Below, one piece after another: positions 1 to 37,759 of a stretch of 37,759 bases of DNA (within the stretch, counting starts at the first letter, position 1; each line of letters opens with the position of its first letter). Source of the DNA: Candidatus Zixiibacteriota bacterium (GTDB taxonomy: Bacteria > Zixibacteria > MSB-5A5 > SM23-73-2); the NCBI GenBank assembly GCA_030615745.1, contig JAUWYR010000023.1:1-37759 (forward strand), in the 5' to 3' direction. The position numbers and the translations under genes are program-made. The notes under the pieces were generated by a model that searched no databases, was not told the origin of the DNA, and saw only the letters and a program-made list of their open reading frames with translations.

Positions 1-345
1 GGACATCGTTTTTGTGCATTTTTGACATCCTTTATTGAACTGCTTTAACAAACTATAACTAAAATAGCCATAATATATTTAAAAACAAGATACTTACAAA
101 ACTCGACAGCAACACTTTTTATCCTTTAAGCCCGCAATGACAGAGCGTTGATAATATGAGTTTTTCATAGACCTCATATAAAAATAAAAAACATCTTTTA
201 CATTTATGAATAGGGGAGAGGAATGAAAGTGATAGCTTTAACCTTTGTTATCACAGATGAAATTCCACATAACATTTTTGATTAAAAAAAATCTAAAAAC
301 ATCAAGCGAAAAATATCGGTCCTGAGTGGGATTTTAACAAAAAGT
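1..345. other. gene-free stretch downstream of batE
   Basis: I see no convincing gene here. The stretch is AT-rich. It contains a short GCAATGACAGAG string near 134 that resembles the inner part of the palindromic element at 28869-28982. It also has a weak inverted repeat, GTGATA (229-234) with TATCAC (249-254). A 20-codon plus-strand reading frame at 223-285 follows a purine-rich GGGGAGAGG stretch but has no recognisable product. No clear hairpin-plus-T-run terminator for batE is visible. Confidence 0.5.
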
Positions 346-1113
346 TCAAATTATCCCCACAGCTTCAGACTTTAACCATCCTCTGCCACCGTTGGGTAAT
401 AAGATCAGATACCAACTCTCTTTTTCACCTTTTATCAAAAATTCCAATCCCTCATGAAGGTTAAACTGCAAAGTGTAATCCTCTCCTGGACCTGACCTAA
501 CCTCGCTTTGGGTCACCACCACAACACCCCTTTTTATGATAGTCTCAGAATAAATCTTTGAACTTAAGAAGATACAGGTTAAAAGAAAAAGGATTAAGAA
601 AAAAGAAATGAGGGTTAAAAAAAGTCTTTTCCCCTTTCTGAACAGAACAAAAACAATCAAAAAAATCATCCCCAAAAAATATAGACTCGAAGCAAAAAGA
701 GTCCACTCGTCTAAGGTGGCTAAATTACGCACAGAGAAAAAAAGCTTCAAAAAAAGAGGTGTGTTTTTTTGTTCTATCTTATCTATTGTGAAAAGTTTAA
801 CAAATTTTAAATTGATTTTGGTATCCTCATCCCTCGGGTTTAGTTTCAAAGCTTTTCTATAGGACAGAATAGCTAATCCTCTTTTTTTGTTTCGAAAATA
901 AGCATTTCCAAGATTGTAAAAGACCTTTGCGTTTTTTATCCCCGACTGGATAATCTTTTGATAAAGCTTTGTTGCTTTCTCATACTCGCCTTGATCATAT
1001 GCCAGATTAGCATTCTTAAAAAGCTCTGATATATCTTTTTTTTGAGCAAATACTTTATCAGAGAAAAAAGAGAAAAACAAAAGTAACGAGAATGAAAGTA
1101 TGACTTTTCGCAT
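346..1113 (-). CDS. batE: BatE-like TPR and SH3 membrane protein
   Basis: Last gene of the Bat (Bacteroides aerotolerance-type) operon. The 255-residue product starts with a signal peptide (about 1-23, ending FA-Q). It then has two TPR-like helical pairs (about 29-97, with the YNLGNAYFR pattern), two adjacent membrane helices (about 137-185) and a C-terminal bacterial SH3-like segment (about 192-255, with the RSGPGEDY motif). This TPR-TM-TM-SH3 order is typical of BatE. BatE is thought to act in a periplasmic or membrane complex with the VWA proteins BatA and BatB; the exact function of Bat proteins is unsettled. It starts 2 bases after the batD stop, so it is very probably co-translated with batD. 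Identification rests on architecture plus operon position. Confidence 0.8.
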   Translation of the reverse strand: MRKVILSFSLLLFFSFFSDKVFAQKKDISELFKNANLAYDQGEYEKATKLYQKIIQSGIKNAKVFYNLGNAYFRNKKRGLAILSYRKALKLNPRDEDTKINLKFVKLFTIDKIEQKNTPLFLKLFFSVRNLATLDEWTLFASSLYFLGMIFLIVFVLFRKGKRLFLTLISFFLILFLLTCIFLSSKIYSETIIKRGVVVVTQSEVRSGPGEDYTLQFNLHEGLEFLIKGEKESWYLILLPNGGRGWLKSEAVGII

Positions 1114-1115
1114 AT

Positions 1116-3014
1116 CTAAAACCTTTTTTCTAAATCTAAGATCACATCTTTAGTCGATTTCAGAATTTTTTTCATCGCTTCGGTTGTTGAGGAGAAATTT
1201 GCAAATCGAGCAAGATCGCACTGGTCCAAAAGCTTTATTAGCCTTTTCATTTTTTCTTTATCAATACCTTTTTTTTCTAACTCTTTTATTATTTCCTCTT
1301 TAGTTAAACCGAAAGCAGAAAGATTCAGCTTATCTCCTATGTATGAGGTTAAGGCTTTAGCTATCTCAGAATAAAATTGTTTTGTTTTTCTCGAATCGAT
1401 TAACTTTTGAGCAGATTTAAGTCTTTTTTTGGCTAATTTATACGCTTTTCTTTTGCGAGCATATTCAATATCAGTTTCAAGCTTTTGTTTTTGTCTTGTG
1501 TATTGGTATGCAATTATCAAAACTAAAAGGGGCAAAAACTGAAAAAGTAAAAAAAATGGGTTTTTAAAAAGATAGCCGCCTTGATTTTTCAATCCCTCAA
1601 GACTTATTTTAATATATCTTATGTCCTTTAGCTCGAACTCAATCTCTTCTTTAGGAATTTGAGCCAAAGGGGTGGATGGAAGGGATGTGGAAGGATAAGC
1701 TGTTATCACAAATGGTGTGGTTTTTAGTATCTGATATTTTTTTGTCTTTAAATTAAAATAAGGATACTCAACAGAAGGGATAGTGTAACTACCTGGAGCT
1801 TTGGGTATCAGCACCTCCTCGTAGATTTTAAAGCCTTGAACTTTATAATCCTTTTTGGAAACTTCTTCCGAGCTTCCTGAGCTATAAACTCTGAAATCAT
1901 CCATCTGAGGAATTATGGGTTCTGTTATAGATTTAATATTTCCCTCACCAGAAATTTTGATTTTCAGAGTGATAGGCTGACCAGCTTCAAGCTCTTTTTT
2001 GTCAACCCATGCTGAGATGGAAAGTTCTCCCACTGTTCCTTTAAAACCATCTGGTTTTCCTTGCTCAGGAAGAGGCAAAACCTCGATCTCTATAGGTTTG
2101 GTTTTCAATATCTTTGGCTTTCTTTCCCGAAAAAGGTTTGTGATATCACGATCTAAGATATTGAAAGGGTCAAAATCAAAAAATCTATCTATATCTTCCA
2201 CTCTACACTTCAAAGTAGCCTGTCCAATGGTATGCTTTCCTGCTCTGGTTGGAAACAAAGCGGTCTTGATCTCTGTGACAAAGTATCTTTTTCCATCAAT
2301 TGTTTTGTAGTATTGTTTTTGAGGGGGGAGATCCTCCACCCAGAATCCGGTTAGGGTTGGAGGGGTGTATTCGGGGCTTCTGAAAAGCCTAACACCCTGA
2401 TAGAACCTGAAGGTTAGAGTTATCTGCTGGTTTACAAAAGCTTTCTTCTTATCAACGGCTGTTTGAATGAAAAGGCCTTTTGCCTTCTCTTTCATCTTTT
2501 TTTCCTCTATCTTCTCAGAAGGAGTCAATCCCTTTTGAATTCTTGATGATACAATTATTTTGATAGGTGCGGTTTTGTAAACTTTTCCCTCCAAAGAGAT
2601 CTCAGCTGGACCTATAGTAAACTCCCCTTCTTTTTTAGGAACCAAGATGTAGTTGAAGGTTACCGAGGAGGAGACCTTACCATTTACAAACTCAAAACTC
2701 TGAGATCTGCCTGCAGAGAATACCGCAAAATCATTCAATGATGGAAGCTCAGGCTGGGGAATGGATTTAACATTTCCAGAAACTCTTATGGTCAAATTAA
2801 TCTGCTCATCCAAACTCAGTTGTGTGCGGTCAACATTTGCCTCGAAAAGAATATCTTGTGCAAAAGAATTTGATAGTAAAAGGATAAAACAGAATATAAA
2901 AATTTTAATAACCGAAAAAGTAACTCCCTTTGTTATTTTTAAATTATTTACAACGTTTTCCGTTTCTCGTTTCTCGTTTCCCGTATACTGGTTATTCTCT
3001 ACTTTGTGTTCCAT
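1116..3014 (-). CDS. batD: BatD, oxygen-tolerance family membrane protein
   Basis: The 632-residue product has an N-terminal membrane/signal segment (about 34-53, ending SFAQ), two to three Ig-like beta domains in the exported part, one membrane helix near 485-505 and a cytoplasmic helical tail with the motif CDLARFANF. BatD proteins bind partners in the Bat complex through their Ig-like domains; no enzymatic activity is known. The start at 3014 is preceded by TGAGGT about 10 bases upstream, and no ATG, GTG or TTG lies between it and the signal segment. The product therefore carries an unusual charged extension of about 30 residues before the signal. Part of that extension (NEKRETEN) is encoded by a 7-bp repeat array at 2954-2988. 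A diverged duplicate of this 5' end lies just upstream (3170-3266). Confidence 0.82.
   Translation of the reverse strand: MEHKVENNQYTGNEKRETENVVNNLKITKGVTFSVIKIFIFCFILLLSNSFAQDILFEANVDRTQLSLDEQINLTIRVSGNVKSIPQPELPSLNDFAVFSAGRSQSFEFVNGKVSSSVTFNYILVPKKEGEFTIGPAEISLEGKVYKTAPIKIIVSSRIQKGLTPSEKIEEKKMKEKAKGLFIQTAVDKKKAFVNQQITLTFRFYQGVRLFRSPEYTPPTLTGFWVEDLPPQKQYYKTIDGKRYFVTEIKTALFPTRAGKHTIGQATLKCRVEDIDRFFDFDPFNILDRDITNLFRERKPKILKTKPIEIEVLPLPEQGKPDGFKGTVGELSISAWVDKKELEAGQPITLKIKISGEGNIKSITEPIIPQMDDFRVYSSGSSEEVSKKDYKVQGFKIYEEVLIPKAPGSYTIPSVEYPYFNLKTKKYQILKTTPFVITAYPSTSLPSTPLAQIPKEEIEFELKDIRYIKISLEGLKNQGGYLFKNPFFLLFQFLPLLVLIIAYQYTRQKQKLETDIEYARKRKAYKLAKKRLKSAQKLIDSRKTKQFYSEIAKALTSYIGDKLNLSAFGLTKEEIIKELEKKGIDKEKMKRLIKLLDQCDLARFANFSSTTEAMKKILKSTKDVILDLEKRF
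2954..2988 (-). repeat. heptamer array, CGTTTCT type (5 units)
   Basis: Five consecutive 7-bp units read on the plus strand as CGTTTTC, CGTTTCT, CGTTTCT, CGTTTCC, CGTATAC. The array lies inside the 5' end of batD and encodes part of the charged extension before its signal segment. Seven is not a multiple of three, so each unit is read in a different frame. Confidence 0.8.
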
Positions 3015-3091
3015 TACTACTACCTCATCAACAAAGTTTTCGTAAGTTTTTTAATTTGAGTCTGAACAAAAGGTATTATTGGTTGCTCTTG

Positions 3092-3165
3092 GACGGATGT
3101 TATCATCCGTCTTCCTATCCGGCTGGATGATTCGTATGAATGCATACGCATAACATCCAGCCGGA
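3092..3165. repeat. double hairpin, REP-like palindromic element
   Basis: Two back-to-back palindromes lie between batC and batD. The first is GACGGATG (3092-3099), loop TTAT, CATCCGTC (3104-3111). The second has a 12-bp outer stem, TCCGGCTGGATG (3118-3129) with CATCCAGCCGGA (3154-3165), enclosing an inner stem CGTATG (3133-3138) with CATACG (3143-3148). Both share the GGATG/CATCC core. There is no T-run, so it is more like a REP or MITE unit than a terminator. It may still affect batC-batD transcript processing. Confidence 0.75.
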
Positions 3166-3169
3166 GCAC

Positions 3170-3266
3170 AAAAATTTTAATCAGTGAAAAAACAATTCTT
3201 TTGGTTATTTTAAAATCCTTTATCCTGTTTTCTGTTTTCTGTTCACTGTTTTCTGTTTTCTGTATA
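3170..3266 (-). pseudogene. degenerate duplicate of the batD 5' end
   Basis: Read on the minus strand, this segment parallels the start of batD: GTATAC, then a heptamer array, then codons for KITKRIVFSLIKIF against KITKGVTFSVIKIF in BatD. The similarity stops where the double hairpin at 3118-3165 begins. The only frame through it starts with TTG inside the batC 3' end and has no export signal after the hairpin. I read it as a partial duplication rather than a gene. Confidence 0.6.
3225..3266 (-). repeat. heptamer array, CTGTTTT type (6 units)
   Basis: Six consecutive 7-bp units on the plus strand: CTGTTTT, CTGTTTT, CTGTTCA, CTGTTTT, CTGTTTT, CTGTATA. The array sits just after the batC stop. 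Its position inside the duplicated batD leader matches that of the CGTTTCT array inside batD, so the two arrays look like diverged versions of one. Confidence 0.8.
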
Positions 3267-3272
3267 CCATTC

Positions 3273-4052
3273 TTACCAGTCCTTTCCAATTTTTATTGTT
3301 TTCTTGCTTAAAAATCTTTTCTTCTGTTTCCGAAGCTCTTTTTCGTCATCTTTTATTGAGTTCAAAATCCTTTGTGCATCCTCTTTGGTCATATCTTCTT
3401 CTGGAGGAAGTGGCTGAATTTTTTTCTCCTCTTGTCTTTCTTTTTCTCTATCTTTTCCTAAAGATTCTTTTTTCTTCTGTTTTTCCTCTCCTTGCCGGAC
3501 AGGTTCTTTTTGTTGACCTTTTTCTTCTTTCAGTTTTTGTTCTTCTTCTTTTTTATCTTCTTTTTGTTCTTGTCTTGTCTTTTCATTTTCAAGCATCTTT
3601 TCCATCTTCTTTTTAACCAGTTCTAAGTTATATTTTGCATCCTCATCCCCAGGATTTATCTCCAGGCATTTTTGGTATGCTCCAATCGCCTCCTGATATT
3701 TCCCTGTTCTATAAAAAGTATTGCCAAGGTTGTAATAAGTATTTGCCTGTACTAAAGAATCCTTTAAGTCTGTTGCCTTAGAATATTTTAAAAGCGCCTT
3801 TTTATAGTCCTGTTTCTGGTAGAAAACATTACCGAGATTATATGAGAGCTCAGGTGAAGTTGGATTTTTGATCTCAGCCTCCTGGTAATATTTTAAAGCC
3901 TTATCATATAATCCCTTATTATAATGTTTGTTACCCTTATTATTTAATGAAGAAAACGAATCTGATCTGGCAATTCCTTGAAAAACAATGAAAAAAATTA
4001 TAAAGAAAAGAAAAAATTTTTGCACAAAATCTTTGTAATTCAATCTTCTCAC
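3273..4052 (-). CDS. batC: BatC-like TPR protein
   Basis: The 259-residue product begins with a signal peptide or membrane anchor (about 12-30). Three TPR units follow (about 35-145; motifs YNLGNVFYQ and YNLGNTFYR, about 34 residues apart). The C-terminal half is extremely Lys/Glu/Gln-rich, low-complexity and probably helical (about 150-255). BatC proteins are TPR partners of the VWA proteins BatA and BatB, as suggested for Bacteroides and Leptospira. The start codon overlaps the batB stop by 4 bases (ATGA), so translation is coupled. The charged tail is compositionally biased and could be disordered. Confidence 0.8.
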   Translation of the reverse strand: MRRLNYKDFVQKFFLFFIIFFIVFQGIARSDSFSSLNNKGNKHYNKGLYDKALKYYQEAEIKNPTSPELSYNLGNVFYQKQDYKKALLKYSKATDLKDSLVQANTYYNLGNTFYRTGKYQEAIGAYQKCLEINPGDEDAKYNLELVKKKMEKMLENEKTRQEQKEDKKEEEQKLKEEKGQQKEPVRQGEEKQKKKESLGKDREKERQEEKKIQPLPPEEDMTKEDAQRILNSIKDDEKELRKQKKRFLSKKTIKIGKDW

Positions 4053-5062
4053 CTTTTTTTCTCTTTCTTCTTTTCAGAGATGAAAAGCTCAAGGAAAAGA
4101 AAAAGAAAAGAGATTATCAAAAAATATTGATAGCGTTCCTCATACTGGGTAAACATTTTCCCCTGGAGCTCTTTTTTTTCCATTTTTGAGACCTCATCAT
4201 ATATTTTGTCAAGCTCTATCTCCCCTGCTGATGCACGAAAATATTTTCCACCAGTTTTTTCTGCAATTTTCTGTAATGTGAACTCATCCAACCTTGATAA
4301 AATAACCTCTCCCTTTTCATCCTTTTTAAATCCACTCACTCCCCCTTTTTTGTCTTTTAAAGGAATAGGTTCTCCTTCAGGTGAGCCGATCCCTATGGTA
4401 TATATAATTATACCCTCCCCTTTTGCCTCTTTGGAAGCATCTTGTGGGTTTGAACCATGGTCTTCTCCATCAGTTATCAAAACCAGGACCTTGAACTTTT
4501 TCTCCTTTTGGCTGAAAGCTACCCTTGAAGTTCTGATAGCATCTCCTATGGCAGTCCCTAGTTGAGGGATTAAATCTGGATCCATTATCTCTAAAAACAT
4601 CTTGGCTGCAGATAGATCCAAAGTCAAAGGGCACTGGATGAAACTTTCACCAGCAAAGGCAACCAAACCTACCCGGTCACCTTTCATTCTATCTATCAAT
4701 CCTGTAACCAAAAGCTTTGCTTTTTCCAATCGGTTGGGCTTAACATCCTCTGCCAGCATTGACAGGGATGTATCCAAAGCTATGATTATGTCAACCCCCT
4801 TCCTTTTAAGAAGGGTGAGCTTTTCTCCGAATTGCGGTCTTGCCAAAGAAAACCCTAAGAAAAAAAGTGCCAAAAGGATGAAAAAGACCTTAAGCTTCTG
4901 CTTTTCCGGACTATAAGAGGGCAAAAGCTTATGTATAATCTGTGGGCTTGCGAATCTTTCTTTTAAGGCTTTTTTCTGCCTGAAAACATAAAAGTAAAAT
5001 AAAACCAGAAGGGGTATAAGCAAAAACAAAAGATATAAATAATACTGTTCCTCAAATCTCAT
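4049..5062 (-). CDS. batB: BatB, VWA-domain membrane protein
   Basis: A 337-residue protein with two N-terminal membrane helices (about 8-27 and 57-75), a von Willebrand factor A domain (about 90-290) and a C-terminal helix (about 312-330). The metal-binding MIDAS site is complete: DTSLS at 97-101, Thr170 in GTAIGDAI and Asp198 in ITDGEDH. This is the standard BatA/BatB layout, with the VWA domain between membrane anchors, probably on the periplasmic side. The motif LARPQFG just before the domain is typical of the family. It lies 18 bases after batA and overlaps batC by 4 bases. Confidence 0.88.
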   Translation of the reverse strand: MRFEEQYYLYLLFLLIPLLVLFYFYVFRQKKALKERFASPQIIHKLLPSYSPEKQKLKVFFILLALFFLGFSLARPQFGEKLTLLKRKGVDIIIALDTSLSMLAEDVKPNRLEKAKLLVTGLIDRMKGDRVGLVAFAGESFIQCPLTLDLSAAKMFLEIMDPDLIPQLGTAIGDAIRTSRVAFSQKEKKFKVLVLITDGEDHGSNPQDASKEAKGEGIIIYTIGIGSPEGEPIPLKDKKGGVSGFKKDEKGEVILSRLDEFTLQKIAEKTGGKYFRASAGEIELDKIYDEVSKMEKKELQGKMFTQYEERYQYFLIISFLFLFLELFISEKKKEKKR

Positions 5063-5080
5063 ATCTCTAATCCCTATTTC

Positions 5081-6073
5081 TTATGGTATCTTTCCATATC
5101 TTGTGTTCGCTAAAACAATCTCTGCTAAAAAAAGTCCAAATCCCAAAAAAAGAAAATATCCAAAAAGCTCTTGATAGTTTATATATTCTTTAACCTTAAT
5201 CTCCGTCTTCTCCAGCTCGGAGATTTTTTGATAGATGGTCAAAAGCATTTCCTCATCTTTTGCCCTGAAATATTCGCCACCGGTTAACTGAGCTATCTTT
5301 TTTAAAGTTTCTTCATCGATCTCATTCTCCATATAGATATATCTTTTTCCGAATATGGGGTCCTGGATCGGATATAAAGCGGAGCCGGGCTTTCCTGCGC
5401 CGATTGTATAGATTTTGACCCCCATTGTCTTGGCTACTTCTGCTGCTGTTGCTGGATCGATCTCCCCGGAGTTGTTTATCCCATCGGTTAAAAGAACCAT
5501 AACCTTACTTTTTGCTTTTGTCTGTTCTAACCTGTTAACCCCGGTGGCAATTGCCATACCAATTGCAGTTCCATCCTCGATCATCCCGAAATCAACCTGA
5601 TCTAAGAGTTTCAAAAGAACGTCATAATCCAGAGTTAACGGGCATTGGGTTAAAGCCTGTTTCGAGAAGACCACCAGACCCACTCTATCAGTTTGCCTCT
5701 CACCGATAAAATCTTTTATCACCTCTTTTGCAACATAAAGACGGTTATATGGCTTGAAATCCTCTGCCCTCATGCTGCCCGATATATCCAGAACCAAAAT
5801 TATGTCTATCCCCTCTGAGGTGATCTCTTTTGATTTTGTTCCAGACTGAGGACGGGCTAAAGCTATTGTCAGAAGGAGGATAACTACGCTTCTTAAAAAG
5901 ATGGGTATGTGCCTTTGTTTTAATCTTTTTGTTGGTTTTAAGTTTTTTAAAAGTCCCAGATCTGAATATCTGATGCTTGCCCTTTCTTTTTGATATTTTT
6001 TAAAGTAATAAAACAAAGAAAGGGGTGCTAAAAGGATAAAAAGTAAAAACCAGGGATTTGCAAAACTTATCAT
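5081..6073 (-). CDS. batA: BatA, VWA-domain membrane protein
   Basis: The 330-residue paralogue of the next gene, with the same layout: membrane helices about 6-24 and 55-72, VWA domain about 88-290, C-terminal membrane helix about 305-325. The MIDAS motif is complete: DISGS at 96-100, Thr169 in GTAIGMAI, Asp197 in LTDGINN. The LARPQSG segment precedes the domain as in BatB. BatA and BatB probably form a metal-dependent adhesion complex remodelled by the MoxR ATPase encoded upstream; this comes from the MoxR-VWA gene association, not from direct evidence here. It starts 3 bases after the upstream BatD-like gene. Confidence 0.88.
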   Translation of the reverse strand: MISFANPWFLLFILLAPLSLFYYFKKYQKERASIRYSDLGLLKNLKPTKRLKQRHIPIFLRSVVILLLTIALARPQSGTKSKEITSEGIDIILVLDISGSMRAEDFKPYNRLYVAKEVIKDFIGERQTDRVGLVVFSKQALTQCPLTLDYDVLLKLLDQVDFGMIEDGTAIGMAIATGVNRLEQTKAKSKVMVLLTDGINNSGEIDPATAAEVAKTMGVKIYTIGAGKPGSALYPIQDPIFGKRYIYMENEIDEETLKKIAQLTGGEYFRAKDEEMLLTIYQKISELEKTEIKVKEYINYQELFGYFLFLGFGLFLAEIVLANTRYGKIP

Positions 6074-6076
6074 TTC

Positions 6077-7033
6077 TTATACCACTGCTTCTTTTTTTAA
6101 GAAAAGCTTTTCTTTTGGCAATGTCTCATCCACAATAATTTTTGCATCCTCAAAGGCTTTTTGGATTTCTTTTGAAGGAGGCTTGTATTTAGCAAATTTT
6201 ACCAGATCGCAGAAACAAAAAAATGAGTGGATTAACTCTGTGTGCTTGGCTTTGACCTTGATCTCCTTTAGCTTTCTTTTTATCTCCACTGTGGTTTTAT
6301 CCAAAGCGGAAAAGGAAAACCTTTGCTGAAGATATTTTTTTATAATGTCTGAGAGTATAATAAAATAATCTTTTATCCTTTCCTCTTTTAAAAGATTTGA
6401 ATATTTCAAAGCGTCCAATTCTTTATAGGCGAGCTCCCAGGCTGGAATTTTCAACTTCTCGATTTCGGGGATTTTTAAAGCCTTTGATTTTATTCTTAGA
6501 AAGAGAAGTAAAGCTCCTAAAAAAAGTAAGAGTCCAAAAAAGATCGCATAATATATTCGGTATCCAGTTTTTATATCCATCGGTGGTTTAATGTCCCTTA
6601 TATCAGACATCTCATCCTGGCCTGCGCCAACGCTTTTCACAGTTATAAATAACCTATCAGAAAATATCTTTTCCTTTTTACCCTTTGAATCAATGTAAGT
6701 TACCTCAACCGGTGGAATAACATAATCCCCGGTATTGAATATGGTGATATTACATTCGTATTTATAGATTATTTCCCCCTTTTTATCCTTTTCAGGTGGA
6801 AAAGCTTTGAAATCTTTTACCTCAAAAGCTCCCAGGTTTTTGCCTGAGGATAGGGGTTCTATTTTCAGATCCGGGTCAGCTTTTATTAAAAGGGTATAGA
6901 TAATCCTATCACCTATGGTGATAGTTGCCCGATCCACCCAGGACTTGACAGAGATAATAGATTTTTCAACTTGTGCAAATGAAGTTAAAAAAGCAAAAAC
7001 TATGATAAGAAAAATTCCAAAAGGTGCTCGCAT
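6077..7033 (-). CDS. BatD-like exported membrane protein (second paralogue)
   Basis: A 318-residue protein with a signal peptide (1-20, ending SFAQ), one Ig-like domain (about 25-135), a membrane helix near 160-180 and a cytoplasmic helical tail with FCDLVKFAKY. The tail aligns by eye with those of BatD and of the protein at 9449-10372, so these are three members of one architecture. It sits directly before batA, where many Bat operons carry an uncharacterised BatD-like gene. The start has no obvious ribosome-binding site; a short inverted repeat (GTCAA/TTGAC, 7037-7049) lies immediately upstream. Confidence 0.7.
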   Translation of the reverse strand: MRAPFGIFLIIVFAFLTSFAQVEKSIISVKSWVDRATITIGDRIIYTLLIKADPDLKIEPLSSGKNLGAFEVKDFKAFPPEKDKKGEIIYKYECNITIFNTGDYVIPPVEVTYIDSKGKKEKIFSDRLFITVKSVGAGQDEMSDIRDIKPPMDIKTGYRIYYAIFFGLLLFLGALLLFLRIKSKALKIPEIEKLKIPAWELAYKELDALKYSNLLKEERIKDYFIILSDIIKKYLQQRFSFSALDKTTVEIKRKLKEIKVKAKHTELIHSFFCFCDLVKFAKYKPPSKEIQKAFEDAKIIVDETLPKEKLFLKKEAVV

Positions 7034-7071
7034 TGGTCAAGCTTTGACAAAAATCTCTAAAAGCAAAGATA

Positions 7072-7278
7072 TTATCCTGCAAGGTCTTTTTTATTTTTAT
7101 TATTATCTTTTTCCTCAGGCTTTTTTATCTCATCCTCTAAATCTTTCATCCCTTTTTTGAACTCCTTCACCGATTTTCCCAGTCCCTTGGCTAATTCCGG
7201 AAGCCTTTTCGCCCCAAACAAAATCAAGATGATTAAAAGGACGATCAAAAGTTCCTGAATACCTATCCCACCGAGCAT
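7072..7278 (-). CDS. tatA: TatA/TatE twin-arginine translocase subunit
   Basis: A 68-residue protein with the TatA plan: a short N-terminus, one membrane helix (about 7-22), the [23 protein letters not shown] hinge and amphipathic helix split across the family consensus, and a charged hydrophilic tail. TatA oligomers form the Tat translocation pore with TatC, which is not in this window. The start is preceded by AGGAGG at good spacing. The gene lies between the DUF58 gene and the BatD-like gene, inside the Bat operon, separated from DUF58 by a palindromic element. No TatB-like protein is present, so this single subunit may serve both roles. Confidence 0.9.
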
Positions 7279-7296
7279 AACTCCTCCTAAAAAAAT

Positions 7297-7392
7297 TGGA
7301 GTGTAAAGTTCAGGTTTACAAAAAAATACTATTTGAAGGTAAAGCTAAAGTCGTAGATCCCCCCGCATTTTGCGGGGGGGCTTTACACTCCA
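7297..7392. repeat. 96-bp palindromic element with 12-bp terminal inverted repeats
   Basis: The ends are TGGAGTGTAAAG (7297-7308) and its perfect complement CTTTACACTCCA (7381-7392). Inside are a further pair, GTAAAGC (7339-7345) with GCTTTAC (7380-7386), and a GC-rich hairpin, CCCCCCGCA (7359-7367) with TGCGGGGGG (7371-7379). It fills the gap between the DUF58 gene and tatA. No transposase is encoded and no T-run follows on either strand, so it looks like a small MITE or REP unit. It could slow or process the transcript between moxR-DUF58 and tatA-bat. Confidence 0.8.
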
Positions 7393-7410
7393 GGGTAATG
7401 TTTTTTTAAG

Positions 7411-8289
7411 TCATCTGAATCTTTTTGCCCTCATTCTAAAAAATGAAATCAAAGGGTCAACATAAGAGCTATCAGTTAAAATTGTTACGTTATCCAAATC
7501 GATTGCTCTAAACATCCTTTTGAGATTGGTATTTTCCCTTGATACATAATCTGAAAAGCTTTTTCTTACTTCTGGGTCTTTGGTATCGATCATAATTTTT
7601 TCTCCGTTCTCTGAGTCTTCGAGCTCCAAAAGACCAACATCTGAAAGCTCAAGTTCTCTTGGGTCTTCTATTTTTATTGCAATAAAATCGTGCTTTCTGC
7701 TCGCAATCCTCAAAGATTTCTCAAATGTTGAGCATAAAAAATCTGAGAGCAAAAACACTATGGCTCTTCTTTTTATTACCCTACCAAGATACTCTAAGGC
7801 ACAATTTATGTCTGTTTTTTTGTTCTGTGGTTGAAAATACAAAACCTCACGAATCAATCTGAGCACATGGTAGCGTCCCTTTTTTGGTGGAATATATTTC
7901 TCGATCTTATCGGTAAAGATTATCATCCCAACCTTATCATTATTTTTGGTAGCTGAATAAGCCAGAAGGGAACAGAGCTCAGCTTGAATCTCGCCTTTTA
8001 ATCTATCAGTTGTTCCAAACTGACCGGATGAAGAAGCATCCACCAAGAAGACCACGGTAAGCTCCCTTTCCTCCTTGAATTTCTTGACAAAGGGGTAACC
8101 GTACCGGGCAGTAACATTCCAGTCGATAATTCTTATATCATCACCAGGCTGATATTCCCGCACCTCTAAAAAATCCATCCCCCTACCTTTAAAGATACTG
8201 TGATATTCTCCGGAGAAAACATCATTCACCAATTTTTTAGTCCTTACCTCGATCCTTCTTATCTTTTTTATTAACTCTTTAGGTAACAT
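7411..8289 (-). CDS. DUF58 (VWA-like) protein of the MoxR-Bat operon
   Basis: A 292-residue soluble protein with the DUF58 signature (about 37-75: GMDFLEVREYQPGDDIR, then IDWNVTARYG) followed by a VWA-like fold with VFLVDASSS (about 84-92) as the MIDAS-like loop. DUF58 proteins almost always sit beside a MoxR ATPase and are thought to be its substrate or partner. Here it follows moxR with only the heptamer array in between. I see no clear Shine-Dalgarno immediately before the ATG at 8289; the nearest G-rich sequence is the GGTAGGT repeat about 15-20 bases upstream. Confidence 0.88.
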   Translation of the reverse strand: MLPKELIKKIRRIEVRTKKLVNDVFSGEYHSIFKGRGMDFLEVREYQPGDDIRIIDWNVTARYGYPFVKKFKEERELTVVFLVDASSSGQFGTTDRLKGEIQAELCSLLAYSATKNNDKVGMIIFTDKIEKYIPPKKGRYHVLRLIREVLYFQPQNKKTDINCALEYLGRVIKRRAIVFLLSDFLCSTFEKSLRIASRKHDFIAIKIEDPRELELSDVGLLELEDSENGEKIMIDTKDPEVRKSFSDYVSRENTNLKRMFRAIDLDNVTILTDSSYVDPLISFFRMRAKRFR

Positions 8290-8303
8290 ATTATTTAACT
8301 AAT

Positions 8304-8338
8304 ACCTACCACCTACCACCTATAACCTACGACCTAAA
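8304..8338 (-). repeat. heptamer array, ACCTACC type (5 units)
   Basis: Five consecutive units on the plus strand: ACCTACC, ACCTACC, ACCTATA, ACCTACG, ACCTAAA. On the coding strand the consensus is NNTAGGT, with the first two bases variable and TAGGT fixed. The array takes up most of the 51-bp gap between the moxR stop and the DUF58 start. It is the same repeat type and orientation as the array at 35920-35982. Confidence 0.85.
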
Positions 8339-8340
8339 CT

Positions 8341-9327
8341 TTATGGCACCTCGATCTGGTCAAATATCATTTTCACAATATTTTCAGATGAGACCTCCTC
8401 AGCCTCAGCCTCATAGGAGACTATTATTCTGTGCCTCAAAACATCCATACCAATAGATTTTATATCCTCGGGTGTAACATACCCCCTCCCTTTTAGGAAA
8501 GCATGAGCTTTGGAAGCTAAGTTCAAATATATGGATGCTCTTGGAGAAGCGCCATAGGCTATTAGGTCTTTTATCTTGAGCTCATAGGCTTCAGGGTCGC
8601 GAGTGGCAAAGACGATATTCAAGATATATTCTTTGACTTTGTCATCTATATAAATCCGGCTTACCACCTCTCTTGCCTTCATGATATCCTCAGGTGATAT
8701 TATTTTATTCACCTCAACATTTTCACCTTTAGTGAATCTTTCCATTATCTCCAATTCCTCTTTTTTATCTGGATATTCTACTTTTAGCTTAAGCATAAAC
8801 CGGTCTATTTGAGCTTCAGGCAAAGGATACGTTCCCTCTTGTTCAATGGGGTTCTGAGTGGCTAACACCAGGAAAGGTTCTTCAAGCTTGAAAGTATTCT
8901 CCCCGATAGTGACCTGGTGCTCCTGCATTGCTTCTAATAAAGCGGACTGGACCTTAGCTGGGGCACGGTTTATCTCATCTGCTAAAATAAAATTAGCAAA
9001 TATAGGACCTTTCTTTGTGGTGAAATCACCATTCTGGGGGTTGTAGATCATCGTCCCTATCAAGTCTGCGGGCAAAAGGTCAGGGGTGAACTGAATCCTC
9101 TGGAATTTGGTCTGAACAGCAGATGCTAAGGTCTTTACCGAGAGGGTCTTGGCAAGTCCGGGAACCCCCTCTATTAATATATGACCATCAGCCAAAAGAC
9201 CTACAAGAAGTCTTTCAACTAAATATCTCTGACCAACAATGACTTTTCCAACCTCAGATAAAAGCTGTTGAACAAAAACACTCTCCTTTTCTACCTTTTT
9301 CTGGATAGCTTTTATATCCTCGTGCAT
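8341..9327 (-). CDS. moxR: MoxR-family AAA+ ATPase
   Basis: A 328-residue MoxR AAA+ ATPase, a chaperone-like enzyme that remodels VWA-domain proteins. Walker A is GVPGLAKT (54-61). Walker B is ILADEINRAPAKVQSALLEA with the acidic pair D-E. Sensor 1 lies in ATQNPIEQEGTYPLPEAQ, and a C-terminal lid domain follows (about 225-325). I chose the ATG at 9327 because AAGGAGA lies 5 bases upstream; a TTG nine codons earlier is in frame but has no such site. It is followed by DUF58, tatA and batA-E, so the VWA proteins BatA/BatB and DUF58 are its likely clients. Confidence 0.92.
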   Translation of the reverse strand: MHEDIKAIQKKVEKESVFVQQLLSEVGKVIVGQRYLVERLLVGLLADGHILIEGVPGLAKTLSVKTLASAVQTKFQRIQFTPDLLPADLIGTMIYNPQNGDFTTKKGPIFANFILADEINRAPAKVQSALLEAMQEHQVTIGENTFKLEEPFLVLATQNPIEQEGTYPLPEAQIDRFMLKLKVEYPDKKEELEIMERFTKGENVEVNKIISPEDIMKAREVVSRIYIDDKVKEYILNIVFATRDPEAYELKIKDLIAYGASPRASIYLNLASKAHAFLKGRGYVTPEDIKSIGMDVLRHRIIVSYEAEAEEVSSENIVKMIFDQIEVP

Positions 9328-9448
9328 AGAATCTCCTTTTTGCTTCAATCTCAATAAATTTATACGATTTACTATTGATTAAACGTTGGTATAATGCTTT
9401 TTTTGGCAAATCCAAAAATTCGGAGCATTTTTATTCTACATAATTTTA

Positions 9449-10372
9449 TTACTTTTGTTCCAAGATTTTTTCAAATAGTTTTAAAAGTTCTTCAAAATCT
9501 TTTTTGGTAAATTTAAAATCAGCATATTTATAAAGGTCACATTTGGTTAATATCTCCTTAAATAAAGCAAGCTTTGTTTTATCCAAATCTAAGTTCAAAA
9601 GAGAATTAAAAATATTGTTTGAACTCTTGCCTTTCACATAAATCCGATATTTATGTTCGATATAATTCGTTAAAATCAAATGGAGGTTTTGAAAAAAAGC
9701 ATCAATCTCTTTTTTATCAAGAAAATCCCTCAAAGATGAAAGGTCACTTTTTGCCTTTTCTTCAAGACTTTTTTCCTTTTTGTCTTCACCTTCTTTGTTC
9801 TCTTCTTTTTCCCTTCTTCTAAGCACAAAGAAGGTGATGATGAGAAAAAATAACACTAAGATTATTATCAGATAGGGGAGAGGATTTTTTTCTTCTTTTA
9901 AAACAGGTGGAGCTATTTTAACTGTAACCGGCTGGGTGAAAAGTGAAAGGGTGTCATTTGTCTGAGTATCAACATACTTAAACTCAACTTCGTCGATTTT
10001 GCCTTCTCCTTTATGTAGAGGCTTTAAGAAAAATTTATATGTTTTAAATGATTTAACCTTTCTTTCAATCAATTTTTTTTGGTTAATCGATACAGATCCT
10101 GTGAGCTCGAGATTTTCTAATGGCAGGGCTTTTGCCATTTCAACTTTGTATCTTTCCTGTTCACCTTCCCAGCTCAGCTCGACAGTGTAGGTGAGCTTTT
10201 CATTTAAGGGGGTTTCTGATTTATCTACCGAAGCACTTATCTCTATTATTGAAAGGAGTGTATCTTGGTCTGAGGAAACATCCACAGCAACTGCGGAGCT
10301 GGAACAAAACAAAAAAATAAAACTTACCCATATACCAATTGACCTTAAGAAATTCTTTCGTTTTACCATCAT
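9449..10372 (-). CDS. BatD-like exported membrane protein (first paralogue)
   Basis: A 307-residue protein with a signal peptide (about 1-29, ending AVA), an Ig-like beta domain (about 40-155), a membrane helix (about 165-185, followed by RRREK) and a cytoplasmic helical tail. The tail motif is KCDLYKYADF, matching CDLVKFAKY and CDLARFANF in the two other BatD-like proteins of this operon. Between helix and tail is a Glu/Lys-rich linker. It lies 121 bases upstream of moxR and probably heads the extended Bat operon. In related operons a protein of this kind precedes or follows MoxR, but it has no established name. Confidence 0.65.
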   Translation of the reverse strand: MMVKRKNFLRSIGIWVSFIFLFCSSSAVAVDVSSDQDTLLSIIEISASVDKSETPLNEKLTYTVELSWEGEQERYKVEMAKALPLENLELTGSVSINQKKLIERKVKSFKTYKFFLKPLHKGEGKIDEVEFKYVDTQTNDTLSLFTQPVTVKIAPPVLKEEKNPLPYLIIILVLFFLIITFFVLRRREKEENKEGEDKKEKSLEEKAKSDLSSLRDFLDKKEIDAFFQNLHLILTNYIEHKYRIYVKGKSSNNIFNSLLNLDLDKTKLALFKEILTKCDLYKYADFKFTKKDFEELLKLFEKILEQK

Positions 10373-10409
10373 TTCTACTCAGTTTCTTTCAAGTTATTAA
10401 TTCTTATAT

Positions 10410-11171
10410 CTAATGTGGATCTTTATATTTAGTCTTTTTTACTTTTTCCTTTTTGGGAGCCTCTTTCATTGTTTCTTTCTCAATCGCCTTTAGGGTAATA
10501 GTCTTTGCTTGCTCGTCTTCTATGATTTTTATCTTGAGGTTTTTTATCTCATACTTTTGTGTCTCAAATTGTAAGCTTTCACCATCTTTTGACCACCTAA
10601 GATCAGAAATCAAGACAGGATTACGAATTCCTGAAGACCAAATATTAGTCCTGTATGGTTCTTTATTCTTCTGTTTGAACCCAATTATCTCAACAATACA
10701 GGCTCCACTGGGAGCACCAAACGTAAAAGCAAAATGCTTTGAGTTTGGAGACCAAAGAATTTGATCAATAGGAGTATCAAACAACCAGGTAATAACGTCT
10801 ATTTTCTTGCTGTTTAACTCATAAAGGCCTACCCAGTTATGAACGAGCCCACAGGAAAAAGCTATTCTTTGGGCATCTGGTGATAAGGAAACCAGATTAA
10901 ATCTGGTATCTGGGAACCGAGCACCCTTCGGGTGTTGAATATGAGGAGGAAACTGTTTTGGCAAATCTTCTATTTTTAGAACCGGATCAGGGTTTCCTTC
11001 TATGTAGATCGCAGTAGGTTCATCCTTTTTGATATAAGCTTCTGGAGTAACTTTCTCCTTAACTTTTTCGGTTACTATAAGGTTGGAACAGATTTGAGCA
11101 GATCCAGATGAAAAAGCCAAATAAATAAATAAAATTAATAAAATTATAATTGAGTTTATTTTTTTGCTCAT
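10410..11171 (-). CDS. exported TolB-like beta-propeller fragment protein
   Basis: A 253-residue protein with a signal peptide (about 1-25, ending GSAQ). Two or three short repeats resemble WD40-like/TolB blades: LSPDAQRIAFS, WSPNSKHFAFT and WSKDGESLQFE. There are too few for a complete propeller, so the protein may be truncated, oligomeric or of another fold. The C-terminus is Lys/Glu-rich. It lies between the prenyltransferase and the first BatD-like gene. I do not recognise a specific function. Confidence 0.5.
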   Translation of the reverse strand: MSKKINSIIILLILFIYLAFSSGSAQICSNLIVTEKVKEKVTPEAYIKKDEPTAIYIEGNPDPVLKIEDLPKQFPPHIQHPKGARFPDTRFNLVSLSPDAQRIAFSCGLVHNWVGLYELNSKKIDVITWLFDTPIDQILWSPNSKHFAFTFGAPSGACIVEIIGFKQKNKEPYRTNIWSSGIRNPVLISDLRWSKDGESLQFETQKYEIKNLKIKIIEDEQAKTITLKAIEKETMKEAPKKEKVKKTKYKDPH

Positions 11172-11254
11172 ACCACTTTTTAGAATAAACCCTTAAATTT
11201 AAGAATTGTCAATTGAAAAATACGAATTCACTTAAAAAGGAGGTCAAAAATTCC

Positions 11255-12091
11255 TCAAAATCTACCGATAAATATCGCTAAAAGTCCAAGGAGCATATCT
11301 AACTTCAAAATTCTGCTTAATCTACCTAAATTTTTCTCAGAAGGATTTTTCCACATCGAAAAGATAGTATAAAGCAAAAGGGAATCGACACCTAAAATCA
11401 CTAAAAGAAGATAGAAAATTGAGAAAATATTGAAAATATAAGGGGCAAGGGTCAAGATAATAAGTGTTGAAAAGATGAAGGTGATGAATAAAAATGCTAT
11501 TTTTTTCCCGAAAAAAATAGGAATCGTCTTAGCGTCAACCAACCTATCTCCTTTCAAATCCTCCACATCCTTGAGTATCTCCCTGCCCAGATGGAAAAGA
11601 TATGCAAAACTTGCAGGGATAAATGATAGGATAAAATTAGAGCCAACTAACCCCCCATATAAAAAAGCTAAGGCGCATATTAAGCTAACTGTGAGATTGC
11701 CGAAAAAAAGTGTTTTTTTTAATTTAGAGCTGTAAAGGATTAAAAGAAAAAAGGTAATAAAAGCTAAAATAAATGAGGATAACTTTATAAAAATACTTAA
11801 AAAGAGTCCAACCCCGAAAAGCAAAAGGGAAAAATTTAAGGCAGATTTTTTTAAAAGTTCTCCTTTTGGCAGAGCACGGTCTGGTTTATTTATCCTGTCT
11901 ATTTCCAAATCGAAATAATCATTTATCACATATCCGCCAGCAGATATAAAACCTGCTGATAAACATGCCAGAACCAACTTAAAAAAAGAATCTATGGGGT
12001 AGCTGACTAAAGCCCCTACAAGAACAGCTAATACCGTTATCAAATTGTTCTGAGGTCGAGTTAATTTAAAATAAATTTTTGCTTTTTCCAT
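11255..12091 (-). CDS. UbiA-family prenyltransferase, digeranylgeranylglyceryl-phosphate synthase-like
   Basis: A 278-residue polytopic membrane protein with about eight hydrophobic helices. Both aspartate-rich motifs of the UbiA superfamily are present: NDYFDLEIDRINKPDRALPKG split as ND (57-58), D61 and D65, and the second motif KDVEDLKGD (174-182). They bind the Mg-prenyl diphosphate. The context around the second motif (GREILKDVEDLKGD, then AKTIPI) is most like archaeal-type DGGGP synthases, which add a second geranylgeranyl chain in ether-lipid synthesis; some FCB bacteria carry this pathway. Other UbiA members (menaquinone, heme O, chlorophyll) are possible. No partner enzyme of the pathway lies in the window. 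Confidence 0.72.
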   Translation of the reverse strand: MEKAKIYFKLTRPQNNLITVLAVLVGALVSYPIDSFFKLVLACLSAGFISAGGYVINDYFDLEIDRINKPDRALPKGELLKKSALNFSLLLFGVGLFLSIFIKLSSFILAFITFFLLILYSSKLKKTLFFGNLTVSLICALAFLYGGLVGSNFILSFIPASFAYLFHLGREILKDVEDLKGDRLVDAKTIPIFFGKKIAFLFITFIFSTLIILTLAPYIFNIFSIFYLLLVILGVDSLLLYTIFSMWKNPSEKNLGRLSRILKLDMLLGLLAIFIGRF

Positions 12092-12174
12092 ATTGAAATT
12101 AATTAAAGGACAGGTTTTTTTCCTGCTCTGACTCTAATCTATTCCCATTCCAATTAAATAATGCAAATTGTTCA

Positions 12175-12265
12175 GTAGGGGAGGGGCTCGTTGAGCCTGG
12201 CGAAATTCCGATTTATCGGGGTCCCCTCCCAATCACCAACGGGAGACCACGAGGGTCTCCCCTAC
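12175..12265. repeat. 91-bp palindromic element, GTAGGGGAG ends
   Basis: The ends are GTAGGGGAG (12175-12183) and CTCCCCTAC (12257-12265). Inside are GGGAGGGG (12179-12186) with CCCCTCCC (12223-12230), a small hairpin CCGAT-TT-ATCGG (12208-12219), and GGGAGACC (12241-12248) with GGTCTCCC (12254-12261). It is much more GC-rich than its surroundings and encodes nothing. From memory, similar GTAGGGG(A/C)GACC repeats are scattered in many environmental genomes, which suggests a mobile REP/MITE unit. It occupies the gap between the DUF5683-like pair and the prenyltransferase. Confidence 0.75.
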
Positions 12266-12349
12266 GTATTAGGTTTATTTTGTTGGACAAGCACTGGAGT
12301 CCAATTCAGCTGAAGCCTTAATCAAAATCAGAACATCATAAATAAGATT

Positions 12350-13180
12350 TTAAAAGTTTTTTTGAAAAACTATTTTAATGTATGGATTTTTACCCAGAGG
12401 ATTTGCAGAAAGGCGAATGTCTGAAAAAGATTTTCCGAAAATTTTTTTGCGATTGAATTTTTTCACCTCTCTTACAGCATCTATAGCACTTATAACACGA
12501 TTTGCTAAAGAGAGACCGACCATATATAAAGCTTTTCTGTAAGCTTTTCTTTTTCTGTTTCTTATCTCTCTATATTTCTTTAAAGAGCTTTGGCTATCCC
12601 ATTCCCAGTTCCAGAAATCATCCTCAGGATATAAAGGACTATCTATCCCCTCATAGAGTCGAACAAATTGATTATATTCATCACGACTCAGGTAAGCAGC
12701 CAAATCCTCGAAGAAATCCTCGTTTTCGAATTTACCTTCGAGGTTAACCTTAGCATGAAGCACAGCGTAATTCTTATAATCCTTTTTCAGCCAGCTCCCA
12801 TAGGTGCGAAAAGCTAAAAAGCTTAACCATAAACCCGCCTCAACTCCTAAGAACATTTTCCCTTTAGTTTTAGATTCAGCATATAGATGTCCTGAACCAG
12901 GGATAAAAAAGGAGAAAAGTATCGCCTTACCCTTAGATTTCATCCCTCCGCTAATTTCTAAATCCTCTCCCAGCTCAAAAGAGTTTTTGCTGAAAAGATA
13001 ACTCCGTAAGTCTTCTTTTTCCAGAAGTTTAAAGAGTTTTTGTGTTGATGAAAACTCAAAAATTTCCTGCGAATGTAAGCTTTTAGCAAAAGTTTCAACC
13101 GATGGATAAAGTGAGAACAAAAGCAAAAAAAACAAAGGCTTAAAAATTTTTTTTGAAAAAAAATTGCTATAAAACATCAT
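12350..13180 (-). CDS. DUF5683-like exported protein (second of tandem pair)
   Basis: A 276-residue protein with a signal peptide (about 12-32). Its recognisable core is a hydrophobic stretch, FSFFIPGSGHLYAESKTKG, followed by FLGVEAGLWLSFLAF (about 90-125). This IPGxGxxY...KG pattern is that of DUF5683-type membrane proteins, which have no known function. The C-terminal part (LSLANRVISAIDAV, then a basic segment) matches its upstream neighbour (ASLANHVLSAFDAA), so the two genes are tandem paralogues separated by 7 bases. The C-terminal strand-like ends could insert in or contact the outer membrane; that is inference. Confidence 0.6.
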   Translation of the reverse strand: MMFYSNFFSKKIFKPLFFLLLFSLYPSVETFAKSLHSQEIFEFSSTQKLFKLLEKEDLRSYLFSKNSFELGEDLEISGGMKSKGKAILFSFFIPGSGHLYAESKTKGKMFLGVEAGLWLSFLAFRTYGSWLKKDYKNYAVLHAKVNLEGKFENEDFFEDLAAYLSRDEYNQFVRLYEGIDSPLYPEDDFWNWEWDSQSSLKKYREIRNRKRKAYRKALYMVGLSLANRVISAIDAVREVKKFNRKKIFGKSFSDIRLSANPLGKNPYIKIVFQKNF

Positions 13181-13187
13181 CTTAAAA

Positions 13188-14123
13188 TTAAAATCTCATA
13201 CTCAAAGATAAAAATGGAACAAGCTCTCTTTCATATTCAGCCAATCTCACCTTCATTCTGATCGCTGAGAACCGTTCCCCTTTTTTGTTATAAGATCTTG
13301 CGGTTAGGGCAGCGTCGAATGCTGAGAGCACATGATTAGCTAAAGATGCTATCATGGCATACTTTGCTCTATCAAAGAGCCTGTTGGAATGTTTTCTCAT
13401 TTCCCAATAATACAAGCGAAGCAGAGTCCAATATTCTCTATCATATGGATTATAATCCTCCCAGCCATATCTGAACTGGTCATATTTACCAATCATCTCA
13501 TAATATTGCTGATCCTTGGAATCAGACAACCAGTGGGTGATCCATATAGTGTCTGATTTGTCTAAGCTTGGTAGTTTGTAGGTGCTGTCTTTTTGTAAGG
13601 TTAAGACGGTGTCTCCATATATTAACAATAATTCCTTCTCATAACGGTTTCTGTCCCAGTATTGGTCAGCCCAAGCCTCATATTCATCCCTTTTATCCGA
13701 GCCTCTTTTATGATAGCCAAAATAACCTGCCCAGAACAACGCCTCCAATCCCAAAAACAGACCCGCCTTTATTTTGGAATTAGAGTAAAACTCCCCTGCC
13801 CCAGGGAGAACAAAAGAATACAAAAAAGCCTTTTTTATGGACTTGCTTTTAAAAGCATATACATCCTCAAATATATCCTCTTCCTCCTCTCCTTGAGCAA
13901 GATAAACTCCTAAATTCTCTGAGCTGAAATGAGTCAATTTATAAAGATTTTTTTGACGAATCATATCATTTTTAACAAAATAGTTCCGAATAGAATTAGA
14001 TTCGAAAGTCCCTGTAAGATTTGCTGAGATAGCTTTATTGTAAGGGAATAAAAATATCAAAATAAAAAAACTGAAAACTGAAATTTTAAAAACTTTTGCG
14101 GAAGCATCAAGAGATTTTGACAT
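13188..14123 (-). CDS. DUF5683-like exported protein (first of tandem pair)
   Basis: A 311-residue paralogue of the following gene, with a signal peptide (about 14-34). The core YSFVLPGAGEFYSNSKIKAG followed by FLGLEALFWAGYFGY is the DUF5683-like pattern. A long Tyr/Asp/Trp-rich central region and a C-terminal ASLANHVLSAFDAALTAR segment follow. It begins 24 bases after the M6 protease gene and probably belongs to the same transcript as the PorU/PorV-like genes. A role in assembling or anchoring exported proteins is suggested only by this context. Confidence 0.6.
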   Translation of the reverse strand: MSKSLDASAKVFKISVFSFFILIFLFPYNKAISANLTGTFESNSIRNYFVKNDMIRQKNLYKLTHFSSENLGVYLAQGEEEEDIFEDVYAFKSKSIKKAFLYSFVLPGAGEFYSNSKIKAGLFLGLEALFWAGYFGYHKRGSDKRDEYEAWADQYWDRNRYEKELLLIYGDTVLTLQKDSTYKLPSLDKSDTIWITHWLSDSKDQQYYEMIGKYDQFRYGWEDYNPYDREYWTLLRLYYWEMRKHSNRLFDRAKYAMIASLANHVLSAFDAALTARSYNKKGERFSAIRMKVRLAEYERELVPFLSLSMRF

Positions 14124-14147
14124 AACTTTCTCCTCTTTATAAAGTTT

Positions 14148-17100
14148 TCATTTGACCAAAGCTAATTTACAAAATACAACCTTTTTTTCATCTTCTGCTT
14201 TAGCCTCCACTCTGCATAGATAGACCCCTGATGCAAATTTTGAACAATCCCAAATGGTCTCGTTAGATATATTAGCTTCGCCAAAATCGAAAAGCTTATC
14301 CACCAAATCTCCGGCTAAATCATAGATTTTTATATCTATCTGTGCTTCTTTCCCCAAAAAATATCTTATAATAGCTTTTTCTTTTGCTGGATTTGGGTAA
14401 ACATAAACTAAATCCCTGGGCATAAATTCAAACTCCGGGGCATCTGGCAAAAATTCATTAGGATAAGATTTGGTATGGGCAGGGTCAAATCCCTCCATTA
14501 CCCAGAAATTATTCTCTTCCTGATAACTCCAGGGAAGCTCCCAAGCGTAGATAAAGCCATCATCGGAGGAAGCTAAAAGCTCTGCTTTATCATCATCATC
14601 TAAATTGAGGAAAATACCAGTCCCATTAACTTTTCCACCACAACACAAAGGAAAACCAGAAACTTTTTCACCAGATCGATTGTAAGCTACAATTTTATAA
14701 TCAGAAATCCCCACTATCACATCAATATATCCATCTATGTCAACATCAGTTAGAATCGGAGAAGAGACAAGAAGCTCAGATGAGGGGGTAAAGACCCCCT
14801 TATCTAAAACTATGGGGAAATTCTCTGTTGGGGCTCCGTTGAAATTATAGGCAAATATTTTATTTTCACCACAAGTAACAATTTCTAAGTAGCCATTTCC
14901 ATCTATATCCCCAAGACAAGGAGAGGATAATTTTTTCTCATTTGTCTCAACTGGAAACCCTGCTAAAAAATTTAACTCTTTATTCAAAGCATATATTTTG
15001 CCGTCCCCACCTACCACTATAACATCTAAACTCCCATCCCTATCTAAATCACCAACTACTGGATAGGAATTATTTGATGAAAGCAAGGTAATACTATCAT
15101 CTGAATCGGTTCTCCTGATATGTCCCTCTTTTTCAGATTCAGTAACTACAAAGTTTACCAGAGAGGAGTCAGTTGTTGCTAATCCTACAATTTTTTCTGA
15201 ATAATTTTCAGAATGGATTTTGCTACCATTTGAGGAAATCAAGGTCAGAACACCCTCCTCGGTTCCAACATAGATTTCCAATCCTGAACTGTCTTCATCA
15301 AAATCAGCTATAACTGGGGTCATAGAGACCTTCATGCCAACTTTCACCGGAAAACCTGAAAGTAAATCCGCTTTTCCATCTTGATTTTCATCTTTTGCTT
15401 CCCAAGCATAGAGCCTCCCATCCTCTGTGCCAGCAACAACCTCTAATATAGAATCTCCGTCTAAATCACCTAAACTAGGCAATCCAAAAAAGGAGGTGTC
15501 TATATCATCAAAGGTGGCCAAAGGAAAACGAGTTATTTCGCCATTTAATCCTACTTTTTCAACAGAATCGGAGTTTTCGATTAAGCCCGAGCCATCCGCT
15601 CTCCAGGCATATATGAAGTTTCCTGATACTGCAAAAATTTCAGGGAACCCATCTTTTTCAACATCTGCAAAAACAAGTGAACTGACCTGCTTTATCGGAA
15701 CAGCTATCTGTGGCCATCCAGGCTGGTCCCACTCATTTTTTATATCGAGGTCCATAATTTTGTCGGAAAGACCTATGTTGGTCACCCAGATATGGGTAAA
15801 AGACTTGTTGTTGCTTCTGGTGCTGGGATATGTATAAGGAGTAAAAGAGCTGTTATTCCCCCTGTAATACATATCCTCCTGCAGACCAAAACCTGTATAA
15901 TAATTCCCCCCAAAATCGATTATTCCATCAGCCTCTTCCAAAGCTATGAATCTACGGTCTTTGTCGAGCTGAAGCTGATTTTCTGAAAAATTATCTATTC
16001 CATCTCCATCATGATCAAGATAAGCCACCCCTTCATCAACATGCCAGATCAAAATACCTGAACCGGGCAGAAGATAATCATATTCCCTCTGGTTATTATG
16101 GGTAGTATCTGAGAGACCCAAAAATACACCAGACAAACTATCCCTATCAAGCCAAGGATATGGTAAACCATCCAGATCTACTTGTCTGTTCTCGATCAGA
16201 AAATATTCGAAGGAATTTATTGGAACCTTTATCATCTGAATTTCACCAGTTAAAAGCTCAGAGGCAAAAAGCCTCATGTGCTCTTTATTTCTTTTCTCCA
16301 CAGGACTAATAAATCCCAAAAAAGCCTTTGACCAAGCATCAGGATAAACGGGCAAAATCCCTGTGGGATAGGTAAAACAGCTATCCAATCCCTCTACACC
16401 CACATTTTGAGCATTGTTGTCCATTAATGAAAAATCGCCCACCTGAGTAATAAATGTCTGAGTATTATATAAATCGACCAGACCAAGCTGGTGACCGAAC
16501 TCGTGGGCAAAAACAGCATTTAAAGCAGTTATCCTGTTATCCTGAGAGCAGGTCTCAGGAATGATAAGCCCGTCCCAGATAGTATCAGGACGTTCACCCA
16601 CCAAAAGAGGCTCACCGAAAATAATAAAACCGGTGAAAAGATCAGATGGAGTGGGCTCTGGACCCCATCCCCCTAAATCGTGCTGTCTGTCAGAGCCAGC
16701 ATGAAACAGAACAAAGCTTTTATATAGGGAGAAATCTATTTGATCCAAAGAGGATGTATCTGCTAATTTAAAAGAGTGTCTGAAAAAAGAATCGAGTTGG
16801 TCCACCGGAAAGTTAAAAGGATCTGGCGCAGAATCCAGGCTACCGTAATGGGACATGGTGTAAGGGAGAGTATAAGCGGTATCACCTTTTGGGTAAACAT
16901 CGAAGCTATCGATTAGAACTTTCCCCTTTGAAACTATCCACCAGTAATTTGCCAAAGCCTTAAGATGAGCTTCAAAATAAGCTCTGTTATGAGGTGCTGG
17001 ATCTATGATGTGATGAGCACTATCGTAAAACTGCTGGTAGCTTTTGAGGTCGAACTGACCATCACCGGTTGTGGTAGGGTCATCTGGCTCCTCTTTTTGG

Positions 17101-17351
17101 GATTGAACTCTTATCGCTAAAATTTTAATTCTTTTCGGCTCAGGTGTTTTTTTGCTCAAGATGGGAAGTCCATAAGGATGCACACGCTCTAACCCAAGAA
17201 GGTTTCTTTTTGAGACATCGCTTTTGAAAGAAAAAGAAGGCTTTTTCTCTTCGATTTTCTTTACTGAAAAGATTTTAATTCTTTTTGCCAGAGCTAAATT
17301 TAAAAAAACCAAAAAAATAATCAAAAAGTTTAAAAAAAACTTAATCTTCAT
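14148..17351 (-). CDS. secreted M6-family metalloprotease with FG-GAP repeats and sorting domain
   Basis: A 1067-residue exported protease. Order: signal peptide (1-22), propeptide-like region, M6 (immune-inhibitor-A type) catalytic domain (about 90-420), repeats with DxDxDG calcium loops of FG-GAP/VCBS type (about 560-960), and a C-terminal sorting-like domain (about 985-1067, starting VYPNPAKEKAIIRY and with KIYDLAGDLV). The zinc motif is HEFGHQLGLVD, with His283, Glu284, His287 and Asp293. The C-terminal domain is of the type IX sorting/FlgD-like fold. The start overlaps the stop of the PorV-like gene by one base (TGATG), so a likely substrate is coupled to its putative secretion proteins. 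Confidence 0.85.
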   Translation of the reverse strand: MKIKFFLNFLIIFLVFLNLALAKRIKIFSVKKIEEKKPSFSFKSDVSKRNLLGLERVHPYGLPILSKKTPEPKRIKILAIRVQSQKEEPDDPTTTGDGQFDLKSYQQFYDSAHHIIDPAPHNRAYFEAHLKALANYWWIVSKGKVLIDSFDVYPKGDTAYTLPYTMSHYGSLDSAPDPFNFPVDQLDSFFRHSFKLADTSSLDQIDFSLYKSFVLFHAGSDRQHDLGGWGPEPTPSDLFTGFIIFGEPLLVGERPDTIWDGLIIPETCSQDNRITALNAVFAHEFGHQLGLVDLYNTQTFITQVGDFSLMDNNAQNVGVEGLDSCFTYPTGILPVYPDAWSKAFLGFISPVEKRNKEHMRLFASELLTGEIQMIKVPINSFEYFLIENRQVDLDGLPYPWLDRDSLSGVFLGLSDTTHNNQREYDYLLPGSGILIWHVDEGVAYLDHDGDGIDNFSENQLQLDKDRRFIALEEADGIIDFGGNYYTGFGLQEDMYYRGNNSSFTPYTYPSTRSNNKSFTHIWVTNIGLSDKIMDLDIKNEWDQPGWPQIAVPIKQVSSLVFADVEKDGFPEIFAVSGNFIYAWRADGSGLIENSDSVEKVGLNGEITRFPLATFDDIDTSFFGLPSLGDLDGDSILEVVAGTEDGRLYAWEAKDENQDGKADLLSGFPVKVGMKVSMTPVIADFDEDSSGLEIYVGTEEGVLTLISSNGSKIHSENYSEKIVGLATTDSSLVNFVVTESEKEGHIRRTDSDDSITLLSSNNSYPVVGDLDRDGSLDVIVVGGDGKIYALNKELNFLAGFPVETNEKKLSSPCLGDIDGNGYLEIVTCGENKIFAYNFNGAPTENFPIVLDKGVFTPSSELLVSSPILTDVDIDGYIDVIVGISDYKIVAYNRSGEKVSGFPLCCGGKVNGTGIFLNLDDDDKAELLASSDDGFIYAWELPWSYQEENNFWVMEGFDPAHTKSYPNEFLPDAPEFEFMPRDLVYVYPNPAKEKAIIRYFLGKEAQIDIKIYDLAGDLVDKLFDFGEANISNETIWDCSKFASGVYLCRVEAKAEDEKKVVFCKLALVK

Positions 17352-19930
17352 CAGAATCTACCTGTTAAAGAAAATCTCATGGTGTTGGTCAGAATATCAT
17401 CTCGAGAGGAAGGGATATAGGCAAAATCGAATCTGAAGACATTGTATTGCAAGCCTGCGCCCAAGGTGAATGCCTCTCTAACTCCAGCTTTATCATATAG
17501 GTAGCCTGCTCTTAGAGCGAAAAAGTTAGCATACCAATATTCCATTCCAGCGTTCAGAATCGCTTCATTCTCCACCATCTCATAATTTACTTCACCCAAC
17601 AAAGTTAGCCTATTGTAAGGGGTATCGAATAAGCGATAACCCAATCCTGTGCCCAGATTAGTTGGCAAGGGGTCACCTTGCGCATAATCCGAATATGAGA
17701 TATCAGGTCCCACGTTGGTGAGAGCAACACCCAATCTCAATCTTTTTATAGGAGTCTGGTATAAAATTCCAGCATCCAGAGCAAGTGAGATTCCTGTTCC
17801 CTTACCCTCGGAAGGTCCTTCCCCGCTCCTATATCCTTCAGCAGCTAAGTGGGAATGGATTATCTTGGCATTGAGTCCTCCAGATAATTCGGTAGTGAGC
17901 TTGGTTCCATAGGATAGGGTGAGTGCAGTCTCGTAACTTTGGAAAGTGCCTAATGGCTCACCTATCTCCGATGTCCTCTGCATCTCACCATAAGACAAAA
18001 AGGTTATATTTCCTCCAAAAGATCCCCATCCCTCAAAATGTTGAACATAAGAGAGATATTCATAATAAAGGTCCAAACCGAACTCAGGTAAAAGATTGGT
18101 ATGCATAAAGGTCATCTCCCTTTTCGCATGAGCATAGATCACCACTTTATCCTCTGTTACAAACCAGAGTTCACCATCCATCTCTTTTATATCGTAAGTC
18201 TTAGCTTTTCCAAGCCCTATATGATGATATCTATTCCAACTTGAACCATCGAATTTTAATGTGCCGAATTGGGTCCCCACATATATTCCACTTTTGCCAA
18301 AAGGACAAATCGATAAGATTTTGCTTCCGGTTGCATTATGATAAACATAAATTTTCTCCTCTGGCTCTAAATCCTCTGTCTTTAAATTATTATACTCAGT
18401 AATTCTTTTTACAAGCATTTGGACCCTTTTAGGGTCTTTGGTATGAAGAAATTTCTGTGCCACATCAACTACTTTCTCTTTTTCTTTTGCGGTATATAGC
18501 TTATAACCGAAATTTATCCATCGCCCATCTGCAAAGGCTTTAATCCCCATCAAAGTCCCTACCCATAAGGTTCCGCTTTTGTCCAAGGATAGAGCTGTGA
18601 TCTCTGAGTTTATCCCCAGATGATAGGGAAGCTTGAGATTCTGGCCTAAAGAGAGGTCTTTATCTTTCAAAGCATTTGTTTTTAAAACCGCTTTTTTTAC
18701 CTTTTCTATCCTGTTTTGGTTCTCTGACCCTATAAATCTTTTAACTATTTTGTCCAGATCATCTCCGCTCTTAACAGTATACATAAAAAAAGGCTCCCAC
18801 TTTCCATTTTCAAATCTCGCCAGACCTCTTTTAGTCGCGACCCAGAGTTTAGCCTCTTTTTCAACCACTATCTGGGTTACAAAATTATCCGGCAAATTTA
18901 GACCAACAGAATAAAACGTCCATTTTTTCCCATCAAATTTAGCTAATCCTGAGCTTGTACCTGCCCATATAGTGCCTCTGTGAGTCCTGGTTAAAGAAGT
19001 TATATTTTCATCCAAAAGCCCATCTGAGGAACCATACCTTTTCCACACCATCCTATCATAGCGGAAAAGACCAGATTTAGTTCCTATCCATAACTCCTTA
19101 CTACTTGAGATGATGGTGGTCAAACTTTCTGAAAGGGCTAAGCGGAATGGTATCTTTACTTTTTCAGCCAGAAATTTTTGTGTGGATGTCTCCAAAAGCA
19201 TTGAAATCTCATCCAACTCCTTCGATGAAAGATTTGTATCTGCTAGAAAATCCTTGACCTTGTGGTCCAACTGAGCTAAAATCTGTTGATTTAAAAGGCA
19301 TTTCTCCCAGCTTTCAAGAACTTTCTCAAACAAACTGTCCAAAAAAGAGGTGGCTTGGTAATCTGGAGGTAAAAGCTCTTTGATCTTTGTTCTTATTTTT
19401 TCAAGGGAGTCTTTATCTATGAAATTGTTTTCTGTAGCCACCTTATAAGTCATCTTTTTTTTCTTTTCCTCGTCTTTTTCCTGGGTCAATTTTATTACGA
19501 TGCTTTCAACAGACTCACCCGGGGTGGTAGGATAAGTTTTATAATTTACCCACTTTTTCCCATTCCACAAAAGAAGATCAGAAAAACTTATCGCCCAGAT
19601 ATCATAACCTTTGAAATTCCTTTCTGGGAGCTCATTTTTTAAAAGTGCTATCTTTTTTATTTTGAATTCTTCAGGAATTACATATTCAAACCACTCCTCG
19701 GTCAAAGGATATGTGCCTAATCCAGCTGGGTTCCAGTGAGTTGCTGTGGCATCATCAGATAAAGCAATAAAAGACTCACCCATCCCAGCAGCTCTTGCTC
19801 CGGCTGGAAGAGTCAAAAATAAAACACCTGCTTTGCTAACAGCTAAAATATCTTGTGCCAAAAAGAAAACTAAAATTATTCCTAACGAAATCGTCAAGAT
19901 GCTCCGCAAAATAAAAACTGATTTTTTCAT
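17351..19930 (-). CDS. PorV-like barrel with inserted propeller and LysM-like segments
   Basis: An 859-residue exported protein. Residues 1-30 are a signal peptide. Residues 35-72 carry the PorV/PorQ (UPF0164) start: FLTLPAGARAAGMGES, then DDATATHWNPAGL. The outer-membrane barrel resumes only at about 617-859 and ends in Phe (SLTGRF). Between them are two-component-regulator-type propeller blades (LWIGTKSGLFRYD near 280, IWAGTSSGLAKFD near 321, LWVATKRGLARFE near 362, LWVGTLMGIKAF near 455, IYVGTQFGTLKFD near 549), a helical stretch (about 140-260) and two LysM-like segments (about 383-435 and 477-530). PorV carries substrates to the sortase PorU in T9SS. I chose the ATG at 19930, with GGAGGT just before it; an upstream TTG is less likely. 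Confidence 0.8.
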   Translation of the reverse strand: MKKSVFILRSILTISLGIILVFFLAQDILAVSKAGVLFLTLPAGARAAGMGESFIALSDDATATHWNPAGLGTYPLTEEWFEYVIPEEFKIKKIALLKNELPERNFKGYDIWAISFSDLLLWNGKKWVNYKTYPTTPGESVESIVIKLTQEKDEEKKKKMTYKVATENNFIDKDSLEKIRTKIKELLPPDYQATSFLDSLFEKVLESWEKCLLNQQILAQLDHKVKDFLADTNLSSKELDEISMLLETSTQKFLAEKVKIPFRLALSESLTTIISSSKELWIGTKSGLFRYDRMVWKRYGSSDGLLDENITSLTRTHRGTIWAGTSSGLAKFDGKKWTFYSVGLNLPDNFVTQIVVEKEAKLWVATKRGLARFENGKWEPFFMYTVKSGDDLDKIVKRFIGSENQNRIEKVKKAVLKTNALKDKDLSLGQNLKLPYHLGINSEITALSLDKSGTLWVGTLMGIKAFADGRWINFGYKLYTAKEKEKVVDVAQKFLHTKDPKRVQMLVKRITEYNNLKTEDLEPEEKIYVYHNATGSKILSICPFGKSGIYVGTQFGTLKFDGSSWNRYHHIGLGKAKTYDIKEMDGELWFVTEDKVVIYAHAKREMTFMHTNLLPEFGLDLYYEYLSYVQHFEGWGSFGGNITFLSYGEMQRTSEIGEPLGTFQSYETALTLSYGTKLTTELSGGLNAKIIHSHLAAEGYRSGEGPSEGKGTGISLALDAGILYQTPIKRLRLGVALTNVGPDISYSDYAQGDPLPTNLGTGLGYRLFDTPYNRLTLLGEVNYEMVENEAILNAGMEYWYANFFALRAGYLYDKAGVREAFTLGAGLQYNVFRFDFAYIPSSRDDILTNTMRFSLTGRF

Positions 19931-19952
19931 AAGACCTCCAATCAAACTATTT

Positions 19953-19972
19953 TCTATCTCTTGATCTTCGAT
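19953..19972 (-). repeat. 20-bp repeat copy upstream of the PorV-like gene
   Basis: Read on the minus strand this is ATCGAAGATCAAGAGATAGA. Identical 20-mers occur at about 23803-23822 (minus strand, inside porU) and 24324-24343 (plus strand, upstream of porU). This copy lies in the porU-porV gap, about 25 bases upstream of the PorV-like start codon. Confidence 0.7.
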
Positions 19973-20036
19973 AAGCTTTTTAAAATAAAATATAATCCAT
20001 TAAATTTCTTCGGCAAGGGGTAGAAAAAACTAAAAT

Positions 20037-23000
20037 TCAATGCATCACCACCATCTTACCGAAAGCCTCTGCTTTTTTTCCACCTCCTTTTATTTCTCCA
20101 AAAGCAACTATTTTGTATATATATACGCCGTTTGCCACAAAATCTCCATCCTGGTCTTTTCCATCCCAGAATACAAGGCCTTGTGAATTGGACAACGAAC
20201 TAATTGTTCTGATTAACTTCCCGGCCAAGGTATAAATTTTTATCTCCACTCTTTCCACCTCTCCTAAAACCCTATACCAGAAATAGGTATTCTCGGAAAA
20301 AGGATTAGGGTAGTTCAAAACCTCTGTGATTTTAAAATCCGAGCTCGAAAAAAGACCAAACTTAAATTTTTTCAAAGATGAGTTGTTGAAATTATCCCAG
20401 GCTTTTACTTTTAAAAAATGCTCTCCGGGTGAAAGCCCGGATAATCGGTAAAAAATCGAGCCTCTCTGATAGTTGTTAACATCGTATTCGAAATTATCTG
20501 TGAGTTCGATTTGACTTTCCCAATCATCATCAAAAATCAAAGTAATTCCATGCCCTACCTCACCGGTGAGATTGATCCCGCTCGAATCAAAAATATCTAA
20601 AATCATAGTTGCTCCAAGTCCAACAAAATCTCCTTCCTGAAAATCTGGATAACCCGAAAAGCTTAACTTTATCTCCGGACCCAAAGTATCGACAAAACTG
20701 GTATCGGAGCCCCAGACCACCAAGGAATCTAAAGCTCCCGCTCCATCTGTGGAAAAGTCCTTTACAACGTATACGCTTAATCTCGCAGTGTTACCTCCAT
20801 AGCTTATGTCCTTAGGAACAAAAAAGCTCGCCTCAAATTCACCAGATTTTACCTCCACATTTCCTCGAAAGATAACCTGCCCTGAAATATCATAGGATAA
20901 AATCGACTCATTGGGCGCCAGATGAGACCTTTCTTTATTGCAATCGAATGCCAAAATATATGCAACCCCTGAAAAATCCTTCTTTAAATTCCCCTGCTGA
21001 TCTGTTACTTCTCCTTTAAAGCTCGTCAATTTAAGTGCAGACAAAGTATCTGGGTTTACATCCTTTATTTTCACCAAAAGTTCAGGAGAAGCTAATCTAA
21101 TAGAAGGGTCTCCTAAAAGAACATAATATCTATCATTATAATTTGACTTTCTGGAAAGTTTTGCTGAAAAAAGCGCCTCTCCAATCTTCATCTCTGATTC
21201 TAATAGGTAATCGTAAAAAGCATAGTTCAACTGTGCATTAGCCCCAGCCGAAACCAAACCTGTTGATGAGATCACTCCTATTGCTCCTTTTGATTCAACT
21301 CTTACTAAATCCTCAGCCATAGATTCTTTTAAAGGGTTGAAAAATATAGCGTTTGAACAGGTGGCTGAGAATACCAGTGGATACATTCCCTTGTTTTCCA
21401 ATCTTGGAATATCCTCAGCCCTTTTAAATACCTCCTCATGAGCCCATTGCTGTGTGTTTCCATGACCGATCCAGTTGAGCAGAACTGTTCCATCATTAAA
21501 TGCATCCACAATAGCGTCTCCAACCTCAGGCTTATGCCCGTTCACATCAAAAGGAAAATCCAAAAGGTAGATTTTGTTTAAATTAAAAGAGTTGGGTATA
21601 TGAGATTTTGATAAAGTCTCTGTATCAAGGGTGTGATAACCCCATAAGGGATCAGTCTTAGAATACCCAGCATTGAAATCGTCAGCAACTAATGTTACAC
21701 TATTTCGCCATTTTCCGAAAACTGGGTCTTTCTCATACTCTAAGATTTTATCAACAAAAGCTTTTACCTCAAAACCAGATTTTGCCGGGAACCTACCGAT
21801 TATCATATCAACTTCACCTTCTGAGTCAGAATCCAAATCTCCCGGTTTTCCAAAATATACGAAATTGTCATCTGAAACCGGGAAATATGCCACAAAGGGA
21901 GGAATCTTGCTTTTTGGACTTACACCTAAATTGTTCTTATAATCGTAGTTTCCATCACCGACCAAAAGGACAAAGCTTGGTCTGGGGGATTGCCAATACT
22001 GAAAGCTAAATTTCAGAAAATCCCTTATTGCAACAGGGTCGAAAAGCCCCCAGGAGAACTCATCATAGATATCAGTTACATCGATTATTTCAACCTCACT
22101 ACCTTTTTCTTCTTTAAAATTCTCATATTCAGAAAGGTATTGGTAAAAATCAGGATGAGTTATCACCAGGATGTCTGCTTGATTTAAAGGCTGTTTCAAA
22201 TTAGATTTACTATCGAAAGTAATTGATTTAGGATGAATAAAATCATCCCCAGATAAAAGATAATATCTTTTTTTACTTTCATTTTTTAGTTCATCTTGAA
22301 ATTTCAAGGTATCATTTTCAAGCTGAAAACCCTTTATCTTTTGTGGCTCAAACCTATCTGTTATCTCAAAAAGAAGAGAACAAGCAGAGGTCACGCCTGA
22401 AATCTGATATTGGATAACCCCGGATGTATCAGGTGATTCGAATAAAAGTTTATTTTTTTCTGCTCGAAATTTTTTCATATACTCGATCTCATACCAGTCG
22501 AAATAGACAGAATTTTCGAATTCAAAATATATTCTGTTCTTACCATCTATTAAACGATTGGATATGGCATAGGTGATATTATCAGTTGAATCTAAAAGTA
22601 AAGCATCTGTTTCATTAACCTTTATATTCTCAGCGTAGGCGGATCTGGCTTTGACTTTTATTATCGCATCTTCACCAACTTCCACATTGGTCAATGTATC
22701 ATAATGAGAAAAAATATTATTTCTAGATTCATACCAGTTAAAGTAATCTCTAATATATCCACCTGATACATAAACCTCATTTTCTTTCTCTTGAAAGACT
22801 CGGTCTTTAAATTTTTGGGGGACGAAAAAATTAGTTGGTTTTAAGCTACCATCACCATCTTTTATTCTTTTGGCTGAATCAGGAAAAGACCCTGAAAATG
22901 TAATCCAGAAGATATTCTTATCGGTGTAATGGTTTATGTAATGCTGATATTCACCTTTAGATGTGTCATATTCCCAGTTATTTACGCCCCAGCCGTAGAA

Positions 23001-23996
23001 GAGGATATAATCATCCCAATCAAATTTTTCATCCTCCTCCCCAAAGACTTTTATTGATAATTCTTTTAATTCCGGTCTGGGTTTAGAATTGTCCAATGGA
23101 AGCTCCTTGCCACCACCATTGAAAATCCTTATCTTTTTCGGGTTTATTCCATCCACATCTATTCCAGCATTTTCCAGATCAGATCGGTCTATTTTATAGA
23201 CTCCCTCATTTTCAACCTCGATTTTATACCAGAAATCTGAGAAAAAAAATGGAGATTCACCATATGTTTTGAAAAGTGTTGGTTTCTCTCTTTTTTTACG
23301 GAATGCCTTTGCCTTTTGATAATTCAAAAGTATTGTCTTATAGATTTTTTCAAAAGGCTCTTTTCTCTCAGTTGGCTTTTTTTCAAAAGCTTTTTTACCC
23401 AAAAACTCTAAAGCCAAAGTCATAGACTCATAGAACCTTATTTTTTTCTTTTGTGGATTGAACTGAACCGGATTTATCATTACTCGCACAATTCTCTGAT
23501 CTCTTATCCAGAAAGGAGTCTCCAATTTTAGGATATCTTCTGGATAAAACTTATCTTTGGTATAAGTTTTTTGATCCTCTAAGAAAATAGGGGTTCCTAT
23601 CTCATCTAAATCGTAATGAATCTCAGGAACAGGGGCAATAAATAAATCAGAAAACTCTTTATATTCGTAGTTTAAAACTCTTACTTTAATTTCACATCCT
23701 GAAGGTATTCCTAAAATCACAATCCTTTGAGGCAACTGAGGTTTACCAGTGCTTTCGTTCTGGGCGCAATTGGGAATTCGAATCAAATCATAGGTTTTTT
23801 TATCTATCTCTTGATCTTCGATTTTTATTTTAAAAGTGGTAAATTGTGGAACATTATATTGAAATAATACCCCATCCTCATCAGATCTTAAAAGCTCAAT
23901 ATCCGGGTATTCAGATGAGGCAAAGGAGGTTATAGTAGAAAATCCGAAGGATTCATAGAATATCAAAAAAAGAATAATTACAAGCCTATAGTTCAT
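20037..23996 (-). CDS. porU: PorU-like C25 (gingipain-type) peptidase with sorting domain
   Basis: About 1319 residues. After a signal peptide (1-18) comes a long beta-rich N-terminal region (to about 600). The peptidase C25 domain (about 620-960) has LLVGDGNYDY, catalytic His845 in WIGHGN and Cys880 in SATCSNA, 35 residues apart as in gingipains. Ig-like domains follow, then a C-terminal FlgD/T9SS-type sorting domain (from LNYPNPF to the end). In Bacteroidota PorU is the cell-surface sortase that removes sorting domains and works with PorV; porU and porV are neighbours there too. A plain secreted gingipain is the alternative. The start is uncertain: ATG 23996 gives a clean signal peptide, but in-frame GTG 24029 and TTG 24059 also exist. 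Confidence 0.78.
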   Translation of the reverse strand: MNYRLVIILFLIFYESFGFSTITSFASSEYPDIELLRSDEDGVLFQYNVPQFTTFKIKIEDQEIDKKTYDLIRIPNCAQNESTGKPQLPQRIVILGIPSGCEIKVRVLNYEYKEFSDLFIAPVPEIHYDLDEIGTPIFLEDQKTYTKDKFYPEDILKLETPFWIRDQRIVRVMINPVQFNPQKKKIRFYESMTLALEFLGKKAFEKKPTERKEPFEKIYKTILLNYQKAKAFRKKREKPTLFKTYGESPFFFSDFWYKIEVENEGVYKIDRSDLENAGIDVDGINPKKIRIFNGGGKELPLDNSKPRPELKELSIKVFGEEDEKFDWDDYILFYGWGVNNWEYDTSKGEYQHYINHYTDKNIFWITFSGSFPDSAKRIKDGDGSLKPTNFFVPQKFKDRVFQEKENEVYVSGGYIRDYFNWYESRNNIFSHYDTLTNVEVGEDAIIKVKARSAYAENIKVNETDALLLDSTDNITYAISNRLIDGKNRIYFEFENSVYFDWYEIEYMKKFRAEKNKLLFESPDTSGVIQYQISGVTSACSLLFEITDRFEPQKIKGFQLENDTLKFQDELKNESKKRYYLLSGDDFIHPKSITFDSKSNLKQPLNQADILVITHPDFYQYLSEYENFKEEKGSEVEIIDVTDIYDEFSWGLFDPVAIRDFLKFSFQYWQSPRPSFVLLVGDGNYDYKNNLGVSPKSKIPPFVAYFPVSDDNFVYFGKPGDLDSDSEGEVDMIIGRFPAKSGFEVKAFVDKILEYEKDPVFGKWRNSVTLVADDFNAGYSKTDPLWGYHTLDTETLSKSHIPNSFNLNKIYLLDFPFDVNGHKPEVGDAIVDAFNDGTVLLNWIGHGNTQQWAHEEVFKRAEDIPRLENKGMYPLVFSATCSNAIFFNPLKESMAEDLVRVESKGAIGVISSTGLVSAGANAQLNYAFYDYLLESEMKIGEALFSAKLSRKSNYNDRYYVLLGDPSIRLASPELLVKIKDVNPDTLSALKLTSFKGEVTDQQGNLKKDFSGVAYILAFDCNKERSHLAPNESILSYDISGQVIFRGNVEVKSGEFEASFFVPKDISYGGNTARLSVYVVKDFSTDGAGALDSLVVWGSDTSFVDTLGPEIKLSFSGYPDFQEGDFVGLGATMILDIFDSSGINLTGEVGHGITLIFDDDWESQIELTDNFEYDVNNYQRGSIFYRLSGLSPGEHFLKVKAWDNFNNSSLKKFKFGLFSSSDFKITEVLNYPNPFSENTYFWYRVLGEVERVEIKIYTLAGKLIRTISSLSNSQGLVFWDGKDQDGDFVANGVYIYKIVAFGEIKGGGKKAEAFGKMVVMH
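23803..23822 (-). repeat. 20-bp repeat copy inside porU
   Basis: On the minus strand this is ATCGAAGATCAAGAGATAGA, identical to the copies near 19953 and 24324. Here it is coding and gives the residues IEDQEI near the porU N-terminus. Confidence 0.7.
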
Positions 23997-24009
23997 AAAT
24001 TTTTTTAAT

Positions 24010-24062
24010 AAAAAAACCGAGTTTTTCACAAAAATTCCAAAAGCACTCGGCTTGACCAAGCC
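24010..24062 (-). promoter_or_regulatory. candidate attenuator hairpins in the porU leader
   Basis: On the minus strand a tight hairpin GGCTTG-GT-CAAGCC (24062-24049) is followed by CCGAGT (24050-24045) and ACTCGG (24022-24017), which can pair and are followed directly by seven T residues (24016-24010). The second structure looks like an intrinsic terminator placed 14 bases before the ATG at 23996. The two hairpins share two bases, so they compete. The loop of the second is long (22 nt), so it is only moderately stable. It lies about 110 bases downstream of the promoter at 24181-24208. Confidence 0.4.
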
Positions 24063-24180
24063 TTGAGGTTAATAGTCAAAGGTACTCTCATTCTAACAGA
24101 TAATCTTTTATTAACGAAAACTCATTTTTAAAAACCTTTAACTATTTTCCTATAGACCTTTCCTTTTTAACTTCTCTTTT

Positions 24181-24208
24181 ATTATACGTTAAACTTTTAA
24201 TTTGTCAA
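24181..24208 (-). promoter_or_regulatory. sigma70-type promoter for the porU operon
   Basis: On the minus strand TTGACA (24208-24203) is followed, 16 bases later, by TATAAT (24186-24181). Both hexamers match the housekeeping sigma factor consensus exactly and spacing is one base short of ideal. Transcription would begin near 24173, giving a leader of about 115-180 bases before the possible porU starts. It is the best promoter I can see in the window. Confidence 0.75.
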
Positions 24209-24323
24209 GATTTTTCTTTTATCTAAAGATAATTTAACTACCTTGAGTTTAGCAAGGGTAGAAAGTAGCGTTAGGGTAGAGATAGCGAAGATTCGGATAA
24301 AACTACAAAATCCGAAGGATTCA

Positions 24324-24343
24324 TCGAAGATCAAGAGATAGAA
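24324..24343 (+). repeat. 20-bp repeat copy upstream of porU
   Basis: Plus-strand copy of ATCGAAGATCAAGAGATAGA, identical to the minus-strand copies near 19953 and 23803. It is directly preceded by AAAATCCGAAGGATTC, which also occurs at about 23937-23954 inside porU. Confidence 0.7.
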
Positions 24344-24409
24344 TCTGTTTAATCTGTTGGGAATATATATGTACACCTATACACAGATTTCATCTGGACA
24401 AAAAACTCA

Positions 24410-24430
24410 ACTATGGACTATCGACTATTA
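24410..24430 (-). repeat. heptamer array, ACTATNN type (3 units)
   Basis: Three consecutive units on the plus strand: ACTATGG, ACTATCG, ACTATTA. On the minus strand the consensus is NNATAGT, with two variable positions before a fixed five-base core, the same design as the NNTAGGT arrays. It lies 35 bases downstream of the response regulator stop. Confidence 0.55.
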
Positions 24431-24464
24431 GCCATAAGCAATCCCACATAAACGGGGGGGAATT

Positions 24465-24839
24465 CTACCTGTCATAATTCAAAACCTTTTTCAAAAGTTC
24501 CTCGATCTCTTTTACTGTAAAAGGCTTGGTTAAAAATCCATCTGCTTTGGCGTCGTACACTTCTTTTTCAGTCGATGGTTTCTCATAAGCGGTTATAACA
24601 ATCACCGGCAAATCCGGAACACTCCCCTTGATCGACTTTAAAAGCTCCATACCATTCAACTTAGGCATCTTGATGTCAGTTATCACCATATCGAAATTCT
24701 GTGATTTTAGATATTTTAAAGCTTCCTCCCCATCATTTGCCTGGATACTTTTAAATTCGAAGATATCCAGGATATCTGATAAGAGATTTGCCATATGAGG
24801 ATTATCTTCAACAATTAACATCTTTTTATATCTAACCAT
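24465..24839 (-). CDS. stand-alone CheY-like receiver protein
   Basis: A 124-residue single receiver domain without an output domain. The acidic pocket is Glu11-Asp12, the phosphoacceptor is Asp55 (VITDIKMP), and the switch residues are Thr83 (VITAYEK) and Lys105 (LTKPF), so it should be phosphorylatable. Such proteins pass phosphate to or bind a partner rather than DNA. No histidine kinase is nearby, so its input and target are unknown. It lies 60 bases after hflX and directly upstream of the porU promoter region, which does not by itself link it to porU. Confidence 0.88.
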   Translation of the reverse strand: MVRYKKMLIVEDNPHMANLLSDILDIFEFKSIQANDGEEALKYLKSQNFDMVITDIKMPKLNGMELLKSIKGSVPDLPVIVITAYEKPSTEKEVYDAKADGFLTKPFTVKEIEELLKKVLNYDR

Positions 24840-24903
24840 AATTTTTTTACCCTTTTACATTCGCCCCCTATTTTAGATTCTATATCGGCTTTATTTAAAA
24901 AAA

Positions 24904-26199
24904 CTATAAGAAGTGGAACTTAATCTTGCCATCAAAATTTTGAAGCCTCTTTAAACTCCACCTTTTCCCCCTGATTTTCACCTGAGTTTTTCTTTCCCCA
25001 ATTTTTTTTTCTGTTATAGTTCCAAATCTGTAAAGGAAAGATAAAAAACCGAGCTTGGAATTTTCAAGGACAACAACTCCCTCAACTATATCCTCAGATA
25101 AGTGTCTGTCTAAAAGATCTGTCAATTTCTCGATCCCCACACCTTGTTCTGCGCAGATAAAAACGAAATCAGAACCACAGGTTACATTCTGAACATAGGG
25201 GAAATCCCCATCCAGCTTATCGATTTTGTTGAAGACCATGATAGTGGGCGTCTCTTTTGAACCAAGCTCCGCTAAAACCTCGTTTGCCCTCTTTATCTGG
25301 TTTCTGAAATCCGGATGTGAAATATCCACCAGGTGCAACAAAAGATCAGCTAATCTGACCTCATCTAAGGTGGAGCGAAAGGAGGCGATAAGGTGATGTG
25401 GAAGCTTACGGATGAATCCTATTGTATCGGTTAATACTACATTTGCGGAGCATCTTGACGATTTTGAGAATTTTAAAATCCGGGTAGTGGAATCCAATGT
25501 AGAGAAAAGCTTTTTCTCCACAAAAACAGATGCCTCGGTTAGTCTATTAAAAAGGGTAGATTTCCCCACATTAGTGTAACCGACTAAACATATTTTAAAC
25601 AAATCCGCTCGATTTTTCCTCTGGATTTTTCTCTCATTATCTATTTTAACCAAGACCTTCTCTAAGTCAGCTATCCTTTTTCTGGTCTGACGGCGGTCAA
25701 CCTCCAGCTGTGTCTCCCCAGGACCCTTTGTCCCTATACCTCCATATTGACGTGAGAGGTGTTCCCACCTACCAGCAAGCCTGGGCAAAAGGTATTTTAA
25801 TTGGGCTAAAGCAACCTGAGTCTTAGCTTCTTTAGTTCTGGCTCTTTTGGCAAATATGTCTAAGATAAGAGATGACCTATCGATAACCTTCACATCTGTC
25901 CTGTCCTCAATATTGTAGATCTGAGCAGGGGAGAGGTCGTCATCGAAAATTATAATATCTATTTTTTCCCCTTCGCATATTTTTTTTATCTGGTCTATTT
26001 TACCCTTGCCAATAAAAAAGGCTGGGTTAAGCTTTTTTCTATCCTGAACAACTGTATCCACAACCTCAGCTCCAGCGGTTTCAGCTAAAAGCTTAAGCTC
26101 AGCCAGACAATCCTGGTGGGTAAAGTCATCTATTGTGGGAAGCTTTACCCCTACTAAGAGGGCTTTTTCTTTTTGCTTAAAATCCTGAGTTTGGTACAT
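24904..26199 (-). CDS. hflX: GTPase HflX
   Basis: A 431-residue HflX: the N-terminal HflX-specific domain (about 12-185, with AEVVDTVVQDRKKLNPAFFIGKGK broken around the family glycines, and GGIGTKGPGETQLE at 153-166) followed by a GTPase domain with G1 GYTNVGKST (207-215), G3 DTIGF and G4 NKID. HflX binds the large ribosomal subunit and splits stalled or stress-damaged ribosomes. I chose the ATG at 26199 because CGGAGG lies just upstream; a TTG one codon earlier overlaps that site. Its neighbour RqcP-like S4 protein also acts on stalled ribosomes. Confidence 0.93.
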   Translation of the reverse strand: MYQTQDFKQKEKALLVGVKLPTIDDFTHQDCLAELKLLAETAGAEVVDTVVQDRKKLNPAFFIGKGKIDQIKKICEGEKIDIIIFDDDLSPAQIYNIEDRTDVKVIDRSSLILDIFAKRARTKEAKTQVALAQLKYLLPRLAGRWEHLSRQYGGIGTKGPGETQLEVDRRQTRKRIADLEKVLVKIDNERKIQRKNRADLFKICLVGYTNVGKSTLFNRLTEASVFVEKKLFSTLDSTTRILKFSKSSRCSANVVLTDTIGFIRKLPHHLIASFRSTLDEVRLADLLLHLVDISHPDFRNQIKRANEVLAELGSKETPTIMVFNKIDKLDGDFPYVQNVTCGSDFVFICAEQGVGIEKLTDLLDRHLSEDIVEGVVVLENSKLGFLSFLYRFGTITEKKIGERKTQVKIRGKRWSLKRLQNFDGKIKFHFL

Positions 26200-26353
26200 C
26201 AACCTCCGTTAAATTTTTACTACGACATCAATTTGCTGTCTTGTGAAAAAATCCTGAAAAAACTTTTAAAATCAAAATTCACCCTTTTCTATAATTGATA
26301 CGATTTTTCTCAAGAAAATGAGGTTAAAAACACCTTATTCTATATCTTTCGGA

Positions 26354-26623
26354 TCAAAAAAAATCTGTTTTTATCTTTTCTTTTAATATTTTATAAAAAT
26401 TTTTCGCCTCCTCTTTTTTCACATTTCCTTTGGGAATATCCAAAACTTCCACCTCGATTATCTTTGAAAAAAAATCTATTTTTATCTTCTGACCTGTTTT
26501 TATTTTTTTGGAGGCTTTAGCTTTCTGTCCACCCACATAAACTATACCATTCTCGCAGGCTTTCTTAGCTACACTTCTCCTTTTTATCAAGCGGGTATCT
26601 GATAGGAAAATATCGAGCCTCAA
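26354..26623 (-). CDS. S4-domain RNA-binding protein (RqcP/Hsp15-like)
   Basis: An 89-residue protein that is essentially one S4 RNA-binding domain (about 1-65; MRLDIFLSDTRLIKRRSVAKKAC, shown here as its N-terminal helix pair, then GIVYVGGQKAKASKKIKTG) plus a basic tail. Small proteins of this type include RqcP (YabO), which stabilises the peptidyl-tRNA during alanine tailing of stalled large subunits, and Hsp15. It begins 1 base after the surA-like stop and is 154 bases upstream of hflX. Which subfamily it belongs to cannot be settled from sequence alone by eye. Confidence 0.78.
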   Translation of the reverse strand: MRLDIFLSDTRLIKRRSVAKKACENGIVYVGGQKAKASKKIKTGQKIKIDFFSKIIEVEVLDIPKGNVKKEEAKNFYKILKEKIKTDFF

Positions 26624-26624
26624 G

Positions 26625-27911
26625 TTATTCTTCTAACCTCACCTCCACATAAGTTTTCTCTCGTAGGTTTTTCAACCACTCCACAATCTTTTGGTTGGTC
26701 TTTTTCCTTTTAGCCATATCTTTAATGGTATCCCAATCTAATTCTTTGGTAAGCTTCCTTTTTTCTTGTTTATCCAAAATTTTCACTATATGGATTCCGA
26801 AATCTGTTAAAACCGGTCTACCTATTTCTCCTTTTTCCGGAGAGCTTATTGTTCTTTTGAGATTTTCGTCCATCTGTTCTAAAGGATACCAGCCCAGCTC
26901 CCCGCCTAGCTTTTTGGACTCCTCGTCATCGGAGAACTTTTTTGCTAAACTTGCGAAATCTTCTCCTTTCTGTAACAACTGATAGATACTGTCAGCTTTT
27001 CCCCAAATTCTTGCTGAATCCTCAGAAGAAGGTCTTGCTGAGATAAGTATATGCCTTGCAGATATGAGGCTATCGATTTTCTTTTCTACCTTAATAATAT
27101 GATATCCGAGCTTTGTCTTGGCTATCCCGGCCTCACCAGGGTTTAAGGATAATGCGGTCTTTTCAAATTCTGGCAGAAGGTCACCCTTTTTAAAAAATCC
27201 TAAATCTCCACCTCTATCCTTGGTAGGGTCATCAGAATAAATCAAAGCTAGACTGGCAAAATCCTCCCCCGATTTTGCCTTGTTTAAAATCATCTCTGCC
27301 TTTTTATACAGAAAGTCCAGAGTCTTCTCCGATGGAAAAATCGAAAAAAGGATATGACTTAACCGAACTGCCTCCTCTTGTTCTGGAAGGCTATCTTTGT
27401 AAACCTGATAGAAATCCTTTACCTCCTTGGAGGAAACGCTAACCCCGGAGAGCTTTAAAGAGATTAGTTTCTCCATCAAAAGCTGTGATTTTATTTGCGC
27501 TCTATATTTCCTTTTGAGCTCTTTTAAGGTTAAGTTCTCCTTTTCCAACTCCTCTAAAAAAGCTGTCTCAGAACCGAATTGTTCCTTAATTCTTTCAATC
27601 TGAGCATCTATTGCCTGATCCACCTCCTCAGACTTAACCTCCAAAAGAGTGTCCTTTTCCGCCTGGATCAAGATCAGCTTATCATTTATCATCTGCTCTA
27701 ATAACTCTTTTTTTATCCTCATCTTTTCCTGTGAGTCTATAATCTCAAGTTTTAGCTGAGAAGTATATAGAGCATATTGTGACTTAAGCTCAGATTGTAA
27801 AATTATCTTATCTCCCACAACCGCTATAATTCTATCGAGTATCTCTTGAGAAAAAGTAAGATTAAAAAGAAGTAAAAATAAAAAGAAGATAAAAGGTAGT
27901 TTTTTTCTCAT
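26625..27911 (-). CDS. surA: SurA-like periplasmic peptidyl-prolyl isomerase
   Basis: A 428-residue exported foldase. Signal peptide 1-21 (ending TFSQ), SurA N-terminal chaperone domain (about 22-165), first parvulin domain (about 175-272; RLSHILFSI, GGDLGFFKKGDLLPEFE, GYHIIKVE) and second parvulin domain (about 282-382; SARHILISA, GGELGWYPLEQMDENLK, GIHIVKI). This order matches SurA, which escorts outer-membrane proteins through the periplasm. It is the third foldase gene in a row after mfd. With a PorV-type barrel and other outer-membrane proteins in the window, a role in barrel assembly is likely. Confidence 0.85.
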   Translation of the reverse strand: MRKKLPFIFFLFLLLFNLTFSQEILDRIIAVVGDKIILQSELKSQYALYTSQLKLEIIDSQEKMRIKKELLEQMINDKLILIQAEKDTLLEVKSEEVDQAIDAQIERIKEQFGSETAFLEELEKENLTLKELKRKYRAQIKSQLLMEKLISLKLSGVSVSSKEVKDFYQVYKDSLPEQEEAVRLSHILFSIFPSEKTLDFLYKKAEMILNKAKSGEDFASLALIYSDDPTKDRGGDLGFFKKGDLLPEFEKTALSLNPGEAGIAKTKLGYHIIKVEKKIDSLISARHILISARPSSEDSARIWGKADSIYQLLQKGEDFASLAKKFSDDEESKKLGGELGWYPLEQMDENLKRTISSPEKGEIGRPVLTDFGIHIVKILDKQEKRKLTKELDWDTIKDMAKRKKTNQKIVEWLKNLREKTYVEVRLEE

Positions 27912-27983
27912 TTGGTATCAAAAGAACAATACAAAAAACTAATCTTTAGTTTTAAAAAAAGCTTACTCGGCAATTGACTATTG

Positions 27984-28847
27984 TTATTCCTTTTGGGAAG
28001 TATCTTTAATTTCCTCAACAAAGCTAGCCCAGCCATATCTTTCTATCTTAGCTTTCTTTTTAAGTTTCTTCAAAAAGGATTCTACTTTTTCTTTTCTTTT
28101 CTGGTCATCGAGATATGAAAAGATTTGAGCTTTTACAAGCTCGAACTCTCTTTCTGTTCCTTTTTTCTTTTTGTCCTTTATAAAAAGGATATGCCAGCCC
28201 CATTCGGTTTGAAAAGGTTTAGTCACCTCTCCAATTTTATGGCTGAATGCCTGTTCAGCAATCTGAGGATGAACAGAAAGTCTATCAAAGCAACCTATAT
28301 CCCCACCTTTTTCTCTGGTTTCAAAATCAATGCTCATTCGGTTTGCAACCTTGGAAAAAGGCTCACCTTTTTTAATCCTTTTAAAAGCAGAATCTGCATC
28401 CTCTTTTTTGGCTAAAAGGATCTGGGAAGCACAGACCTCATCGTTTTCCCTTCTGAATCTCTCCTTTTGTTTTTGATAGAATTCCTCTGCTTCTTTTTCG
28501 GAAGCGAATATATTCTCACCAAACTCTTTTTGTAAGAAATTCACAACAACTAAATCCTTGATCATATTCTTTATGTCGCGTTTTAAATTTTGATTCTGGT
28601 CAAATCTTCTTCTTTTGGCTTTTTGATAAATTAACTCGTTGTCGATCCATCTGCGAACATAATCTCTTTTTTGCTCGATGGTTACAGTATCATATTGTGA
28701 AAATACCCTTTCCACATCCTCCTCAGTTAAGTTCTCTTTATTAACCTGTGCAACCACCCCCCCTCTCTTTTCTCCGCAACTCAAAATTCCAAAAAATATT
28801 ACACACACTAAGATGAAAAAAACTAATCTTTTTAACAAAAATGACAT
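27984..28847 (-). CDS. parvulin-type peptidyl-prolyl isomerase lipoprotein
   Basis: A 287-residue protein with a lipoprotein signal peptide: lipobox ILSC with the lipidated Cys24. An N-terminal chaperone-like helical region (about 35-130) and one parvulin domain (about 138-235; CASQILLAKKEDADSAF, KGGDIGCFDRLSVHPQIAE, GWHILFIKDKK) follow, then a basic helical tail. It resembles PrsA/PpiD-type foldases and should sit in the periplasm on a lipid anchor. It lies between two other parvulin genes and is separated from the upstream one by a palindromic element. Confidence 0.85.
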   Translation of the reverse strand: MSFLLKRLVFFILVCVIFFGILSCGEKRGGVVAQVNKENLTEEDVERVFSQYDTVTIEQKRDYVRRWIDNELIYQKAKRRRFDQNQNLKRDIKNMIKDLVVVNFLQKEFGENIFASEKEAEEFYQKQKERFRRENDEVCASQILLAKKEDADSAFKRIKKGEPFSKVANRMSIDFETREKGGDIGCFDRLSVHPQIAEQAFSHKIGEVTKPFQTEWGWHILFIKDKKKKGTEREFELVKAQIFSYLDDQKRKEKVESFLKKLKKKAKIERYGWASFVEEIKDTSQKE

Positions 28848-28868
28848 CTTGATTCTCCAAAAATCCCT

Positions 28869-28982
28869 AGTGTGGTGTCTCTAACATTTCTTTACACTGT
28901 CATTGCGAAGCAATCTCTTGCCGGGATTCCTCGCAAAGCTAAGGAATGACAGGATAGTAAAGCTATTGTGAGACACTACACT
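28869..28982. repeat. 114-bp imperfect palindrome (MITE-like)
   Basis: The ends are AGTGTGGTGTCTC (28869-28881) and GAGACACTACACT (28970-28982), complementary at 12 of 13 positions. The arms also pair further in: CTTTAC near 28890 with GTAAAG near 28957, and TGTCATT near 28898 with AATGACA near 28945. The centre contains the TCATTGCGAAGCAATCTC sequence. From memory this inner sequence recurs in many uncultured bacterial genomes. It encodes nothing and fills the gap between two parvulin genes. Confidence 0.78.
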
Positions 28983-28999
28983 GGAGATATTTTTCTTTA

Positions 29000-30700
29000 T
29001 TATTCAGGCTTTGTTATCAAGGCGTTCTCCAGAACATCCTCGTAGATTTCGACATTCAACTTCTTTTTCATCTCGGAAAGAAACTCATCGAAGATTTTCA
29101 TCTTTTTTTCACCTTTAATTGTATTTTTTACCATTACCCTTACCTCATCCAAACCTTTCTGTCTGCCTCCTTTCTTATCCAGAAGCTCTATTATAGACCA
29201 TCCTTTTTTATACTTGAAATCCTGGATAGAGACAGGTCCACCCACCTTCCCTTTTTTCATCTTCATAGCATAATCGAATATCTCAGGATAGCGAGTCCTT
29301 TTAATATAGCCTAAATCACCACCACGAGCTTTAACATGCTCCCGAACAGTCCTTTGGCCAGCCAACTTTGAAAAATCTGCTCCAGCTTTGATCTGAGCTA
29401 ACAATTCCTCAGCTTCAGCCTTAGTCCTCACCATTATCTCCCTCACATGAACCTCAGCATCCTGCACAAACATCTCCTTGTTCTTCTCATAATATTCTTT
29501 TATCTCCTCATCTGATGCATCAATCTCTTTAAACAAAACACCATATTTCATATTCTCCGCAAATTTTTGTTCTTTGAGATCTTCTAATGCCTCTTTATAT
29601 TCCTCTGATTTGTCCAGTCCCCTTTTTATCGCCTCCTGGTGCAAAAGGGTTGGCACAAAAAGCTGGTAGACCCAAACATCGAAAGTTTGAGGGTCTGTTA
29701 TTCGCGGTCGCCTTGGAAAAGGGATTTTGTTAAATTCCTCTAAAAACTGAGATACTTTAAGTTCTCCCCTATCATAGGTAGCTAAAATCAGCTCTTTATC
29801 TTCAGGAGTTACTTTTGTTGGATCCCAGGGGGTTAAAGGAAGAGTAATACTATCACCACTCTCGATTATTCCGAAAGGTGCTAAAAGCTTTTCTTTTGTC
29901 TCTGAAACTACTTCAAAGTGCAACCTTTCTTTAAGCTCTTCAATAAAGCCATACCCTAATTCCTGTTGTCTCGTTCTCTGTAAATTTGTTTTTAAAAAAT
30001 CCTTGATCTCCTCATAGGGCTTCTGCTCCCTTTTTCTTTTTTCCTCAACTTTGATCACATGCCAGCCGTAAAATGTTTTTACCGGCTTTGAGATATCCCT
30101 CTCTTTTAACTTAAAAACAACTTCCCTGAATTCGAGAAACATACGGTCATAAATGAAAAAACCCAAATCCCCTCCTTTATCCTTTGTCAGGGTATCCTGA
30201 GAAAACTCCGAAGCAAGCTTTTCAAATTCCTCACCCTTCATCAATCTCTCATACACTTTTTTCGCTTCACTTTCATCCTTTACCAAAATATGTCTTAAAT
30301 GAATCTCCTCACTTAATTTTTTGTAGTAATCCTTAAGCTCTTTCTCAGTTGGAACAGCTTTATTTAAAACCTCAATTTCATAAAGCTGTTTAATCAACAA
30401 ATCCCTTTTCTGAGCTTCGATTACCTTATTTAATTCAGCAATAGTATCCATCTTTTGCTCATAAGCACCTGCAACTAAAATCTTTTGTTCGATCAAACGA
30501 TTGAGGAAATTTTTCCTCATCGCTAATTCCTGTTCCGGGGAGTCAAATTTTATTCCCACCGCTTTTTTAAATTTCTGATCGAACTTTTTTAGAATTATCT
30601 TCTCATCTCCTATTTGAGCAACAATCTTTTCTTTCTTAGCACAGGAAAAAAAGACCAAGGAAGCCAAAATAAAAAACAGAAAAAAATAGAATCTTTTCAT
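29000..30700 (-). CDS. parvulin foldase lipoprotein with two isomerase domains
   Basis: A 566-residue lipoprotein: the signal ends in FFSC with lipidated Cys20. An N-terminal helical region precedes a first parvulin domain (about 132-222; LRHILVKDESEAKKVYERL, GGDLGFFIYDRM, GWHVIKVEEK). A second helical region (about 290-405) and a second parvulin domain (about 412-508; VREIMVRTKAEAEELL, GGDLGYIKRTRYPEIF, GWSIIELLDKK) follow. The doubled helical-plus-parvulin order suggests internal duplication of a PrsA-like unit. It begins 46 bases after the mfd stop and is the first of three foldase genes. Confidence 0.85.
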   Translation of the reverse strand: MKRFYFFLFFILASLVFFSCAKKEKIVAQIGDEKIILKKFDQKFKKAVGIKFDSPEQELAMRKNFLNRLIEQKILVAGAYEQKMDTIAELNKVIEAQKRDLLIKQLYEIEVLNKAVPTEKELKDYYKKLSEEIHLRHILVKDESEAKKVYERLMKGEEFEKLASEFSQDTLTKDKGGDLGFFIYDRMFLEFREVVFKLKERDISKPVKTFYGWHVIKVEEKRKREQKPYEEIKDFLKTNLQRTRQQELGYGFIEELKERLHFEVVSETKEKLLAPFGIIESGDSITLPLTPWDPTKVTPEDKELILATYDRGELKVSQFLEEFNKIPFPRRPRITDPQTFDVWVYQLFVPTLLHQEAIKRGLDKSEEYKEALEDLKEQKFAENMKYGVLFKEIDASDEEIKEYYEKNKEMFVQDAEVHVREIMVRTKAEAEELLAQIKAGADFSKLAGQRTVREHVKARGGDLGYIKRTRYPEIFDYAMKMKKGKVGGPVSIQDFKYKKGWSIIELLDKKGGRQKGLDEVRVMVKNTIKGEKKMKIFDEFLSEMKKKLNVEIYEDVLENALITKPE

Positions 30701-30746
30701 TTTTTTCTCCTCTTTTTAAATTTTCACAGACCTAATATATCACATC

Positions 30747-33700
30747 TTATAGATTTTGCAAGAGCTTTTTTATAAATAAAGCATTATTTTTTATTTTTTT
30801 TCCTTTGAGAAAAATTATGATTTTGAAATCACCAGAACCTACAAACTCCAATGGAAGTTTTATCTTCTTGGTGATTTTCTCTATCTTTTTTTTATTTATC
30901 TTTTCTTTTGAATCGAATTCTATCTCCAATCTATCTTTTTTTAACCAGATAGCAGATATTAAATTCTTTTGGGCGATCAATTTGGATTGGGCTAAAGTTA
31001 AAAGGTCTAAAATCTGTTGCGGTGCTCTGCCAAAACGATCAACTATCTCAATCTTGAGTTCTTCAAGTGACTCTAAGGTTTTTGAATCTGCTATCTTCTG
31101 ATATATCTCAACTCTTTGTTTATCGTCCGGAATATAGGTTGGAGGAATGTATAAATCTAAGTCAACTCTGATTTTTGTCTCTGGTTTTTTTGTTACTTTT
31201 TCACCTTTGAGCTCCCTTATCGCCTCATCCAAAAGCTTACAATAAAGGTCATAACCGATCTCCTCGATGAATCCGTGTTGTTGTAGTCCTAATATATTTC
31301 CGGCTCCCCTTATCTCCAGATCTCGCAAAGAGAGGTAAAACCCTGAGCCCAATTCGGTATATTGTAAGATAGCCTTTAATCTTTTCTTGGCAGTCTCATT
31401 TAACACCTTTAACGGCGGGATCAAAAGATAAGCATACGCTTTCTGGTTAGACCTTCCCACTCTACCTCTGAGCTGATAAAGCTGAGCCAAGCCGAATCGG
31501 TCTGCTCTGTTGATTATCATAGTATTCACATTGGGTATGTCCAGACCAGACTCGATGATACTTGTTGCCAAAAGGCAGTCGTACTTTTTTTCCAGAAAAT
31601 CGAGCATCACCCTTTCTAAGGTTTTCTCCTCCATCTGCCCATGGGCTATGCCAATCCTCAGGCGAGGCAAAAGGAGTTGCAAAAATCTATAAATGGATTC
31701 TATCGAGTGGACCCGATTATGAACAAAATAGACTTGCCCACCTCTGTCTATCTCCCTTAAGATCGCTTCGAAAATAACCTCAGGGTCGAACTGTAAGACC
31801 TCAGTATGTATAGGTAACCTCTCCTTTGGAGGGGTATTGATTACCGACATATCTTTAATACCATATAAGGAAAGCTGCATAGTTCTGGGTATGGGTGTGG
31901 CGGTCAGGGTCAAAACATCCACCAAGGTTTTTAGTTTTTTAATCTTCTCTTTATGAGCCACGCCAAATCTTTGTTCCTCGTCAATTATCAAAAGACCTAA
32001 TTCTTTGAACTTCACATCGTTTTGTAAAAGCCGGTGTGTTCCGATGATGACATCGATTTTACCCTGTTTCAACTCCTCTATTATTTTTTTCTGCTCAGCT
32101 CTTTTTTTAAAGCGGGATAACGTCTCAATTCTTAGCGGAAATTCTTTCAATCTATCGGAAAAAGTAGTGAGATGTTGCTGAGTAAGAATGGTTGTGGGCG
32201 CTAAGACTGCAACCTGCTTTCCATCCATAACACATTTGAAAGAAGCTCTTATTGCCACCTCAGTTTTTCCATAACCAACATCTCCACAAACCAACCTATC
32301 CATAGGAATGGGCTTTTCCATATCTTTTTTTATCGCATCAATTGCTTCTACCTGATCAGGAGTCTCCTCATATATAAATGAGGACTCCAGCTCCTTCTGC
32401 CATAAAGCATCAGGAGAGACGGGGTGTTTAGCCTTGGTTTTTCTTTCAGCATGGATTTTAATTAACTCTTTTGCCATATCCTTAATTGCCTTTTTAGTCC
32501 TTCTCTTCAAGTTCTCCCAGCTTGCTCCTCCCAATCTGGACAGTTTTGGCTCACCTTCCTTGCCCACGAATTTGTGAACCCGATTGAACTCCTCAATTGG
32601 AACATAGAGTTTATCTTCTCCCTCATACAAAAGCGAAAGGCAATCCCTTTTTCTCCCATCAACTAAAATCTCTTTTAGACCATCGTATCTCCCGATTCCA
32701 AAATCTATATGGACCACAAAATCCCCTTGGGACAAGGCATTATATGAGGACAGAGCAAGCCCCTCTTTAAATCTTTTTTTCCTTCTTTTTCTGAAATATC
32801 TTGAGAAGATCTGATGTTCAGTAAATAATTCCAACCCGATCTCAGGAAATGTAAATCCAGAACTGAGATACCCAATCTGAATCTCCACTTTATCAATCTG
32901 ATTTTCTAAAAGCTCCGAAAGCCTCTGTTTCTGACCCTCATTCTCACACAAAATATAGGTCGAATAACCTCTATCTTTTTGTTCTTCTATCCTTTTTTTC
33001 AGAAAAAAGAGGTCAGAATCTATTCTTTGATGCTCTTTAATTTTTAAGTCTATGACCTCTTTTTTTGTATCTATAAAAGAGAGATTTTTAATATTTTGAA
33101 ATTTTTTAATTTTTTCTTCGAATTCTTTTGGGCTTTCCCAAAGCTTTTCTGGATTAGGGACAAGCTCCCCCTTTTTTATGGTTTGATTATATGAGTTTTC
33201 TGTCTCCTCAAAGATATATTCTAACTGGTCTTGAATCAACTGAGGTTCATCTAAAAATAACAAAGATTTTTCACCGAAATAATCGAATAGTGTCGATTGT
33301 GGGATATCAAACAAACCTCCCATCCACTCCAGACCAGGTATCTCCTGGAAGAGGTTAATCTTTTGTCTTAGCTTATCCGCTTTTGAAGGATCTATCTTAG
33401 ATAGGTATTCCTCAATTTTTTCATCGGAGATCAAGACTTCCCTCTTAGGTAAAATAACAGCATCTTTTATCTTTTTTGTAGTTCTTTGGGTTAAAATAGA
33501 AAATTCCCTTATCGACTCTATAACATCTCCAAAAAACTCAATCCTTACAGGGTCCTCAGAGGAATAAGGGAAAATATCTAAGATTCCTCCCCTTAAACTA
33601 AAAGAGCCTACTTCTTCAACCTGAGGATATCTTACAAAACCTAAATTCAGGAGTTTCTCAACTAAAAAAGAAAGATTTTTATTTTCACCTTTTTTTAAAT

Positions 33701-34127
33701 TCAAACAACTATTTTTAAATTGGGATGGGGTTAAAGTCTTCTCAAAAGCAGACCTTACAGAGGCAACAGCTATAACATTTTTTTTTAAAATTAGATTAAA
33801 TAAAGCTAAAAGCCTTTTTCCTATAACCTCGGATGAGGGAAAAGAGAACTCATATGGTAAAATCTCCCATGAAGGGAAATAAAAGACTTTTTCTTCTCCT
33901 AAAAAAGATATCAAATCATCTGCGATATTTTGTGCATCCTCTGGATTTGAAGTTATAACCAGGGTAGGAAGACCAAAATTTTCAAAAAGATAGGATAAAA
34001 AAAATCCCTTACTTGAGCCAGAAAGCCCGGAAACAAAAATATCTTTTTCCCCAGATTTGATCTTATCTTTTATCTTTTTTAAACTCTCTGATCTTTTAGC
34101 TAAATTTAAAATTGAATCTAAAGCCAT
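30747..34127 (-). CDS. mfd: transcription-repair coupling factor Mfd
   Basis: A full-length 1126-residue Mfd, which removes stalled RNA polymerase at DNA lesions and recruits UvrA. Order: UvrB-like N-terminal domains (about 1-350), RNA polymerase-interaction domain (about 460-560; GDFVVHIDFGIGRYDGL), then the SF2 translocase with Walker A GDVGYGKT (about 615-622), DEEQRFG, LTATPIPRT and the RecG-like TRG motif segment GLAQLYQLRGRVGRS (about 860-900), and the C-terminal TRCF domain (about 985-1080). All expected motifs are present and length is normal. It probably starts the mfd-foldase transcript. Confidence 0.96.
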   Translation of the reverse strand: MALDSILNLAKRSESLKKIKDKIKSGEKDIFVSGLSGSSKGFFLSYLFENFGLPTLVITSNPEDAQNIADDLISFLGEEKVFYFPSWEILPYEFSFPSSEVIGKRLLALFNLILKKNVIAVASVRSAFEKTLTPSQFKNSCLNLKKGENKNLSFLVEKLLNLGFVRYPQVEEVGSFSLRGGILDIFPYSSEDPVRIEFFGDVIESIREFSILTQRTTKKIKDAVILPKREVLISDEKIEEYLSKIDPSKADKLRQKINLFQEIPGLEWMGGLFDIPQSTLFDYFGEKSLLFLDEPQLIQDQLEYIFEETENSYNQTIKKGELVPNPEKLWESPKEFEEKIKKFQNIKNLSFIDTKKEVIDLKIKEHQRIDSDLFFLKKRIEEQKDRGYSTYILCENEGQKQRLSELLENQIDKVEIQIGYLSSGFTFPEIGLELFTEHQIFSRYFRKRRKKRFKEGLALSSYNALSQGDFVVHIDFGIGRYDGLKEILVDGRKRDCLSLLYEGEDKLYVPIEEFNRVHKFVGKEGEPKLSRLGGASWENLKRRTKKAIKDMAKELIKIHAERKTKAKHPVSPDALWQKELESSFIYEETPDQVEAIDAIKKDMEKPIPMDRLVCGDVGYGKTEVAIRASFKCVMDGKQVAVLAPTTILTQQHLTTFSDRLKEFPLRIETLSRFKKRAEQKKIIEELKQGKIDVIIGTHRLLQNDVKFKELGLLIIDEEQRFGVAHKEKIKKLKTLVDVLTLTATPIPRTMQLSLYGIKDMSVINTPPKERLPIHTEVLQFDPEVIFEAILREIDRGGQVYFVHNRVHSIESIYRFLQLLLPRLRIGIAHGQMEEKTLERVMLDFLEKKYDCLLATSIIESGLDIPNVNTMIINRADRFGLAQLYQLRGRVGRSNQKAYAYLLIPPLKVLNETAKKRLKAILQYTELGSGFYLSLRDLEIRGAGNILGLQQHGFIEEIGYDLYCKLLDEAIRELKGEKVTKKPETKIRVDLDLYIPPTYIPDDKQRVEIYQKIADSKTLESLEELKIEIVDRFGRAPQQILDLLTLAQSKLIAQKNLISAIWLKKDRLEIEFDSKEKINKKKIEKITKKIKLPLEFVGSGDFKIIIFLKGKKIKNNALFIKKLLQNL

Positions 34128-34150
34128 AATACAAAAATCTTTCTATTTTA

Positions 34151-34177
34151 ATAATACGGCTTTTGCGTATGCATCAA
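34151..34177 (-). promoter_or_regulatory. possible promoter for mfd
   Basis: On the minus strand TTGATG (34177-34172) is followed after 15 bases by TATTAT (34156-34151), about 24 bases before the mfd start codon. Hexamers are close to the sigma70 consensus but the spacing is short, so this is a weak call. Confidence 0.3.
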
Positions 34178-34212
34178 GAGATAAGATTTTTTTCTAAACG
34201 GATAAAAAAAAC

Positions 34213-34974
34213 TTAAACCTTGCGGGCAACAACTATCATCCGAGGGGAATCTATTGTGTATTCTTTTAAATCAAAGTTTCCGTAAACTCCCTCCAAACTC
34301 AATTTTGCATCCTTTAAAAGCTTAATCAACTCGGAGAGGGAATAAATTCTTAAAGATATTGAATACTCTTTTCTTTTGTTATCCTCAAAGAGCAAGGTGC
34401 GAGAACTATCTATGCGACCCAAAAAAAGATCCAAAAAACTCTCCTCCAGCATCACAAAACTCTTCTTTTTCATCCAGTGTTTTGGTCTGAAACTTCTTAT
34501 GAGATACTCACGATTTATTGTATCCAAAAAGAAGATACCATTCGGTTTTAAAGCTTTTGATACCCCCTTCAATACCTTCAGGTCATCTTCCTCTTGGTCG
34601 AAAAATCCAAAGGAGGTGAACATATTTATCACCGCATCAAATTTATTATTGAATGGAAGCTCTCTCATATCCCCCTCTAAAAACTCTATTTGCAGTCCTA
34701 AATTCTTTGAGGTTTCTTTTGCCCTCTCGATGAAAATTTTTGAAAGGTCATACCCGGTGACCTCAAATCCCCTTTGAGCCAGCTCAACCGAATGCCTTCC
34801 ATATCCACAGCACAAATCCAAAATCTTTGCTTCTGGCTTTAAATCTAAAAGCTTTATTATCGAATCCACCTCCTTAGTAGTTCCCGGTTCCAGATGCGCA
34901 TAAACCTCTAAATAGTGCTCGTCAAAAAGATCTTCCCACCAGATGTTTTCTTTTCTTTTATCACTTTTTTTCAT
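34213..34974 (-). CDS. class I SAM-dependent methyltransferase
   Basis: A 253-residue soluble protein with a Rossmann-type methyltransferase core. Motif I is ILDLCCGYGRHS (about 56-67), followed by the acidic end of strand 2 (VTGYDLSKIFIERAKE, about 79-94) and motif III-like FLEGDMRELPFNNKFDAVINM split around 105-125. The substrate cannot be told from the sequence. It starts 4 bases after the agmatinase stop, so it is probably co-translated with it. That makes a small-molecule substrate linked to polyamine metabolism conceivable, but a general methyltransferase is equally possible. Confidence 0.82.
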   Translation of the reverse strand: MKKSDKRKENIWWEDLFDEHYLEVYAHLEPGTTKEVDSIIKLLDLKPEAKILDLCCGYGRHSVELAQRGFEVTGYDLSKIFIERAKETSKNLGLQIEFLEGDMRELPFNNKFDAVINMFTSFGFFDQEEDDLKVLKGVSKALKPNGIFFLDTINREYLIRSFRPKHWMKKKSFVMLEESFLDLFLGRIDSSRTLLFEDNKRKEYSISLRIYSLSELIKLLKDAKLSLEGVYGNFDLKEYTIDSPRMIVVARKV

Positions 34975-34978
34975 CCTT

Positions 34979-35872
34979 TTACTCCTTGCTTTTTTTCCCA
35001 GATATTATATATCCAATCATTTTATAGACCAGTTTTGCTGTTAAAAAGTTCGGAGAAACATTTCCTGGTATAGGGGAAAGCTCAGTTATGTCAAATCCCA
35101 CAACATTTTTTGTTTGAGCTAATCTTTTCAAAAGATATAAAGTTTCATACCATCCAATCCCTCCTGGCTCAGGTGTCCCAACTGAAGGCATTATTGATGG
35201 GTTTAAAAAATCTAAATCGAAGCTAAGATAAACATCCTCTGACAGGAGTTTTAAAACCTCATCAAAAAAAGAAAAGTTATCTTTTATCTTGTGGGCAAAA
35301 AAGAGTTTAATCTTTTTCTTCTTGGCAAAAGAGAGCTCATCTGTGCTTATGCTTCTTATCCCAACCCCAACATATGGGCAGAACTCACTTATTCTCCTCA
35401 TAGCACAGGCATGGCTATATTTTGAGCCCTGATAAGAGTCTCTTAGGTCAGCATGGGCATCTAACTGCAGAACTGAGAGATTTTGGTACTTTTTTTTGAA
35501 AGCTTTAATCAAACCAACTGTGATAGTGTGCTCCCCTCCAATGCTTAAGATAATCTTTTTCTTTTCCAGAAGATTTTCAGCCACATCTTCTATCCTTTTT
35601 GTCATCTTCTCCGGGTTAGAAACAATAGGCTCCAACTCACCTAAGGTGCAAATCCCCTTTTCACAAGGCTCAAAACCTAACTCGCAGTCGAAAAGCTCAA
35701 CCTCCTGCGATGCACAAATCAAAGCATTAGGACCGTATTTTGTCCCTTTTACAAAAGTTGTGCTCTCCTCATAAGGGATAGGAAGAAGAACAAAGTTAGA
35801 ATATTCGAATTTTGAAAGCTTTTCCGGAAGAGCTAAAAAGTTATTGGGAGAAAAAAGATTTTTGTTTAGCAC
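34979..35872 (-). CDS. speB: agmatinase (ureohydrolase family)
   Basis: A 297-residue ureohydrolase. The binuclear manganese site is complete: His115 in IGGEHT, Asp138, His140 and Asp142 in LDAHADLRD, and Asp219/Asp221 in SFDLDFLNP. The family motif SVGTPEPGG follows (about 230-238, Glu235). Agmatinase splits agmatine into putrescine and urea. It lies downstream of a pyruvoyl arginine decarboxylase, which makes agmatine, and of a deoxyhypusine-synthase-like enzyme, which could use putrescine. Arginase, formiminoglutamase or guanidinobutyrase activity is possible, but the context strongly favours agmatinase. Confidence 0.87.
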   Translation of the reverse strand: MLNKNLFSPNNFLALPEKLSKFEYSNFVLLPIPYEESTTFVKGTKYGPNALICASQEVELFDCELGFEPCEKGICTLGELEPIVSNPEKMTKRIEDVAENLLEKKKIILSIGGEHTITVGLIKAFKKKYQNLSVLQLDAHADLRDSYQGSKYSHACAMRRISEFCPYVGVGIRSISTDELSFAKKKKIKLFFAHKIKDNFSFFDEVLKLLSEDVYLSFDLDFLNPSIMPSVGTPEPGGIGWYETLYLLKRLAQTKNVVGFDITELSPIPGNVSPNFLTAKLVYKMIGYIISGKKSKE

Positions 35873-35919
35873 TTTAGTTAACTTTGTTTTAATCTCTTTT
35901 TATATCAAACGAGAAAGAA

Positions 35920-35982
35920 ACCTATTACCTACTACCTATTACCTACCACCTACCACCTAAAACCTACCACCTAAAACCTAAT
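35920..35982 (-). repeat. heptamer array, ACCTACC type (9 units)
   Basis: Nine consecutive 7-bp units on the plus strand: ACCTATT, ACCTACT, ACCTATT, ACCTACC, ACCTACC, ACCTAAA, ACCTACC, ACCTAAA, ACCTAAT. On the coding strand the consensus is NNTAGGT, with TAGGT fixed. It is the longest array here, of the same type and orientation as that at 8304-8338. It runs into the 3' end of the deoxyhypusine-synthase-like gene and provides its last residues (LGFRW) and its TAG stop. Confidence 0.88.
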
Positions 35983-37019
35983 TTCCCCCCTTCCAGCTTA
36001 AATCGAGGGTGTTTTCTTTTTTTAGCCAAATCTTTAGCTCCTTTGGCTAAAGCTGTGACCAGAAAAGGAAAAGCTATGGTTGCATCTGAATGAACTGTTA
36101 TCATCTTAGCTTTTTTGTGAATCTTTCCCCAGGATTGTGCTTCTTGAAATGTGCATCCTGAAAGTCCTCCCCAGTATGGAGCATCAGTTGTTATCTGAAT
36201 GGCGTATTTATGTCCGAGCTCTTTGTCTCCTAAAAAAAATGATGCTGTTACCTCAGCCTGCTGGATGAAATTCTTTGGAACACCTCCTCCAACATAGATC
36301 ACACCTGTTGAAATCGAATTAAGAACAATATCTGCGGTTTCATTCACATCAGTTATCACATCGAACAAAAAGTTTTTTTTGAATTTTCTGTTGTAAGTAG
36401 CAATCGATATTCCGATGGAAGAATCAGCCACTGCAGGACAATAGATTGGAACCTTTGATTTATAAGCTTGTGTCAAAATCCCATCTATTTTTGAGATCTT
36501 AGATAATTCCTTACCCAGAAGATAAAAAAACTCCCTAGTGGTGTATGCTTTATCTGGCTCTAAGGTGAAAAGGAATAGGTCTGATACCCAATCATCTGTT
36601 TTGCGGAATTCAGCTTCTGAGGCAAATATGTCATATATTCTATCGATTCCCTTATCTTTAAGTTCGGTATCGCTAACCTGGGGGTCACCTATAAAGTGGT
36701 AATAACCTAAGGTTTCGTGAATGTCGTGGAATAGATTAGCACCGGTTGAGACCAGGCAATCGATGAACCTGTTTTTAATAAGATAAGCCATAATCTCCCT
36801 GAACCCCGCAGGAATCAAAGCGCCTGAAAACCCTAAAAATATAGTTGTTTTTCCTTTAAGCATCTGTTTCCATACATCCAGAGCTTTTGCCAGATTTCTT
36901 CCCTGAAAGGAGATATATTCCATATCTTTTAGAAGCTGGTCCAGATTTTTTTTAGGGTCAACCTTAAAAGGACGCGTAGGAGTCCGAAGGATTTTTTGTG
37001 TATCTGGGTGTTTTTTCAT
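35964..37019 (-). CDS. deoxyhypusine/homospermidine synthase family enzyme
   Basis: A 351-residue member of the deoxyhypusine synthase family (NAD-dependent aminobutyl transfer). The catalytic lysine motif SWGKI is present (Lys299), as are GFSGALIPAGFRE, STGANLFHDIHE and the glycine-rich VIYVGGGVPKNF. Bacteria lack eIF5A; known bacterial homologues make homospermidine from putrescine or related polyamines, so that is the likely role here. It lies between the arginine decarboxylase and agmatinase genes. A GGAG site precedes the ATG at 37019. The final LGFRW and stop codon come from the heptamer array, so the natural C-terminus may have been replaced. The substrate is inferred. Confidence 0.82.
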   Translation of the reverse strand: MKKHPDTQKILRTPTRPFKVDPKKNLDQLLKDMEYISFQGRNLAKALDVWKQMLKGKTTIFLGFSGALIPAGFREIMAYLIKNRFIDCLVSTGANLFHDIHETLGYYHFIGDPQVSDTELKDKGIDRIYDIFASEAEFRKTDDWVSDLFLFTLEPDKAYTTREFFYLLGKELSKISKIDGILTQAYKSKVPIYCPAVADSSIGISIATYNRKFKKNFLFDVITDVNETADIVLNSISTGVIYVGGGVPKNFIQQAEVTASFFLGDKELGHKYAIQITTDAPYWGGLSGCTFQEAQSWGKIHKKAKMITVHSDATIAFPFLVTALAKGAKDLAKKRKHPRFKLEGGKLGFRW

Positions 37020-37133
37020 TTTTAATTACTCCAACATCTGCCTCGAATCACCGAGGATTATTTTATGCCACGTCTTCATAATCTTAATAGACTTTGCTTA
37101 ATATCCCAGCTGGTTTAAAATTTACAGATTGCA

Positions 37134-37334
37134 TCAAACTTTTCTTTTCTTCAATTTAGAATGAAGGTAGAAAACCTTTCTTGTAAAATAATCCAGTATT
37201 GCGAAATCTTCACCACACTCATCGCAATGATAATAAATAGTGCTCCGACCTTCAAATTGTTCATCGCTATCCACAATAATTACTTCCCACGTTTCAGAAC
37301 TACAATCACAAATCTTGAATTTTTTCTCCATCAT
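37134..37334 (-). CDS. small CxC/CxxC putative metal-binding protein
   Basis: A 66-residue protein with two cysteine pairs, CDC near residue 9-11 and CDEC near 37-40 followed by GEDF, spaced as in a zinc-ribbon. The middle is strand-like and the C-terminus is basic (KLKKRKV). Two adjacent ATG codons could start it; the ribosome-binding site is weak. I do not recognise the family. It lies between the restriction-enzyme-like remnant and the deoxyhypusine-synthase-like gene and has no evident link to polyamines. The regular cysteine pairs argue for a real gene. Confidence 0.5.
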   Translation of the reverse strand: MMEKKFKICDCSSETWEVIIVDSDEQFEGRSTIYYHCDECGEDFAILDYFTRKVFYLHSKLKKRKV

Positions 37335-37338
37335 CTCA

Positions 37339-37488
37339 TTAAGGCTTATCCTTGAATATTATGACCATGATTTTAAGCCAAAGTTGTGCCTCATTATCTT
37401 TTTTCCAATTGTTAAACTTACCACAAACAGCCTCTTCATTAGCAAAACCTCCCTTAGCTGTTCGAGAACCAAGCTCAAATGTTGTCAT
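37339..37488 (-). pseudogene. restriction-endonuclease-like N-terminal remnant
   Basis: A 49-codon frame with a good GGAGAT site before its ATG encodes a peptide beginning MTTFELGSRTAKGGFANEEA and containing KFNNWKKDNEAQLWLKIM. From memory, the pattern TAKxGFxNE...FNNW...AxxWLxIMGY occurs at the N-terminus of some type II restriction endonucleases that are several hundred residues long. Here it ends soon after KIM. Adding one base after that ATG codon would give KIMGHNIQG and then a stop, which suggests a frameshifted, deleted remnant. No methyltransferase partner is visible. The family match is recollection, not a search result. Confidence 0.4.
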
Positions 37489-37539
37489 TATTCATATCTC
37501 CTATGGGTGCGTCTCTGCACTCTGTTGTAACTTAATCCC

Positions 37540-37759
37540 TTAATCCGGAACAAATATCGCAGCTGCTACCACCGTTGTCCACAATCCATTTTTATCACCT
37601 TTAGCCGATTGTGTAACACTGGTGGTTCGAACTATCTGGCCGGAGATTTTCCAGATCTCCTTTTTTTCATCATAAGACTTATCCGGATCGATCTCGATTC
37701 CCAAAGTGGTGGCAAGCATTGTAGCGGCTAAATCCTCAGCATAGTCTCCAGCTTTTTTC
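37540..37759 (-). CDS. pdaD: pyruvoyl-dependent arginine decarboxylase, C-terminal part (cut by window)
   Basis: An open frame enters from the right edge and ends at TAA (37542-37540), giving the last 72 residues. It includes [20 protein letters not shown], then [38 protein letters not shown]. This closely follows the conserved end of pyruvoyl-dependent arginine decarboxylases, which convert arginine to agmatine after self-cleavage at a serine that lies beyond the window. Some bacteria and many archaea use it instead of the PLP enzyme SpeA. With agmatinase downstream, agmatine production is the natural role. Confidence 0.85.

Follow-up and report, generated by a model that had tools for sequence, protein, structure and literature searches.

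In the window (the whole 37,759-nt stretch of Candidatus Zixiibacteriota bacterium DNA analyzed here), the 5′ end of the batD gene is present twice, once inside the intact gene and once as a relic upstream, and the relic ends at a double hairpin. The explanation that we favor, with some reserve, is that a small non-autonomous element carrying a 67-nt passenger tail entered the batD 5′ end with a direct target duplication of ~100 bp. We infer that a single event made both the insert and the duplication.

Duplication of the batD start at a double hairpin

The Bat operon lies on the − strand of the window in the order moxR, DUF58, tatA-like, batA, batB, batC, batD, and batE. The BatD domain and the order batA-batB-batC-batD-batE fit the Bat operon definition. 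Here, batD was assigned from Pfam, and batC and batE from TPR repeats and gene order; two genes were taken to be batA and batB from their translations, and some other gene names in the operon are likewise partly presumed. The batC stop codon and the batD ATG (3014) are separated by 258 nt, and the features of this junction are as follows.

3273–4052, − strand: batC, encoding a TPR protein; stop codon at 3273–3275
3170–3270, − strand: copy A, relic of the ancestral batD 5′ end, ending at the element
3084–3168, no strand assigned: double-hairpin element (TGCTC...GAGCA), one copy of a dispersed REPIN-like family
3017–3083, no strand assigned: tail carried with the element (67 nt, foreign)
3022–3026, − strand: GAGGT, Shine-Dalgarno-like, inside the tail and 7 nt before the batD ATG
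2989–3016, − strand: 28-nt stretch holding the present batD start codon (ATG 3014–3012)
2898–2988, − strand: copy B, the duplicated 5′ end inside the intact batD
1116–3014, − strand: batD, 632 aa, intact open frame, Pfam BatD 171 bits

Copy A opens with an ATG (3270–3268) located 2 nt after the batC stop, the same spacing and position as the batD ATG in G001, a genome of the same genus. This ATG is followed by GTATAC (3262–3267), heptamers (3225–3263), and then KITKRIVFSLIKIF in a different frame; by direct reading, the copy A frame is frameshifted and closes after 16 codons. Copy B contains GTATAC (2983–2988), heptamers (2957–2984), and KITKGVTFSVIKIF. The coordinates of both heptamer arrays are those reported by TRF.

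The initial annotation had proposed that the segment at 3170–3266 mirrors the batD start, with GTATAC, heptamers, and KITK..IKIF in both, and that the similarity ends at a double palindrome. Both proposals were borne out. Copy A aligned to the batD start (2898–2988) with a score of 36, above all 500 shuffles (mean 11.9, maximum 21), and the similarity stopped no more than 2 nt from the double hairpin. The AT-rich part without heptamers scored 24 by itself (36/48 identical; mean 9.2 and maximum 16 in 500 shuffles), the two copies being 75% identical there, with about a quarter of positions differing. The 28 nt preceding copy B resembled the batC end no better than shuffles did. The double hairpin (hairpin 1, ~3092–3112; hairpin 2, 3118–3165, with an apex insert) gave a DNA folding energy of −28.7 kcal/mol (z −9.0), equaled by 0 of 200 shuffles.

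The single-copy junction in relatives

We compared the batC-batD junction among related genomes. Matches to batD were found in 6 of the 11 order genomes, the window's own genome included, and the five relatives (G001, G006, G007, G008, and G010) all had a single-copy junction with neither the duplicate nor the hairpin. The duplication and insert are therefore derived in the window lineage. These observations agree with the earlier proposals that a palindromic element marks the break of the old batD start and that a duplicate restored the gene: the element is a mobile-type hairpin dispersed in the genome, with a parallel at mnmE, and the gene downstream of it is intact. In G001, ATATGGTATACAGAAAACGG... 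follows the batC stop, batD begins 2 nt past this stop, and the gene reads through the heptamers as MVYRKRKTENIKKKEKSTEGIVFLLI; TAAGAATGGTATACAG occupies the same place in the window as the batD start does in G001. batD adjoins the batC stop also in G006, G007, G008, and G010.

One part of the initial annotation did not survive this comparison, namely that the duplication had left a charged extension before the signal peptide. G001, which has a long charged N-terminus and neither duplicate nor hairpin, already starts MVYRKRKTENIKKKEKSTEG before the signal peptide; this finding bears on the extension alone, and the element, the duplication, and the single-copy state of relatives stand. By inspection, the charged start of G001 and the KRETEN stretch of the window protein align in frame. 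Period-7 arrays were found at the batD start in all five relatives, at a value reached by at most 1 in 1000 shuffles, which together with the G001 start indicates that the charged, heptamer-coded start is old. Only about the first 13 residues (MEHKVENNQYTGN) of the window BatD are new. Since KITK/IKIF is common to copies A and B and missing from G001, the duplication is later than the split from G001.

The heptamer unit at the batC-batD junction differs in most relatives, as if arrays re-form at one place. Heptamer arrays are common, and their unit differs from place to place (in the window, 8304–8336, 35918–35981, 3225–3263, and 2957–2984). A 338-kb sample of the window's own genome (G000) yielded 21 TRF period-7 rows with a score of at least 40, versus 0 in one shuffle, and 23 of the 35 period-7/14/21 arrays in the sample sit in gaps between co-directional genes.

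A dispersed family of hairpin elements

Members of the element family open with TGCTC and close with GAGCA; between these lie one hairpin around GGATGTTATCATCC and another around GGATGATAACATCC, separated by a short spacer. In the window's own genome, the copies at C18, C28, and C56 are near-complete and those at C70, C48, and C61 are short forms; weaker ones also occur. A covariance model built from seven copies found matches (E ≤ 1) in 10 of the 11 order genomes: 43 in G000, 50 in G003, 70 in G004, 36 in G005, and 0–13 in each of the other seven, counts in which a palindromic copy can score on both strands. At stem positions 1–4 by the constant core, 83–100% of distinct elements paired, with many pair types, versus shuffled-partner means of 42–70% (41 and 25 distinct rows out of 49 elements). 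The exact double core occurred in 32 stretches of the genome collection, of which 24 were from Zixibacteria, 3 from Chloroflexi, 2 from Dehalococcoidia, 2 from Latescibacterota, and 1 from Bacteroidales. The element content of G001 amounts to two weak, decayed long-form copies (its C70 = L034 and C10 = L045).

Apart from this junction, the 67-nt tail occurs at a single place in the genome, C56:10101–10277, also beside an element copy, suggesting that it either traveled or was captured along with the element. The tail stops 2 nt short of the batD ATG and places GAGGT 7 nt upstream of this codon, so that batD appears to use the new start codon with a ribosome-binding site supplied by the insert; GAGGT is missing from the C56 tail. 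The element copies at C56 (L002), C63 (L060), and G007:C440 (L033) share a 35-bp flank, AAAAAAGTTACATTTTGTTT.TT.CTGGAG, beyond hairpin 2, and one of the three belongs to the genome of another family.

A Y1 transposase gene between element halves

Y1_Tnp genes are present in all 11 order genomes, and their mere presence therefore says little. At G003:C36 (L140), a 186-aa Y1 gene (Y1_Tnp 23.8 bits, barely above the cut-off of 23) is flanked by CGCTCCCGCTGGATGTTATCATCCAGCGGG upstream and GGCGGATGATAACATCCGCCTAAGAGCG downstream, the two element halves in the same order and orientation. When 50 Y1 sources, some of which repeat a locus, were searched with the element model, only this one had both hairpins around the gene; L119/L143 and L144 carried an element elsewhere on the stretch, not enclosing the Y1 gene, and L027 gave only a weak match. 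Relatives of the G003:C36 protein (E ≤ 1e-25) were found in 4 of 132 phylum genomes, G000, G003, G004, and G005, which are the four element-richest of the 11 order genomes; this co-occurrence is not independent evidence because three of the four share a genus. The window's own genome has three Y1 genes, none with such a hairpin pair around it, and its RAYT of the same subfamily (G000:C25) is flanked by different hairpins. The Y1 genes related to G003:C36 at G003:C6 (L141), G005:C85 (L142), and G000:C25 are enclosed by other hairpin pairs; the hairpin pairs at G003:C6 and G005:C85 have the core TTGGTGTCCTCACCAA, likewise end TGCTC/AGCA, and have several copies nearby. Given the arrangement at G003:C36, the double hairpin is best understood as a REPIN-like derivative of a Y1/RAYT-type unit, one that lacks the gene, and a RAYT may have moved the element at batD.

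Duplications flanking other elements

The same arrangement was found at C61 of this genome, where yidC (presumably, from its translation) is followed by the relic of an mnmE start, then by the element and a gene for a 330-aa SPL-like radical SAM protein, and finally by intact mnmE, with the same polarity as in the batD case. The inserted gene is located as follows.

L111, 299–1288: SPL-like radical SAM gene between the mnmE relic and mnmE (Pfam SPL, 72.5 bits)

The relic (TrmE_N, 31 bits) comprises 185 nt similar to the true start (score 48) and ends ATAGCTG beside TGCTCC of the element. In each of the three relatives whose stretch extends far enough upstream of mnmE (G002, G003, and G004), yidC and mnmE are adjacent, with no insert. 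The batD and mnmE relics adjoin the same element end, and passenger DNA lies past the opposite end in both. Repeats of 31 bp at C18 and 59 bp at G004:C53 abut both element ends, and a 31-bp repeat at G006:C112 abuts one. At C28, C56, C70, and C48, no flanking duplication within 150 bp exceeded the shuffled maximum.

To place these cases, we used 59 candidate elements (55 by the core pattern and 4 long forms added by hand), a sample of the copies consisting of those retrieved; 6 with short or masked flanks were dropped and 53 tested. An abutting duplicate within 200 bp was found for 5/53 elements versus 5/1826 random sites on the same loci, and one within 1500 bp for 6/53 versus 18/1897. Intergenic control sites had an abutting duplication in 24/3380 cases, against the 5/53 elements. 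With the window excluded, the count was 4/52 (p 6e-5 versus random sites, p 7e-4 versus intergenic sites), and with both the window and L059 excluded it was 3/51 (p 1e-3 versus random sites). Altogether, 47 of the 53 elements had no recognizable abutting duplication within 1500 bp, indicating that duplication is not an obligate product.

Some flank matches were rejected as element duplications: those at L059 and L089 probably belong to another dispersed repeat family, and that at L079 is a run of N. This other family has the core GTAAACCTGAAGGTTTACACTCC / GTAAAACTTTAGTTTTAC and occurs at L089 (~4030–4090), L059, and L075.

Discussion

Under the explanation that we favor, an element whose inverted hairpins end TGCTC/GAGCA would have entered the batD start together with its 67-nt tail, and ~100 bp of target would have been directly duplicated along with the insertion. 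The upstream copy would then have decayed to a frameshifted relic, with the downstream copy staying joined to the gene body, and batD would now be read from a new ATG, its Shine-Dalgarno-like sequence sitting in the passenger tail. A single-stranded intermediate was probably joined at a gap or stalled fork, 30–190 nt of target being re-copied by template switch or fill-in. A simple model of this kind has the 28 nt between the tail and GTATAC counting against it, because they set copy B apart from the tail. The occurrence of large duplications at gene starts may reflect a bias in retention, since insertion without duplication would destroy the gene. We put forward only tentatively the broader possibility that a RAYT-type element re-copying 30–190 bp of target can insert at the beginning of a needed gene without killing it and can carry passenger DNA along, which would be the 67-nt tail with its ribosome-binding site at batD and the whole SPL-like gene at mnmE.

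A somewhat unlikely alternative, though the strongest one, comprises two events, in which the batD 5′ end was first duplicated in tandem and the element then entered the junction or the dispensable upstream copy. The heptamer arrays in both copies, and the period-7 arrays at the junction in 5/5 relatives, could promote slippage or unequal exchange, and selection would tolerate an insertion only where a spare copy exists. However, the element is placed exactly where copy A ends, and also exactly at the duplicate edge in mnmE, C18, and G004:C53, and no heptamers are visible in the printed mnmE and C18 duplicates.

Palindromes are subject to SbcCD-type cleavage, and the element could instead have come first, with later hairpin breakage and repair from a sister copy producing the flanking duplications. 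The strong hairpins, and the fact that most elements have no duplications, as expected of a secondary duplication, are compatible with this order of events, but it needs a period with a disrupted batD or mnmE start, and several duplications stop at the edge of the element instead of at random distances from it; we consider it improbable. It is very doubtful that the hairpins were kept as an RNA element controlling batC/batD expression, the duplication being incidental. The RNA fold is stable (−44.2 kcal/mol) and the stems covary, but covariation is equally expected of hairpins recognized as single-stranded DNA, copies lie at unrelated loci, an Rfam search of the window gave no match, and the element is absent from the junction in 5/5 relatives. 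An assembly artefact at a dispersed repeat is scarcely credible even for a draft genome of 74 contigs in which the element is repeated, as a mis-join would yield identical copies or unrelated neighbors, whereas these copies differ at about a quarter of positions and their flanks are the same operon in relatives.

The insertion with target duplication that we favor has partial counterparts in known systems. RAYTs are described as Y1 transposase-like genes enclosed by two inverted hairpins (PMC2817692), and REPINs are described in PMC3116915. The present family resembles REPIN/BIME and RAYT systems in its short inverted hairpin pair with many dispersed copies and in the Y1 gene between inverted hairpins in a relative, at the one RAYT locus G003:C36. 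It differs in its TGCTC/GAGCA foot, the GT(A/G)G head of REP systems being absent here, in the 31–185-bp direct duplications flanking some copies, and in the restored downstream gene and passenger DNA at two genes. IS200/IS605 elements share the transposase superfamily (Pfam Y1_Tnp) and hairpin ends, but, according to PMC2817692, produce no larger target site duplications, so the duplications within 200 bp of 5/53 elements were unexpected. Our literature search for long target duplications at REPIN/RAYT or bacterial miniature elements found none, which is not proof of absence.

Rickettsia palindromic elements enter protein-coding genes. REP insertions into coding genes are described as leaving the reading frame undisrupted (PMC6006769). 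The batD case is like both in that a palindromic repeat entered a protein-coding gene, but here the gene has a duplicated 5′ end, and the insert is not within the gene in use. Intergenic direct repeats of the heptamer TAACTGA are described in Beggiatoaceae (PMC4679880), similar to the period-7 arrays between genes in the present genomes; here, in contrast, the unit varies by locus and the array belongs to the coding sequence at the start of batD.

PMC8266576 describes the means by which RAYTs spread REP/REPIN sequences as unresolved. Should long target duplications be coupled to insertion, the reaction would be recorded in the sequences flanking an element, and a simple assay would be possible. 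Such coupling would also give genes a concrete way to acquire a new start and upstream sequence while keeping their function.

Follow-up and report, generated by a model that had tools for sequence, protein, structure and literature searches.

The short strings repeated around porU in the 37,759-nt window (the whole stretch of DNA analyzed, contig JAUWYR010000023.1 of the Candidatus Zixiibacteriota assembly GCA_030615745.1) appear, on comparison of sequences, to be members of a few-hundred-copy swarm of tiny repeats. The swarm looks like a private, recent burst of non-autonomous micro-elements. We are highly confident that the repeats constitute a dispersed, inserted family. That they spread by a single-strand hairpin mechanism is a tentative proposal, slightly less probable than its contrary, while the statement as a whole, namely that the strings are non-autonomous micro-elements with in-frame gene insertions and such a mechanism, strikes us as reasonably probable. 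The common view is that mobile DNA must be long enough to hold ends for an enzyme to recognize, and genes are as a rule free of short hairpin repeats; in this one species' lineage, units of 15–18 nt have spread to a few hundred copies, many of them in frame (murG, fmt, lpxD, murF, priA, glyS). If the units move as such, mobile DNA would extend to smaller sizes than known so far, and the units would represent a direct source of five- and six-residue protein insertions. Because empty sites have already been mapped in the congener, both the mechanism and the effect on proteins are testable.

The 20-mer ATCGAAGATCAAGAGATAGA is present in three exact copies at 19953–19972 (minus strand), 23803–23822 (minus strand) and 24323–24342 (plus strand), just where the preliminary description had placed them, and its judgment that three copies are unlikely by chance agrees with dinucleotide shuffles, which gave an expectation of 0.01 matches at up to three mismatches. 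It had also correctly read the copy inside porU as coding for IEDQEI, and the second string that it reported, the 18-mer AAAATCCGAAGGATTCAT, is indeed common to the porU signal region (23939–23956, plus strand) and the upstream copy (24307–24324, plus strand). The gene names hold: porU (20037–24059, minus strand) contains Pfam Peptidase_C25 and Propeptide_C25, and the porV-like gene (17351–19945, minus strand), with propeller and LysM parts, matches Pfam PorV. A protein with a type IX sorting tail is encoded downstream of these genes.

The minus-strand copies of the 20-mer are units of the family that we call B. The first, at 19953–19972, lies in the 5′ leader of the porV-like gene directly upstream of GGAGG and corresponds to a net gap of 10 nt with uncertain boundaries in the congener alignment; the second, at 23803–23822, lies in frame in the porU propeptide region and is a 15-nt insertion relative to the congener. 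The 18-mer is a unit of family A, which at 23939–23956 runs antisense in the porU signal region, reads YESFGFS in porU and is an 18-nt insertion. The intergenic copy at 24307–24366 is a three-module composite, absent from the preliminary description, in which an exact A unit (24307–24324, plus strand) is followed by an exact B unit nested in it at CAT^AGAA (24323–24342, plus strand) and by module C (AATCTGTTTAATCTGTTGGGAATA, 24343–24366, plus strand). Module C belongs to an older family that is common to the order and stands outside the double-hairpin swarm; with its variants (CCCAACAGATTAAACAGATT and others) it occurs as a text-like family across the order and parts of the class, often in tandem. 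A third family of the stretch, D, had likewise been missed: one unit (19890–19907, minus strand; exact family match) falls within the signal-peptide region of the porV-like gene and keeps its frame, the other (25445–25462, plus strand) is antisense yet in frame in hflX, named by Pfam, where it sits by eye between the TTR and DTVGFI motifs, and both are 18-nt insertions relative to the congener. Two further exact family matches are an F1c unit (GCGGAAGCATCAAGAGAT, 14098–14115, plus strand), antisense near the N-terminus of the ORF at 13188–14123 (minus strand), and an F1 unit (GCGTATGCATCAAGAGAT, 34165–34182, plus strand) between mfd and the next gene, where the congener flanks align loosely. 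We also observed an intergenic sequence, GCGAGGAATCCCGGCAAGAGATTGCTTCGC, at about 28905–28935; a near copy lies at C8b:18196. Although CAAGAGAT is common to this sequence and the swarm, the sequence seems to belong to an intergenic family of its own.

In all 2.28 Mb (74 contigs) of the species' own genome, a search for the 20-mer found seven exact copies and 21 near copies with up to three mismatches, compared to none for the reversed pattern, which bears out the suggestion of a small repeat family. The four exact copies outside the porU region are found in the accA leader, in murG, in a transglutaminase-like gene and before a small ORF, and near copies occur in fmt and glyS. The alternative that the string is a site bound by a regulator of type IX secretion genes draws on the 4.4 kb around porU and the porV-like gene, which hold three copies, but it is hardly credible in view of copies in the coding sequences of murG, fmt, glyS, lpxD and others in both orientations, and of the congener's porU region, from which the strings are missing. 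Four of the seven exact copies stand at unrelated genes, and the wider family is spread genome-wide, in either orientation and in every frame that is open. The genome-wide search that the preliminary description had proposed returned many scattered copies without a link to porU or porV, the very outcome it had named as speaking against such a link. We therefore rejected a type IX regulatory site, since copies occur in unrelated genes with varying orientation and frame rather than in association with type IX genes, and conclude that the copies at porU and porV have no special role there. The idea of a recombination scar has support only insofar as the copy at 24307–24366 lies within a synteny break (24220–24466) relative to the congener. 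At this break, between porU and a response-regulator gene, modules A, B and C are piled up; the porU side continues on G001:C83 and the response-regulator side on G001:C14 of the congener. Short-patch illegitimate recombination was also considered as a mechanism.

Module A is similarly dispersed, with 11 exact 14-mers and 42 matches at up to one mismatch genome-wide (control, 1), and 12-mer counts in a 347-kb sample revealed many short families. Searching nine of them with up to two mismatches yielded 69 distinct sites in the 347 kb and none for the reversed patterns; the swarm comprises at least nine related families of 15–19 nt. About 15% of the genome was read directly and the rest by searches; this sample is enriched, since its 15% of the genome accounts for 17 of the 60 exact F1-type copies, and we therefore extrapolate to a total of about 250 sites.

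As read from the sequence, the families share a common plan of two abutting mini-hairpins. The left hairpin is closed by C-G, with a loop that starts with G in nearly all families (GAA, GGA, GGAA, GGAC, GTAT), and the right hairpin is ATC-AAGA-GAT or a variant of it. Giving the left hairpin first, family B is C-GAA-G and ATC-AAGA-GAT; G is C-GAA-G and GTC-AAGA-GAC, so that in its right hairpin an A-T pair of B is replaced by G-C; F1 is GC-GTAT-GC and ATC-AAGA-GAT, with the other heads GGAC, GGAA and GAAT; F2 is CG-GTAT-CG and ATC-AAGA-GAT; D is GC-GGA-GC and ATC-TTGAC-GAT; and A is ATCC-GAA-GGAT and TTC-ATA-GAA. Calculated DNA folding energies of single units were weak and mostly no better than those of shuffles. 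GNA and GNNA loops with at least two G-C pairs form unusually stable, nuclease-resistant DNA mini-hairpins (PMC4686876), a description that D, D2 and F1c fit by sequence, with weak energies; the GAA loops of A, B and G are closed by fewer or mixed G-C pairs, and the loops of F1, F1b and F2 depart from the description. Three of the loop types are neither GNA nor GNNA.

Comparison with the congener G001, the only one compared (about 75% nucleotide identity), suggests that the units move. At the DNA level, we compared 25 sites with alignable flanks. Among the clear cases, net insertions of 18 nt were found for D (C55:19907, and 19890 in the porV-like gene and 25445 in hflX of the window), for F2 (twice in lpxD), for A in porU, for F1c at C8c:16302 and for F1b in murF; B (glyS, fmt and porU) and F2 (rsmH) each gave a net 15 nt, and the composite in murG a net 33 nt. 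The net 30 nt before accA corresponds to two B units in tandem. Every clear insertion in coding sequence is a multiple of three and in frame (murG, fmt, glyS, lpxD twice, murF, rsmH, hflX, porU twice and the porV-like gene). Family matches place three copies in priA. As expected of a mobile element, relatives have orthologous sites that lack the unit. The coding near matches at L012, L057 and L061, by comparison, aligned to the congener without a gap, which implies that part of the near matches are due to chance, old or replacements. The L057 site (1498–1515) is an exact A copy with substitutions and no insertion in the congener alignment, and may be a replacement or an older site. A repeat-blind survey of 115 kb, with a minimum length of 9 nt, counted 33 insertions for the own genome and 11 for the congener. 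The commonest own length was 18 nt, with eight cases of which seven are repeat units, and the congener had no 18-nt insertion in these 115 kb.

Insertion is likewise apparent at the protein level, where MurG carries 11 extra residues, SEGFIEDQEIE (A plus B), and Fmt a block around IEDQEI, each absent from five relatives. These blocks bear on the idea that coding stretches rich in lysine and glutamate became alike by chance or through composition. KIKR and EDQE, being ordinary low-complexity stretches, lend this idea some substance, and it applies to a few matches with two to three mismatches. As a general explanation its probability is close to nil, given that the blocks are missing in five relatives, that the reversed patterns return zero matches and that different sense and antisense frames yield different peptides. 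For the exact and one-mismatch copies, we rejected an origin by chance or composition on the zero counts for reversed patterns and the missing blocks.

Outside the species, the swarm all but vanishes. The F1-type string GCGNNNGCATCAAGAGAT has 60 exact copies here, one in the congener and none in 131 other genomes of the phylum, and the nine families together have two sites in 509 kb of the congener versus 69 in 347 kb of the own genome; at the thresholds used, neither A nor B was found in the congener or in order relatives. The single exact F1 copy of the congener belongs to a tandem pair directly before ruvC (L172:1485–1520 of G001) that reads YASRDAYASRD in an ORF; it was dismissed as a progenitor site, the same place here being without an F1 copy. 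The 20-mer had no exact match among IMG/VR viral contigs, on which ground we ruled out a phage origin. Contigs of other GTDB genomes returned one exact match, roughly the chance level, on a Rhodothermaceae contig with no other module around it, and a wide distribution was rejected on account of this lone match.

Further clues come from nesting and from junction bases. G units lie inside F1 units with three different heads, between the two hairpins, as well as inside D units, and B units lie inside A at CAT^AGAA; this nesting indicates that insertion occurred more than once and that composites were copied in turn. The base before the unit is T in 61/61 copies of F1, F2, B and D, and AT precedes all 13 of 13 B copies. 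The bases before the unit are able to pair with those after the left hairpin, unit ends are largely constant, and no target duplication beyond 1–2 nt was seen at the copies examined. A T before the unit without duplication fits insertion of a single-stranded hairpin. Under the mechanism that we propose, the unit would move as a short single-stranded hairpin that something, presumably an enzyme, copies or joins into DNA exposed as a single strand, as at a replication fork, for instance. Entry would be 3′ of T (of AT in the case of B), and any target duplication would not exceed 1–2 nt. Copies that break frame or function would be purged. With 15 and 18 being multiples of three and most reading frames of a unit open, copies would persist where they lengthen a loop, linker, terminus or signal peptide by five or six codons. 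A more specific version, in which a dedicated system spreads the 15–18 nt units by recognizing the double mini-hairpin as ssDNA and inserting it 3′ of T, is possible, though on balance doubtful; if true, they would rank with the smallest of all elements moving as defined units, and their lengths would allow them to be carried within genes.

Two other mechanisms could give rise to similar patterns. Hairpin-protected genomic fragments might be copied in without any enzyme, by microhomology or template switching in replication or repair. We regard this as somewhat unlikely, as constant unit ends and fixed nesting points are not expected of random fragments; consistent with it are that no mobilizer was found, that GNA/GNNA mini-hairpins are unusually stable and nuclease-resistant (PMC4686876), that d(GCGAAGC) is the head of D2, that the base left of the unit is able to pair with the base right of the left hairpin, and that the L057 A copy resembles a replacement without change in length. 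In-gene lengths cannot decide on their own, because survivors in genes are biased to multiples of three. The other mechanism, a special case of the single-strand hairpin reading with the enzyme named, is that the units are REP-like elements mobilized in trans by a Y1 (HUH) transposase such as RAYT, through hairpin recognition, cleavage beside a fixed short sequence and single-strand insertion without target duplication. The genome encodes three Y1_Tnp genes of RAYT-like length (L149, L150, L151), and the constant left-flank T, the lack of clear target duplication and the hairpin units are compatible with their involvement. Even so, we consider it quite unlikely: the inspected flanks of the Y1 genes carry other hairpins and none from the swarm families, the congener has six such genes without the swarm and other relatives have two to five, and the units occur within genes and have no GTAG-type tag. 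Specifically, L149 and L150 each have hairpins of their own on the flanks (GTAGGTCAGGAGCCCTGTGCTCCTGAC and TGTTGGTGCTGGATTTTTAATCCAGCAC), and the sequence beside the three genes consists of other hairpins or module C. RAYT was accordingly discarded as the mobilizer, its flanks and its copy numbers across relatives not fitting.

In the 347-kb sample, 41 of the 69 sites (about 60%) lie inside ORFs of at least 120 aa. Other repeats, treated alike, are mostly intergenic: with ORFs of at least 150 aa, families of the order relative G006 have 2/11, 0/9 and 1/11 of their copies inside and three text-like families from the own genome 2/11, 0/4 and 0/8, whereas the share in the swarm families ranges from roughly half to four fifths, with the exception of G (1/5). 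As G006 is about equally rich in short repeats, it is the location in genes that is unusual, rather than the richness in repeats. Separately, an apparent DDE transposase ORF (L185, about 1440–1540, by eye) contains an F1 unit together with the GC-rich repeat TCCCTGGCCGGGCAGGCA, which is found as an exact 15-mer at 11 places of the 347-kb sample, most of them intergenic.

Several known systems invite comparison. Fungal mitochondrial double-hairpin elements have two hairpins per unit and are thought to be mobile without an enzyme of their own; we liken the units to them by description only, on account of the two hairpins, whereas the fungal elements are organellar and longer. Cyanobacterial small dispersed repeats reportedly lie mainly outside genes, in contrast to about 60% inside genes here. 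They are otherwise similar, being described as repeats of about 20 bp that are possibly mobile (Elhai et al. 2008; PMC2884548, PMC3116915), and are again set beside the units by description only. REP sequences are 20–40 bp long and extragenic, with a conserved tag, and are associated with RAYT transposases (PMC3116915, PMC3733652). Our units share with REPs and REPINs the small hairpins, the many copies per genome and the presence of RAYT-like genes, but they are shorter, often lie in genes (41/69 sites, at odds with an extragenic location) and do not flank any of the three Y1 genes. Rickettsia palindromic elements (RPEs) are about 150 bp long and lie in frame in protein-coding genes (Ogata et al. 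2000, 2002; PMC10969869). The units resemble them as hairpin-forming repeats in frame in unrelated genes, with several families per genome and a mobilizer not identified, yet differ in length (15–18 nt versus about 150 bp), in their two mini-hairpins, in nesting and in belonging to an unrelated lineage; when the defining traits of RPEs were applied to the units, in-frame gene insertion was found and a unit of about 150 bp was not. The units hence combine the in-frame palindromic insertion of RPEs, than which they are far shorter, with the approximately 20-nt size of the cyanobacterial repeats.
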